Shown here: piece by piece, positions 1 to 64,000 of the stretch | Numbering within the stretch: position 1 is the stretch's first letter | How the letters are laid out: every line of letters starts with the position of its first letter | Origin: Lachnospiraceae bacterium | Lineage (GTDB): Bacteria > Bacillota > Clostridia > Lachnospirales > Lachnospiraceae | Length of the DNA stretch: 64,000 nt | Reading direction: 5' to 3' | Assembly (NCBI GenBank): GCA_024698145.1 | Contig: JAILRO010000044.1 | Location: 1-64,000 of the forward strand | The notes under the pieces: model-generated | The model's database searches: none | What the model was told of the DNA's origin: nothing | Seen by the model: the letters and a program-made list of their open reading frames with translations, nothing else | Translations under genes and position numbers: made by a program

Positions 1-177
1 TGTTCGGCATGTTCCATTGAGACAGGATGTCGAATTGGAACAGTGCCGCGTACAATATCATAATGTCACCGAGATAACTAGAAACTCTTATGTCCGTATG
101 TCTCGTCACACAGAATGTAATATATCGACAATTTGTTATGCATCCGTTTTGAAAATGTATATAACAGTTAATTAGAC

Positions 178-247
178 ACAGGATATTCATACATCTGATA
201 ATCTATACGCGTCCGTCACATATAAAAGTGCATTAAACAGCAATTTT
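178..247. repeat. 70-nt intergenic repeat, inverted relative to 37538-37607
   Basis: ACAGGATATTCATACATCTGATAATCTATACGCGTCCGTCACATATAAAAGTGCATTAAACAGCAATTT aligns to the reverse complement of 37538-37607 with 5 mismatches and 1 gap by eye. Similarity probably extends upstream (GAGACAGGATGTCGAAT near 18-35 matches the reverse complement of 37681-37697). Confidence 0.9.
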
Positions 248-307
248 TGTTGAGAATCTCTTTTTGATATGCTATCTTTGTAGTGATATAAAAAGCGGTA
301 TAGAGAG

Positions 308-1336
308 GTGCTTTCAGTGAAAAACAATCCGGTACGAATATATTTTATAATGTGTATTTTTGTAATGTGTCTTTGCACACATACCTGCGTCGCTTATGCA
401 AAAGGTGATGTGACGACAATTACAATAAGTGCTGCCGGAGATACAACGCTTGGTATAGACAGCAGATATTGTGGTACATTTAATTCTTATTATAACGATA
501 AAGGATCTGCTTATTTCTTGAAGAATGTCAGACCTTATTTTGGTAATGATGATATTACAATAGTGAATTTTGAGGGAACTCTCACGGAATCAACGTCAAG
601 GGCGGCTAAGAAATATACTTTCAAAGGACCGGCAAAGCATGTAAAGGTATTGAAAAAAGGCTCGGTGGAGGTTGTTACGCTTGCCAATAACCATTCGTTT
701 GATTTTGGAAAACGCGGTTTTGAGGATACGAAACACACACTTAAGAAGAATAAAATAAAGTTTTGCCGCAACAAAACCATAGCGTATAAGAAAGTAAAGG
801 GCGTTAAGGTGGCATTTATAGGCTTTTCTCAGCTTGAAGGAGTCAGTGAGAATGATGTTAAGACTGCCATTAAAACTGCAAAGAAAAAAAGCGCAGACAT
901 TGTGATTGTCAGCTTTCATTGGGGGATAGAACGTGATTATTACCCGTCCGGCAGGCAGAAGTATATAGGCAGATATGCTATAAAGGCAGGAGCAAGTCTT
1001 GTTCTTGGGCATCATCCGCATGTACTTCAGGGAATAGAAAAGTATAAGGGAAGATATATAGTGTATAGTCTCGGTAATTTCTGTTTTGGAGGAAATGTTA
1101 ATCCTGATGACAAGGATACAATGATATTTCAGCAGACATTTTATGTTAAAAAAGGGAAACTGCTTAAGAAAAGTGATGCGAAGGTCATTCCGTGTTCTTT
1201 GTCCGGAAAAACATACACTAACGATTATCAGCCGACACCACTTAAGGAAAAAGGGAAAAAACGTTTAATTCAAAAAATCAACAGGCTTTCGCATGGTATG
1301 AATGTGAAAGTTGGCAGGAACGGGAAACTGAAATAA
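308..1336 (+). CDS. CapA family protein (poly-gamma-glutamate capsule synthesis-like metallophosphatase)
   Basis: ORF with signal peptide; GDTTLG, NFEGTLT, LANNHSFDFG, SFHWGIE and GHHPHVLQGIE motifs typical of PGA_cap. Confidence 0.9.
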   Translation: MLSVKNNPVRIYFIMCIFVMCLCTHTCVAYAKGDVTTITISAAGDTTLGIDSRYCGTFNSYYNDKGSAYFLKNVRPYFGNDDITIVNFEGTLTESTSRAAKKYTFKGPAKHVKVLKKGSVEVVTLANNHSFDFGKRGFEDTKHTLKKNKIKFCRNKTIAYKKVKGVKVAFIGFSQLEGVSENDVKTAIKTAKKKSADIVIVSFHWGIERDYYPSGRQKYIGRYAIKAGASLVLGHHPHVLQGIEKYKGRYIVYSLGNFCFGGNVNPDDKDTMIFQQTFYVKKGKLLKKSDAKVIPCSLSGKTYTNDYQPTPLKEKGKKRLIQKINRLSHGMNVKVGRNGKLK

Positions 1337-1437
1337 ACTTTCGTAATTACATTTATTGTAATTTGAACAATTTACATTAAATTTTGTAACATGTTGCCGA
1401 AAAGAAAAAAAGGTATTTTCAATTTCATGTCGTATAC

Positions 1438-1473
1438 TAATTAATGGGCGGAGTTTTTCCGTCCATTAATTGT
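1438..1473. promoter_or_regulatory. Stem-loop in the leader of the dgt-dnaG-rpoD operon
   Basis: Inverted repeat TTAATGGgCGGA-gtttt-TCCGtCCATTAA directly after a TATACT-like -10; no T-tract. Confidence 0.5.
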
Positions 1474-1511
1474 TGAAATATGGCGATGATGATAGATTCT
1501 TGAGATAAGAG

Positions 1512-2522
1512 GTGAGCCTTGTGAACGTAAGAGAGAAACTGGAAAAATGGGAACATCAGTATTTGTGCGAGTATGCTGCATTTTCAGATCAGTCAAAAGG
1601 TAGAGTAATTGAAGAGCCTATGTGTGATGTTAGAACAATATATCAAAGAGATCGCGATCGAATTATACACAGTAAGTCATTTAGACGTCTTAAAGAAAAG
1701 ACGCAGGTATTTCTGTCTCCGGAAGGTGATCATTATAGAACACGACTTACTCATACATTAGAGGTGTCCCAGACTGCAAGAACAATAGCAAGAGCACTTC
1801 GACTTAATGAAGAACTAACGGAAGCAATTGCGCTTGGACATGATCTTGGACATACGCCGTTCGGACATGCCGGAGAGCGTGCACTTAATGAAGTGTGTAG
1901 TAAGGGATTTAAACATAATGAACAGAGTATAAGGGTAGTTGAGCATTTAGAGAAAAAGGGAAGAGGTCTTAATCTTGCATATGAGGTAAAAGACGGAATA
2001 CTTAATCATAAGACAACGGGGAGTCCTTCTACATTAGAGGGAAAGATAGTTCAGCTTTCGGATAAGATAGCTTATATTAATCATGATATAGATGATGCAA
2101 TAAGAGGAGGAATCCTTTCAGAGGAACAATTGCCCTCTGATTGCACCAAAGTTCTTGGTGGAAGAACCAGAGACCGGCTCAATACTATAATCCATGATGT
2201 CATCATGAATAGCGAGGGCACGGGCGATATTGTCTGTTCACCGGAGATAAGGCAGGCAATGACGAAACTTAGAAGCTTTTTGTTTGATACGGTATATACC
2301 AATCCCGTTGCAAAAGGAGAAGAAGGAAAAGCAAAAAGGATGCTTCAGGAATTGTTTCACTATTACATATTAAGACCGGAAGCCATGACCGAAGAGTTTA
2401 CCTCTATGATTGAAAATGGTGAGGACAGAGAGGTCGTTGTATGTGATTATATAGCGGGCATGACTGATAATTATGCAGTGCTCAAATTCCAGGAAGCTTT
2501 TGAACCTTCAGGCTGGAAATGA
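1512..2522 (+). CDS. dgt: Deoxyguanosinetriphosphate triphosphohydrolase family (HD domain)
   Basis: RDRDRIIHSKSFRRLKEKTQVF, RTRLTHTLEVSQTARTIAR and ALGHDLGHTPFGHAGE motifs. GTG start could be 1521. Confidence 0.93.
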   Translation: MSLVNVREKLEKWEHQYLCEYAAFSDQSKGRVIEEPMCDVRTIYQRDRDRIIHSKSFRRLKEKTQVFLSPEGDHYRTRLTHTLEVSQTARTIARALRLNEELTEAIALGHDLGHTPFGHAGERALNEVCSKGFKHNEQSIRVVEHLEKKGRGLNLAYEVKDGILNHKTTGSPSTLEGKIVQLSDKIAYINHDIDDAIRGGILSEEQLPSDCTKVLGGRTRDRLNTIIHDVIMNSEGTGDIVCSPEIRQAMTKLRSFLFDTVYTNPVAKGEEGKAKRMLQELFHYYILRPEAMTEEFTSMIENGEDREVVVCDYIAGMTDNYAVLKFQEAFEPSGWK

Positions 2523-2547
2523 GTTTTGTAACGTATGATAACAATGG

Positions 2548-4332
2548 GTGGTGGTATACTTGTATTATCCCGATGAATTAATAGAGGATATTCGTTCACG
2601 AAATGATATAGTGGACGTTATAGGGAGTTATGTAAACTTAAAACATAAAGGTAATTCATATACGGCATGTTGCCCGTTCCATCATGAAAAGACGCCATCT
2701 TTTCATGTGAGCAGAGAACGACAGATGTATCATTGCTTTGGCTGTGGTGTTGGAGGAAATGTTTATACTTTCCTTATGGAGCATGAGAATCTTACATTTC
2801 CTGAGGCTGTAGAGACGCTTGCAGAGAGGGCCGGAGTTGCACTTCCGGAGCAGAGTATGTCGAAAGAAGAACGACGGCGCGCAGATGAGAGAACAAGACT
2901 TAAGGAAATGAACAAAGCAGCGGCCGGATATTTTCATTATCTGTTAAAGACAGATCATGGAAGTAATGCTCTTGAATACCTGAAAAAACGAGGACTTTCG
3001 GACGATACGATAACAAAGTTTGGATTGGGCTATTCAGACAAATACCGGGACGATTTGTACAAATATCTCAAATCAAAAGGGTATAAAGATAATGAACTAA
3101 AAGATTCCGGACTTGCGATGTTTAATGAGAAGGAAGGTCCTTCTGATAGATTCTGGAATCGAGTAATGTTTCCGATAATTGATCCTAATAATAAAGTTAT
3201 AGGTTTTGGCGGTCGAGTTATGGGAGATGCCAAGCCTAAATACATCAATTCGCAGGATACAATCGTTTTTGACAAGAGCCGTAATCTGTACGGTCTTAAT
3301 CTTGCAAAGAAAAGTAAACGACGGGGAATCATTTTCTGTGAGGGCTATATGGATGTTATATCCATGCATCAGGCCGGCTTTGATAATGCGGTCGCGTCGC
3401 TTGGTACGGCACTTACTGTTGGCCAGGTCAATTTGATAAAACGTTATACCGACAGGGTTTTCCTTGCATATGACAGTGATGAAGCAGGAACTAAAGCTAC
3501 GCTTCGTGCACTTGAGATAATGAGGGAGTTTGAACTGCCGGCGCGCGTGATATCATTAAAGCCGTATAAAGACCCTGATGAACTCATTTCAACTGAAGGA
3601 ACTGAGGCTTTTGAAAAAAGAATTGAAGAAGCCAAAAGTGGAGTTATGTTTGAAATTGGGATTTTGGAGCATAACTATAATCAGGATGATCCGCAGGAAA
3701 GAACGGAGTTCCAAAAAGAAATTGCAAAATGTCTTTCAAAGATAAATGATCCTTTGGAGAGAAATAATTATATAGAAAGTGTTGCAAAGCTTTACAATAT
3801 CGAAAAAGAGCCGCTTAAAGAGGCGGTTACGGTATTTGGAGTAAGCGGAAAAAGTAACGTTGACATGTCGGCATTTGCTGACAGGACAAGGCGGGGCTCA
3901 CCGGAACAGGAGAAAAAGAAGGAAAGCCTCAAAACCGAGCGTATTCTTATTACATGGTTGGTTAATGACAATTCATTGATACAACCGGTAAGCGAGTACC
4001 TGACGCCGGAGGATTTTGTCGAGGATTTATATCGAGATGTTGTAAGAATGATTTATGACAGTTTTGATTCGACCGGTAAGATAGAACCGGCTGCCATAAT
4101 GGATAGGTATTACAGCAAGGAAGAACACGAGGAACTATCCTCGATAATGCAACAGGATTTTGGGGTTGAGATAAGCAATGAGGAAAAATCCGGTGAGATA
4201 ACTAATCTGGTTAAGAGAATCAAAGAAAAAAGTATCAAATATCGGATGGATAATTCCATTGATTTAAATGAACGCAGCAAACTAATCGAAGAGAAGAAGG
4301 CTGTTGGGAAAATACATATCAATTTGAATTAG
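2548..4332 (+). CDS. dnaG: DNA primase
   Basis: Zinc-binding [11 protein letters not shown]...[10 protein letters not shown] and Toprim [14 protein letters not shown]. Confidence 0.98.
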
Positions 4333-4369
4333 GATAAATATTACATTCAATTTAAGGAAGGAAGCAGAA

Positions 4370-5596
4370 ATGGAAGAACAACACAATATTGTCAATGATG
4401 AGAAGTTTCAGGCAAAATTGCAGGAGCTTTTGGACATTGCAAAGAAAAAGAAAAATGTAATTGAGGATACCGAAATTATTGCATGTTTTGCTACATGTAA
4501 GGACATTGAACTTACTACAGAGGTTATGGAAAGTATTTTCGATTTCCTTGAGACTCAGAAGGTAGACGTTCTCACAATCAAAGATGATGACGATGAAGAG
4601 CCTAGCGATGAAGCGCTTTTAGAGGTTGAGGGCGAAGAGGATATCGAGGTTGACAAGATTGACCTTTCCGTTCCTGAAGGAACGAATATTGAAGATCCCG
4701 TTCGTATGTATCTTAAGGAAATCGGTAAGGTTCCTCTTCTTAGTGCTGATGAGGAAATTGAACTTGCAAAGGAAATGGAAGCGGGTGATATTGCTGCAGC
4801 ACAGCTTGAAGAGATGGGTGATGAGCTTGATATCGAGGCTGCTGAAGAACTTAAGGCTATTGTTGCCAAGGGAGATTATGCAAAGAAGAAGCTTGCAGAG
4901 GCCAATCTTCGTCTTGTTGTCAGCATTGCAAAACGTTATGTTGGACGTGGTATGCTTTTCCTTGACCTTATTCAGGAGGGTAACCTCGGACTTATTAAGG
5001 CTGTAGAGAAGTTTGATTACAGAAAAGGTTACAAGTTCTCAACATATGCTACATGGTGGATTAGACAGGCTATTACCAGAGCTATAGCTGATCAGGCAAG
5101 AACTATCCGTATTCCTGTTCATATGGTTGAAACCATCAACAAACTCATTCGTGTATCAAGACAGTTGCTTCAGGAATTAGGTCGTGAGCCAAGCCCGGAG
5201 GAAATTGCCGAGGAGATGGAAGTGCCTGTAGAAAGAGTTAGAGAGATTCTTAAGATTTCTCAGGAACCGGTTTCTCTTGAAACACCTATCGGTGAAGAGG
5301 AAGACAGCCACCTTGGAGATTTCATTCAGGATGAAAATGTTCCCGTTCCGGCCGATGCTGCTGCAAGTACACTTTTGCGTGAACAGCTTGTGGAAGTCCT
5401 TTCAACTCTTACAGAACGTGAACAGAAGGTGTTAAGACTTCGCTTTGGTCTTGATGATGGCAGAAACAGAACTCTTGAAGAGGTTGGACGCGAGTTTAAT
5501 GTAACAAGAGAGCGTATAAGACAGATTGAGGCAAAGGCTTTAAGAAAATTAAGACACCCAAGCAGAAGCAGAAAACTTCGTGATTATTTGGAGTAA
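4370..5596 (+). CDS. rpoD: Primary RNA polymerase sigma factor RpoD/SigA
   Basis: [25 protein letters not shown] and [19 protein letters not shown] motifs. Confidence 0.98.
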
Positions 5597-5600
5597 TTAT

Positions 5601-6329
5601 ATGAATATACCTGATTTGTCGTTAAGAATGGAGCAGGTGCTTTCATTTGTTCCGCAAGATGCAGAAACTGTTGCTGATGTGGGTTGCGATCATGCGTATG
5701 TCTCAATCGCTCTAATTAAAAGGGATATAGCAAAGCATGTAATTGCAATGGATGTAAGGAGCGGACCACTTGAAATAGCAAAAAAGAATGTAGAAGAATA
5801 TGGGCTTGTCACAGACATAGAACTTCGATTAAGTGACGGTCTTTCCAAGTTGTCCCCAATGGAGGTTGATGCTATTGTTATCGCCGGAATGGGTGGACTT
5901 CTTGTCAAAAAAATACTTGTAGAAGGACGAGATGTTCTTGAGTGCGAATGCCCACCGGAGCTTATTCTTCAGCCACAGTCTGATATAGGTGAAGTGAGAA
6001 AGTATCTTCACGATATCAATTATCATATTGTTAAAGAGATGATGTTAATTGACGAGGGGAAATACTATACAGTAATTCACGCTTCTTACGGTTGTGAAGA
6101 ACACTATGAAGGTCCTGAAGATTATATTTACGGCAAATGTAATATAGAAGATGGCAAGGACGTATTTATAAGTTTTCTTGAGAAAGAGTCGGCTACATAC
6201 ATGGATGTACTTAATGGACTTGAGAAAAGTAATTCGGAAAATGAGCGTACTCTTATGAGAATCGAAGAAATAAAGTCTTTGCTTGAAATGAACAGAAAAG
6301 CGTATAAGAGGTGTTTGCATGAAATGTGA
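5601..6329 (+). CDS. trmK: tRNA (adenine(22)-N(1))-methyltransferase, TrmK family
   Basis: VADVGCDHAYVSIALI and DAIVIAGMGGLLV; classic position between rpoD and a Nif3-like gene. Confidence 0.9.
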   Translation: MNIPDLSLRMEQVLSFVPQDAETVADVGCDHAYVSIALIKRDIAKHVIAMDVRSGPLEIAKKNVEEYGLVTDIELRLSDGLSKLSPMEVDAIVIAGMGGLLVKKILVEGRDVLECECPPELILQPQSDIGEVRKYLHDINYHIVKEMMLIDEGKYYTVIHASYGCEEHYEGPEDYIYGKCNIEDGKDVFISFLEKESATYMDVLNGLEKSNSENERTLMRIEEIKSLLEMNRKAYKRCLHEM

Positions 6330-7113
6330 GGATATAACAGCTGTTCTTGACGAACTCTCGCCAAGAAAATATGCGTGCTCGTGGGATAATGTAGGATTGC
6401 TTGCAGGCAGGAAAAACAAGAATGTGTCAAAGGTTATGGTTGCGTTAGACGCCTCGTATGAGGTTATAAATGCAGCTGTGACACAAGGGGTCGATATGTT
6501 GATTACCCACCACCCGATGATATTCTCTCCGCTTAAGCAGATAAATGAAGAGGGTATCACTTCGGATAAGGTTATCACTCTTATAGAGAATCATATTGCC
6601 TACTATGCTATGCATACGAACTTTGATACTGTTGGTGGTATGGGAAGTTTGGCAGCGGGAGATAAGTATTTGAATCTTAAGGATGTAAAGCCTTTGATAT
6701 TTGAGTCTGATGAGACTGAAGGTATGGGTAGAGGTGGATTCCTTCCAAAACCTATGACTTCAACGGAAGTCTGTGAATACGTCAAGAAAGTGTTTTCTCT
6801 TGATTTTGTTATGCTTTATCAGGGCAAAAATGATGTAGATAAAACATATGATAAGATAGCAGTTCTTCCCGGTTCCGGCAAAAGCGAGCTTGAAGAGGTA
6901 AAGGCGCTTGGTTATGAACTTTATCTTACCGGAGATTTTGGTCATCATCCGGGGCTTGATGCGATTGATGAAGGAATGGCGGTTATAGACGCTACTCATT
7001 ACGGATTGGAGCACATTTTTATTTCTTATATAGCAAACTATTTAAAAGAAAAATTAAGCAATGAACTTGAAGTGATTGAACTGGATACAGGCTGTCCTTT
7101 GAGAATCATTTAA
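6319..7113 (+). CDS. Nif3-like dinuclear metal center hexameric protein
   Basis: YACSWDNVGLLAG, DMLITHHPMIFSPLK and TGDFGHHPGLDA motifs. Confidence 0.92.
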   Translation: MKCEDITAVLDELSPRKYACSWDNVGLLAGRKNKNVSKVMVALDASYEVINAAVTQGVDMLITHHPMIFSPLKQINEEGITSDKVITLIENHIAYYAMHTNFDTVGGMGSLAAGDKYLNLKDVKPLIFESDETEGMGRGGFLPKPMTSTEVCEYVKKVFSLDFVMLYQGKNDVDKTYDKIAVLPGSGKSELEEVKALGYELYLTGDFGHHPGLDAIDEGMAVIDATHYGLEHIFISYIANYLKEKLSNELEVIELDTGCPLRII

Positions 7114-7132
7114 AAAAAAGGGGGTTTTGCGT

Positions 7133-8794
7133 ATGATTAATATAACAATTGGAGATAATACATATCAGGTTGAAAAAGGAACTACATTAGAAGCGATTGC
7201 AAAACAGTATGGCAGTCCTGAAAATGGTGAGGAGATTGTGCTTGCATACAGAAACGGACATTTGTGCGAGTTGTTTAAAACAGTCGATGAGGATGCAACG
7301 ATAAGTTTCCTTACAACAGCTGATAAGATTGGTAATGCAACTTACAGAAGAAGTGTTATTCTTATGATGATGAAGGCATTTCGTGATGTTGCTAAAAAGA
7401 CCGGAACAACAGGACGTATAAGGGTACTGTTCTCATTGAGTCGTGGTTTTTATTGTGAATATAAGAATCCTAACATGACTGTAACTGATGAGGTGTTGAA
7501 GGATGTTGAAGCCAGAATGCACGAGATGGTTAAGGAGGATATCAAGATTGAGAAGAAAACGTATCCTTCTTATGATCTTATAGACAGATTTGAGCGTCAG
7601 GGAAGAATTGACAAGGTTAAATTGTTCAAATACCGTCGTGCGTCTAATACAAATGCGTATATATTGGACGGTTTTGAGGATTACTATTATGGATTTATGG
7701 TGCCTTCTACGGGTTATCTTAAATATTTTGAACTTCACAGGTTCGAGGAAGGTTTTGTTCTTCAACTTCCGGATAGAAGCAATCCGGCTGCAATACCTGA
7801 GTTTAAACCACAAAAGAAGCTGTATTCCGTGCTTAAGCAGTCAGATGATTGGGGAGTAATGCTTGGAATGGACACTGTCGGCGGATTAAATGATGCCATT
7901 GCGGAAGGCCAGATTAGTGACCTTATGCTGGTTCAGGAAGCACTTCAGGAGAAAAATATTGCCAAGATTGCCGAGCAAATTAAAAAGGATGGAAAGAAGT
8001 TTGTTCTTATTGCAGGACCATCATCTTCCGGTAAGACATCATTTTCACATAGATTAAGTATTCAGTTAAAAACAATGGGACTTAATCCTCATCCGATTGC
8101 TCTTGATAACTATTTTGTTGACAGACAATTCACTCCTAGAGATGAGTTTGGTAATTATGATTTTGAGTGTATAGAGGCGGTTGACATAAAACAGTTTAAC
8201 GAGGATATGGTTAATTTGTTAAACGGTGAAACGGTTAAGATGCCTACCTTTGACTTTATAGAAGGCAAGCGTGAGTACAAAGGTAATACATTGACGATGA
8301 CCGATAATGATGTACTCGTTATTGAGGGTATTCACGGACTTAATCCAAAGACATCGGAAATGCTGCCGGATAACAGTAAGTTTAAGATATACATAAGTGC
8401 TCTTACTCAGTTAAATGTTGACGAGCACAACAGAATAAGAACAACTGACGGACGTCTTATAAGAAGAATTGTCAGAGATGCAAGAACAAGAGGACATAGT
8501 GCACAGAAGACAATTTCTATGTGGGATTCGGTTAGAAGAGGAGAGGAACAGTACATATTCCCTTATCAGGAAGAGGCTGATGCAATGTTTAATTCGGCAC
8601 TTATTTACGAATTGTCTGTAATTAAGCCTTATGTTGAACCATTGCTTTTTGCGATTCCAAGAGATAGCGATGAGTATCAGGAGGCAAAACGACTGCTCAA
8701 GTTCCTTGATTATTTTCTTGGCGTAAGTTCAGAGAATATCCCTAATAACAGCATTTTGAGGGAATTTGTTGGTGGAAGTTGTTTCCCGGTATAA
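7133..8794 (+). CDS. TGS-domain nucleoside kinase (uridine kinase-like)
   Basis: N-terminal TGS/ThrRS-like region plus P-loop LIAGPSSSGKTSFSHRL and uridine kinase-like body. Confidence 0.88.
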   Translation: MINITIGDNTYQVEKGTTLEAIAKQYGSPENGEEIVLAYRNGHLCELFKTVDEDATISFLTTADKIGNATYRRSVILMMMKAFRDVAKKTGTTGRIRVLFSLSRGFYCEYKNPNMTVTDEVLKDVEARMHEMVKEDIKIEKKTYPSYDLIDRFERQGRIDKVKLFKYRRASNTNAYILDGFEDYYYGFMVPSTGYLKYFELHRFEEGFVLQLPDRSNPAAIPEFKPQKKLYSVLKQSDDWGVMLGMDTVGGLNDAIAEGQISDLMLVQEALQEKNIAKIAEQIKKDGKKFVLIAGPSSSGKTSFSHRLSIQLKTMGLNPHPIALDNYFVDRQFTPRDEFGNYDFECIEAVDIKQFNEDMVNLLNGETVKMPTFDFIEGKREYKGNTLTMTDNDVLVIEGIHGLNPKTSEMLPDNSKFKIYISALTQLNVDEHNRIRTTDGRLIRRIVRDARTRGHSAQKTISMWDSVRRGEEQYIFPYQEEADAMFNSALIYELSVIKPYVEPLLFAIPRDSDEYQEAKRLLKFLDYFLGVSSENIPNNSILREFVGGSCFPV

Positions 8795-8925
8795 TATAAA
8801 CAAAATCTTTTGTTAAAAAATAATAAAAACCATGGTAGAAATTGTGCAGAATAGTGACAAATGTAAATGGTTATGCTATAATCAAAGCTGTAAAGAATGA
8901 AAAAATAAGAAAAGGAGGGCTGTAT

Positions 8926-9648
8926 ATGGGTAGTGAATCGGGACAAAAGTTCAATTTACCGGAGATGAAAACATATTTTGAAGAACAGATACCCAAAGTT
9001 CGTCTGATTAGCGATCTTGCATTAAGCGAGACAGATTTTCGCAGACTGGGAACAAAGCTCAAATCAGCCTTTGTTTTTTCGGATAAAAAAGACGGCATTG
9101 ATGAGATTATGCTATGTTACCTCGTTTACTGGGTGTATGCTTTAATTTATTGGGACGAGGACACCGGAATACATGATGAGCTGACAGATTACTGTGCGGA
9201 ACTACCTCAGCATCAAATAAGACATCATTTTGAAATGATAGTTGATTTGTTTGCAGATTATGATATTGAGAAGTTTGGATATCAGAATGATAGCGTGGAA
9301 GAACAGGCTATGGTTCTTATAGCACGACATGCGGGAATACCTAACGATGAAAAGTATCTTGTGTTTGAACTTATTGATGACTACAGGAATCAGAATGTAT
9401 CTGTAACTCAGATGGTTAACGATATTTATTCACATCTTCCTTACAAGAGTAAGTATATATTCTCTATGCTTGATTATCAGTCAAGACAGGATATGATATG
9501 GGAGATAAGAGCTCTCATGGCAGATATCTGTTCGGGAGTACCTTCAAGGGAGGAACTTCTTGCAAAGTATCCGCATACATCGATAAGTCTTATCGACTAT
9601 TGCTTTTTCTGGCAGGAAGGTCGGTCGCTTATAGATCAGGCGAAATAA
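8926..9648 (+). CDS. Conserved hypothetical protein
   Basis: Strong RBS (aaaggaggg) and promoter-like TATAAT upstream; no family recognised. Confidence 0.7.
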   Translation: MGSESGQKFNLPEMKTYFEEQIPKVRLISDLALSETDFRRLGTKLKSAFVFSDKKDGIDEIMLCYLVYWVYALIYWDEDTGIHDELTDYCAELPQHQIRHHFEMIVDLFADYDIEKFGYQNDSVEEQAMVLIARHAGIPNDEKYLVFELIDDYRNQNVSVTQMVNDIYSHLPYKSKYIFSMLDYQSRQDMIWEIRALMADICSGVPSREELLAKYPHTSISLIDYCFFWQEGRSLIDQAK

Positions 9649-9692
9649 ACAAAAACACTGCGTTTGATTATTATTCAAACGCAGTGTTTTTG
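9649..9692. terminator. Bidirectional intrinsic terminator between the 8926-9648 gene and rnpB
   Basis: ACAAAAACACTGCGTTTGA-loop-TTCAAACGCAGTGTTTTTGT with A-tract and T-tract. Confidence 0.9.
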
Positions 9693-9698
9693 TATGTA

Positions 9699-10046
9699 AT
9701 GACTTGGTCGATAAGCCGGGTTATGTCGTTGAATGATCATCTATCTAGACCCGCTGTTACCAACGGGTTCGAGCAACCTACCCGAGAACGTGACGGGCAG
9801 CCACATGGTTCCCTATGCGGTCTTGCTTCGAGTGGGGTTTACAGAGCCTTGTCTGTTACCAGCCAAGCGGTGAGCTCTTACCTCGCCATTCCACCCTTAC
9901 CGGTCAAAGACTGGCGGTATATTTCTGTTGCACTTTCCTTAGAGTCGCCTCCACCGGACGTTATCCGGCACCCTGCCCTATGAAGCCCGGACTTTCCTCA
10001 CCTGCGGCGTTTCCGCTTCGCAGCCGCGATCATTTGGCCAAGTCAT
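9699..10046 (-). ncRNA. rnpB: RNase P RNA (class A type)
   Basis: Reverse strand contains GAGGAAAGTCCGGGCTTCATAGGGCAG...; terminal helix ATGACTTGG/CCAAGTCAT closes the ends; 3' region AAGCCGGGTTATGTCG in plus orientation. Confidence 0.95.
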
Positions 10047-10183
10047 GTTTGCATTTATATTTAAAAGCGTTCCTATTATACCATAAGGTTATAAAAAATC
10101 AATGATGGATTTTGAATTGGTATTGTGAGTGTGGTATAATATTAGCGGCGTTTTGTTTTTAACGTATTTGAAGGGGGATTTAT

Positions 10184-10972
10184 ATGGAAAAGTATGCGGG
10201 TGTTACAAAGGCAAAAAAGAAGAATGGCGATGTTTATTATAGGAGTTCAATGACCATTAAGTCGAAACATATAAGTCTGGGAAGTTATTCCACACCACAG
10301 GAAGCAGCTAAGGCTTATATAGAAGCGTGTGATATTATCAAAAAGGGAAAATATGTATTAGAAGATTACAATGATAATTTTACGCTTGATTTTGCAAAGT
10401 TTGTTTCACTTATGAATTATCGTAATACGGGTATTATTTTTAAGACGCCTATTTATCTTCAGACAGGATATTTCTATTATTATTTCTCACCGGATAAACG
10501 GTTGATATTTGACAGAGAAGATTTGTTTTTCTATGCGGAGCATAAGATTCAAGTGCGCGGTGGTTATTATTTCATATGTGACTATGGTAGCCAGTACAGT
10601 ATATTTTCAAGGTACGGTATTAAGAATTACGCAAAAAAAGGAATAGATTATATATTTGCCAATCATAATGAAGAAGATTTCAGATATGAGAATATCAAAA
10701 TTGTTAATGAATATGTTGGAGTAACACAGACAGAAAGCGTTGGAAAAGAAGAGTATGAGACGGTGATACATATAAAAGGCAATTATGTTGTCGGAAGATA
10801 TGATGATGTTGTAAGCGCGGCAATTGCATATAATAAGGCGGTTGACACACTTGCAAACAATGGTGTTAAGAAGAAATTTTCCAAGAATTATATACAGTCT
10901 CTTAATTCAGAACAATACAAAGAAATTTACGACAAGGTAGATATATCAAAACGTATTATGGAATATGTATGA
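10184..10972 (+). CDS. AP2-like / degenerate HNH-like protein
   Basis: N-terminal YAGVTKAKKKNGDVYYRSSMTIKSKHISLGSYSTPQEAAKAYIEAC (AP2-like), middle GIDYIFANHNEEDFRYENIKIVN (HNH-like backbone lacking the usual catalytic pattern), C-terminal YVGVTQTESVGKEEYETVIHIKGNYVVGRYDDVVSAAIAYNKAVD (second AP2-like). Confidence 0.65.
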   Translation: MEKYAGVTKAKKKNGDVYYRSSMTIKSKHISLGSYSTPQEAAKAYIEACDIIKKGKYVLEDYNDNFTLDFAKFVSLMNYRNTGIIFKTPIYLQTGYFYYYFSPDKRLIFDREDLFFYAEHKIQVRGGYYFICDYGSQYSIFSRYGIKNYAKKGIDYIFANHNEEDFRYENIKIVNEYVGVTQTESVGKEEYETVIHIKGNYVVGRYDDVVSAAIAYNKAVDTLANNGVKKKFSKNYIQSLNSEQYKEIYDKVDISKRIMEYV

Positions 10973-11052
10973 AAATTGCTTGACCTTTTATAGTAAAACC
11001 AATATAATCCATTGTGGTATTGGTGTGAAATAGTGATGAGGGTGGTAAACTC

Positions 11053-11886
11053 ATGAAGAAATCAATTAATTTCAAAACAATATTAGGCGTAATAATACTT
11101 GTTATTGTATCAGTAATGGTTGTGTTTTTAGGGTACAGGGTAATTATTACCAGTATAGAAGTTCCGGGAAAGCTATCCAGTATTTCTGCGGCGGCGGTTA
11201 ATCTTAATCATAATGAAACGACTTTAAAACAGGTTAAAAAGGTCGATTATGATACGATGAAGTACGGATATATGGATGGCCTTATGGTTGCTCAGATGGA
11301 CGAACTTGACAAGGTTTATGAACATGAGCAAATGGAAGATATCCGTGCTGTTAATGATTTGACTGCAATGAGCGAACGTACGGCGGACAAGATTGCGTAC
11401 GAGAAACTTAAGGCGGAGAGAGAGGAAAAGGCAAGAAAGGCAAAACTTGCAGCGGAACAGGCGGAGGCTGCAAAAAGATTGCAGGCACAACAGGCTAATC
11501 TCGATAATTCAGCATTTGTTGATACAGGTTCGGGAGATACCGCAGCAAAAGGTGGACGAAAAGGCGCACCGGTTTATGCTGAATCTCATGGCGAGAGTTT
11601 GGGCAAGTTTGTTGTAACAGCTTATTGTACCTGTAAAATATGTTGTGGTATATATTCGGGACACAACAGAACGGCAAGTGGAACAGTGCCAACATCTAAT
11701 CGAACAATAGCGGTTGATACGGATGTAATACCTTTCGGAACAAGGGTTGTTATCAACGGACAGGTTTATGTAGCCGAAGATAGAGGTAGTGCTATTGTTG
11801 GCAAGAGAATAGATATGTTTTTTATGACACATGCAGAAGCTACCAGATGGGGTAAGAAAACCGTTGAAGTATTTTTGGCGGATTGA
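11053..11886 (+). CDS. Membrane-anchored 3D domain protein (cell-wall active, YabE/MltA-like barrel)
   Basis: N-terminal TM; coiled coil; C-terminal VTAYCTCKICCG...TASGTVPTSNRTIAVD...IPFGTRVVINGQVYVAEDRG...RIDMFF. Confidence 0.9.
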   Translation: MKKSINFKTILGVIILVIVSVMVVFLGYRVIITSIEVPGKLSSISAAAVNLNHNETTLKQVKKVDYDTMKYGYMDGLMVAQMDELDKVYEHEQMEDIRAVNDLTAMSERTADKIAYEKLKAEREEKARKAKLAAEQAEAAKRLQAQQANLDNSAFVDTGSGDTAAKGGRKGAPVYAESHGESLGKFVVTAYCTCKICCGIYSGHNRTASGTVPTSNRTIAVDTDVIPFGTRVVINGQVYVAEDRGSAIVGKRIDMFFMTHAEATRWGKKTVEVFLAD

Positions 11887-11912
11887 CAATATAAAGAAAA
11901 GAGGATGAAGAA

Positions 11913-13400
11913 ATGGCAGTAATGTATAAGAGTACAAGAAATGACAAAGACAAGATAACAGCTTCACAGGCTATACTTAAGGGTCTTTCGGATGACGGTG
12001 GATTATTCGTTCCTGATAATATTCCTGCACTTGATGTTGACTTTGAAACACTTTCTAAAATGTCATATCAGCAGGTTGCTTATGAGGTTATGAGCAGAAT
12101 GCTTACTGATTTTACTGAGGACGAGCTCAAACATTGTATTAACAGTGCATATGATAGCAAGTTTGATACAGATGTAATTGCTCCTCTTGTTAAGAAGGCA
12201 GGCGCTGATTATCTTGAGTTGTTCCATGGCTCAACAATTGCATTTAAGGACATGGCGCTTTCAATTTTGCCATATCTTCTTGTTACATCCGCAAAGAAGA
12301 ACAATGTAAAGAACGAGATAGTTATTCTTACTGCAACATCAGGTGATACAGGAAAAGCTGCTCTTGCAGGTTTTGCTGATGTTCCCGGAACAAAGATTAT
12401 TGTATTTTATCCTAAGAACGGTGTAAGTCCAATTCAGGAAAAACAGATGGTTACGCAGAAGGGCGACAATACTTCTGTTATAGGAATAATCGGTAACTTC
12501 GATGATGCGCAGACCGGTGTTAAGAACATGTTTAATGACAAAGAACTTGCAGGAGTTATGGATGAGAAAGGATATCAGTTCTCGTCAGCAAACTCAATCA
12601 ATATCGGACGACTTGTTCCACAGATGGTATATTATGTATATGCATATTCACGCATGGTTGCAAACGGTGAAATCAAGGCCGGTGATAAGATAAATGTTGT
12701 TGTTCCGACAGGTAATTTCGGTAACATTTTGGCAGCATACTATGCAAAGGAAATGGGACTTCCTGTTGCTAAGTTTATATGCGCATCCAACGAGAATAAA
12801 GTATTGTATGATTTCTTTGAGACAGGTGTATATGACAGAAACAGAGAGTTTATTCTTACAAGTTCTCCTTCAATGGACATCCTTATTTCAAGCAACCTTG
12901 AGCGTTTGATATATCGTATTGCAGGAGACAGTGCAGAAAAAGATGTTGAACTTATGACAGCACTTTCTACCACAGGTAAGTACGAGATTTCAGCAGATAT
13001 GAAGGGCAAGCTTTCAGAGTTTTACGGTAACTATGCAAGCGAGAAAGAAACAGCAGATACAATCAAGCGTGTATATGATGCCGAAGGATATATCATGGAT
13101 ACACACACAGCTGTTGCTGCAACAGTTTATGAGAAATACAAAGAAGCAACAGGTGATACTACACCTACAGTCATTGCATCAACTGCAAGTCCTTACAAGT
13201 TCACAAGAAGCGTAATGGAGGCAATCGACTCTGCATATGCATCAAAGTCTGATTTCGAACTTGTGGATGAGCTCAACAAATTATCCAAGGTTAAAATTCC
13301 TCAGGCTATCGAGGATATCAGAAGTGCAAAGGTATTGCATGACACTGTATGCGATAAGACTGAAATGGAAGCACAGGTAAGAAGAATACTTGGTCTTTAA
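11913..13400 (+). CDS. thrC: Threonine synthase
   Basis: FHGSTIAFKDMALSILPYLL, TATSGDTGKAALAGF and VPTGNFGNILAAYYAKEMGLP. Confidence 0.96.
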   Translation: MAVMYKSTRNDKDKITASQAILKGLSDDGGLFVPDNIPALDVDFETLSKMSYQQVAYEVMSRMLTDFTEDELKHCINSAYDSKFDTDVIAPLVKKAGADYLELFHGSTIAFKDMALSILPYLLVTSAKKNNVKNEIVILTATSGDTGKAALAGFADVPGTKIIVFYPKNGVSPIQEKQMVTQKGDNTSVIGIIGNFDDAQTGVKNMFNDKELAGVMDEKGYQFSSANSINIGRLVPQMVYYVYAYSRMVANGEIKAGDKINVVVPTGNFGNILAAYYAKEMGLPVAKFICASNENKVLYDFFETGVYDRNREFILTSSPSMDILISSNLERLIYRIAGDSAEKDVELMTALSTTGKYEISADMKGKLSEFYGNYASEKETADTIKRVYDAEGYIMDTHTAVAATVYEKYKEATGDTTPTVIASTASPYKFTRSVMEAIDSAYASKSDFELVDELNKLSKVKIPQAIEDIRSAKVLHDTVCDKTEMEAQVRRILGL

Positions 13401-13420
13401 TTTTTAATTATAATAGAATA

Positions 13421-13514
13421 CGACAGTTCGTTTGCACCATCCTGTCGCAAAATAAAACCAGGGCTTTTAGGGGACAATAGTCTTAAACTTTGGTTTTGGA
13501 CATGTCCCCTTTTT
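13421..13514 (+). promoter_or_regulatory. Candidate preQ1-I riboswitch with transcription terminator platform
   Basis: P1 CGACAG(13421-26)/CTGTCG(13442-47); loop TTCGTTTGCACC resembles the preQ1-I loop; A-rich tail CAAAATAAAAC allows P2 GTTT(13430-33)/AAAC(13455-58). AAAACCA(13454-60)/TGGTTTT(13491-97) can act as antiterminator; terminator GGGGACA(13470-76)/TGTCCCC(13503-09)+T5. Sits upstream of the queuosine operon. Confidence 0.82.
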
Positions 13515-13551
13515 GTAACTATTAATTATTTAATGAATACGGAGTGATAAT

Positions 13552-13971
13552 ATGTATACATTACAAACCAGTGCCTGCTTTGACAGTGCACATTTTTTGA
13601 AAGGCTATGAAGGCAAATGCAGCAACATTCATGGACACAGATGGTCTGTGGAGATAACGATTGCAGCGGAGAAATTAAGTGAAGAAGGTCAAACACGTGG
13701 TATGGTTGTTGATTTTCGCACATTAAAGGATGATCTTAGTAACTTGTGTGATGAGCTTGATCATTGTCTCATTATCGAAGAGGGTAGCCTTAAAGAAAAA
13801 ACAATCGAGGCAATGCAGGAAGAAGACTTTAGAATCGTAGAGTTTGATTTTCGACCTACAGCTGAAAATATGGCAGAATATTTTTTCAATGAAATGGAGG
13901 AAATGGGGTATGATGTAGTGCTTTCTAAGGTTTATGAAACACCTAATAACTGTGCTGCATACTCCGGCTGA
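13552..13971 (+). CDS. queD: 6-carboxy-5,6,7,8-tetrahydropterin synthase
   Basis: FDSAHFLKGYEGKCSNIHGHRWSVEI and DELDHCLI; PTPS fold motifs; operon context. Confidence 0.94.
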   Translation: MYTLQTSACFDSAHFLKGYEGKCSNIHGHRWSVEITIAAEKLSEEGQTRGMVVDFRTLKDDLSNLCDELDHCLIIEEGSLKEKTIEAMQEEDFRIVEFDFRPTAENMAEYFFNEMEEMGYDVVLSKVYETPNNCAAYSG

Positions 13972-13972
13972 T

Positions 13973-14662
13973 ATGACAAATAATAATGAATATGTCTATA
14001 AGGTTGTGGAACATTTTATAAGTATTAACGGTGAAGGGAAACGAGCAGGACAGCTCGCGTTATTTATCAGATTTGCCGGTTGTAATCTTAATTGTGAATA
14101 CTGTGATACGACATGGGCAAATGAGAAAGATGTTAAATATGAATCATTCACACAGGATGAATTGGTTGACATAATACTTAAAAGCAAAGTGAAAAATGTT
14201 ACCTTGACAGGCGGTGAACCTCTGATTCAGGAGGGGGTTGGATGCCTGTTTAAAAGACTTCGAAAACTTACAGATATCAGGATTGAAATAGAAACCAACG
14301 GTAGTGTTGATATAAAACCGTATATCAAAAACGAACCGGATAATGTATCATTTACACTCGATTATAAAACCGGTGCAAGTGGCATGGAAAGCAGAATGTA
14401 CCTTTATAATTACCGTAACGTGAGAAGCTGTGATACGGTTAAGTTTGTTGTGGGAAGCAGAAATGATCTTGAACAAACGGGTATTATAATCAAAAAATAT
14501 AATCTTATAGAAAAGGGTTGTGGTATATATATAAGCCCTTGTTTTGGAAGAATACAACCTGAAGAGATTGTTGAATATCTGGTAGAGAATAGGCTCAATG
14601 ATGTCAACGTTCAACTTCAGTTGCACAAATATATATGGGCGCCCGATAAACGTGGCGTGTAA
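13973..14662 (+). CDS. queE: 7-carboxy-7-deazaguanine synthase (radical SAM)
   Basis: [35 protein letters not shown] (CxxxCxxC variant) and LTGGEPL. Confidence 0.93.
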
Positions 14663-14679
14663 GAAAGTGGAGGATTAGA

Positions 14680-15261
14680 ATGGCTATTGATCAGGAAGCA
14701 ATTAAAAAACATATTAAAGGAATCATAGAGGCGTTAGGCGATGACCCCAATCGTGAGGGGCTTAAAGATACCCCTGACAGGGTTGCGCGTATGTATGCAG
14801 AGGTTTTTGATGGCATGAATTACACTAACGATCAGATTGCAAAAATGTATTCGAAATGTTTTGAGATAACCGATGACGGAAAACAGGATATGGTCGTTGT
14901 AAGAGATATTGATGTGTTTAGTTATTGTGAGCACCACCTTGCACTTATGTATGACATGAAGGTTTCAGTGGCATACATACCTAAGGGTAAAGTTATTGGA
15001 CTTAGCAAAATTGCAAGAATTGCCGATCTTGTGGCAAAAAGGTTGCAACTTCAGGAACGTATAGGAACAGATATTGCGGAAATAATACAGAAAGCAACAG
15101 GTTCTCCTGATGTTGCAGTGTATATAGAGGGAACTCATAGTTGCATGTCTGCAAGAGGAATTAAGAAGTCGAGTGCAACTACGGTAACGACCACCTTCAG
15201 AGGACAATTTGAAGATGATATCAATATGCAGAATAAATTGATGCTTTTGTTAAAAAAGTAG
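14680..15261 (+). CDS. folE: GTP cyclohydrolase I
   Basis: [44 protein letters not shown] and [10 protein letters not shown]. Confidence 0.97.
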
Positions 15262-15277
15262 AGAGGAAGATATTATT

Positions 15278-15955
15278 ATGAATATGAATACGAGAAACAA
15301 AGATAAAGCTGTAGTAATTTTTTCCGGAGGGCAGGATAGTACAACTTGTCTTTTGTGGGCACTTGATAGATATAAAGAGGTTGAAGCAGTTTCTTTCGAT
15401 TATGGTCAGCGTCATAAAAAAGAACTTGAATGTGCAAAGGAAATAACAGATAAGTTAAATGTTAAGTGGCACGTGCTTGATATGTCGTTACTCAACCAAT
15501 TAGCACCTAATTCTCTTACGAGAAGTGATATCGATGTAGATGAGACGGCACCGACAGACGCACCACCTAATAGTGTTGTTGATGGCAGAAACATGTTATT
15601 TATTACTTTTGCTGCTGTATATGCAAAACAGAAGGGAATAACTGATTTAATTACGGGAGTGTCGCAGAGTGATTTTTCAGGTTATCCTGACTGCAGAGAT
15701 GTTTTTATTAAATCTCTTAATGCAACACTTAATCTTGCAATGGATTATACTTTCTGCATCGAAACACCGCTTATGTGGATAGACAAGGCTCAAACCTGGA
15801 AACTGGCTGATGATTTGGGTGGACTTGATCTGGTTAAAGATATGACACTTACTTGTTATAACGGAATAAAAGGTGACGGTTGTGGAAATTGTCCGAGTTG
15901 CAAGTTAAGAAGAGCGGGCTATGATGAGTTTGTGGCAAGATACAAAACTAATTGA
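15278..15955 (+). CDS. queC: 7-cyano-7-deazaguanine synthase
   Basis: [27 protein letters not shown] and C-terminal [23 protein letters not shown]. Confidence 0.97.
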
Positions 15956-16036
15956 TGATGTTGCAAAAACTGCAAAAAATGGGTATAATAAAACGATTGC
16001 GTAATTATATTTTTATATAGGAGGAACACCTGGCAA

Positions 16037-16924
16037 ATGGAAAGTATGATTTTCATTCTTAATCCTTCAGCAGGAAGAAAGCATATCAAGAGCAGACTTT
16101 TTGATATTGTTGATATATTTGTTAAGGGTGGATATGACGTTAAGGTTTATCCAACTCAGTCTAAAGGCGATGCCAAGAGAATTGTTTCGGAGGAAGGTTG
16201 GCTTTACAAGATGATTGTTTGTGCCGGTGGAGACGGAACATTAGATGAAGTTGTTGCAGGCTGTATGGAATGCGGATGCGATACTCCAATCGGTTATATC
16301 CCTTGTGGAACCACCAATGATTTCGCAAGAAGTTTGGGTATCCCAAAAGATCCGATAAGAGCGGCAAAAAGAATAGTCAAATACGACAAGAAGCCGATAG
16401 ATATAGGATCATTTAATGGTGATAGTTTTGTATATGTTGCTGCTTTTGGCGCATTTACAGAGGTGACATACACAACGCCACAGGAGTACAAGAATGCTTT
16501 TGGACATATGGCGTATGTTTTTGAGGGTATCAAGAGTATGGCTAACCTGACTTCGTATCATATGAAAATAGAATATGATGACGGAGTGATAGAGGATGAT
16601 TTTATTCTCGGTATGGTTACTAACTCGCTTACCGTTGGTGGATTCCCAAGTCCTAATGCAAAACTTGCTCAATTAGATGACGGATATTTTGAGGCGCTTT
16701 TCGTTAAGTATCCTAAGAATCCTCTGGATTTTCAGGCTACTGTAACATCATATTTTATGGGCGAGTTCAATCCGGATTATATGTATCAGGTTATGTCCAA
16801 AAAGATAGTGATAGAGGCAGAAGAAACGGTGCCATGGACATTAGACGGTGAGTTTGGCGGAAGTGTTACGTATGCGGAGATTATTAATATGAAGCATGCG
16901 GTAAGTATAGTCAAGAAGAATTAG
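16037..16924 (+). CDS. Diacylglycerol/lipid kinase family protein
   Basis: FILNPSAGRK, VCAGGDGTLDEV and PIGYIPCGTTNDFARSLGIP. Confidence 0.92.
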   Translation: MESMIFILNPSAGRKHIKSRLFDIVDIFVKGGYDVKVYPTQSKGDAKRIVSEEGWLYKMIVCAGGDGTLDEVVAGCMECGCDTPIGYIPCGTTNDFARSLGIPKDPIRAAKRIVKYDKKPIDIGSFNGDSFVYVAAFGAFTEVTYTTPQEYKNAFGHMAYVFEGIKSMANLTSYHMKIEYDDGVIEDDFILGMVTNSLTVGGFPSPNAKLAQLDDGYFEALFVKYPKNPLDFQATVTSYFMGEFNPDYMYQVMSKKIVIEAEETVPWTLDGEFGGSVTYAEIINMKHAVSIVKKN

Positions 16925-16939
16925 AGGGAGAATTATATT

Positions 16940-18292
16940 ATGGGTAAATATTTTGGTACTGATGGTTTCAGAGGAGAGGCTAATGTCAATTTGACAGTCG
17001 AGCATGCATATAAGGTTGGAAGATATCTTGGATATTATTACGGCAAACAACACGAAGACGGTAAGGCAAGTATTGTTATTGGTAAAGACACAAGACGCTC
17101 TTCATATATGTTTGAGTATTCATTGGTTGCCGGACTTACTGCAAGTGGTGCAGACGTATATCTTATGCATGTTACACCAACACCAAGTGTATCCTATATT
17201 GTAAGACTTGATGAGTTTGATTGCGGAATAATGATTTCTGCAAGTCATAATCCGTATTATGATAATGGAATCAAAGTTATTAACGGACAGGGCTCGAAAC
17301 TCGAGGCTGAAGTTGAGAATGAAATAGAAAAATATATCGATGGTGAGATAGAAGAGATTCCTTTTGCAAAGCGTGAGCAGATAGGTAAGACAGTAGATTA
17401 CTCGATGGGAAGAAACAGATACATAGGTTATCTTATGACGCTGGCAACCAGATCATACAAACATAAAAGAATTGGTCTTGACTGTGCCAATGGCGCATCG
17501 TCAACGGTTGCAAAGGCTGTATTCGAAGCTTTGGGTGCAAAGACCTATGTTATTAATAATGAGCCTGATGGAGTCAATATTAACGAGAATTGTGGTTCTA
17601 CTCATATTGAGCAGTTGGTAAAACTTGTTAAGGATAAACAGTTGGATATTGGATTCGCTTATGACGGAGATGCTGATCGTTGCCTTGCAGTAGATGAGAA
17701 TGGCGAGATTATTGACGGAGATAAGATTCTTTATGCTTGTGGATGTTATCTTTCCGAAAGAGGAGAACTTAATAATAATACAGTAGTTACAACAATAATG
17801 TCTAATCTCGGACTTTATAAGGCATTTGATAAAAAGAAGATTGCTTATGAGAAAACAGCTGTTGGTGATAAGTATGTATTTGAGAACATGATGGAAAATG
17901 GCCATTCGCTTGGTGGCGAACAGAGTGGACATATAATTTTCTCAAAGTATGCAACAACCGGAGACGGTGTACTTACATCAATCAAGCTCATGGAGGTCAT
18001 ACTTGAGAAGAAGGTTAAGGCTTCTGAATTATTCAGAGATTTGAAGATTTATCCTCAGCTTCTTGAGAATGTTAAGGTTAAAAGTAAGCCTGAAGCAAGA
18101 GAAGATGCTGATGTTGTTGCAGCTGTTAAGAAGGTTGAGGAAGCACTTGGTGATGATGGAAGAATCCTTCTTCGTGAAAGTGGTACCGAGCCTGTTATTC
18201 GTGTAATGGTAGAGGCTTCAAGCGATGAACTTTGCAAGAAGTATGTTGATGAAGTTGTGAGTGTAATTAAGAGTAAAGGACATGCGATTTAA
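16940..18292 (+). CDS. glmM: Phosphoglucosamine mutase family
   Basis: MGKYFGTDGFRGEAN, MISASHNPYYDNGIKV, FAYDGDADRCLAVDENG and LRESGTEPVIRVMVE. Confidence 0.93.
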   Translation: MGKYFGTDGFRGEANVNLTVEHAYKVGRYLGYYYGKQHEDGKASIVIGKDTRRSSYMFEYSLVAGLTASGADVYLMHVTPTPSVSYIVRLDEFDCGIMISASHNPYYDNGIKVINGQGSKLEAEVENEIEKYIDGEIEEIPFAKREQIGKTVDYSMGRNRYIGYLMTLATRSYKHKRIGLDCANGASSTVAKAVFEALGAKTYVINNEPDGVNINENCGSTHIEQLVKLVKDKQLDIGFAYDGDADRCLAVDENGEIIDGDKILYACGCYLSERGELNNNTVVTTIMSNLGLYKAFDKKKIAYEKTAVGDKYVFENMMENGHSLGGEQSGHIIFSKYATTGDGVLTSIKLMEVILEKKVKASELFRDLKIYPQLLENVKVKSKPEAREDADVVAAVKKVEEALGDDGRILLRESGTEPVIRVMVEASSDELCKKYVDEVVSVIKSKGHAI

Positions 18293-18315
18293 TATCGCTT
18301 TGAGGAGTTTTCATA

Positions 18316-19683
18316 ATGAAAAAACGTGAGCGTTTTAAAAGAGTAATAAGTTTCTTTGAGGGCTTTGTTATACTTGCTATACATGTGCTTTTGTTTGCCT
18401 ATGTATGGTACGGATTTTATGTACAACAGTTAAAGATTCCTTTCTTCCGTCGTGGTGACTGGGCTGTTATCGGTATGTATGGACTTATTCTGTTTTTGCT
18501 TACCAATTTGTACGGTGGTTTCAAAATAGGATATTTAAGACTTATGGATGTTTTGTATTCACAGATATTGTCGCTTGTAAGCGCCAATGTTGTTGCATAT
18601 GTTCAGGTCGTGCTTATCAGTAGAAAGTATTTGAGTTCAGCGCCGATAGTCAAGATGACTTTTGTACAGTTGATATGCATTCTATTGTGGGTGCTTATAT
18701 GTAAGATTATTTATGCAGCATTGTATCCACCGAGACAGATGCTTTTGGTCTGCTATGACAGAGACCCTGATGATATGATATTGAAAATGAGCTCGCGTCA
18801 GGACAAGTACGAAATATGCGATATTGCAGATCTTAATGAGGAACCGCTTGAGGCTGTATGCGATATGGTTAAGGATTATGAAGCGGTATTGATTTATGAT
18901 ATCCCTGCATATGAAAGGAATATCATACTTAAGAGATGTTTCATGGAATGTGTAAGAACTTATGTTACACCTAAAATATCAGATATACTCTTAAGAGGTG
19001 CCGACAATATTCATATTTTTGATACCCCGTTATATCTTTCAAGGAACAAAGGACTTTCCGGTGATCAGATTATTTTCAAGAGACTTCTTGATTTGGTAAT
19101 CAGTGTTCCGATAGCAGTAATATTTATGCCTTTATTTATTATCATATCGTTGCTTATTAAGATATACGATGGCGGTCCGATTCTTTACAAACAGCCACGT
19201 CTTACAATCGACGGCAAGATATTTAATATTTATAAGTTCAGAAGTATGAAGATGGATTCGGAGAAAGATGGTGCACAGCTTGCAAAGAAAAACGATGACA
19301 GAGTAACACCTGTCGGTAAGGTTTTAAGAGCTTGCCACTTTGACGAGTTCCCACAGCTTATCAATATAATCAAAGGGGACATGTCTTTGGTAGGACCAAG
19401 ACCTGAACGTCCGGAGATTGCCAAGCAGTATCAACAGATAATACCTGAGTTTGATTTCAGACTTAAGGTAAAAGCCGGTCTTACCGGATATGCACAGGTA
19501 TATGGTAAGTATAACACTACTCCATATGATAAGTTAAAACTCGATCTTACCTATATCGAGAATTATTCAATATGGCTTGATATTAAGCTTATTTTGCTTA
19601 CGTTTAAGATTCTTTTCCAGAAAGATAATACGGAGGGAATCGACCCAAGTCAGATAACTGCCATAAAAAGCAAGAAGGAGTAA
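18316..19683 (+). CDS. Polyprenyl-phosphate sugar transferase (exopolysaccharide initiating)
   Basis: Multiple TM segments and C-terminal bacterial sugar transferase domain (FKRLLDLVISV...GGPILYKQPRL...KFRSMK...GDMSLVGPRPERPE). Confidence 0.93.
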   Translation: MKKRERFKRVISFFEGFVILAIHVLLFAYVWYGFYVQQLKIPFFRRGDWAVIGMYGLILFLLTNLYGGFKIGYLRLMDVLYSQILSLVSANVVAYVQVVLISRKYLSSAPIVKMTFVQLICILLWVLICKIIYAALYPPRQMLLVCYDRDPDDMILKMSSRQDKYEICDIADLNEEPLEAVCDMVKDYEAVLIYDIPAYERNIILKRCFMECVRTYVTPKISDILLRGADNIHIFDTPLYLSRNKGLSGDQIIFKRLLDLVISVPIAVIFMPLFIIISLLIKIYDGGPILYKQPRLTIDGKIFNIYKFRSMKMDSEKDGAQLAKKNDDRVTPVGKVLRACHFDEFPQLINIIKGDMSLVGPRPERPEIAKQYQQIIPEFDFRLKVKAGLTGYAQVYGKYNTTPYDKLKLDLTYIENYSIWLDIKLILLTFKILFQKDNTEGIDPSQITAIKSKKE

Positions 19684-19692
19684 TTTTCCATA

Positions 19693-20868
19693 ATGAACAA
19701 AGCTTTTTTGAAAGTTATTTTTTCAGAGGCTTTTAAGATTGCAACATTTCCAATGCGACTTAAGCCTGTTAAGAAAAACAGAATATTATTTACAGGACTT
19801 ACCGGGGGTAATGTTTACGACTATTCGTGTAACCCGAAGTATATTTATCAATATTTGAGAGATAACTATCCGGGTAAGTACGAATATGTCTGGATGGTAA
19901 AAGATCCTGCAAAATATCATTTTTTGGAAGAAGAAGGGGTGAAAGTTAAGAAGCACTTTGCTGTTTCTTCTTTTCCTATGTTATTGACCGCAAAGGTTAT
20001 AGTCTCTAATGGTTCGTATATTCCATGGTTTCCATTTAGAAAATCCCAATATGTTATCAATACCTGGCATGGTGGCGGAGCTTATAAGAAAGTTGAAAAT
20101 GAACGTGCTGACGCTAATTGGGCTACCCAAAAACGCGCAAGATTTTGTGCAAAGAATATGAAGTTATTTCTTGCAAGTTGTAAGACACAAGAGGAACAGA
20201 TGATTCGAACAACTTACGGATACAAGGGCGAGGTTTTCAAAGCCGGTACACCACGAAACGACTTGCTCATAAGCGGTGATGTTAATATGGCGGCTATGAA
20301 GGTCAAGAACTTTTATAATATTCCGGAAGATGGACGGATAATTTTGTATGCACCTACATACAGAAACTTAAAAAAGAATGTTACGTTAGATGCTAATTAT
20401 ATATTACAACAGTTAAATCTAAATGGTGGTAACTGGTATGTTATTAGTAGATACCACAGATATCAGAACGACCTTTCCAACGTTAAGGTAATTGGTGACA
20501 AGGTTATTTATGCTGAAGATTATCCGGACATGCAGGAACTTTTGTGTGCGGCGGATGTTTTAATAACGGATTATTCATCATGTGTTTGGGACTATGCATT
20601 TTTGAAGAGACCTTGCGTTTTGTTTGCACCGGACAGAAAGGAATATACAAGAGAAAATGGTTTCTATGTCGGCTTGGAAGAGTGGCCGTTTCCGTTATCC
20701 GGTAATTTGAGAGAAGTTGTTTCGGAAATTATTTGTTTGTTAAATGATTCCGAAAAGATGAATGCTTACTGTAGTGATGTGGACAAGCACTTGCAGGACT
20801 TGGGTTCATATGAAACAGGAAAAGCAACCGAACATGTTTGCAAAAGAATAGAGGCGGTGACAAAGTAA
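19693..20868 (+). CDS. CDP-glycerol glycerophosphotransferase family protein
   Basis: TWHGGGAYKKV, GTPRNDLL, ILYAPTYRN and DVLITDYSSCVWDYAFL. Confidence 0.88.
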   Translation: MNKAFLKVIFSEAFKIATFPMRLKPVKKNRILFTGLTGGNVYDYSCNPKYIYQYLRDNYPGKYEYVWMVKDPAKYHFLEEEGVKVKKHFAVSSFPMLLTAKVIVSNGSYIPWFPFRKSQYVINTWHGGGAYKKVENERADANWATQKRARFCAKNMKLFLASCKTQEEQMIRTTYGYKGEVFKAGTPRNDLLISGDVNMAAMKVKNFYNIPEDGRIILYAPTYRNLKKNVTLDANYILQQLNLNGGNWYVISRYHRYQNDLSNVKVIGDKVIYAEDYPDMQELLCAADVLITDYSSCVWDYAFLKRPCVLFAPDRKEYTRENGFYVGLEEWPFPLSGNLREVVSEIICLLNDSEKMNAYCSDVDKHLQDLGSYETGKATEHVCKRIEAVTK

Positions 20869-20961
20869 GCTTTTTGGTTTACTTGTTAATAAACAAGATG
20901 TATGATACAATAATTAATTGGGTGTTATCAGATTACGGTAATGATAATATGAGGAAAATTA

Positions 20962-22110
20962 ATGTTTAGAAGCATAGTAAAACGTATAGTTTTTGGATTG
21001 ATATATCCGTGTCGGTACAAAATATCTTCGAGAAAAAAGATTAACAACAGGAAGGTTGTTTTTGTAGAAACTCACGAAGATTATATAACAGACAACTTTA
21101 AGTTGCTGTATGAAGAATTTAAGAAATTGGGATACGAGGTTAATGTATGTTTTCTTAAGGTTTCATCTTCTTCGTGGGGTACAATAATCAAAAAATCCAT
21201 TAAACTTATTGATGATATTGGCGATGCATCTTATATTTTTTTGGATGAGTCTAACAGTCTCTTTGGATCATTTAAACTTAGAGAGGAAACACAACTTATT
21301 CAATTGTGGCATGCCTGTGGCGCTTTCAAAAAGTGGGGATATAGCGTTGCCGATAAGAGTTTTGGCGATGATAAAAAATCTCTTGATAGATATTCCGGAC
21401 ACAGGAATTACAGCCTTGTTACTGTAAGTGGTAAGGAGGTTTGCTGGGCGTACGAGGAGGCATTTGGCCTTTCACAGGAATCGGGAATTGTTAAGCCACT
21501 TGGTGTCTCAAGAACTGACATGTATTTTGATGAGGGCTATATTAATAAGGCTAAGAATCATTTAAGTAATCTACCGATTGATGTCAAAGGAAAGCAGATA
21601 ATAACATATCTGCCGACATTTCGCGGAAGTATTGATAAGGCAAAGGGACCGGATTGTTTTGATATAAAAAGTTTTGAGAAGTACCGTGATAAATACGTTT
21701 TTTTGATTAAGAATCATCCGTTTGTTAAAGACGGATTGGCGATACCAAAAGATTTTCAGGATTTTTGTGTTAATGCCGGTGCTGATATAACAATTGAGGA
21801 TTTGATAATTGCGTCAGATATTTGTATCACTGATTATTCGTCGGTAGTGTTTGAATATTCTCTTATGAATAAACCGATAATTTTCTTTGCATATGATATT
21901 GATGAATATGAGAAGGAACGAGGCTTTTATTATTCTTACAAAAAGTTTGTGCCGGGGCCGGTTTGCGACAATATGAAGGAGCTCGTTGATGCAATTGATA
22001 ATATAGATAAGTTTGATTATGAACGTCTGAATCATTTTAAAGAGTTGTATATGAATGGCTGTGATGGCCACGCAACTAAAAGGATTCTTGACTATATAAA
22101 TGCAATATAA
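20962..22110 (+). CDS. CDP-glycerol glycerophosphotransferase family protein
   Basis: QLWHACGAFKKWGYS, LGVSRTDMYF, ITYLPTFRGS and DICITDYSSVVFEYSLM. Confidence 0.9.
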   Translation: MFRSIVKRIVFGLIYPCRYKISSRKKINNRKVVFVETHEDYITDNFKLLYEEFKKLGYEVNVCFLKVSSSSWGTIIKKSIKLIDDIGDASYIFLDESNSLFGSFKLREETQLIQLWHACGAFKKWGYSVADKSFGDDKKSLDRYSGHRNYSLVTVSGKEVCWAYEEAFGLSQESGIVKPLGVSRTDMYFDEGYINKAKNHLSNLPIDVKGKQIITYLPTFRGSIDKAKGPDCFDIKSFEKYRDKYVFLIKNHPFVKDGLAIPKDFQDFCVNAGADITIEDLIIASDICITDYSSVVFEYSLMNKPIIFFAYDIDEYEKERGFYYSYKKFVPGPVCDNMKELVDAIDNIDKFDYERLNHFKELYMNGCDGHATKRILDYINAI

Positions 22111-22145
22111 CAATAAGAGGTTTGTTTAATACAGGAGGTAAAACA

Positions 22146-22862
22146 ATGGAACGCAGTAATGTTTTTGGAGTAGTGCTTGCAGGAGGAATCGGAACCCGTA
22201 TGGGTAACGTAGAAAAACCAAAGCAGTTTATGGAGATTGGCGGCAAACCAATCATAGTTCACACGATTGAGAAATTTGCTGTTAATTCAGAGTTTGAGAA
22301 GATACTTGTGTTGTCACCAAAACAGTGGATTAAGCACACACAGGATCTTATTAAAAAGAACATTCCCAATTATGACAATATAGTTGTAATTGAGGGGGGA
22401 GCTTCTAGAAATGAAACTATCATGAATGCAATTGCATATATTGAGAAGGAAGGTCTTCTTGATGATGAGACAATAATAGTTACTCATGATTCCGTAAGAC
22501 CGTTTGTAACTCATAGAATTCTTGAGGAAAATATTCGTTATGCAAAGGAGTTTGGTGCATGTGATACTGTAATTCCTGCGACAGACACAATAGTTGAGAG
22601 TACAGATCACAAGCTTATAACAAATATTCCTGATCGTTCCGTTATGTATCAGGGACAGACTCCTCAGTCATTTAAAGCAAAGAGACTTAGAGAACTTTAC
22701 GAATCACTTACACCTTCGGAGAAGACAATACTTACTGATGCATGTAAAATACTTGTTATAAAAGGTGATAGTGTACACCTTGTTGAAGGAGAGGTTTCCA
22801 ACATTAAGATTACATACCCATATGATCTTAAGGTTGCAGAGTCATTGTTAGGAGGCATGTAA
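22146..22862 (+). CDS. IspD/TarI family cytidylyltransferase (ribitol- or MEP-type)
   Basis: GVVLAGGIGTRMGNVEKPKQFMEIGGKPIIVHTIEKF and THDSVRPFVT. Adjacent TarJ-like dehydrogenase favours a ribitol-5-phosphate role. Confidence 0.88.
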   Translation: MERSNVFGVVLAGGIGTRMGNVEKPKQFMEIGGKPIIVHTIEKFAVNSEFEKILVLSPKQWIKHTQDLIKKNIPNYDNIVVIEGGASRNETIMNAIAYIEKEGLLDDETIIVTHDSVRPFVTHRILEENIRYAKEFGACDTVIPATDTIVESTDHKLITNIPDRSVMYQGQTPQSFKAKRLRELYESLTPSEKTILTDACKILVIKGDSVHLVEGEVSNIKITYPYDLKVAESLLGGM

Positions 22863-22863
22863 T

Positions 22864-23889
22864 ATGTTAAATGCTGTATATCAGTTAAAAAGACCGAGAC
22901 AGTTTGAATTAGTATACAAGGATATTGTGTTTGACAAAGAGAATGTTATTGTGCGTCCTACACACCTTTCAATCTGTAATGCGGACCAAAGATACTATCA
23001 AGGAACGCGTCCGGAAGAAATATTAAGAAAGAAACTTCCTATGGCACTTATTCACGAAGCTATAGGTAAAGTTATGTATGATCCTACCGGCGAGTTTAAT
23101 GTTGGTGATTATGTAGTTATGATTCCAAATCTTCCTTGTGAAGAAGATGATATAATTGCAGAGAATTATCTTAGAAGTTCGAGATTCCGTGCAAGTGGTA
23201 CGGATGGATTTTTGCAGGAGTATGTTCAGACTACCCCGGATAGATTGGTTAAACTTCCGGAAGGAATCAATCATACAGTTGCTGCTTTTAGTGAACTTGT
23301 GAGTGTAAGTCTTCATTCTATTGGAAGATTTATGGATACTGCACATGAGAGAAGAAGAAGAATAGGCGTATGGGGTGACGGTAACCTTGGCTATATTACA
23401 TCACTTTTGTTAAAAACTATGTATCCGGAAACAGAAGTATATGTATTTGGTGTAAATGAATCCAAACTTCAGGACTTTACTTTTGCGGATGGAACATATC
23501 TGGTTAATTCGATACCGGATGATTTTTCTATGGACCATGCGTTTGAATGTGTTGGCGGTGGCGCTGCACACAAGGCAATCAATCAGATAATTGATTATAT
23601 TAATCCGCAAGGAACTATAGGAATCCTTGGCGTGTCTGAAGATCTTGCGCCGATTAATACAAGAATGATTCTTGAGAAAGGACTCAAACTTGTAGGAAGT
23701 AGCAGAAGCGGAAGAGAAGATTTTGTAAAGCTTGTCAATCTATACAGTGAAAAACCTGAAGTTGTAGATTACCTTGAGAATATAGTAGGTGAGCAGATTG
23801 TGATACGTGAGCTTAAGGATATTTCAAGAGCATTTGAGAAGGATATTCATAAGCTTATCGGTAAAACAGTTATGATTTGGGATAAATAA
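22864..23889 (+). CDS. TarJ-like zinc-type alcohol dehydrogenase (ribitol-5-phosphate dehydrogenase)
   Basis: MDR dehydrogenase architecture immediately downstream of a TarI-like gene. Confidence 0.82.
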   Translation: MLNAVYQLKRPRQFELVYKDIVFDKENVIVRPTHLSICNADQRYYQGTRPEEILRKKLPMALIHEAIGKVMYDPTGEFNVGDYVVMIPNLPCEEDDIIAENYLRSSRFRASGTDGFLQEYVQTTPDRLVKLPEGINHTVAAFSELVSVSLHSIGRFMDTAHERRRRIGVWGDGNLGYITSLLLKTMYPETEVYVFGVNESKLQDFTFADGTYLVNSIPDDFSMDHAFECVGGGAAHKAINQIIDYINPQGTIGILGVSEDLAPINTRMILEKGLKLVGSSRSGREDFVKLVNLYSEKPEVVDYLENIVGEQIVIRELKDISRAFEKDIHKLIGKTVMIWDK

Positions 23890-23891
23890 TT

Positions 23892-24635
23892 ATGGATAAT
23901 ATTTCGGTATCTGTCATTATACCTGTGTATAATTGTGAACGATATATAGGCAAAGCGATAGAATCTGTGCTTGCACAAAAGGTGGATTTGGAATGCATAA
24001 TTGTTGACGACAATTCTACCGATAAAACTTCATCTATTGTGAAAAGTTATATGGACGATGCACGCATTAAGTATGTGAAAAATGAAACAAACAAGGGCGT
24101 TGCATATAATAGGAATCTCGGTGTGAAGATGGCACGTGGCAAGTATGTTGCTTTTTTGGATGCTGATGATTATTGGACGGAGGACAAATTAAGCGTTCAG
24201 TTATCATTTATGGAAGAGAACGGTGCAGTACTTACATCTACAGGACGAGAACTTATGGATGAAGATGGTAATCTGTCCGGTAAATGCATAAATATTCCGG
24301 AGAAGATAACATATAAGAGGCTACTTACCGGCAATGTAATTAACACGTCAGCATCTATGGTGCTTACCGAGGTTGCAAGGAAGTATCCTATGGTTAATGA
24401 TCGTCTTCATGAAGATTACATCATGTGGCTTTCAATATTGAAGGACGGTAATGTTGCTTATGGTATCAATGAGCCTATGTTGAAATATCGTATGGTTAAG
24501 GGCTCGAAGTCAAATAATAAGTTTAAGTCGGCACGGATGACATACGGTGTATATCGATACATCGGTTTATCACCGGTAAAAGCATTTTACTATTTCTGCT
24601 GTTACGCAGTTAAAGGTGTACTTAAATATATTTGA
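23892..24635 (+). CDS. Glycosyltransferase family 2 protein
   Basis: VSVIIPVYNCERYIGKAIESVLAQ, IIVDDNSTDKT and AFLDADDYW. Confidence 0.94.
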   Translation: MDNISVSVIIPVYNCERYIGKAIESVLAQKVDLECIIVDDNSTDKTSSIVKSYMDDARIKYVKNETNKGVAYNRNLGVKMARGKYVAFLDADDYWTEDKLSVQLSFMEENGAVLTSTGRELMDEDGNLSGKCINIPEKITYKRLLTGNVINTSASMVLTEVARKYPMVNDRLHEDYIMWLSILKDGNVAYGINEPMLKYRMVKGSKSNNKFKSARMTYGVYRYIGLSPVKAFYYFCCYAVKGVLKYI

Positions 24636-24757
24636 CAGATAATATTAAGAATTTCATAAGAATTATACGCTTTAGTTCTATTGTAAAAAAATTACGGAAG
24701 TGTTATAATTCTCGTTGATTTGTGTTTGACAATGAAAAACAAACAGGAGGACATTTT

Positions 24758-26584
24758 ATGTGTGGAATCGTAGGTTATATTGGTAATGAGCAGGCGGCAC
24801 CTATACTTTTGGATGGACTTGCTAAGCTCGAGTACAGAGGATATGACTCAGCCGGACTTGCAGTTTTCGGCGATAAGGATATAGAAGTTGTTAAAGCTAA
24901 AGGAAGACTTCAGGCGTTGAGAGATTTGACCGGTGATGGCAAATCATTAAAAGGAACGCTTGGAATCGGACATACGAGATGGGCAACACACGGAGAACCT
25001 TCCGTTGCTAATGCGCATCCGCATTATAACAAGGATAAGACGATTGCCGTTGTTCATAATGGAATTATCGAGAATTATCAGCATTTGAAAGAGAAACTTA
25101 TAAGCAGAGGATATGAGTTTTCTTCAGAAACAGATACAGAAGTAGTGGCTCATTATCTTGATTATTATTACAAGGGCAACCCGTTAGAAGCAGTACAGAA
25201 GGTTATGCACAGAGTTCAGGGATCATATGCACTTGGTATTATATTTAAGGATTTCCCTGATAAGCTTTTTGCTGTTCGTAAGGATTCGCCGCTTGTTGTA
25301 GGTCAGTCTGGAAAGGGTAATTTTATTGCATCGGATGTTCCTGCAATACTTAAATACACCAGAGAGGTTTATTTTATTGAGAATCAGGAAATATGCGAGC
25401 TTACAAGAGAAGGTATTTCTTTCTTCAATGAGGACCTTGAGAAGATTACAAAAGAAACCAAGACGATAGAATGGGATATCGAAGCTGCCGAGAAGGGCGG
25501 ATACGAGCATTTCATGCTCAAAGAAATATACGAGCAGCCTAAGGCTGTTGCGGATACAATCAGTCCAAGAATAAAAGATGGTAAGGTTGTAATCGAAGAA
25601 CTTAATATGACAGAAGAAGATATTAAGAAACTTAAGAGAATATATATTGTAGGTTGTGGTTCTGCTTATCATGTGGGTGTGACCGGTAGATACATTATTG
25701 AGAAGCTTACAAGAATACCGGTTGAGGTTGATCTTGCGTCAGAGTTTCGTTACAGAGATCCGATTATTGAGCCGGATTCAATGACGATAATAATAAGCCA
25801 GTCCGGAGAAACGGCAGATTCACTCGCGGCCCTTAGAAAAGCACAGGAGTTAGGCTCAAAGGTTCTTGGTATTGTTAACGTCGTTGGTTCTACAATTGCG
25901 AGAGAAGCAGATAATGTAATGTACACTCATGCAGGACCGGAGATTTCTGTTGCGACAACCAAGGCATATAGTACACAGCTTGTTTCACTTTATATGCTTG
26001 CTATGTTGTTTGCAAGCACAAGAGAGACAATAAGTGAAGAGGAAATGAATGAGCTTGTTGCTGAGATTACTAAGCTTCCGGATAAGATTTCGGAGATACT
26101 CGGCGACAAAGAGAGAATACAGTGGTTCGCCAGCAAATATGCTAATGCAAAAGATGTTTTCTTCCTTGGAAGAGGTTGCGATTATGCTACATCTCTTGAA
26201 GGTTCACTTAAGCTTAAGGAGATTTCGTACATTCACTCTGAAGCTTATGCGGCAGGCGAACTTAAACATGGAACAATTTCACTTATAGAGGATGGCGTAC
26301 TTGTAGTTTCTGTTGTTACACAGCCTGATCTTTATGAGAAAATGATAAGTAACATCGTTGAAGTAAGAACAAGAGGCGGATATATCTTCTCGCTTACCAA
26401 TAAGGGTAATTTTGCTATTGAAGATACATCTGATTTCACAGTATATATTCCGAATACGCATCCGTGCTTTACACCGTCACTTGCGGTAGTTCCGCTTCAG
26501 TTATTCGGATATTATGTATCGGTTGCTAAGGGTCTTGACGTAGATAAGCCAAGAAACCTTGCCAAATCGGTTACTGTAGAGTAA
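24758..26584 (+). CDS. glmS: Glutamine-fructose-6-phosphate transaminase (isomerizing)
   Basis: MCGIVGYIG, GIGHTRWATHG, IISQSGETADSLAALR and C-terminal DKPRNLAKSVTVE. Confidence 0.98.
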   Translation: MCGIVGYIGNEQAAPILLDGLAKLEYRGYDSAGLAVFGDKDIEVVKAKGRLQALRDLTGDGKSLKGTLGIGHTRWATHGEPSVANAHPHYNKDKTIAVVHNGIIENYQHLKEKLISRGYEFSSETDTEVVAHYLDYYYKGNPLEAVQKVMHRVQGSYALGIIFKDFPDKLFAVRKDSPLVVGQSGKGNFIASDVPAILKYTREVYFIENQEICELTREGISFFNEDLEKITKETKTIEWDIEAAEKGGYEHFMLKEIYEQPKAVADTISPRIKDGKVVIEELNMTEEDIKKLKRIYIVGCGSAYHVGVTGRYIIEKLTRIPVEVDLASEFRYRDPIIEPDSMTIIISQSGETADSLAALRKAQELGSKVLGIVNVVGSTIAREADNVMYTHAGPEISVATTKAYSTQLVSLYMLAMLFASTRETISEEEMNELVAEITKLPDKISEILGDKERIQWFASKYANAKDVFFLGRGCDYATSLEGSLKLKEISYIHSEAYAAGELKHGTISLIEDGVLVVSVVTQPDLYEKMISNIVEVRTRGGYIFSLTNKGNFAIEDTSDFTVYIPNTHPCFTPSLAVVPLQLFGYYVSVAKGLDVDKPRNLAKSVTVE

Positions 26585-26615
26585 TCGTATGTAAGACTAT
26601 AGGAGGAATATTTTA

Positions 26616-27737
26616 ATGAGTAAAGCAAGAAAAAAGAAGAAGGGCAAGAAACTTGGACTTATTCTTTTAATAGAGGTAATAGTACTTTTGGTGTTGGTTG
26701 CATGTTTTGCATGGTATTACGTCAATAGCAAGTTAGACATGGTGGTTGAGGATGATTCAATCAATAAGGAAGAAATAGATGTCAGTGATGCGGCAACAGA
26801 TGCAATGGAAGAAGATTATACAACAATTGCACTGTTTGGACTTGATGCAAGAGAAGGCGGAGATATGACCAACTCGGGAGTTGCCCATAGTGATGCAGTA
26901 ATAATTGCAAGTATTGATAATAAGACAAAGGAAGTCAGACTTGCGTCTGTATACAGAGATTGTTTCCTTGAACTTTCGAATAACTCTAATTCAACAGAGA
27001 AGGTTACTCATGCCTATATTTATGGAGGACCTACATGTTCGATGGAAACTCTTAATAAGAACTTAGATCTTAATATCAAAGATTACGTTGCTGTTGATTT
27101 TAAGGCACTTACCAAGGCTATAGATGCTTTAGGTGGCGTAACAATTGATGTTAAGTCAAAGGAGATTAATAATCTTAATCATAATTTGGAGGAACAGGTT
27201 CGGGTAACGGGAATTGCTTCGGAGGGTGTATGGTCTGCCGGTGAACAGACGCTTAATGGTACACAGGCAACTGCTTACGCACGAATTCGTAAGGTCGGAA
27301 ATGGAGACTTTGAAAGAACACAGAGACAGAGAGCTGTAATAACAGCGATGGTTAAGAAAGCAAAAGATTCAGATCTCTCTACACTTAACAATGCAATTGA
27401 TGAAGTGTTACCTCTTGTTGCAACTAATCTTTCAAGAAAACAGATTTTATCTTTGGCTAAAGATTTGGCCGGTTATGAACTTACAGAGAATATTGGATTC
27501 CCTCTTTCGAATACAACACCGAATCTGGGAAGCAAGGGAAGCGTTGTTGTTCCTGCCAATTTGCTTAGTAATGTTAAGAACCTTCACGAATTTTTGTATC
27601 CGACTGACAATGAATACAAACCTTCGTCAGAGGTAGAGAGAATTAGTAATGCAATAACAAATGAAACAGGTGTTGGTGACCAGTTTACAGATGATAAGAA
27701 GACTGAAGAACCTACACAGACTAATCAGGGGAAATAG
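26616..27737 (+). CDS. LytR-CpsA-Psr (LCP) family protein
   Basis: N-terminal TM; ARGLDA-like IALFGLDAREGG...HSDAVIIASID; ALGGVTIDV; ARIRKVGNGDFERTQRQRAVI. Confidence 0.95.
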   Translation: MSKARKKKKGKKLGLILLIEVIVLLVLVACFAWYYVNSKLDMVVEDDSINKEEIDVSDAATDAMEEDYTTIALFGLDAREGGDMTNSGVAHSDAVIIASIDNKTKEVRLASVYRDCFLELSNNSNSTEKVTHAYIYGGPTCSMETLNKNLDLNIKDYVAVDFKALTKAIDALGGVTIDVKSKEINNLNHNLEEQVRVTGIASEGVWSAGEQTLNGTQATAYARIRKVGNGDFERTQRQRAVITAMVKKAKDSDLSTLNNAIDEVLPLVATNLSRKQILSLAKDLAGYELTENIGFPLSNTTPNLGSKGSVVVPANLLSNVKNLHEFLYPTDNEYKPSSEVERISNAITNETGVGDQFTDDKKTEEPTQTNQGK

Positions 27738-27812
27738 AACACATTAGAGGAACTTTGTTGATTAAAATGACATTTAATGGATAAAGTTCCTTTTGTCATA
27801 GGAGGAGATATT

Positions 27813-30317
27813 ATGAGGAAAAGATATTATGCTTGTGCGGCTATGTTTCTTGTATCGGGGTTGGCGGTTATGATGCCTGCAAGTGCTGTTAAAGCACAAA
27901 AGTCAGTAATTGAAGAGCAGAATATTCAACTCATACAAGAGGGTGATTTTGTTGTACCGGATGAAGATTATTCTTTCGATGACGAAGAATTGATAAGTTA
28001 TCTTAACGGTAATGAAAGTGAGAACACCACGGAAACTGTTTCGTTAGATGAGCGAAAGAAAGCCTGTGCGGCCCAACTTTTATTAGCGATGCGTAACTGT
28101 GATTTGGAGATAGATGTCAGTGAATATGAACTTACGAAGGATGAGTTTAAGAAAGTAATATCTGACGTGGTTAATAGTAATCCTGAACTGTTTTATATTG
28201 GGCAGAAATATGGTGTTACAAAAACTTCGACAGATGACGGTACTGAAATTGTTAAAAAATGTCTTGGATTTTATGAGAATCAGAAGAAAATCAAAGATGA
28301 CAACGGAAATGTTACAGGATACACGGCAGTTGATAAAGCGGATATAAAAGCAAAGAAAAAGGTAATTGAAGATAAAAGAGATGAGGTGTTAGCGACTGCG
28401 GTAAAAGCTAATATGACGACGGCAGAAAAAGCATTGCTTATTCACGATTATCTTTGTTTGAATGTAGAATATGATTATAGTGCGTATATGCAGGAGCAGA
28501 CGGGTGGACAGACTAATTATACTGAATCTGACTATGATATTTACGGTGCGCTGATATGCAAAAAGGCGGTTTGTCAGGGATATTCGCTAGCATTTAAGTA
28601 TCTTATGGAAGAAGCAGGTTGTGATAATATAGGATTTGCAACTACATCTTCTCATGTATGGAATACAATTACCATTGATGGTGAAGGATACAATGTTGAT
28701 TGTACATGGGATGATCCTAATTGGGATACACTTGGTAATGTCAGACACAATTATCTGTTAAGAGGTCGCAATTTTGCTAACCATAATTCTTTGGAAAAGT
28801 CGGACAGGGAATGCAATGGAACACAATTTGACCACTACTTCTGGTGTGGAATAAACAGCGGAATATTTTATCATGAGGGTAAGTTATATTATATCAATTC
28901 GGATGGCAAACTTTGCAAACGTGACGGAATAAACACAGAAGATAAGGAAGAGACTACAGACCTTTCGCTTGAGACTACAGATTCATGGAATTACGTAAAT
29001 GCCGCAAAACTTGCGCTCACAAAGAATTATGTTGTGTACCATGATCAGAAATCGTTATATGCTTATAAGTATAAGAACGGAGAAAAAGGAGAACTTTATA
29101 AGCCAAGCCTTGAGGATGAAGAAGAGATATATGGATTGGCTGTAAGCGGTGATACGTTGTCATATGCCACAAGAAACAGACAGGAAGTATTAGATAATAA
29201 TATAACAGAGCAATCGGTTTATACTTACGCTTTGCCGGATGATCCGTTTATGGTTCCGGTAGAATCGGTTACAATCACAGGTACAAACACTTTGCACATA
29301 ACAATGCAGAATGGTGCATATGTGTATGAAAAAGGACAGTTGAAAGCAACTGTTAGCCCAACAGATGCAACGAATAAAAGAATATATTCCTGGACAAGCA
29401 GTGATGAGTCGGTACTTCGAGTAGATGTTAATGGTGTGATTGTTGCAGTTGCGCCGGGAACGGTTACTGTCAAGGCAATATCTTATGATGGACCTACGGC
29501 AGCATTTAAAGTTTCGGTTGTTATGGAGGGTGATATTACATCTTCGGATGGCTCGGTTGTTCATTATGATGAAGGAAAACTTTTAGCTAACCAATTCTAT
29601 ACCGAGAATGGTAAAATATATTATTTGGGTGCCGATGGCAAACGTGTAAAAGGGTTTACTACAATAAGCGGCAATAAATACTATTTTGACAGTGAAGGAG
29701 CAATGCTTACCGGTTGGCAGAAAATTGGCGGTAATACGTACTGCTTCAAATCAAACGGTGTTATGCTTACGGGTTGGCAGAACATAAACGGTAATACATA
29801 TTATTTCAATGAAAATGGTTGGATGTTTACAGGTTGGCAGGAAATAAACGGATTCAAGTATTACTTTAATGATAAAGGAATTTCATTGACTGTCGGTTGG
29901 CAAAAAATAGATGGAAAGCAGTATTACTTCAATATGCAAGGTGTACCTGTTACAGGCTGGCAGGTTATTGAAGGAAGCACATACTGTTTTGATGAAAAAG
30001 GAGTTATGTTAACCGGATGGCGGAAAATATCGGGTAAAAAATACTACTTCAATAAAGAAGGAGTTATGTTAACCGGATGGAGAAAAATCTCAAAGAAACA
30101 GTATTATTTTAACAAGAAAGGTGCAATGCAGACCGGTTGGAAGACTATCAAGAAGAAGCGTTACTATTTCAATAAGAAGGGTGTTATGCAGACCGGTTGG
30201 AAGACTATCAAGAAGAAGCGTTACTACTTCACAAAGAAGGGTGTTATGGTTAAAGGTCTTACTACAATTAAAGGAGTTTCATACTACTTTGCAAATGATG
30301 GTCATTTTATAAGTTAA
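27813..30317 (+). CDS. Secreted transglutaminase-like protein with Ig-like domain and C-terminal cell-wall-binding repeats
   Basis: Signal peptide; AVCQGYSLAFKYLMEEAG...SSHVWNTITIDGEGYNVDCTWDDP; BIG2-like VESVTITGTNTLH...YSWTSSDESVLRVDVNGVIVAVAPGTVTVKA; many TGWQKI-G--YYFN--G-M repeats. Confidence 0.9.
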   Translation: MRKRYYACAAMFLVSGLAVMMPASAVKAQKSVIEEQNIQLIQEGDFVVPDEDYSFDDEELISYLNGNESENTTETVSLDERKKACAAQLLLAMRNCDLEIDVSEYELTKDEFKKVISDVVNSNPELFYIGQKYGVTKTSTDDGTEIVKKCLGFYENQKKIKDDNGNVTGYTAVDKADIKAKKKVIEDKRDEVLATAVKANMTTAEKALLIHDYLCLNVEYDYSAYMQEQTGGQTNYTESDYDIYGALICKKAVCQGYSLAFKYLMEEAGCDNIGFATTSSHVWNTITIDGEGYNVDCTWDDPNWDTLGNVRHNYLLRGRNFANHNSLEKSDRECNGTQFDHYFWCGINSGIFYHEGKLYYINSDGKLCKRDGINTEDKEETTDLSLETTDSWNYVNAAKLALTKNYVVYHDQKSLYAYKYKNGEKGELYKPSLEDEEEIYGLAVSGDTLSYATRNRQEVLDNNITEQSVYTYALPDDPFMVPVESVTITGTNTLHITMQNGAYVYEKGQLKATVSPTDATNKRIYSWTSSDESVLRVDVNGVIVAVAPGTVTVKAISYDGPTAAFKVSVVMEGDITSSDGSVVHYDEGKLLANQFYTENGKIYYLGADGKRVKGFTTISGNKYYFDSEGAMLTGWQKIGGNTYCFKSNGVMLTGWQNINGNTYYFNENGWMFTGWQEINGFKYYFNDKGISLTVGWQKIDGKQYYFNMQGVPVTGWQVIEGSTYCFDEKGVMLTGWRKISGKKYYFNKEGVMLTGWRKISKKQYYFNKKGAMQTGWKTIKKKRYYFNKKGVMQTGWKTIKKKRYYFTKKGVMVKGLTTIKGVSYYFANDGHFIS
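29640..30300 (+). repeat. Tandem ~60-bp coding repeats (cell-wall-binding repeat)
   Basis: ~10 repeats; the two units around 30121-30240 are nearly identical at DNA level (gcagaccggttggaagactatcaagaagaagcgttactatttcaataagaag / ...ttactacttcacaaagaag). Confidence 0.9.
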
Positions 30318-30338
30318 TAGTATTGTGAGAGGTGCAGG

Positions 30339-31691
30339 ATGGAGAAAAGCTTTAAAAGAATATTATGTCAACTTGCGGTTGCACTATGCGCAGTTGCATT
30401 TATCGGATTAACAGGAATTAAAGCGCATGCTGCGGATTATGCAAACGATGGTGCGCTTAAAGTGTCCGGAGTGGGGCTTGCCAGTACAAAAACAGGACAG
30501 AAAGTAATCCTTCGTGGTGTGAGTACGCATGGAATAAACTGGGATGTTGCATATCCGTATATTTCAACAGAGGCATATGCAACGCTTAAGAATAATTATA
30601 ATGTGGATGCGATAAGACTTGCGATGTATACTACAGAATATTTTGGCTATTGTGATAAAGCAGGTGCGGGCGAATCACAAAGCGAAGTCCAAAGAGTTCT
30701 TAAGGAAAGAATAGACACCGGAGTAAAAGCTGCAACTGCCAATAATATGTATGTAATAATAGATTGGCATATATTAAATGACCAGAATCCGAATAAATAC
30801 AAGAGTCAGGCAAAAAAGTTTTTTGATGAGATTTCCAAAAAATATGCAGGTTATGATAATGTTCTTTATGAGATTTGCAACGAACCAAACGGAGGGACAA
30901 GTTGGAGTGATATAACCAAGTATGCCAAGGAAATCATACCTGTAATCAGAGCCAATTCACCTAACTCGATTATTATTGTCGGTACACCTACATGGTCTCA
31001 GGATGTGGATGTTGCTGCTGATAATCCTTTGCCGTACGATAATGTAATGTACACGCTTCATTTTTATTCGGCAACGCACAAAGACAGTTATCGCGACAAA
31101 TTAAAAAAGGCCATAGACAAGGGTCTTCCGATTATGGTTACAGAATATGGACTCTCTCCGGCGAGTGGTGACGGTAACCTTGACAAAGCAGAAGCGAAAA
31201 AATGGCTTGACATGTTAGATGCAAATGGTATAAGTTATTTTGCGTGGAGTTTGAGCAATAAGTCAGAAACTTCAGCGTTACTTAAATCAGGTACATCGAA
31301 GAAAAGCGGTTGGTCAACATCTGATTTATCGGAAGCCGGTAAGTGGGTGTTTGCTCAATACAAAAGCAGAAGCGGTTCGACAGGTTCACAGACTGACAGT
31401 GATCTTACAATGCCTGTTAAAGTAAAAGGATTAAAACTTAAGAAGATTAAGGGCAAGAAGATAAAAGTAACGTTTGATGCTGTTGAAGGTGCTTCCGGAT
31501 ATCAAATAAGATACTCGGACAACAAGAACTTTAAGAAGGCGAAGAATGTTACATCATTTACTAATAAAGTGACACTTAAAAAACTTAAGAAGAAAAAGAG
31601 CTGCTATGTAAAAGTACGTGCATATAAAACGTCAGGGAATGTCAGAAAGTACGGAAAATACAGTGGCGTTAAAGTGATAAAAATAAAGTAG
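30339..31691 (+). CDS. Secreted glycoside hydrolase family 5 (endoglucanase-like) with C-terminal FnIII-like domain
   Basis: LRGVSTHGINW, IIDWHIL, YEICNEPNG and VTEYGLSPASG; C-terminal Lys-rich FnIII-like repeat. Confidence 0.92.
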   Translation: MEKSFKRILCQLAVALCAVAFIGLTGIKAHAADYANDGALKVSGVGLASTKTGQKVILRGVSTHGINWDVAYPYISTEAYATLKNNYNVDAIRLAMYTTEYFGYCDKAGAGESQSEVQRVLKERIDTGVKAATANNMYVIIDWHILNDQNPNKYKSQAKKFFDEISKKYAGYDNVLYEICNEPNGGTSWSDITKYAKEIIPVIRANSPNSIIIVGTPTWSQDVDVAADNPLPYDNVMYTLHFYSATHKDSYRDKLKKAIDKGLPIMVTEYGLSPASGDGNLDKAEAKKWLDMLDANGISYFAWSLSNKSETSALLKSGTSKKSGWSTSDLSEAGKWVFAQYKSRSGSTGSQTDSDLTMPVKVKGLKLKKIKGKKIKVTFDAVEGASGYQIRYSDNKNFKKAKNVTSFTNKVTLKKLKKKKSCYVKVRAYKTSGNVRKYGKYSGVKVIKIK

Positions 31692-31720
31692 AAATGTGTT
31701 TTTATGGAGGAATTAAAGCA

Positions 31721-32956
31721 ATGAGGTGCAGAAAAATAGTTGACATAATATCGGTTTCGCTGGCGCTTGCAATAATGTTGGCAAGTGGTGGAAAAGTAAA
31801 CGCAAAGGAGATAACCATTCCATCGCAGCCGGCCACAACACAACAGGATACGCAAAGCACTTCGGAAGAAAAGAGTACACGTGAAACTAAAGAAAATGAG
31901 GCTACAACGGAATCGGTTGTAGATGCACAGGCAGGGGCAACACAGGTCTATCAATGTGCGAAAGCATTAGATGAGGATGTTCCGGAATTTACAACTGACG
32001 GTATAAGTCAGTATTGGAATAAAAAGAAAACAGCTTATTATGATGCAGATGAGAAAGTAACAGGTTGGAATGTTATTGACGGAAAACTTTATTATTTCGA
32101 TAAAAAGGGTAAGTTGTTTACCGATACCGGAATGCAGAAGGTTGGTAAAAAGTTCTATTATTTTAGTGAAGAACATTTTGCTTTATATGGTGTATATACG
32201 TCTGAGGATAGGGCGTATTATTTCGTGAAAAAAGGCGGAGAAAGATGCGAAAAACAAGGTGTTGTTAAGTTCTCCGGCGAGTATTATTGCATACAAAATG
32301 ATGCGTCTTTAAAAAGCGGATGGTACAGAAACGATAAGGGTAAAAGATATTATTTTGATAAAGAAACATACAAAGCATTAAAAGATTGGAATTATGTTGG
32401 TAAGTATAAGTTTTTCTTTAACACAAAAGGACAACTTATGCAGGATGTCAGAAAAAAACTTACCAAATCTCAGAAGAAGGAATACTTTATAAGAGTTAAC
32501 AGAAAGGCAAGTTGTGTCACAGTATATGCCAAAGACGGAGATAAAGGATTCACTATTCCTGTTGTTGCTTTTATCTGTTCAGCCGGTAAAGAAACACCGA
32601 AGGGTTCATTTACAATCAAAGATAAACTCAGATGGCATGAACTTATGGGACCGTGCTGGGGACAGTGGTGCATGCACTTGACCACGGATATTTTATTCCA
32701 TTCGGTTTATTACGACAAAGAAAGAGATAAGAAGTCGCTTAACGTATCTGCTTACAACAAGCTTGGAACGATGGCTTCTCATGGATGTGTTCGTATGAGA
32801 GCCGGTGATTGTAAATGGATATATGACAACTGTAATGTTGGAACCAAAGTAGAGATATACAATAATAAGAAGAATCCGGGTCCATTTGATAAACCGACAA
32901 TTAAGAAATTGTCTTCCGGACATACTTGGGATCCTACAGATCCAACTATTAAATGA
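31721..32956 (+). CDS. Secreted L,D-transpeptidase (YkuD) with cell-wall-binding repeats
   Basis: Signal peptide; VTGWNVIDGKLYYFDKKGKLFT-type repeats; catalytic LGTMASHGCVRMRAGDCKWIYDN. Confidence 0.93.
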   Translation: MRCRKIVDIISVSLALAIMLASGGKVNAKEITIPSQPATTQQDTQSTSEEKSTRETKENEATTESVVDAQAGATQVYQCAKALDEDVPEFTTDGISQYWNKKKTAYYDADEKVTGWNVIDGKLYYFDKKGKLFTDTGMQKVGKKFYYFSEEHFALYGVYTSEDRAYYFVKKGGERCEKQGVVKFSGEYYCIQNDASLKSGWYRNDKGKRYYFDKETYKALKDWNYVGKYKFFFNTKGQLMQDVRKKLTKSQKKEYFIRVNRKASCVTVYAKDGDKGFTIPVVAFICSAGKETPKGSFTIKDKLRWHELMGPCWGQWCMHLTTDILFHSVYYDKERDKKSLNVSAYNKLGTMASHGCVRMRAGDCKWIYDNCNVGTKVEIYNNKKNPGPFDKPTIKKLSSGHTWDPTDPTIK

Positions 32957-32963
32957 TGTTTTA

Positions 32964-32999
32964 GACTGCGTATTACTGAATATGGTACGCAGTCTTTTA
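32964..32999 (+). terminator. Intrinsic terminator-like hairpin
   Basis: GACTGCGTA...TACGCAGTC followed by TTTT. Confidence 0.75.
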
Positions 33000-33110
33000 G
33001 TTTACATAATACATGGTAATATAATTACTGAATTTATATATTTTTGTTGTTTATTTTTACTAATAGTGATACAATAGGCACATAATTATGTAATTTTTTA
33101 AGGGGAAGTT

Positions 33111-34958
33111 ATGGATAAATATTGGAAAACATCGCAAAAATCAATAATAGCGTATGCGCATCTGTTTGGTTTGGCGATAATTGCATTCTCTGTGCTTTTG
33201 TTTTTGAACTTTTATGCGCTTTTTCGTAGCTCGAGAAGTAATCTGATAGATTCTCAACAAAATGATGTTGAACAATCAGCCATTAAGACAACTTCGATAA
33301 TTGAGGACAGTGTTAATGCCATCGAACTTACAACGTATGTACTTGATAAGATGATGGTGGATGGATTTACAGAGGAACAGATTACGGCATATCTTACAGA
33401 GCAGACGGAAGTATATACGAACGCTGTAGGTATGGATTTCACAGGAATTTATGGGTACATCAATGGAGAATATCTCGATGGATCCGGCTGGGTTCCTGAT
33501 GATGATTATGTACCTGAAACGAGAGATTGGTATAAGGCTGCAATAGAATCGGATGGTGATATTGCTTTTGTTTCGCCTTATCTTGATATGCAGACAGGAA
33601 GCATGGTAATGTCTGTCAGTAAAATGTTAAATGATGGCAAGAGTGTGGTATCAGTTGATGTTGTGTTGGATGACATACAAAAAATAACCAAAGATCGAGT
33701 TCCGAAAGGTGAGGGCAATTATGCATTGGTGTTGTCAGGAGATGGAACGGTTGTTGCTCATTCTGCTCAGTCAAAGGTTGGACAATCTTATCTTAATGGT
33801 ACAGGAACACTTGGTAATATCGTTGCCAAGAAATTGTTTGAAACTAAGGATAAGAACTTCGTTGCACAATATAACGGTGTCAGGTACATGGTATTTTCGG
33901 CGCCGATCGGAGATGATTGGTATGCACTTACTGTTATGAATGAGAACAGTCTTTACGGACCGTTAAGAGGCTTGTATTTCATCTTCTTCATTGTGCTTAT
34001 ATTCTTTGTTGGTGTGATTAGTGCTATTTTTATCAAGCTGACACAAAAGCGTACAGAGGCAGAAAGCCTTAATGTACAGCTTCGCTCTATATCGGCAATA
34101 TATCGAACTGTGCATATGATTGACCTTAATGCGGATACATTTAAAGAGATAACAAGTACTCCGGAAATAAGCACGATGTTGCTTAATGGTTCAGAACATG
34201 CAGGCGATACACTTAAGCTTGTTATGGATATGAAGACGGCTGAGATTTCCAAAAAGTCGCTTGAACCATTCCTTGACCTTTCAACTCTTGATGAACGTCT
34301 TAAGTCGACAGGTACGGTTACTCAGGAGTTCCTTAATGATAACAACATGTGGTTCCGTGCGAGATTTGTTTCGGTAGATAATAATGATGACGGAACCCTT
34401 CACAGAGTATTATACATGGTTGAGGCGATAGATGAGGAGAAGAGACAACGTGATAATCTTCAGTATCTGTCAGAGACAGACCGTATGACGGGAATTCTTA
34501 ACAGAGGTGGCGGCGAGACAAAGATTCGTGAAATGATTGAGAATGGACGAGGTGGAATGTTCTGTTTGTTGGATGCTGATAAGTTCAAATCAATCAATGA
34601 TAACTATGGACACGGTGCAGGTGACAAAGTTCTTATTGAAATTGCTAATTGTTTGAAACGATCATTTAGAGGTAATGACGTTGTGCTAAGACTTGGTGGA
34701 GATGAGTTTGCGGCATATGCGCCTACCGTTATGAATGAGAAGATGGGTAAGCCTATTATAGACAGATTCTTTGATAATATTAATCAGATAGAGATTGAAG
34801 AATTAAAGGGACGTAAAATATGCGTAAGTATGGGAGTCGCATTCTATCAGACGGGCGACACATATTCTTTTGATGAACTATACAAGAGAGCTGACCAAGG
34901 AACCTACATAAGTAAGAAACATGAAGGTAATTATGTGACCTTCGAAGGGAAAGAATAA
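33111..34958 (+). CDS. Membrane-bound Cache-like sensor diguanylate cyclase (GGDEF)
   Basis: Two TM segments flanking an extracytoplasmic domain (dCache-like GWVPDDDYVPETRDWYKAA) and RLGGDEFAAYAP. Confidence 0.93.
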   Translation: MDKYWKTSQKSIIAYAHLFGLAIIAFSVLLFLNFYALFRSSRSNLIDSQQNDVEQSAIKTTSIIEDSVNAIELTTYVLDKMMVDGFTEEQITAYLTEQTEVYTNAVGMDFTGIYGYINGEYLDGSGWVPDDDYVPETRDWYKAAIESDGDIAFVSPYLDMQTGSMVMSVSKMLNDGKSVVSVDVVLDDIQKITKDRVPKGEGNYALVLSGDGTVVAHSAQSKVGQSYLNGTGTLGNIVAKKLFETKDKNFVAQYNGVRYMVFSAPIGDDWYALTVMNENSLYGPLRGLYFIFFIVLIFFVGVISAIFIKLTQKRTEAESLNVQLRSISAIYRTVHMIDLNADTFKEITSTPEISTMLLNGSEHAGDTLKLVMDMKTAEISKKSLEPFLDLSTLDERLKSTGTVTQEFLNDNNMWFRARFVSVDNNDDGTLHRVLYMVEAIDEEKRQRDNLQYLSETDRMTGILNRGGGETKIREMIENGRGGMFCLLDADKFKSINDNYGHGAGDKVLIEIANCLKRSFRGNDVVLRLGGDEFAAYAPTVMNEKMGKPIIDRFFDNINQIEIEELKGRKICVSMGVAFYQTGDTYSFDELYKRADQGTYISKKHEGNYVTFEGKE

Positions 34959-34966
34959 TTTTTAAG

Positions 34967-34994
34967 AATGACTGCTGGTCGGCAGTCATTTTTT
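34967..34994 (+). terminator. Intrinsic terminator
   Basis: AATGACTGC-tggtc-GGCAGTCATTTTTT. Confidence 0.88.
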
Positions 34995-35109
34995 GTGCTC
35001 AAACCCTTGATAATGCGTGGCAATCCTTGACAAATATATTGCTTATAGGTAAAATATTATAGTTAATACAGTTTTATATTTTTTTGACATATTAAGGAGG
35101 AACAACAAG

Positions 35110-37539
35110 ATGGCAACATCATATAATCATCGGTTGATTGAAGGAAAGTGGAGAGAAAAATGGGAGAAGAATCCCGTTAATGTAGAAGACGGTAAGAAGC
35201 CAAAATATTACTGTCTCGATATGTTCCCATATCCTTCAGGTAATGGTCTTCACGTAGGACATTGGAGAGGATACGTTATTTCGGACGTTTGGAGCCGTTA
35301 CAAAATGATGCAGGGGTATTATCTCATTCATCCGATGGGCTGGGACGCATTTGGTCTCCCTGCGGAGAACTATGCTATTAAGCATGGAATTCATCCATCA
35401 ATTTCTACAGCAGAGAATGTTGCTAACATTAAGAAGCAGATTAATGAGATTGCTGCTATATATGATTGGGACAGAGAAGTTAACACTACTGATCCTAACT
35501 ACTATAAATGGACACAGTGGATTTTTGTTAAGATGTTTGAAAAAGGTCTTGCTTACGAGAAAGAGATGCCTATTAACTGGTGTCCGTCATGTAAGACAGG
35601 TCTTGCAAATGAAGAGGTTGTTGATGGTAAATGTGAGCGTTGTCACAGTGAGGTAACCAAGAAGAACCTTCGTCAGTGGATGCTTAAAATTACAGCTTAT
35701 GCAGATAGACTCCTTTCAGACCTTGATAAGCTTGATTGGCCTGAAAAGGTTAAGAAGATGCAGACAGACTGGATAGGTAAATCATACGGTGCTGAGGTTA
35801 ATTTTGCGGTTGATGGTATGGATGAAAGTATTACCGTATATACAACAAGACCTGATACATTATACGGAGCAACATTTATGGTACTTGCACCTGAGCATGC
35901 ATTGGCTGCTAAGCTTGCAACTGATGAGACTAGAGAAGCGGTAGAGAAGTATATCTATGATGCTTCGATGAAATCTAATGTAGATCGTATGCAGGATAAG
36001 GAAAAGACAGGTGTATTTACAGGTTCTTATGCTATCAATCCGTTAAATGGAGCAAAGACACCAATCTGGCTTTCTGATTATGTACTTGCAGATTATGGTA
36101 CAGGTGCAATCATGTGTGTACCTGCTCATGATGACAGAGACTTTGCATTTGCTAAGAAGTTTGACCTTCCTATCATTCAGGTTATTGCCGAGGATGGTAA
36201 GGAGATTCCGGATATGACCGAGGCATATACAGAGGCTAAAGGAACGATGATTAATTCAGGTGAATGGAACGGAAGAGAGTCTGCAGAACTTAAGCGTGAA
36301 GCACCTGAGATGATAGAGAAGCTTGGATATGGTAAAAAGACTGTTAATTATAAGCTTCGTGATTGGGTATTCTCTCGTCAGCGTTATTGGGGTGAGCCAA
36401 TCCCTATTGTGCACTGTCCTGATTGTGGCGCAGTAGCGGTACCTGAAGATCAGCTTCCGGTATTACTTCCTGATGTTGAGAAGTATGAGCCTACAGGAAC
36501 AGGTGAGTCACCTCTTGCAGCTATTGATTCATGGGTTAATACTACTTGTCCTAAGTGTGGCAAGCCTGCAAAACGTGAGACAAACACAATGCCTCAGTGG
36601 GCAGGTTCCTCATGGTATTTCCTTCGTTACGTTGACAGCAAGAATGATAAAGCATTGGTTGATAAGGAGAAGGCACATAAGTACCTTCCTGTTGATATGT
36701 ACATTGGTGGTGTTGAGCATGCGGTACTTCATTTGCTCTACTCTCGTTTCTACACAAAATTCTTGTATGATATCGGTGTAGTTGACTTTGAAGAGCCGTT
36801 TACCAAGCTGTTCAATCAGGGTATGATTTGTGGTCGTGATAAAGATACAGGCGCTGCCACAAAGATGAGTAAATCACTTGGTAACATCGTTTCACCTGAT
36901 GATATGGTAAGAGATTACGGTTGCGATGCGCTTCGTCTCTACGAGCTCTTTATCGGACCACCGGAGCTTGATTCGATTTGGGATGACAGAGGAATTGATG
37001 GAGTATATCGTTTCCTTGCAAGATTCTATACAATGGTAACGAACAATATTGAGAAAAATGTACCTGAGACAGAAGAACTTGTTAAGCTTCGTCATAAGCT
37101 TACACATGTTATTACAACACGTCTTGAAAGTTTCTCATTTAATACGGTAATATCAGGTTTCATGGAGTATAACAACAAGTTTGTTGAACTTACCAAAACT
37201 ACAGGTGTCGATCGCGAGACACTTAAGACAATGGTTAGACTTATAGCTCCGTTTGCACCTCATGTAGGAGAGGAACTTTGGGAACAGCTTGGAGGAACAG
37301 AGTCTGTATTTGCTGCAGGCTGGCCTGAGTACGATGATGACAAGATTAACGATAATGTTATTACAATTCCTGTTCAGATTAACGGAAAGACTAAAGGAAC
37401 TATTGATATTGCTGCCGATGAAGCTAAGGATGCTGTACTTGCCAAAGGAAAAGAGGCTATTGCAGATAAGCTTGCCGGACTTAATATCATCAAAGAGATA
37501 TACGTACCGGGCAAAATCGTAAATATTGTTGCGAAGTAA
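35110..37539 (+). CDS. leuS: Leucyl-tRNA synthetase
   Basis: FPYPSGNGLHVGHWRGYV (HIGH-like) and KMSKSLGNIVSPD (KMSKS); LeuRS editing domain. Confidence 0.98.
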   Translation: MATSYNHRLIEGKWREKWEKNPVNVEDGKKPKYYCLDMFPYPSGNGLHVGHWRGYVISDVWSRYKMMQGYYLIHPMGWDAFGLPAENYAIKHGIHPSISTAENVANIKKQINEIAAIYDWDREVNTTDPNYYKWTQWIFVKMFEKGLAYEKEMPINWCPSCKTGLANEEVVDGKCERCHSEVTKKNLRQWMLKITAYADRLLSDLDKLDWPEKVKKMQTDWIGKSYGAEVNFAVDGMDESITVYTTRPDTLYGATFMVLAPEHALAAKLATDETREAVEKYIYDASMKSNVDRMQDKEKTGVFTGSYAINPLNGAKTPIWLSDYVLADYGTGAIMCVPAHDDRDFAFAKKFDLPIIQVIAEDGKEIPDMTEAYTEAKGTMINSGEWNGRESAELKREAPEMIEKLGYGKKTVNYKLRDWVFSRQRYWGEPIPIVHCPDCGAVAVPEDQLPVLLPDVEKYEPTGTGESPLAAIDSWVNTTCPKCGKPAKRETNTMPQWAGSSWYFLRYVDSKNDKALVDKEKAHKYLPVDMYIGGVEHAVLHLLYSRFYTKFLYDIGVVDFEEPFTKLFNQGMICGRDKDTGAATKMSKSLGNIVSPDDMVRDYGCDALRLYELFIGPPELDSIWDDRGIDGVYRFLARFYTMVTNNIEKNVPETEELVKLRHKLTHVITTRLESFSFNTVISGFMEYNNKFVELTKTTGVDRETLKTMVRLIAPFAPHVGEELWEQLGGTESVFAAGWPEYDDDKINDNVITIPVQINGKTKGTIDIAADEAKDAVLAKGKEAIADKLAGLNIIKEIYVPGKIVNIVAK

Positions 37540-37540
37540 A

Positions 37541-38169
37541 TTGCTGTTTAATGTACTTTTTATATGTAACGGACGCGTATGGATTATCAGATACATGAAT
37601 ATCCTGTATCCAGGTGAAAGACGCTAAGAGTTTGTAAGTATGCCGACTACACTTTCTTATAATACGCGACCGGCTATGGATTCGACATCCTGTCTCAACA
37701 TGCCTTGCCTGACATCCATGTCAGGCATTCGCTTATGTACTCACGGCATACCAACAAACTCTAAGTGTCTTTCAGATGTCACAGGATATTACATGCACAG
37801 ATAATCCCACGCTGTTCCGTTCGTGTAGGAAAGTGAATCAAGTCAGCTGATGCGAGCCGAAGGCGAGTCGCGCACCACGTCCGTTTAGGGACATTTTTTG
37901 TGAAACTTCGAAACGTATATCAGGCGTCGAATTATGTTGCAGTATCCATAAGCAGGTCCTCTTTGACCGCCGGTAATTAGTGAGTACGTAGTACGATCTT
38001 AGTACCGTTGCGCTCAAAACGGGCGAAATCCCCTCTCTCTTAGCGAATGCAAAGCATGAGCTTAGAGACAGGGCATGCCTTGTGCTGCTTGCCTGCGTTG
38101 GAACTGCAATCATTAGAGACGCTTTAAAACAATTAGAAGTTTCGCTCGTAAAACTTAATTAAACAGCAA
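37541..38169. repeat. 629-bp structured intergenic element with 12-bp terminal inverted repeats; candidate ncRNA or non-autonomous mobile element
   Basis: Ends TTGCTGTTTAAT...ATTAAACAGCAA; two nested long-hairpin domains (about 37570-37825 and 37902-38143); left 70 nt has a ~91% identical inverted relative at 178-247; no convincing ORF. Confidence 0.85.
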
Positions 38170-38196
38170 ATTATAATATTTTGGAGTTATGATAAT

Positions 38197-39789
38197 ATGT
38201 CAGATATAAAGAAAGAAATAGAGAAACGTCGTACATTTGCGATAATTTCACATCCGGATGCGGGTAAGACAACGCTCACAGAGAAGTTTCTTCTCTTTGG
38301 TGGTGCGATTAATACCGCAGGTTCGGTTAAAGGTAAGGCTAATTCGAAGTATGCTGTTTCGGACTGGATGGATATAGAGAAGGAGAGAGGTATTTCGGTA
38401 ACTTCCTCTGTGTTACAGTTCCAGTATGATGGATATTGCATTAATATCCTTGATACCCCCGGACATCAGGACTTTTCCGAGGATACTTACAGAACTTTAA
38501 TGGCGGCAGATTCTGCCGTGATGGTAATAGATGCATCTAAAGGTGTTGAGGCACAGACTATCAAGCTTTTTAAGGTCTGTGTTATGAGACATATACCTAT
38601 ATTTACATTCATCAACAAGATGGATAGAGATGCGAAAGACACATTTGAACTTCTTGACGATATAGAGACAGTATTGGGTATACAGACTTGCCCGGTTAAC
38701 TGGCCTATTGGTTCAGGTAAACAATTTAAAGGTGTGTATGACAGAGCATCAAGGGTTGTATCTAAGTTCCAGGCTGTGTCAACAGGAGGAGCTAAGAAGG
38801 CTGAAGAAACGGATTATTCAATTGATGACGAACAGTTGAAGAACGATATTGGTGAGGAATTATATAATCAACTTATGGAGGAAGTGGAGCTTCTTGATGG
38901 AGCGAGCGAGCCTCTTGATCAGGAAAAGGTTGATAAAGGTGAACTTTCACCGGTATTTTTCGGTTCTGCACTTAATACATTTGGTATAGAGACGTTTCTT
39001 AACCATTTCCTGAAGATGACAACATCGCCTCTTCCGAGAATGTCCAATGAAGGTCTTATTGACCCGATGAGTGAAGATTTTTCGGCGTTTGTATTCAAGA
39101 TTCAGGCAAACATGAATAAGGCGCATCGTGATAGAATTGCATTTATGAGAATATGTTCAGGAAGATTCGATGCGAGCAAAGATATATATCATGTTCAGAG
39201 TAAGAGGAAAATGAAGCTTTCACAGCCACAGCAGCTCATGGCTCAGGACAGAAAGGTTGTTGATGAGGCTTATGCCGGTGACGTTATAGGTGTTTTTGAT
39301 CCGGGTATTTTCTCAATTGGTGACACATTATGTCAACCGGGTAAGAAGTTTGAATATGAAGGTATTCCTACATTTGCACCGGAACATTTCTGTAGAGTAG
39401 TGCAGATGAATACAATGAAACGTAAGCAGTTTGTACAGGGAGTTACACAGATTGCTCAGGAAGGTGCTATTCAGATATTCCAGGAATATACAGCAGGAAT
39501 GAGCGAGATAATTGTGGGAGTTGTTGGTGTTCTTCAGTTTGAGGTACTCAAATACCGACTTGAGAACGAGTACGGTTGCGAAATTAAGCTTGAACCGCTT
39601 CCGTATAATTTTATAAGATGGATTAAAGATCCTTCTACTGATGTTAATTCGTTAAAACGAGTTAATGAAGTTAAGAAGGTTAAGGATATGAAAGGTAATC
39701 CACTTCTTTTATTTACAAATCAGTGGACAATTAACACGGTTCTTGAACACAATGAGGGATTGGAGCTTCTTGAGTTTAGGAAGAATTAA
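38197..39789 (+). CDS. prfC: Peptide chain release factor 3
   Basis: IISHPDAGKTTLTEKFLLFGGAI, DTPGHQDFSEDTYRTL and NKMDRDAKD; RF3-type GTPase. Confidence 0.97.
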   Translation: MSDIKKEIEKRRTFAIISHPDAGKTTLTEKFLLFGGAINTAGSVKGKANSKYAVSDWMDIEKERGISVTSSVLQFQYDGYCINILDTPGHQDFSEDTYRTLMAADSAVMVIDASKGVEAQTIKLFKVCVMRHIPIFTFINKMDRDAKDTFELLDDIETVLGIQTCPVNWPIGSGKQFKGVYDRASRVVSKFQAVSTGGAKKAEETDYSIDDEQLKNDIGEELYNQLMEEVELLDGASEPLDQEKVDKGELSPVFFGSALNTFGIETFLNHFLKMTTSPLPRMSNEGLIDPMSEDFSAFVFKIQANMNKAHRDRIAFMRICSGRFDASKDIYHVQSKRKMKLSQPQQLMAQDRKVVDEAYAGDVIGVFDPGIFSIGDTLCQPGKKFEYEGIPTFAPEHFCRVVQMNTMKRKQFVQGVTQIAQEGAIQIFQEYTAGMSEIIVGVVGVLQFEVLKYRLENEYGCEIKLEPLPYNFIRWIKDPSTDVNSLKRVNEVKKVKDMKGNPLLLFTNQWTINTVLEHNEGLELLEFRKN

Positions 39790-39836
39790 TGGTTACTTAT
39801 TATGGGGTTAATGTAATTGGGGGAAGGAGGTTATAT

Positions 39837-41327
39837 ATGGAGCAGAACAAGAAGAGATTTTCTATAGGTGAGAAGATGTATCTTTTTGTTATTCTTACTG
39901 TTTTTGCGGCAGCATTTGGCGCAGCCATGATTACATATTTAATTAATGTCGGTAAGATAGACAGATATTTCAAAAGTCTTGCAATGGATTCTGCAACAAA
40001 CTTTTCTGCTTTTGTAGATGGCGATTTCTTGACTGAACTTGCTAAAGTCGCAGAGTCAGATGAGTTTCAAAAGCTTAGAGATAAAGCGGAAGCAGAGGAT
40101 GATGAAAAAGTCATCGAGGAGTACCTAAAGACAGCGGGACTTTGGGATAACTATTGTGAACAGAGAAGCCTGCTTTGTCGATATCTTCGCAATATGGAGG
40201 ATATCAAATACCTTTATATAATCAAGTGGGGTGGCGATGACGCTGACCACGACATGTATCTGCTTGATGATGATGATAATCCTATATACGAAACAGGTTA
40301 TTTTGAATTAAGAGAAGCAGAATTTGCCGGTGTTGATGCCAGTGAGTTTATACCACCAACGATTTCTCATGGTGATTGGGGATGGCTTTGTTCAGCGTAT
40401 GCACCTGTATATGATTCAGACGGCAACCTTGTTTGTCATATAGGTTGTGATGTTGGAATGGATGACATCATGAAAGAAAGAAGAACGGTTTTGTTGTATG
40501 TCATTATCGGTTCTGTAGTGTTTACGTTGGTAGTGTTTGCTTGTGCAGTGCTTCTTATTAACAAAGTTGTTGTGAAACCACTTGATGAGTTAACGGTGAG
40601 AATTAAGAAGTTTTCACCGGCCAATGACAAATCGTATGAGGAATCAGGCGTAATTGATGTCAAAGTCAAGCGGAATGATGAAATCGGAGAGATATATAAT
40701 GCTATTTATTCGATGCAAGTAAGAATTATTGATTATTTGCATGATATATCAAACATGGAACTCGATAAGCAAAGAACTGATGAGGTTTTGAAGAAAAAAG
40801 ATGAACAACTTGGTGTCATGAACAAGGAGGCCTATAGGGACTCTCTTACAAGTGTTGGTAACAAATCTGCATATATCAGGAAGATAGACGAGATTAATTC
40901 GAAACTGGGTTCAGAGATTACAGAATTTGCTGTTGTAATGGTTGATGTTAACCGACTTAAATATGTTAATGACAATTACGGACATAGTGCTGGAGATGCA
41001 TATCTCAAGGGGTGTTGTCGTGTTATCTGTAATGTATTTAAACATTCACCGATATTCCGTGTTGGAGGAGATGAGTTCGTTGCCTTGCTTGTAGGGGAAG
41101 ACTACGATAACAGGCAAGATAGGGTAAATGAACTGGTTGACAGCTTTGATCAGTCGTTTAAGAAAACGACAGTTGATCCGTGGTTTAGATATTCGGCAGC
41201 AGTTGGTATTGCAGAATATACCACGTCCGATGAAGATGTTGAAACGGTATTCAGACGAGCTGACAAAGCAATGTATGATGCAAAACAGCAATTTAAAAAG
41301 ATTAATAAAGTTCCTGAAAGAATATAA
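39837..41327 (+). CDS. Membrane-bound sensor diguanylate cyclase (GGDEF)
   Basis: N-terminal TM, extracytoplasmic domain, second TM, HAMP-like region and FRVGGDEFVALLVG. Confidence 0.92.
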   Translation: MEQNKKRFSIGEKMYLFVILTVFAAAFGAAMITYLINVGKIDRYFKSLAMDSATNFSAFVDGDFLTELAKVAESDEFQKLRDKAEAEDDEKVIEEYLKTAGLWDNYCEQRSLLCRYLRNMEDIKYLYIIKWGGDDADHDMYLLDDDDNPIYETGYFELREAEFAGVDASEFIPPTISHGDWGWLCSAYAPVYDSDGNLVCHIGCDVGMDDIMKERRTVLLYVIIGSVVFTLVVFACAVLLINKVVVKPLDELTVRIKKFSPANDKSYEESGVIDVKVKRNDEIGEIYNAIYSMQVRIIDYLHDISNMELDKQRTDEVLKKKDEQLGVMNKEAYRDSLTSVGNKSAYIRKIDEINSKLGSEITEFAVVMVDVNRLKYVNDNYGHSAGDAYLKGCCRVICNVFKHSPIFRVGGDEFVALLVGEDYDNRQDRVNELVDSFDQSFKKTTVDPWFRYSAAVGIAEYTTSDEDVETVFRRADKAMYDAKQQFKKINKVPERI

Positions 41328-41335
41328 TGATTATG

Positions 41336-41368
41336 AAAAAGGACCTGGCGTTATGCCAGGTCCTTTTT
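41336..41368. terminator. Bidirectional intrinsic terminator overlapping the 3' end of the minus-strand dtxR-like gene
   Basis: AAAAAGGACCTGGC-gttat-GCCAGGTCCTTTTT. Confidence 0.92.
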
Positions 41369-41722
41369 TACGTGATTCTTAATAGCTTCAAATGTTGTAT
41401 CACTTATGTAATGTTCGACTCTGCAGGCGTCTTCAGCAGCAGTTTTCTCGTCGACACCGATTCTTGTTAACAAATCTGTCAGTACGGTATGTCTTTCATA
41501 AATACGTTTTGCTAGTATCTCGCCACCTTCGGTTAATCTGATAAAACCGTTATCATCTTTCTTGATAAGACCTTCGTCCTTGAGCAAGCCCAGAGCGCGA
41601 CTTACGGAAGGCTTAGAATACCCCATATGTTCACCAATGTCTATTGCACGTACTTCTGTTGACTCTTGTGAAAGTACGTATATAGTTTCAAGATACATTT
41701 CCCCTGATTCTTGTAATGCCAT
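41351..41722 (-). CDS. DtxR/MntR family metal-dependent transcriptional regulator (short, no SH3 domain)
   Basis: ALQESGEMYLETIYVLSQE...VRAIDIGEHMGYSKPSVSRALGLLKDEGLI...RIYERHTVLTDLLTRIGVDEKTAAEDACRVEHYISD. Confidence 0.93.
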   Translation of the reverse strand: MALQESGEMYLETIYVLSQESTEVRAIDIGEHMGYSKPSVSRALGLLKDEGLIKKDDNGFIRLTEGGEILAKRIYERHTVLTDLLTRIGVDEKTAAEDACRVEHYISDTTFEAIKNHVKKDLA

Positions 41723-41834
41723 GTAACACGTCCCCTTTTTGTAGTATATAAATATTTTTGTCAGTATAAATCACGTATCAATTAGCGTAAGTTTACCATA
41801 AATCAAAGAAAAATACAAATAGTTAAAAATGTTA

Positions 41835-41863
41835 TTGACAATTATCTGCAGGTGTAATACAAT
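41835..41863 (+). promoter_or_regulatory. Sigma-A type promoter of feoA
   Basis: TTGACA (41835-41840), 17-nt spacer, TACAAT (41858-41863). Confidence 0.8.
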
Positions 41864-41870
41864 ACATTCA

Positions 41871-41886
41871 GTTAGATGAGACTAAC
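41871..41886. promoter_or_regulatory. Putative DtxR-family operator GTTAG-N6-CTAAC
   Basis: GTTAGATGAGACTAAC at the expected transcription start of feoA. Confidence 0.85.
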
Positions 41887-41975
41887 TCGGGAAATGAGTG
41901 CTGTGTAATAATGTGTGTATTCTATAGAGAATACGTGCGTTATAACTACTATATTGCAGATTAGAGGAGGGTAAC

Positions 41976-42188
41976 ATGACACTTAACGAAGCGGAACTTG
42001 GCAAAGAATATACTATTAATGCTGTAGACACAGCCGGAGACGATGATATGGAGAGCTTTCTTTTTTCATTGGGCTGTTATAGTGGTGAGTCAATAACCGT
42101 TGTTGATAGAAGAAGAAACCTGGTTGTTTCTATTAAGGATGCAAGATACAACATAGATCCAGAACTTGCATCAGCTATTAGAGTCTAA
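41976..42188 (+). CDS. feoA: FeoA family ferrous iron transport protein
   Basis: Small SH3-like FeoA domain (LFSLGCYSGESITVVDRRRNLVVSIKDARYNID) directly upstream of feoB. Confidence 0.9.
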   Translation: MTLNEAELGKEYTINAVDTAGDDDMESFLFSLGCYSGESITVVDRRRNLVVSIKDARYNIDPELASAIRV

Positions 42189-42193
42189 AATAT

Positions 42194-42221
42194 GTGCCGT
42201 TATTCGGCACAATATTTTTTT
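42194..42221 (+). terminator. Intrinsic terminator between feoA and feoB
   Basis: GTGCCG-ttatt-CGGCAC-AATATTTTTTT. Confidence 0.85.
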
Positions 42222-42229
42222 GATATATG

Positions 42230-42245
42230 GTTAGACGACGCTAAC
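42230..42245. promoter_or_regulatory. Putative DtxR-family operator GTTAG-N6-CTAAC
   Basis: GTTAGACGACGCTAAC between the feoA terminator and feoB. Confidence 0.85.
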
Positions 42246-42346
42246 CCGAAATAGCTCGCAAAAGGTTGATTGTTTGGTAATAAGCGGAGCATATAGGACA
42301 TATATGTGAAGCTTAATATAAATGTAATTTATAAGGAGGAGTCGTT

Positions 42347-44338
42347 ATGAGAATTGCGTTAACAGGTAATCCTAACAGTGGTAAGACCACAATGTACAAC
42401 GCATTAACAGGACGAAATGAAAAGATTGGTAACTGGGCAGGTGTTACTGTGGATAAGAAGGAGAGCCCTATCAAAAAAGCGTATAATGATACGGGAATGG
42501 ATCTTATCGCCGTTGACTTGCCGGGTGCATATTCAATGTCACCATTTACATCAGAGGAGAGTATTACAAGCGGATATGTTAAGAATGAGCGTCCGGATGC
42601 GATAATCAATATCGTGGATGCGACTAACTTAAGCAGAAGCTTATTCTTCACTACCCAGTTACTTGAGCTTGGGATACCTGTTGTCGTAGCTCTTAATAAG
42701 AGTGATGTAAATGACAAGAAGGGTAACAAAATTGATGAGGAAAAACTTTCGGAGAAACTCGGTTGTCCGGTAATTAAGACCGTATCTACTCAAGAGAACG
42801 GTATCAAGGAAGTTGTAAGAGCTGCTGCCGGTCTTAAGGGTATGGGTCAGAAAGCACCTTATGTTCAGGGTGATATAGACCTTACAAGTAAAGAAGAAGT
42901 AGAGAATGCAGATAGAAAGCGTTTTGATTTTGTTAACGGTATTGTCAAAGAGGTTGAGAACCGTAAGGTGCTTACAAAAGACAAAAATAAAGGTGATGCA
43001 CTTGATAAGGTTATAACGCATCCAATACTTGGCTTAATCATATTTGCGGCAATTATGTGGGTTGTTTTCTATGTTTCACAGACTACAGTAGGAACATGGA
43101 TTGCCGATATTCTTGCAGGCTGGATTGAAACATTCCAGGGATGGGTTGGAGACAAAATGGCAGATGCAAATCCGCTTCTGTATGCATTGTTGGTTGACGG
43201 TATCATTGGTGGTGTAGGTGCGGTTGTAGGTTTCCTTCCACTTGTTATGGTAATGTATTTCCTTATCGCTTTATTAGAGGATTGCGGATACATGTCAAGA
43301 GCTACAGTTGTTCTTGATCCAATATTTAAGAGAGTTGGTCTTTCAGGTAAGTCGGTTATCCCTATGATTATCGGTACAGGTTGTGGTATTCCTGCTATTA
43401 TGGCATGTCGTACCATTCGTAATGAAAGAGAAAGACGTTCTACTGCGATGCTTGCAACATTTATGCCATGTGGAGCTAAGCTTCCGGTTATTGCACTTTT
43501 TGCAGGAGCATTTTTCCCTGATTCAAAATGGGTAAGTTTTGTATGTTACATGTTAGGTATTGTTCTTGTACTTCTTGGTGCATTGCTTATCAAGGCGATT
43601 ACAGGTATGAAGTTTAGAAAGTCTTTCTTCATCATAGAACTTCCTGAATACAAAGCACCTAGTCTTTTATTTGCAATAAAATCAATGCTTGAAAGAGGTA
43701 AAGCATATATTGTAAAAGCGGGAACTGTCATTCTTGTATGTAATACAGTTGTTCAGATTATGCAGGCGTTTAATTGGCACTTTGAAGTTGTTGAGGAGGG
43801 TATGGAAGATACCTCAATCCTTGCAAGTGTAGCCGGTCCTTTCTCTTACCTTCTTGTACCTATAGTTGGTGTCGCAGCATGGCAGCTTGCGGCTGCGGCA
43901 ATTACAGGTTTCATAGCAAAAGAGAATGTTGTAGGAACTATTGCGACGGTATATGCGATTACCAATCTTGTAGATCCTGAGGAACTTGAGCTTATCGGAG
44001 AGGGTAATGCAGTTGCAGCTGTAATGGGTATTACTAAGGTTGCAGCGCTTGCATATCTTATGTTTAACTTATATACACCACCATGCTTTGCGGCTCTTGG
44101 TGCTATGAACTCTGAAATGAAGTCGGCTAAATGGCTTTGGGGCGCAATTGCATTACAGCTTTCGACAGGATTTATTGTAGGTTTCCTTGTATATCAGATT
44201 GGAACACTTATAACAACTGGAGCGCTTGGTGCAGGATTTGTAGGAGGACTTATCTTCGTTGTTCTTTTTGCAATCGTAGTAACTCTTCTTATCAGATCTA
44301 ACAGAAAACAGATGGCACTTGAATATAAGCTTGATTAA
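42347..44338 (+). CDS. feoB: Ferrous iron transport protein B
   Basis: G-domain GNPNSGKTTMYNALTGRNEKIGNWAGVTVD, LPGAYSMSP, NKSD and Gate/Nucleoside recognition membrane domains. Confidence 0.97.
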   Translation: MRIALTGNPNSGKTTMYNALTGRNEKIGNWAGVTVDKKESPIKKAYNDTGMDLIAVDLPGAYSMSPFTSEESITSGYVKNERPDAIINIVDATNLSRSLFFTTQLLELGIPVVVALNKSDVNDKKGNKIDEEKLSEKLGCPVIKTVSTQENGIKEVVRAAAGLKGMGQKAPYVQGDIDLTSKEEVENADRKRFDFVNGIVKEVENRKVLTKDKNKGDALDKVITHPILGLIIFAAIMWVVFYVSQTTVGTWIADILAGWIETFQGWVGDKMADANPLLYALLVDGIIGGVGAVVGFLPLVMVMYFLIALLEDCGYMSRATVVLDPIFKRVGLSGKSVIPMIIGTGCGIPAIMACRTIRNERERRSTAMLATFMPCGAKLPVIALFAGAFFPDSKWVSFVCYMLGIVLVLLGALLIKAITGMKFRKSFFIIELPEYKAPSLLFAIKSMLERGKAYIVKAGTVILVCNTVVQIMQAFNWHFEVVEEGMEDTSILASVAGPFSYLLVPIVGVAAWQLAAAAITGFIAKENVVGTIATVYAITNLVDPEELELIGEGNAVAAVMGITKVAALAYLMFNLYTPPCFAALGAMNSEMKSAKWLWGAIALQLSTGFIVGFLVYQIGTLITTGALGAGFVGGLIFVVLFAIVVTLLIRSNRKQMALEYKLD

Positions 44339-44388
44339 AGAACTTTTGCGTATATAATAAATGTAGATTTTTAAATGGAGGTATGCTT

Positions 44389-44556
44389 ATGACAGGAATA
44401 GTGGCTGATATAATTGTTTCAATTATACTGCTTGTGTTAGTTGGCGGAGCTGTTTATTACATCTACAAAGAAAAGAAAAAGGGTACAAGGTGTATTGGTT
44501 GCCCGATGGCAGGTAACTGTCAAAAGTACAAAAGCGGTGCAGGCTGCAAAAAATAA
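44389..44556 (+). CDS. FeoB-associated Cys-rich membrane protein (absent from the supplied ORF track)
   Basis: Own translation MTGIVADIIVSIILLVLVGGAVYYIYKEKKKGTRCIGCPMAGNCQKYKSGAGCKK*; RBS-like ggagg upstream; single TM plus Cys cluster directly after feoB. Confidence 0.85.
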   Translation: MTGIVADIIVSIILLVLVGGAVYYIYKEKKKGTRCIGCPMAGNCQKYKSGAGCKK

Positions 44557-44681
44557 CCAATGTAAAATATTCGTGGGTAAAGGAATTAATTTTTGGGTTC
44601 CTTTGCCCACGGTATTATTGTTTCTAATACATCGCCGGTAAACGTATAGAGTTTTTGTGCGGTGTTTTAATATGAACATGA

Positions 44682-44697
44682 GTTAGCGGAGGCTAAC
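44682..44697. promoter_or_regulatory. Putative DtxR-family operator GTTAG-N6-CTAAC
   Basis: GTTAGCGGAGGCTAAC upstream of the second feoAB. Confidence 0.85.
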
Positions 44698-44771
44698 ACA
44701 TGATGATTTACAAGTGAATAATAAGGAAGGGGAAAGTAATCTTAATTATCACAAATGGATAATTGGATTAT

Positions 44772-45011
44772 ATGAGTATGAAAATGAAACTCAAAGAATT
44801 AAAAGAAAATTCAATAGCTGTAGTCAAGGGACTTTCCGGCGATTCGAGATTTATCGGAAGAATAACTTCCATAGGACTCACGCCGGGGTGCCGTATAAGC
44901 GTTATTAAGAATGACAAGAATCGCCCGATTCTGTTATACTCTCGTGACACGATGATAAGTATTAACCGTAAAGAATGTGAAGGTATAGAAGTTGAGGAGG
45001 TGATGGCATGA
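44772..45011 (+). CDS. feoA: FeoA family protein (second copy)
   Basis: MSMKMKLKELKENSIAVVKGLSGDSRFIGRITSIGLTPGCRISVIKNDKNRPILLYSRDTMISINRKECEGIEVEEV. Confidence 0.9.
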   Translation: MSMKMKLKELKENSIAVVKGLSGDSRFIGRITSIGLTPGCRISVIKNDKNRPILLYSRDTMISINRKECEGIEVEEVMA

Positions 45012-47023
45012 GCACAACAACTATCGCTTTACTCGGTCAACCTAATTCAGGTAAATCGACTTTATTTAACGCCTTAACCGGACTTCACCAGCATGTAGGA
45101 AACTGGCCGGGTAAGACAGTAGAGAAAAAAGAAGGCTCATTTGCATATAAGGGTTCGACTTATGATGTTGCCGACCTTCCGGGTTCGTACAGTATGTCTG
45201 CAAACTCTGATGAAGAAGTTATAACACGTGATTTTATCGCATCGGGAAATGCGGATGTAGTTTGTATCCTTGCAGACAGTTCGCAGCTCGAAAGAAGTCT
45301 TTTTATGCTTGCGGACTATGCAGGTATAGATGCGCCTTGTTTTCTTGTCCTTAATATGGAGGACGTTGCAAAGGAGCAGGGAAAGACAATTGATGTAGCA
45401 TCACTTGAGAAGAAATTGGGGATACCGGTAATGCTTTTTTCTGCGACCGATACCAAGGCGTATGACAAGTTCTACACGACGTTAGAACGAGCACTTAAAG
45501 CAAAGAGCCGTATAGATGTGTCTGCGCTTGAAGAAGAGTATGAAAAGCTTGAAGGTTACAATGAGATAAAGGAACAAATACACGACAATGTCATCCCGGG
45601 ATATACACCAATGTGGCTTACGGTTAAATACCTTGAAAATGACAAGGTTGTTTCGGCGAAACTTAAGAGTGAATTGTCCGAAGATAAGGTGGCAACGATT
45701 GAATCTTTAAAAGGTGATAATAATGGTGCTATTGCGACGGGTGAATGCAAATTCAAATGGATAGACGAACTTGTTGAAGGAACTGTTAAGGGAAAGAAGA
45801 AAACAATCAAACTTGGAAAACTTGATCGCATATATACACACAGATTTTGGGGAAAACCGGCGGTTGTACTCACTGTAGTGCTCGGACTTTTGGCTTCATT
45901 TATTCCGGCACTTCCTATTATGGCAGTTGCTTCAGTGTTTGATATACTAAAAAACTTTGCTGGGGAGGCACTTAACTCTGCCGGATGCAGTCCGTTTCTT
46001 ATAGGTTTGTTATGCGATGTTGTCATTCAATCAATGAGTTATGTCACAAAGATGTTAGGTTTTGTGTTTGGTGTAACTCTTGTGTTTGGTTTACTTGAAG
46101 AAGTAGGTGTTATGGCTCGTATTTCGTACGTGTTTGATAACACTATGGGAAAACTCGGACTTCAGGGTAAGTCGGTTATGCCGTTTCTTGTAAGTTTTGG
46201 ATGTACTATGGGTGGTGCTGCAGGTGCCAGAGTTATTGATAATTGGGGACAGAAGATTCTTACTATTGCTCTTGCGTGGGCGGTTCCGTGTGGTGCTGCA
46301 TGGGCGACTATACCGATGCTTTCCACTGTTTTCTTTGGACCCGCGGCGCCGGTTGTAATAATTGCAGTTCTTATTGTGATGATACTTCACATGTGGATAA
46401 CTGCGAAAATATTTGGCGCAAAACTCATCAATAAAGAGGATAGATGCGGAATGATAATGGAGCTTCCACCATATCACAAGCCTAAGTGGGGAGCACTTTT
46501 CAGATATGTGTTCGGAAGAACTAAAGACACATTTTTCAGAGTTGTCAAAGTAGTTCTTCTTGTATGTCTCATATTCTGGTTATTAAGCTACGGTAGTGGT
46601 GCTACCGACACAAGTATTCTTTATAAAGTTGGTACGGCTATTGAACCTGTTACGAAGTTCTTTGGACTTCCTTGGCAGTTGTTTATTGCGTTTATTGCAG
46701 CTTCTGTAGGTAAAGAAGGTGCAATAGGTGTTATAACTGCTTTATATACAGGCGGTAGTTACGGTGAAGGATTTGCTCAGGCAATGAGTGGTGCAGCAAG
46801 AGCTGCGAACCTTGGAGATATATTACTTGCAAATGTGTCAAGACCGGAGGCACTTGCATTTATTTTTGCAATAACATTCAATATGCCTTGCGTTGTTGCA
46901 CTTGCGGCTACATATCAGGAAATCCATTCCGTGAAGTGGACAGCGAGAATTGCGCTCTATTATACATTGGTTTCGTTGGCACTTGCGTGTGCAGCATATC
47001 ACATAGGTCTTATTATCTGGTAA
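45008..47023 (+). CDS. feoB: Ferrous iron transport protein B (second copy)
   Basis: LLGQPNSGKSTLFNALTGLHQHVGNWPGKTVEKKEG, DLPGSYSMS and C-terminal membrane gates. Confidence 0.97.
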   Translation: MSTTTIALLGQPNSGKSTLFNALTGLHQHVGNWPGKTVEKKEGSFAYKGSTYDVADLPGSYSMSANSDEEVITRDFIASGNADVVCILADSSQLERSLFMLADYAGIDAPCFLVLNMEDVAKEQGKTIDVASLEKKLGIPVMLFSATDTKAYDKFYTTLERALKAKSRIDVSALEEEYEKLEGYNEIKEQIHDNVIPGYTPMWLTVKYLENDKVVSAKLKSELSEDKVATIESLKGDNNGAIATGECKFKWIDELVEGTVKGKKKTIKLGKLDRIYTHRFWGKPAVVLTVVLGLLASFIPALPIMAVASVFDILKNFAGEALNSAGCSPFLIGLLCDVVIQSMSYVTKMLGFVFGVTLVFGLLEEVGVMARISYVFDNTMGKLGLQGKSVMPFLVSFGCTMGGAAGARVIDNWGQKILTIALAWAVPCGAAWATIPMLSTVFFGPAAPVVIIAVLIVMILHMWITAKIFGAKLINKEDRCGMIMELPPYHKPKWGALFRYVFGRTKDTFFRVVKVVLLVCLIFWLLSYGSGATDTSILYKVGTAIEPVTKFFGLPWQLFIAFIAASVGKEGAIGVITALYTGGSYGEGFAQAMSGAARAANLGDILLANVSRPEALAFIFAITFNMPCVVALAATYQEIHSVKWTARIALYYTLVSLALACAAYHIGLIIW

Positions 47024-47035
47024 TGGAGGGATAAC

Positions 47036-47302
47036 ATGAAAAGACTATTGGAATTGTTAAATGATGGCAATTCAAGAACACTTGAAATGTTAGCAGATGA
47101 ACTTGGCACAACAACAGATGATGTTATTAGGCAGATGGAATATCTTGAATGTATAGGCGCAATAAGAAAAGTTGTTAAGCCTTTTGAAAAGAAAAATCCG
47201 TGTGCAAGTTGTAGTGGTTGTGAAAGTGGGTCAGCAGCCTGTAAGGGCTGCATCCCGCAAAATGCAGCCGTGAATATGGGACAAATGTGGGAAGTATTGT
47301 GA
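47036..47302 (+). CDS. FeoC-like winged-helix protein with Cys cluster
   Basis: N-terminal HTH (LLELLNDGNSRTLEMLADELGTTTDDVIRQMEYLECIGAIRKV) and CASCSGCESGSAACKGC; follows feoB. Confidence 0.75.
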   Translation: MKRLLELLNDGNSRTLEMLADELGTTTDDVIRQMEYLECIGAIRKVVKPFEKKNPCASCSGCESGSAACKGCIPQNAAVNMGQMWEVL

Positions 47303-47326
47303 TTGATTTTTAAGGAGGAATTAATT

Positions 47327-47596
47327 ATGGATTGGAAGAAAGCTGGAATATTTGCATTAGGAACATTATTTGGATATGAAGGTATCAGATTATTATCATC
47401 AAAGGATGCAAAGAAGGTTTATACACATGGAACGGCGGCAGTGCTTCGTGCTAAAGATACTGTTCTTACACAGGTAACAACTCTTCAGGAGAACTGTTCG
47501 GATATTTATGCCGATGCGAAGGAAATCAATGAAGAAAGAGCAGAGAAATTGGCTAATGCCAACCAGGATGAGGCTACTGATAAAACAGAGAAATAG
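47327..47596 (+). CDS. Small hypothetical protein (DUF6110-like)
   Basis: MDWKKAGIFALGTLFGYEGIRLLSSKDAKKVYTHGTAAVLRAKD; good RBS; located before the P-type ATPase. Confidence 0.65.
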   Translation: MDWKKAGIFALGTLFGYEGIRLLSSKDAKKVYTHGTAAVLRAKDTVLTQVTTLQENCSDIYADAKEINEERAEKLANANQDEATDKTEK

Positions 47597-47619
47597 TATT
47601 TTAGATATTAGAGGTAACT

Positions 47620-49698
47620 ATGAAATATGTTATAAAACATGAGAACAGAAATAGAATAAGATTTCATTTTCCTATGAGTAGGTTTTCTTACAAACAGGCA
47701 GATATAATCGAATATTATCTGCTTAGATTTGATGAAATAAGAGAGGTTCGCATTTATGAGAGAACTGCGGATGTGGTTATCATTTATCATGGTGACAGGA
47801 ATTATGCACTCAAGGTAATAAATGATTTTTCGTTTGAAAATTCAAAGGTTTCTGAATGCGAACTTGAGAGTTCGGGAAGGGAACTATATGCAGAATACAG
47901 GGAGCGAATAGTTACTTCAATCATATTACATTATGGTAAGCGCCTTATTGTTCCGTTGCCAATCAGAAGAATATGGATTCTTATTAAGACTGCAAAGTAT
48001 ATAATGAGAGGACTAAAAACGTTGGGCAAGGGTGGCTTTAAAGTAGAACTGCTTGATTCGATTGCCATATCAGCGGCTATTGCAACTAACGATTACAAAA
48101 CCGCATCGAGCGTGATGTTTTTGCTAAAGATAGGTGACATTTTAGAAGAATGGACTCATAAGAAATCAGTTGATGATCTGGCAAGAAGAATGTCCCTTAA
48201 TATTGATAAGGTATGGCTTGTAACAGATGACGGAGAGGTGCTTACGGATTCTGATAAAATTGATTGTGGCGATAAAGTTGTAGTCCGTATGGGTAATATA
48301 ATTCCGTTTGATGGAAAAGTATGTGATGGAGAAGCGGTTGTCAATCAGGCTTCTATGACAGGAGAAGCAGAAGCGGTAAGAAAAGCCTTTGGCTCACCTG
48401 TGTTTGCCGGTACGGTCTTGGAAGAAGGCGAACTTACAATTGAGGTATCAAACGTAAGTGGAGCCGGTCGTTTTGACAAGATTGTAAAAATGATAGAAGA
48501 GTCAGAGAAAATGAAATCGTCAGTGGAAAGCAAGGCTGAAAGACTAGCAGATGGTCTAGTGCCATATACATTAGCAGGGGCTGGACTTACATATCTGTTA
48601 AGTCGCAACGTTTCGAAAGCGGTATCAGTTCTTATGGTGGATTACTCTTGCGCGCTTAAAATGGCTATGCCAATATCCGTACTGTCTGCAATCAAGGAAG
48701 CGGCAGATTATGGAATAACGGTTAAAGGCGGACGCTTTATGGAGGAGGTGGCTGTTGCAGACACAATTGTGTTTGATAAGACAGGAACTCTTACAATGGC
48801 AAGCCCGATGGTTGCCAAAGTTGTATCGTTTAACGGTGAATCTGAAGATGAACTGCTTAGACAAGCGGCTTGTTTGGAGGAACACTTCCCGCATTCAGTT
48901 GCGAAAGCTGTCGTTGATGCTGCAATTAGAAAAGGTCTTAGTCATGAGGAAATGCATTCGAAAGTAGAGTACATTGTAGCACATGGTATAGCATCATCAA
49001 TTGACGGCAAGAAAGCGGTTATTGGTAGTTACCATTTTGTATTTGAAGACGAGAAGGTTGTGATTCCTGATGGAATGCAAGATATTTTTGATAATCTTCC
49101 GGCACAATATTCCCATCTTTATTTTGCAAAGGGTGGTAAGCTTTGTGCGTGCATTCTCATAGAAGATCCGATGAGAGAAGAAGCACTTGATGTGGTTACC
49201 GGTCTTAAAGATTTGGGCTTTAAGCATGTTGTTATGATGACAGGAGACAGTGAAAGAACAGCGGCAGCAATTGCAAGTGCAGCGGGAATAGATGAGTATT
49301 ATTCCGAGGTGCTTCCGGAGGATAAAGCTTCGTATGTTGAGAAGGCGAAGAACGAAGGAAGACATGTAATAATGGTTGGTGATGGAATTAACGATTCGCC
49401 CGCTCTTTCTGCGGCAGATGTAGGAATTGCAATAAGTGACGGTGCAGAGATTGCAAGACAGATAGCGGACATCACCATCAGTTCGTCAGATCTTAACAGC
49501 ATTATAACATTAAGGGAATTAAGCACATTGCTAATGAAAAGAATTCGTTTTAATTACAGAACGATTGTCGGATTTAATACGGCACTTATTGTGCTTGGCG
49601 TTGCAGGGATTATTCCGCCGGCAACATCAGCAATGCTTCATAATGGCTCGACAGTTGCGCTTGGACTTGAGAGTATGACTAATATGTTGCCGGAGTGA
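47620..49698 (+). CDS. Heavy-metal translocating P-type ATPase (P1B-like)
   Basis: DKTGTLT, MTGDSERTAAAIASAAGI and MVGDGINDSPALSAADVGIAI; N-terminal HMA_2-like region; TM motif YSCALKMAMP in place of CPC. Confidence 0.9.
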   Translation: MKYVIKHENRNRIRFHFPMSRFSYKQADIIEYYLLRFDEIREVRIYERTADVVIIYHGDRNYALKVINDFSFENSKVSECELESSGRELYAEYRERIVTSIILHYGKRLIVPLPIRRIWILIKTAKYIMRGLKTLGKGGFKVELLDSIAISAAIATNDYKTASSVMFLLKIGDILEEWTHKKSVDDLARRMSLNIDKVWLVTDDGEVLTDSDKIDCGDKVVVRMGNIIPFDGKVCDGEAVVNQASMTGEAEAVRKAFGSPVFAGTVLEEGELTIEVSNVSGAGRFDKIVKMIEESEKMKSSVESKAERLADGLVPYTLAGAGLTYLLSRNVSKAVSVLMVDYSCALKMAMPISVLSAIKEAADYGITVKGGRFMEEVAVADTIVFDKTGTLTMASPMVAKVVSFNGESEDELLRQAACLEEHFPHSVAKAVVDAAIRKGLSHEEMHSKVEYIVAHGIASSIDGKKAVIGSYHFVFEDEKVVIPDGMQDIFDNLPAQYSHLYFAKGGKLCACILIEDPMREEALDVVTGLKDLGFKHVVMMTGDSERTAAAIASAAGIDEYYSEVLPEDKASYVEKAKNEGRHVIMVGDGINDSPALSAADVGIAISDGAEIARQIADITISSSDLNSIITLRELSTLLMKRIRFNYRTIVGFNTALIVLGVAGIIPPATSAMLHNGSTVALGLESMTNMLPE

Positions 49699-49821
49699 TG
49701 ATATTTAAAGAAATGAGTCTCACAGAGTTTTAGTTCGTGCATTGGTCTAAGTGGTATAAATACAAAACACAAGGAGACGAATTCAATACGAAAAGGATTT
49801 CGAGGATGGAGGATAATATAA

Positions 49822-50523
49822 ATGTTCGTTGAAGTATCAGATATAAAGAAAAGCTACGGTGAGGGTGGAAGTTATATTCAAGTTTTAAAAGGTATTTCCA
49901 CAGGTATTTCACATGGGGAGATGTGCGTTATTCAAGGAACATCAGGCTCCGGTAAGTCGACATTTCTTAACTGTATAGGTGGACTTGATGACGTTGATTC
50001 GGGTTCTATACGCATAGATGATAAGGAAATAGTCGGACTTAGGGGAGAGAAGCTTTCTGATTACCGTCGTGATAATCTTGGCTTCATATTTCAGTTCTAC
50101 AATCTTGTGCCCAACCTTACCGTGCGAGAGAACATTCAGGTTTGCGAATATCTGACTGACAAACCGCTTTCGATGAACGAGCTATTAGATGTGCTTGGAT
50201 TAGCCGAGCATGCTGATAAGTTCCCGTCACAACTTTCGGGAGGACAGCAGCAAAGATGTGCTATTGCAAGAGCACTGATTAAGAATCCGAAGCTTCTGCT
50301 CTGTGATGAGCCGACAGGAGCACTTGATTCAAAGACATCAAGAGATATTCTTATACTTCTCGAGAAGATAAATGCGGTATATGGTACGACAATGATGATA
50401 GTAACACATAATAATTCAATCAAGAATATGGTTGATCATGCAATCTATCTAAAAGACGGAGAGATTTCCAAGGATTACTACAATGAAACCAAGGTTGCGG
50501 CGGCAGAGCTTGAAGACTTGTGA
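49822..50523 (+). CDS. ABC transporter ATP-binding protein (MacB/LolD type)
   Basis: GTSGSGKSTFLNCIGGLD, LSGGQQQRCAIARAL and LLCDEPTGALD. Confidence 0.95.
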   Translation: MFVEVSDIKKSYGEGGSYIQVLKGISTGISHGEMCVIQGTSGSGKSTFLNCIGGLDDVDSGSIRIDDKEIVGLRGEKLSDYRRDNLGFIFQFYNLVPNLTVRENIQVCEYLTDKPLSMNELLDVLGLAEHADKFPSQLSGGQQQRCAIARALIKNPKLLLCDEPTGALDSKTSRDILILLEKINAVYGTTMMIVTHNNSIKNMVDHAIYLKDGEISKDYYNETKVAAAELEDL

Positions 50524-50594
50524 GTAGTAGTGGCATTTGTAAAAAAGTAAATGACACTAACGCGAAATGTTGTAGTTTTGGAGAGGATAATGAT

Positions 50595-52991
50595 ATGAAG
50601 AGAGTATTATTCAAACGCTCACTAAGAGATTTAAAAGCTAATTTGCCTAGATACATGGCTCTGGGTATGCTTATCATTTTTTCAATATATATTGTATTAA
50701 GTCTTGTTGGTGCTGCTAATTCCGTTATGGTTCAGACTGCGGAATATGATGAGAAACTTAATTGTGAGGACGGTGAATTTTCCGTATTTGTGCCTTTGAC
50801 AGACTCGGAACTTAAGAGAATAACAGATAAAGGTGTTACAGTCGAGGAGATGTTTTTTCTTGATTATCTTATGCAGGATAACAGTGTCTGTCGAGTCTTT
50901 AAGACGAGGAAAGATATTAATAAGTTGACATTAAAGGAAGGACGTATGCCGGAAAATGATTCCGAAGCTGTCCTTGAAAGGCGTTATGCAGAAGTTGGTA
51001 ATATTAATATAGGCGATAAGATAACTCTCGGTAATTTTGAAGATGACACCAGCAGTACTTATGAATATACAGTTGTGGGAATAGGTGCCGTTTCTGATTA
51101 TAATGCTACGCTTAAGAATCTCTCGGATGCTGCTGTTTCAAGCAAAGATTTCGGTATTTGTTTTGTGACGGATAAGGCGTATGAGAAGTTAAAAGAAGCC
51201 AAGACGTCAATGAAGTCAGAGGAATATTATTATGCATACAAACTTAACGGCGCCTTGACCAATGTTCAACTTAAGGATATTTTGAAAGATAATTCTTTTA
51301 ATGCCAATTCTGTGGATGATGCATATTTTCGTGAATATTATGAAAGACTTTCAGGTGGAGGTGCATTAGCGGGTGTCATGCTTTCGATGTTTCAAGATAG
51401 TGCACTTTTTAAGGATAGCACCGCTAATTTAATTTCGCTTATGAAGGCCGAAGATAATGTAAGGATTGATGCAGCTGCCGATGATGTTCAGATTAATAAA
51501 AGTGCGGGAATGTTTGTAGGTGTTCTTCTTATGGTACTTTTTTCGTATGTCATATCAGTGTTTGTTGTTCATACAATTGATCAGGAGAGTGCTGTTATCG
51601 GAGCGTTATATTCCATGGGTGTTAAGAGGAAGGAGCTTATGCTGCACTATATCTTCATACCCGTAATGGTAACATTTATTTCAGGTCTTTTTGGACTTTT
51701 TTTTGCCACGACAAAATATGGCATCAAAGTGCAGATGCAGGACTGCTACAATTATTACTCAATGCCTGAAATGCGGCCGGAGGTGACGCTGTTTATGGTA
51801 ATATATGCAGTCATACTTCCACCGGTTATATCTGCGTTTGTAAATGTACTTGTAATAAGGAGCAGACTTAAGCGCACACCACTTTCACTTCTCAGGAATG
51901 AGCAGAGAGTGTCTAAGACTAAAGACGTGAAGCTTAAGAAAATGGAGTTTATAAGACTTTTCAAGATACGACAACTGCTCCGTGAGAGAAGAACGGGTTT
52001 CGCGGTTGTGTTTGGACTTTTTATGAGTCTGCTTGTGGCTATGCTTGCGCTCAATATATATGTGTATTGTGACAAAGTTAAGAAAAGAAATGTAGAGGAT
52101 ACTCATTTTGAATATATGTACACATATAAATACCCAAGCGAAAAGGTGCCTGAGGGTGGATATGAGGCAGTTGCCAAGAGCATGAAGAAACGCTTTAGCG
52201 TTTACAATTTTGATGTGACGGTACTTGGAATAAACAAAGACAATCCTTTCTTTGATATTGAAAGGTTGCCAAAGAGCAAGAACGAGGTTGTGGTAAGTGA
52301 TTCATTTGCATACAAATATCAATTAAAGGAAGGCGAAGAATTTACCTTGGTAACTGAAGATGGTGACAGGGCGTATGCATTTACTGTGGCCGGAATTACC
52401 CGTTATTCGCCATCGTTTATGATATTCATGGATATTGACGAATGCAGGGAATTGTTCGGAGAAATGGATGATTATTATAACGTGGTATTTTCTGATCACA
52501 AATTGAATATTCCCGGACCAAGACTATATAGTACTCTTACAAAAGCGGATGTAGAAAATGCCGCTGAGGTTTTTCTTGAGATGATGATGTCAATGATAGT
52601 TACAATGAGTGTTGCGTCGGCGGTTATATTTGTTGTTGTAATGTATCTCATGATGAAAATGATGCTTGATAAGGCATCGTTTAATATCGCGCTTGTTAAG
52701 ATATTTGGATTCCGCGATAAGGAAGTCAGAAGGATGTACCTTGATGGCAATTTCTATATTGTTGCAGGTGGTACGCTTATATCAATTCCGATTTGCAAAG
52801 CAATTCTTGATTACGTGTATCCAAATTACCTTGTGGCAAATGTGGCATCTGCCTTTGAACAGTCATTTCCATTCTATATATATGTAATTGTTATCCTATC
52901 AATAATCGTGCTTTATTTTGTTATCAATAATGCGCTTGTCGGCAGAATTAAGCAAATGGTTCCGGCACAGGTGCTTAAGAACCGAGAGTGA
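50595..52991 (+). CDS. FtsX-like ABC transporter permease
   Basis: Large extracytoplasmic N-terminal domain with repeated FtsX-like TM blocks; coupled to the preceding ATPase gene. Confidence 0.92.
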   Translation: MKRVLFKRSLRDLKANLPRYMALGMLIIFSIYIVLSLVGAANSVMVQTAEYDEKLNCEDGEFSVFVPLTDSELKRITDKGVTVEEMFFLDYLMQDNSVCRVFKTRKDINKLTLKEGRMPENDSEAVLERRYAEVGNINIGDKITLGNFEDDTSSTYEYTVVGIGAVSDYNATLKNLSDAAVSSKDFGICFVTDKAYEKLKEAKTSMKSEEYYYAYKLNGALTNVQLKDILKDNSFNANSVDDAYFREYYERLSGGGALAGVMLSMFQDSALFKDSTANLISLMKAEDNVRIDAAADDVQINKSAGMFVGVLLMVLFSYVISVFVVHTIDQESAVIGALYSMGVKRKELMLHYIFIPVMVTFISGLFGLFFATTKYGIKVQMQDCYNYYSMPEMRPEVTLFMVIYAVILPPVISAFVNVLVIRSRLKRTPLSLLRNEQRVSKTKDVKLKKMEFIRLFKIRQLLRERRTGFAVVFGLFMSLLVAMLALNIYVYCDKVKKRNVEDTHFEYMYTYKYPSEKVPEGGYEAVAKSMKKRFSVYNFDVTVLGINKDNPFFDIERLPKSKNEVVVSDSFAYKYQLKEGEEFTLVTEDGDRAYAFTVAGITRYSPSFMIFMDIDECRELFGEMDDYYNVVFSDHKLNIPGPRLYSTLTKADVENAAEVFLEMMMSMIVTMSVASAVIFVVVMYLMMKMMLDKASFNIALVKIFGFRDKEVRRMYLDGNFYIVAGGTLISIPICKAILDYVYPNYLVANVASAFEQSFPFYIYVIVILSIIVLYFVINNALVGRIKQMVPAQVLKNRE

Positions 52992-53009
52992 TAAGGAGGG
53001 AAGATAAAC

Positions 53010-53372
53010 ATGAGTCCTGAAATGTCAAATGCATTAATATTTGTAGTAGTTGTTGTTATATTTATTTTTGCTGTTAAGAATTCTATACCACATTTTATGG
53101 GCAAGGGGGCATGTTGCGGTGGAGGTGACAAAGGAAAAGTCATTAAACCGAAGAAACTTGACAAGGTAATTGCAATTAAAAGAATTAAGATAGGTGGGAT
53201 GCACTGCGAAAATTGCTCGAGACGCGTCCAGAACGCACTTAATTCAATTGAAGGTGTTAACGCAAAAGTAAAACTATCAAGAGAACTTGCAATCATAAAA
53301 ATTGATCGTGAGATAGATGATGGTGTATTCAAGAAAGCGATAACGGATTTGGGGTATGAAGTGAAAGAGTAA
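53010..53372 (+). CDS. Membrane-anchored HMA (heavy-metal-associated) protein with Cys cluster
   Basis: N-terminal TM (LIFVVVVVIFIFAV), GACCGGG, then HMA domain IGGMHCENCSRRVQNALNSIEGV. Confidence 0.88.
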   Translation: MSPEMSNALIFVVVVVIFIFAVKNSIPHFMGKGACCGGGDKGKVIKPKKLDKVIAIKRIKIGGMHCENCSRRVQNALNSIEGVNAKVKLSRELAIIKIDREIDDGVFKKAITDLGYEVKE

Positions 53373-53424
53373 TGGTTAGCAGACATACATTTGATGATGG
53401 ATGTGTTAGGAAAAGGAGTACATT

Positions 53425-53820
53425 ATGGGGAAGAGTAGTTCATCAGAGGATTACATGAAAGTCATTTTAATCCTTCATAAAAGAAAAGGCTTGGTTAGAT
53501 CCGTTGATATTGCGGAAGAGATGGGCGTAACTAAGCCTAGTGTCAGCAATGCAATGAAGAAACTTCGGGAAGAAAAAATGATCTATTTTGGCGATGATGG
53601 TAACATTATTTTTACAGACGAAGGAAGAACATTTGCTGAGAAAATATATAGCAAACATTCATTGCTATCAAAATTATTAAGAATTATAGGCGTTAATAAA
53701 GATACCGCTGATAAAGAGGCGTGCATGATGGAACACGCAATCAGTGATGAGACATATAAATGTCTCGGTGAGTTCATTAACGCTCATGGTGGCGAGACGT
53801 TTATGGAAAAGAAAATATAA
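53425..53820 (+). CDS. DtxR/MntR family metal-dependent transcriptional regulator (second)
   Basis: VRSVDIAEEMGVTKPSVSNAMKKLREEKMIYFGDDGNIIFTDEGRTFAEKIYSKHSLLSKLLRIIGVNKDTADKEACMMEHAISD. Confidence 0.93.
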   Translation: MGKSSSSEDYMKVILILHKRKGLVRSVDIAEEMGVTKPSVSNAMKKLREEKMIYFGDDGNIIFTDEGRTFAEKIYSKHSLLSKLLRIIGVNKDTADKEACMMEHAISDETYKCLGEFINAHGGETFMEKKI

Positions 53821-53871
53821 ATGGAGGAAATTAATTGTGAATGAAACAGAAAATAAGAAGTAAAAAGGGTA

Positions 53872-53900
53872 TTGACAATTAAAAACAGTTAGCATATACT
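53872..53900 (+). promoter_or_regulatory. Sigma-A type promoter upstream of enolase
   Basis: TTGACA (53872-53877), 17-nt spacer, TATACT (53895-53900). Confidence 0.85.
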
Positions 53901-53925
53901 AACTATAGAGTTAGCAAATGCTAAC
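53888..53925. promoter_or_regulatory. Tandem putative DtxR-family operators
   Basis: GTTAGCATATACTAAC (53888-53903, covering the -10) and GTTAGCAAATGCTAAC (53910-53925). Confidence 0.88.
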
Positions 53926-53944
53926 TGAATAAATCATGTTAATT

Positions 53945-53974
53945 CTCCCGGAAGAAAGCTGTGACTTCCGGGAG
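53945..53974 (+). promoter_or_regulatory. Perfect 10-bp stem-loop in the enolase 5' leader
   Basis: CTCCCGGAAG-aaagctgtga-CTTCCGGGAG; no T-tract, 33 nt before the ATG. Confidence 0.7.
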
Positions 53975-54004
53975 AACCTTGTGTTATAAGAAAGGAAGGA
54001 ATAA

Positions 54005-55306
<1,302 letters not shown>

Positions 55307-55380
55307 CAACATTGATTAAGAATAAGTATGTATTGTAATGACAACTCCGTGGTAAAAGCGGAGTTGTTTAACGAGGTTGA

Positions 55381-55396
55381 GTTAGTCAAAACTAAC
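55381..55396. promoter_or_regulatory. Putative DtxR-family operator GTTAG-N6-CTAAC
   Basis: GTTAGTCAAAACTAAC just upstream of the ZIP transporter. Confidence 0.85.
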
Positions 55397-55425
55397 TTGT
55401 ATGTGCAATGTGAAAGGTGAGTGGT

Positions 55426-56211
55426 ATGATGATTAATACAATCATGATTGGTTTAATGATTCCTTTTATAGGTACAGCGACAGGCTCGGCATGTGTATTT
55501 GTTTTACGTGATCAATTAAAAATCGGTGTGCAAAAAGCATTGACGGGTTTTGCGGCTGGCGTTATGGTTGCAGCCTCAATATGGAGCCTTATTATCCCGG
55601 CGATAGAACAGTCGGAGAATATGGGTAATTTTGCGTTTTTGCCTGCATTTATAGGCTTTTGGATTGGAGTTTTTTTTCTGCTTTTGCTTGACCATATTAT
55701 ACCGCATTTGCATATAGGTGCTTCAAAAGCGGAAGGTGTAAAAAGTCATTTGACTAGAACTGTCATGCTTGTGCTTGCAGTTACACTTCACAATATTCCG
55801 GAAGGAATGGCTGTTGGAGTTGTCTATGCCGGACTACTTAGCGGCTCTGATAAGATTACCGCGGGCGCGGCGTTGGCACTTGCTCTTGGAATTGCAATAC
55901 AGAATTTTCCGGAGGGTGCAATAATATCCATGCCGCTTTATGCAGAGGGAAAGAGCAAACCGAAATCATTTTGGTTGGGTGTTTTATCGGGAGCAGTCGA
56001 GCCGGTGTTTGGTGGGCTTACTGTTATTCTTGCAGGAATGATTCTGCCTGCAATGCCTTATCTTTTGTCGTTTGCAGCGGGAGCAATGCTTTATGTTGTT
56101 GTGGAAGAACTTATACCGGAGATGGCAGCGGGAGAGCATTCGCACGTAGGAGTTATTGCATTTGCAATAGGTTTCAGTCTTATGATGACATTGGATGTGG
56201 CACTAGGATAA
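55426..56211 (+). CDS. ZIP family metal transporter
   Basis: VTLHNIPEGMAVGVVYA and GIAIQNFPEGAIISMPL; polytopic ZIP signature. Confidence 0.94.
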   Translation: MMINTIMIGLMIPFIGTATGSACVFVLRDQLKIGVQKALTGFAAGVMVAASIWSLIIPAIEQSENMGNFAFLPAFIGFWIGVFFLLLLDHIIPHLHIGASKAEGVKSHLTRTVMLVLAVTLHNIPEGMAVGVVYAGLLSGSDKITAGAALALALGIAIQNFPEGAIISMPLYAEGKSKPKSFWLGVLSGAVEPVFGGLTVILAGMILPAMPYLLSFAAGAMLYVVVEELIPEMAAGEHSHVGVIAFAIGFSLMMTLDVALG

Positions 56212-56245
56212 TAAAAAATAAATATAAACAATTAAGGAGGCTAAC

Positions 56246-57025
56246 ATGGGTTTAGAGTTTGGAGATGTTCAGGAAACAGCGTTGATTCCGCTTGCTATTA
56301 AGGCAAGTGAAACAGCAAGACCAAATGCGAGGATTAAGGATGAAAAAGCAAAAGAAATTATCGATTCACTCGGAATTGATGTCAGTAAATACGATCCTTT
56401 TCTGTCACATGAAGGAGTTGTTGCGAGAACGATATTGTTTAGAAATAAGCTAAAGGCTTTTTTTAATAAATATCCGGAAGCAGTAGGCATTAATTTGGGG
56501 TGTGGTTTTGATGATAAATTTGTACAGATTGATAACGGAAGACTTAGATGGTACGACGTTGATCTGCCGGACCAGATTGAAAAAAGACGAAAAGTTTATG
56601 AGGATAGAGAAAGATGCATAATGCTTGATGGTAGTGCTCTTGATGGAGAGTGGACAAAAAATATACCGGAAAGTGATCAGTACGTTATTGTAATGGAAGG
56701 TGTACTTGAATACTTTTCTAAAGAGCAGGTAAAAACATGCTTAAACATGATTTGCGATAGTTTCCCTCATGGTTATCTTCTTGCGGAATTACATTCGCCA
56801 TTTCTTGAAAAACACGGTAGCCACCATGATGCAGTAAAGCATACAAATGCAACATTTGGCTGGGGGACAAAATCAGGAAGAGAGTATCTTGAGCTGGAAC
56901 CACGTATGAATTTTGTTTCGGAAACAAGTTATAACGAAGAAATGAAGAAGTATTCAATTCGTGGAAAGATATTTGCTATCGTAGGTAGGAATATCAATAA
57001 CCGAATAGCTATTTTTAAGTGGTAG
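56246..57025 (+). CDS. SAM-dependent methyltransferase (LCM/TcmP-like family)
   Basis: INLGCGFDDKFVQIDNGRLRWYDVDLPDQIEKRRKVY and VIVMEGVLEYFSKEQV. Confidence 0.88.
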   Translation: MGLEFGDVQETALIPLAIKASETARPNARIKDEKAKEIIDSLGIDVSKYDPFLSHEGVVARTILFRNKLKAFFNKYPEAVGINLGCGFDDKFVQIDNGRLRWYDVDLPDQIEKRRKVYEDRERCIMLDGSALDGEWTKNIPESDQYVIVMEGVLEYFSKEQVKTCLNMICDSFPHGYLLAELHSPFLEKHGSHHDAVKHTNATFGWGTKSGREYLELEPRMNFVSETSYNEEMKKYSIRGKIFAIVGRNINNRIAIFKW

Positions 57026-57049
57026 AGCAAAAAGAGGGAGGACATAACA

Positions 57050-58813
57050 TTGGGAAAGACGCCAAAATACGATCACATGAAATTAATAAGGCAGTATGCC
57101 AGAGGTCATAAAACACTTATTACTCTAGGAAGACTTCTGGCAGGAGTAAGTGCCGTGCTTGCACTTGTTCCGTATTACAGTCTCTGGAAAATTATTAAAA
57201 TAGCTGTTGATGGAAAAAATACGGATAAAATCAGTAGTCTTGCGTGGTTTGCGGTTGCCATGACTGTGGCATCGTTGCTCGTATATATTGTTGCGCTTTT
57301 ATGTACACACGTAGCGGCGTTTCGTGTGCAGGCTAATCTTCGAAGCGGACTCATGAGAAGAATTATTACGCTTCCTTTAGGTGTTTTTGATGAGGATGGA
57401 ACAGGTAAGATCAGACGTACTGTAAATGATTCAACCGCTGCAACTGAAACTTTTATTGCACATAATCTTCCTGACAAAGCAGTAGCTACTGTAACGCCAA
57501 TTGGTCTTCTTGTTCTTATATTCGCATTTAACTGGAAAATCGGATTGATATGTATGGTGCCGGCAGTTATTGGTTTCTTATGCATGATGTCGATGATGGG
57601 AGAAGGAATGCAACAAAAGATGAAAGAATATCAGAACGCGTTGGATACTATGAGTAGTGAAGCTACAGAGTATGTAAGAGGTGTGCCTGTAGTTAAGACG
57701 TTTGGACAGACAGTCCACTCATTTAAACGCTTTAAGACCTGCATAGACGGTTATGGAAAATGGACGACTGATTATACATTGATGCTTAGATTACCTATGA
57801 TAGGATTTATGACATGCATTAACGCTATTTTTGCATTTATCGTTATAGCAGCTTATGTAGTTACGAAAGATGGGATTATGTCGGCAGATATTCTCAATAT
57901 AATGTACTACATAATTGTTACGCCTCTTATTACTGTTGCACTTACCAAGATTGCATATTCGGGCGAGGCGGAGATGACACTTATTGACGCACTTAAACGT
58001 GTTGATGGCATAATGGAAATTAATCCACTAGAAGAAGGAAAGGCAAGTACGTCGTTAAAGGATTATGGTATAGAACTAAAAAATGTTACATACAGGTACA
58101 AAGATGCAACTTATGATGCCGTAAGTGATGTGTCACTTACAATTGCACAGGGCGCACATGTTGCTTTTGTTGGACCTTCAGGTTCGGGCAAAACAACTCT
58201 TGCAGAACTTTTGGTTCGATTCTTTGATGTTAGTCAAGGAGAAATTTTGATAGGCGGATTAAATGTCAAAGATATGCCGTCAAAAAAACTTATGCAATGC
58301 GTTTCGTTTGTATTTCAGGATAGCAGACTGATTAAGAAATCGATTCTTGAAAATGTTCGTATGGGAAAGCCTGATGCGACAGAGGAAGAGGTACTTGAGG
58401 CACTAAAAAAAGCACAGTGTATGGATATAATTGAAAAACTTCCAAATGGAATACATACTGTAATAGGAGAGAAAGGAACTTACTTATCAGGCGGTGAACA
58501 ACAAAGAATTACAATTGCAAGAGCGGTTCTTAAAGATGCGCCGATTCTTATACTTGACGAGGCTACAGCATTTGCAGATCCCGATAATGAAAGTAAGGTT
58601 CAAAAAGCATTTGAGGAATTGTCAAAGGGAAAAACTCTTATCATGATAGCACACAGATTAAGCACGGTTATGAATGCAGACAGAATATTTGTTATGGATA
58701 GAGGTAAATGTGTTGAGATGGGAACTCACGAAGAACTCATGCAAAATGGAGGACTTTATCAGCGTATGTTTAACGAGTATTCAAAATCAATCGAGTGGAA
58801 GGTGGGTGCTTAA
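57050..58813 (+). CDS. ABC transporter, fused permease/ATPase (half 1)
   Basis: N-terminal six-TM domain; VGPSGSGKTTLAELLVRFFD; LSGGEQQRITIARAVLKDAPILILDEATAFADP. Confidence 0.93.
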   Translation: MGKTPKYDHMKLIRQYARGHKTLITLGRLLAGVSAVLALVPYYSLWKIIKIAVDGKNTDKISSLAWFAVAMTVASLLVYIVALLCTHVAAFRVQANLRSGLMRRIITLPLGVFDEDGTGKIRRTVNDSTAATETFIAHNLPDKAVATVTPIGLLVLIFAFNWKIGLICMVPAVIGFLCMMSMMGEGMQQKMKEYQNALDTMSSEATEYVRGVPVVKTFGQTVHSFKRFKTCIDGYGKWTTDYTLMLRLPMIGFMTCINAIFAFIVIAAYVVTKDGIMSADILNIMYYIIVTPLITVALTKIAYSGEAEMTLIDALKRVDGIMEINPLEEGKASTSLKDYGIELKNVTYRYKDATYDAVSDVSLTIAQGAHVAFVGPSGSGKTTLAELLVRFFDVSQGEILIGGLNVKDMPSKKLMQCVSFVFQDSRLIKKSILENVRMGKPDATEEEVLEALKKAQCMDIIEKLPNGIHTVIGEKGTYLSGGEQQRITIARAVLKDAPILILDEATAFADPDNESKVQKAFEELSKGKTLIMIAHRLSTVMNADRIFVMDRGKCVEMGTHEELMQNGGLYQRMFNEYSKSIEWKVGA

Positions 58814-58814
58814 A

Positions 58815-60551
58815 ATGATAGAAAAATTACAACATAAATACGCACTTTCAAGAGAAGGTGCCGTTGATATGATAAAGGCTTGCATCAGTGTAACATTTAC
58901 CAACATTGCTCTTATGATGCCGGCAGGAATACTTTATTGTCTTATAAATGATATGCTTAACAACAATCTTACAAAAGACAGAATAACGTTTTATGTATTG
59001 GGAAGTATAGTTGTACTTTTTCTCGTTGCAATTACCAATTACATTCAGTACAATGCAACATTTCTTACCACTTACAAAGAGAGTGGTGTAAGAAGAACGA
59101 AGATTGCAGAGAAACTCAGAAAACTTCCGCTTTCGTATTTTGGTAAGAAAAATATTGCAGATTTAACGACTAATATCATGGGTGATTGCGCAATGATAGA
59201 GACTGCTTCAAGCCACTGGATACCGGAGCTGATTGGCGCTCTTATTTCGGTGAGCCTTGTTGGTGTAAGTCTTTTCTTTGCGTTTGACTGGAGAATGGTT
59301 ATTGCCAGCTTTTGGGTGATTCCGGTAGCGTTTATTATAGTTACAACATGCTCGGGTGCCGAGAAAAGAGCTGTTCGTAAGAACTCGGCAGTGAAGCTTG
59401 CATTTACCGATGGGGTTCAGGAATGTCTTGAATCAATAAGGGATTTGCGTGCCAACAACGCAGAGGACAGTTACATGGAGGAACTAGAAGAGAAAATAAG
59501 AAATGTCGAGAAAATGGCACTTTTTACTGAACTTAAGATGGCGGTATATGTCAATTCGGCAGCAATTATATTAAAACTTGGCATAGGAACGACTGCTGTT
59601 GTGGGAGGTATTCTTTTTGCAAAGGGTGAGATATCATTGCTTACTTTCTTTATGTTCCTAATGCTTGTATCCAGACTTTATTCACCTATGGAAATATCAT
59701 TACAGAACTTTGCGGCTATTATTGCAACATCAGTGCAATGCGAGAGACTTGATGAGGTTCTCTCTCATGAGATACAGAGCGGTGAAGATAACGTAAAATA
59801 TGATGGCTATGATATAGTGTTTGATCATGTGGGATTTAAGTATTCGGATGATACTGATGTTCTTACCGATGTATCATTTACCGCAAAACAGGGAGAAGTT
59901 ACGGCTCTAATAGGACCGAGCGGTGGTGGAAAGACCACTATATCGAGACTGGCTGCAAGATTCTGGGATGCAGATGATGGTAAGATAACGCTTGGTGGCG
60001 TTGATATATCAAAGGTGGATCCGGAAACACTTCTTGCAAATTATTCTATAGTTTTCCAGGACGTTACGCTTTTTAACAACTCTGTAATGGAGAATATAAG
60101 AATAGGAAAGAGCGGTGCGACTGATGAAGAAGTGATAAGAGCCGCACGACTTGCCAATTGTGATGAGTTTGTAAGCCTTCTTCCGGATGGTTACAACACC
60201 AATATCGGCGAGAACGGAAGCGAACTTTCGGGGGGCGAAAGACAAAGAATATCTATTGCAAGAGCATTCTTAAAAGATGCTCCGGTTATTCTTTTGGATG
60301 AAGCTACCGCATCGTTAGATGCAGAAAATGAAACTGCTATTCAGGAAGCACTCTCAAGACTTATCAAGGATAAGACTGTGCTAATTATAGCGCACAGAAT
60401 GAGAACAATTGCTAACGCTGACAATATTGTTGTGCTAAAAGACGGAGTTGTTGCAGAGCAGGGAACACCGGAGTTTCTTTCGTCGTATGACAGCATCTAC
60501 AGCCGTATGACTAAACAGCAATTGCTGTCACAAAACTGGAGAATGGTGTGA
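58815..60551 (+). CDS. ABC transporter, fused permease/ATPase (half 2)
   Basis: IGPSGGGKTTISRLAARFWD; LSGGERQRISIARAFLKDAPVILLDEATASLDAENE; translationally coupled to the preceding half. Confidence 0.93.
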   Translation: MIEKLQHKYALSREGAVDMIKACISVTFTNIALMMPAGILYCLINDMLNNNLTKDRITFYVLGSIVVLFLVAITNYIQYNATFLTTYKESGVRRTKIAEKLRKLPLSYFGKKNIADLTTNIMGDCAMIETASSHWIPELIGALISVSLVGVSLFFAFDWRMVIASFWVIPVAFIIVTTCSGAEKRAVRKNSAVKLAFTDGVQECLESIRDLRANNAEDSYMEELEEKIRNVEKMALFTELKMAVYVNSAAIILKLGIGTTAVVGGILFAKGEISLLTFFMFLMLVSRLYSPMEISLQNFAAIIATSVQCERLDEVLSHEIQSGEDNVKYDGYDIVFDHVGFKYSDDTDVLTDVSFTAKQGEVTALIGPSGGGKTTISRLAARFWDADDGKITLGGVDISKVDPETLLANYSIVFQDVTLFNNSVMENIRIGKSGATDEEVIRAARLANCDEFVSLLPDGYNTNIGENGSELSGGERQRISIARAFLKDAPVILLDEATASLDAENETAIQEALSRLIKDKTVLIIAHRMRTIANADNIVVLKDGVVAEQGTPEFLSSYDSIYSRMTKQQLLSQNWRMV

Positions 60552-62792
60552 GCTAATACTATTTTTTTTTCCGGCTTTTAATGGTTTGATACAGCGCTTT
60601 GACCCCTTTATTATGATTTTTTTAGGAGTTCCTTTAAGTGCGTTCTTTCCAACCTTCTTAAGGACAGTGGATTTGGAATTGATTGTTTTTAAGTTGCTGC
60701 AATTTTCAAAAGCACTTGCACCGATGGACTTAACGTTCTTACCGATTGTTACTTTGGTAAGAACGTTATTGTTCTTGAAAGCTTTTTTGGATATGGAAGT
60801 AACCTTGAACGTAATGCCACATAACTTGATTGAGTCCTTGATTTTTGCTGTTGAACAGTATTTGTTATACGGTTTTACATAGGTTACGGTTCCGCCCTTT
60901 ATCTTACCGTGTTTTTTTGTTATCTTTGTTATTCTGTATTTTCCACCGGATTTTTTGTCCGCGATGGCAAGGTTTTTCTTAAGATCTTTAGCTTTTATGT
61001 TTGTGGCAACATAATATTTAACGCCGTCACCATCTGTGATGACTTTGGCTTCCTGATAAGAAGGTACGGGGATATTTTTTAACTTTATATTATTCTTATC
61101 CAGCATGATTCTTATAGTTGATTCTAATTCTTTGCGTGTCACTTTGTCGTGAGGACCTATTTTTTGTTCGGCTTTAGAAGAACCTGCAGGTCCTTTGCCT
61201 TCCATGATTCCCCATGTTACAGCCCAGGTGAGCGCTTCCCATGCGTAGTAATCTATTTCGTAGTAATCAATGTAATCATCAGTTCTTCCAAAATCAATGG
61301 CTCTGTCATATCCCATAAGTTCTGCGTAACGCATGAGCATAAGTGCCATGTCCTGTCTTTGGACACATTTTCCTACACCGAAATAGTCGGATGTTACATA
61401 TGGATAACCGACGCAAATAGAGTTCTTTTCACCCCAAAGCAGAGCATCTTCATACCAGGCACCTTTTACTACATCTTTAAATCTGGATTTGAGTCCTTTG
61501 ACACTAGGCTTGCCTGCCATTTCATAGAGAGTTACAACGACCATTTCTCTTGTCACTCTCTCTTTTTTTGCAGGAAGATTGTCCTCGTCATGTGGTCTGT
61601 CGGTTGCGTCTAACAGATTGTTGGCGACTTTTTTGTTGATAACAAGCTTGGCAGAGTCATCAAAACAAAGGAAACATTTATTGTCGTCTCCGGTAGAGGT
61701 ATCTCCACCGTAATCCAGAGTCCACGAATGTCCTTTGCATGTATTAGATTCATCTGCTTTGACACCCTTATTGTATGTCTGTACAAGGAAAGGATTATAG
61801 CTTATGTCAATTTTTGTAAGCGGATTTGTAAATGCCATCAAATAATACAGATATGTATTTTTGGACAAATCAAGCTTGCTTATATCGTTGCATGAACAAT
61901 CCAGATAAAGTAATTTGGGATTGTGTGTAACGTCTAATGTTTTGAGGCAATCACGATTGTAACTACAGATAAGTTTTTGTAATTCTTTGTTGTTGCTTAC
62001 ATCCACGTTTGTGGCGCTGTTGTTGGCACAATTATAATATTGTAATCCTGGGCATTTGCTGACATCAATGCTTCCAAGTCCCGGGTTATCCCATATGTCA
62101 AGGCGCTTCATTTTTGGACATAGCGTTACGTCCAATTGCGTGAATTTGTTGCGCATTGCATCAAGATGCTGCAGATTAGGATTATGACTTAAATCAAGCG
62201 TAGTAAGTCCGCAATCACCGCATGTTAAATGTTCCAACAAAGGATTTTTTGAAACATCCAAGCCATTTAACGGGTTGGAATTGATTTCTATAAATGATAC
62301 CTTGGGATTGTTGGATACGTTAAATGAAGTTAGTTTGCAATCGAAACAATATACCCATTCAAGATCTGGGTTTGGCGTAAAATCAAGTTCAGTAAAAAGA
62401 TTGCCGGAACACCATACACCTGTAAGTAATTTGTTGTTACTAAGATCCATTTCGGATATCTGATTATCCATGCAATATAGACCGCGCAATTCCGTGAAAT
62501 ACTCGATTCCCTTAAGTGACTTTATTCCTTTGTTGACACACCATATGTTTCTTAAGTAGATAATTTCATCTTCATCTATAATTCCGTCACCGTTGCGGTC
62601 ATAATCGGAACCGGCAATTACGGCACGAAAATTATCGTCCGGAAAGTTGGATTCGTTAATTGTTACAACAGGTTTTGGAGTGCCTGGGACAAAGTCACCT
62701 GCGAAAGCGGTAGAAGATAAGCTGTTCATCGTAATTAATGCTGTGGTTAAGCCAAAAAATGATCGGATAACAATGCGCGATAGTTTACTCAT
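60528..62792 (-). CDS. Secreted surface protein: leucine-rich repeats, SLH-like region and C-terminal BspA-type LRR
   Basis: Signal peptide; repeated DLSNN/LDVSKNPxLxxLxC units; SLH-like FKDVVKGAWYEDALLWGEKNSICVGY...; C-terminal KVTIGKNVKSIGASAFENCSNLKTI. Confidence 0.9.
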   Translation of the reverse strand: MSKLSRIVIRSFFGLTTALITMNSLSSTAFAGDFVPGTPKPVVTINESNFPDDNFRAVIAGSDYDRNGDGIIDEDEIIYLRNIWCVNKGIKSLKGIEYFTELRGLYCMDNQISEMDLSNNKLLTGVWCSGNLFTELDFTPNPDLEWVYCFDCKLTSFNVSNNPKVSFIEINSNPLNGLDVSKNPLLEHLTCGDCGLTTLDLSHNPNLQHLDAMRNKFTQLDVTLCPKMKRLDIWDNPGLGSIDVSKCPGLQYYNCANNSATNVDVSNNKELQKLICSYNRDCLKTLDVTHNPKLLYLDCSCNDISKLDLSKNTYLYYLMAFTNPLTKIDISYNPFLVQTYNKGVKADESNTCKGHSWTLDYGGDTSTGDDNKCFLCFDDSAKLVINKKVANNLLDATDRPHDEDNLPAKKERVTREMVVVTLYEMAGKPSVKGLKSRFKDVVKGAWYEDALLWGEKNSICVGYPYVTSDYFGVGKCVQRQDMALMLMRYAELMGYDRAIDFGRTDDYIDYYEIDYYAWEALTWAVTWGIMEGKGPAGSSKAEQKIGPHDKVTRKELESTIRIMLDKNNIKLKNIPVPSYQEAKVITDGDGVKYYVATNIKAKDLKKNLAIADKKSGGKYRITKITKKHGKIKGGTVTYVKPYNKYCSTAKIKDSIKLCGITFKVTSISKKAFKNNNVLTKVTIGKNVKSIGASAFENCSNLKTINSKSTVLKKVGKNALKGTPKKIIIKGSKRCIKPLKAGKKNSISSHHSPVL

Positions 62793-62888
62793 TTGTATGG
62801 TATACCTCCTTAGTTGCGGGATTATCTGATTAGATTGTATGATAAATTGTAGCCGGTCGCAACAAGTATTTGATACAAAGACAGATTC

Positions 62889-63152
62889 TCACATCATTGA
62901 CATTATCATATCGATTTTCTGTCGTTTTTCAGGGGACATGTCTCGAGTCAGAATATCTATCATCAGCCTGCTTTCTGATTTTGTAAAACTGAGATTTCTT
63001 TTAGAAAGTTCCTTATTGATTGTCATGATTTTTGGAATCATAGACTCTATTGAGCTGTTGTTGCCGGTTGTCGCAAGCTCTTTGATTATACGTTGTTTTA
63101 ATGGATGGAGCCGTTGAAATTCTTCCGTCATAAAGAAATCTTGCTGTTGCAT
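62889..63152 (-). CDS. Small hypothetical protein
   Basis: Start overlaps the stop of the upstream ORF (GTTTACATAATG); Met/Ser/Lys-rich helical. Confidence 0.65.
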   Translation of the reverse strand: MQQQDFFMTEEFQRLHPLKQRIIKELATTGNNSSIESMIPKIMTINKELSKRNLSFTKSESRLMIDILTRDMSPEKRQKIDMIMSMM

Positions 63153-63480
63153 TATGTAAACCTCTCTTTCTCGTTATATTCAGCTGCCTGTAATAAATCA
63201 TAGTCGGCAAATATTTTGTTAATATTGTCGTCAAAACTATCACTTGTACCCGTATGTATATATTGGGTATTGTTTACAAGGTCTTCGTTATGTAAACTTG
63301 AATCACGAATACTTTGCGATGAGTTATGTAAACCTTGATTTTTATCGGAATAACTAATGTTATGTAAACTGTTGTCCTGGGTTTCCTGCATCACATTCAT
63401 AACGGTTTTTAGCATATCAGGTGACATTCCGGTAAGGCCGGCAATCATATCCATAGGATCTTTTGACTCTTTATGTAAAC
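63152..63480 (-). repeat. Cluster of five exact GTTTACATAA copies (minus strand)
   Basis: Reverse complement TTATGTAAAC at 63152-63161, 63288-63297, 63324-63333, 63360-63369 and 63471-63480. Confidence 0.95.
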
Positions 63481-63664
63481 CATATGCCGTGATAATATCA
63501 TTTGACTTAAACGCATTTAAAATCATTTTAACCTCATAGTATTTGACGATGAGAGCAAGAGCAAGCTTCATGGAACTGTCCACAAAGGGGATCAGGGCTT
63601 CTAGCATGGAATAGGGATTATTTCTTGTTATGGCATCGAGAGGATGATTGTTGGGAAATTCCAT
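63152..63664 (-). CDS. Small hypothetical protein with repeated (S/G)LHN motif
   Basis: GLHK, SLHN, GLHN and SLHN encoded by GTTTACATAA copies; C-terminal charged region. Confidence 0.65.
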   Translation of the reverse strand: MEFPNNHPLDAITRNNPYSMLEALIPFVDSSMKLALALIVKYYEVKMILNAFKSNDIITAYGLHKESKDPMDMIAGLTGMSPDMLKTVMNVMQETQDNSLHNISYSDKNQGLHNSSQSIRDSSLHNEDLVNNTQYIHTGTSDSFDDNINKIFADYDLLQAAEYNEKERFT

Positions 63665-63817
63665 GTAGTAACCCTTGTACTCTTTACATCTAATATATGC
63701 ATTTTGTTTTCATTTATGAAAAAGTTGTTTGAGGCTATTTTTGCAACTAATATTGCCTTGTAAGAACTGAGAATATTTGATAGAATAGTAAAATCCGAGA
63801 GGAAAGAAGGAAAGATA

Positions 63818-64000
63818 ATGATTAATATTGTATTACATGAACCTGAAATGCCGGCTAATACCGGTAATATTGGAAGAACGTGCGTGGCAACAGGTGCGAG
63901 ACTTCATCTTATAGAACCACTTGGCTTTATTCTTAATGATAAGATGGTCAAGCGTGCAGGAATGGATTATTGGGACAAGTTGGATGTTACCAGATACGTA
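63818..64000 (+). CDS. trmL: tRNA (cytidine(34)-2'-O)-methyltransferase, 5' part, truncated by the window end
   Basis: [62 protein letters not shown] family. Confidence 0.93.

Follow-up and report, generated by a model that had tools for sequence, protein, structure and literature searches.

Among the described systems closest to the element analysed here, the Rfam family TwoAYGGAY (RF01731) is of type Cis-reg in that database and was graded as 'probably' RNA, though not cis-regulatory, by Weinberg et al. 2010 (PMC2864571). MITEs are short, non-coding, multicopy DNA elements with terminal inverted repeats, and the REP/BIME/REPIN repeats that accompany RAYT are extragenic DNA palindromes, often arranged as inverted pairs and mosaic in structure, of which the REPs measure 20-40 bp (PMC3733652). 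The attC sites of integrons provide an analogy for DNA whose fold is better conserved than its sequence (PMC8632094). An integrase recognises attC as one folded strand.

The element between leuS and prfC in the window (the whole 64,000-nucleotide stretch of Lachnospiraceae DNA that was analysed) resembles each of these systems in part. It matches the TwoAYGGAY sequence and structure model over the full length and above the gathering score, but the family is described as RNA, whereas here it forms a repeated DNA hairpin within a larger element and its pair statistics are not RNA-like. It shares with MITEs the small size, the lack of coding capacity, the copy number and the terminal inverted repeats, and one of its two units has target duplications in congeners; it departs from them in that the composite has no target duplication and no partner transposon was found, and in its ornate hairpins with a conserved core and its apparent in-place inversion. 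The present elements are also larger than REPs (about 200-790 bp), a Y1 transposase is absent from the five genomes searched, and in contrast to attC no strand preference is seen and no integron context was noticed. The element is probably a non-coding, transposon-derived foldback DNA repeat, made of two hairpin units between TTGCTGTTTA ends, that spread before its host species and a sister species split, has mostly stayed in place since and may be reworked by template switching.

Between the last base of leuS (37539) and the first of prfC (38197), the 629-bp element (37541-38169) fills most of the intergenic interval, with a single base between the leuS stop codon and the element and 27 bp between the element and prfC. 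The gene-free location that the earlier note had described is thus borne out, and a second reading of the sequence confirmed the 12-bp terminal inverted repeats (TTGCTGTTTAAT at 37541-37552 and ATTAAACAGCAA at 38158-38169). The nested arms that it had drawn for domain 1 (37581-88/37800-07, 37601-07/37781-87, and a 31-nt arm at 37615-45 against 37744-74) and the 10-bp apical hairpin at 37706-27 are all present, as are the arms of domain 2 (37902-09/38136-43, 37922-28/38118-24, 37937-43/38103-09, and 37951-56/38092-96) and its hairpin with tandem G-A mismatches (38036-68). Two nested hairpins, unit 1 (TwoAYGGAY) and unit 2, make up the composite, which has the following features:

37541..38169, no strand assigned: composite foldback element, whole (63 genome matches; sharp ends beside unrelated flanks)
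37541..37552, plus strand: left terminal inverted repeat, A-type end (28 exact genome copies against 1 for the reversed control)
37581..37807, no strand assigned: unit 1, long nested hairpin (folds of both strands)
37613..37776, minus strand: TwoAYGGAY core (RF01731) with two hairpin loops (88.5 bits, gathering score 43, full length)
37902..38143, no strand assigned: unit 2, nested hairpin and an independent MITE in congeneric genomes (comparison with congeners)
38036..38068, plus strand: apical hairpin of unit 2 with tandem G-A mismatches (sequence and folds; recurs in relatives)
38158..38169, minus strand: right terminal inverted repeat, B-type end (sequence; junction comparison)

Folded as 629 nt, the plus strand reaches -239.8 kcal/mol (z = -15.95) and the minus strand -240.8 kcal/mol (z = -10.89), near-identical energies that no shuffled sequence equals, and with DNA parameters the element folds at z = -11.7. 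No terminator was detected, and a role as intrinsic terminator was rejected.

The Rfam search that the earlier note had proposed returned a described family, one of the outcomes it had named as refuting its reading: the core of unit 1 (37613-37776, minus strand) matches RF01731 with 88.5 bits (gathering score 43) at model positions 1-168 of 168. For domain 2, Rfam returns nothing, even with the threshold relaxed to E = 5. Contrary to the earlier note, part of the element thus falls within a described RNA family, but the base-pairing pattern of RF01731 itself, across 30 genera, looks like that of DNA. TwoAYGGAY is present in 45 out of 299 genomes of the bacterial family, often in multiple copies, and in 52 out of 399 genomes sampled across the phylum, where many of the matches are weaker. 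GTDB genomes contain at least 120 stretches with one exact core motif, and among the 80 matches listed nearly all bear a Lachnospiraceae title or a genus name (one is titled just 'bacterium'). The motif has no match in viral contigs and the element none in plasmids and phages, on which grounds a phage or plasmid origin was rejected. Across 30 genera the loop bases are conserved, and so are further unpaired positions of the core. At eight loci two TwoAYGGAY cores, the first on the minus and the second on the plus strand, lie about 190-330 bp from each other as an inverted pair, a layout that the window's unit 1 and unit 2 share.

A functional RNA helix tolerates one-sided changes to G-U but not to A-C, and on the other strand the two are swapped. 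Pairs were counted in a MAFFT alignment of 30 TwoAYGGAY sequences from 30 genomes that was not structure-fitted, in 90 TwoAYGGAY copies fitted to the covariance model and, as RNA control, in the RNase P RNA of the same 30 genomes. The window has its own RNase P RNA (class A, 9696-10045, minus strand, 312.7 bits), which served as RNA control. Among 902 pair cells of the first alignment, 9 are G-U (1.0%) and 17 are A-C (1.9%); the second alignment agrees, with 96% Watson-Crick pairs, 26 G-U (1.0%) and 30 A-C (1.1%) in 2695 cells. The RNase P control contains 280 G-U (10.6%) against 22 A-C (0.8%) in 2635 cells, a 12.7-fold ratio that differs from the 90-copy set with p = 7e-15. Covariation is very strong (29 out of 31 pairs changed on both sides, score 0.527 vs 0.140 shuffled), and TwoAYGGAY fails to show the G-U tolerance expected of a functional RNA. 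For unit 2 (23 copies, in a poorer alignment) the values are 3.1% G-U and 1.9% A-C, a weaker signal that is not RNA-like. We read the pairing as kept in the form of complementarity of duplex DNA, with neither strand preferred, and not as RNA.

Outside the core the stems vary between copies and match within each copy. Arms in strain 28-4 reach 128 bp at 100% identity within a copy, and between copies the arms average 58% identity and the cores 87%; one copy of this strain (L330) has no long arms. An inverted target duplication as the source of copy-specific arms in genome G241 was rejected, homogenisation being simpler and no empty site being available for comparison.

The element query found 63 matches in the window's own genome (G000; 2.9 Mb in 71 contigs), where the foldback repeat is present in at least 30 copies; sampling was one genome per species, and many contigs end inside the repeat. 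The 12-bp terminal repeat has 28 exact copies in this genome (reversed control, 1), and 18 TwoAYGGAY matches lie above the cut-off. Copies end sharply at TTGCTGTTTA with unrelated sequence beyond, and two end types can be distinguished, A (TTGCTGTTTAATGCACTTTTAT) and B (TTGCTGTTTAGTTA...), of which the automatic junction list contains 33 and 29, respectively, about five of the B matches being judged chance. Dozens of copies adjoin many unrelated genes. Complete copies are mosaics of hairpin modules that range from 36 bp, barely more than the two ends, up to 791 bp (in the sister genome, G300), and no reading frame inside the element exceeds 127 codons (two G300 copies listed). The 36-bp minimal element, in which 12 bp separate TTGCTGTTTAAT from ATTAAACAGCAA, occupies corresponding positions in the two species (C27:18587-18622 in G000, contig C12 in G300).

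In the sister species, 12 out of 13 sites examined share at least one junction with G000, and together with one further G000 site 13 were compared for the end type that faces the same flank. The ends are exchanged at seven sites, kept at four and mixed at two, in a tally made by hand from the junction list in which one of the seven exchanged sites is placed by one end. Both genomes carry a complete element between leuS and prfC; the two flanks there match in the same orientation (85.5 and 87.1% identity), and the element matches in the opposite one. Aligned junctions thus show copies, including that of the window, that appear to have been inverted in place between the sister species. An assembly artefact seems unlikely to be behind the opposite orientations because junction reads should fix the end type. 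In ten other congeners the leuS-prfC interval is without the element. In some of the ten the interval contains a small gene or another hairpin: G305 has a different 403-bp interval that includes a hairpin with CCCATGGATGGC, and five others (G303, G306, G314, G316, and G317) have an insert of about 600 bp, not the repeat, with a small reading frame for a seemingly secreted protein. In G000 a single copy joins the pflB and pflA flanks, which in G300 lie at two separate copies with end types kept, as would be expected from homologous recombination between copies.

Both units also occur in other settings. Unit 2 was found alone in congeners, flanked by inverted repeats AGGTAATTGCGAAACTC, which match 36 to 71 times on each strand of a genome (0 to 2 times for the control). 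Its target duplication measures about 12 bp, in most cases 9 to 15 bp, and a score of at least 8 is reached by 59% of 34 elements, against 0.2% in the null. In G176, which belongs to another genus, TwoAYGGAY lies between ATTCGGGTGTCAAAAGGT repeats that are common to shorter elements, with 8- to 9-bp duplications (29% score at least 8, null 3.7%). The composite has a target duplication at 0 out of 21 sites in G000 and G300, with nothing convincing at any offset; its target flanks are biased to TAAA, and the flank composition gives the left terminal repeat a weak outward extension TAAA. No Y1 transposase (PF01797) was found in G000, G300, G176, G241 or G143, and mobilisation by RAYT/IS200 was rejected on this basis. 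No autonomous partner with the same ends was seen among the exact terminal repeat matches in the window's genome, and no recombinase beside copies among the part of the neighbouring genes examined. An autonomous element between distant unit-2 repeats was also rejected, the two intervals examined containing host-like genes only. Overall, the transposase search, the unit-2 intervals and the terminal repeat matches revealed no mobilising enzyme for the composite. Within literature that includes few subscription journals, nothing was found that joins MITEs, palindromes and Lachnospiraceae, or that links intergenic repeats and MITE with Rfam and DNA hairpins. Of the two interpretations in the earlier note, the palindromic mobile or foldback DNA is upheld by the multiple copies, the precise inverted-repeat ends, the element-free site in ten congeners and the MITE-like unit 2, and the large ncRNA is not.

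That ncRNA, or a cis-regulatory RNA, has the Rfam type, the published grading and the strong covariation in its favour, but G-U pairs are no commoner than A-C pairs (in RNase P from these genomes they are 12.7 times as common), the two strands fold equally, and dozens of copies lie at unrelated loci beside unrelated genes, in either orientation at one locus across sister species. A structured RNA is thus very improbable, and the large ncRNA was rejected on the pair statistics. The opposite orientations might instead reflect separate insertions into the same target sites, for which the TAAA bias indicates some site preference; with identical junctions in both genomes at about a dozen sites and an element-free leuS-prfC interval in other congeners, exact repeat hits at such a rate are unlikely, and this account is improbable. 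A more serious, if still doubtful, possibility is structure-specific mobile DNA, in which a transposase or recombinase recognises the folded TwoAYGGAY hairpin through its two YGGA loops, selection for the fold keeps the pairs strictly Watson-Crick and that enzyme also inverts copies by way of the terminal repeats. The unpaired loop bases conserved in 30 genera, the units inside elements with differing terminal repeats in differing genera, the inverted pairs of cores and the flips in place at shared sites all agree with it; the five genomes without a Y1 transposase, the examined part of the neighbouring genes without a recombinase and the pair counts without strand preference do not. That TwoAYGGAY is structured DNA, not RNA, and a widespread foldback repeat whose YGGA-loop core is read by a dedicated DNA-binding enzyme that spreads and flips copies is accordingly put forward only tentatively.

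Under the preferred reading as a transposon-derived foldback repeat, the composite would have spread in the lineage before the two species separated and been mostly stationary afterwards, the original spread perhaps depending on a transposase supplied in trans and since lost. During replication, a polymerase that switches template from one inverted repeat to the other may keep the arms complementary and flip the interior. Such switching is reported to homogenise arms and invert spacers (PMC8604942), so that one process could produce both the Watson-Crick-only covariation and the flips. The spacers in published template-switch inversions are very short, far below 600 bp, which counts against this step and leaves room for a recombinase. 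No RNA function or regulatory role at leuS-prfC is needed. Several points weigh against the foldback repeat explanation: the composite has no detectable target duplication (0/21), the searches turned up neither an enzyme nor an autonomous partner, unit 2 taken by itself gives a weaker pair signal, and homogenisation alone does not account for the conserved loop and unpaired core bases. GNA-type loops are unusually stable in DNA.

The analysis argues for dropping one Rfam 'RNA', TwoAYGGAY, from the likely regulators, and the comparison of G-U with A-C counts is a simple check for other orphan families known by covariation alone. The copies also make up a naturally occurring collection of long bacterial palindromes, their arms reaching 128 bp in strain 28-4, for tracing between sister species how arms are homogenised and copies inverted in place. 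In seven TwoAYGGAY copies from strain 28-4 and MAG S10_Bin3 the 5' arm is purine-rich (about 0.66-0.77), differs by copy and, over 90-128 bp, shows 94-100% complementarity with the 3' arm.
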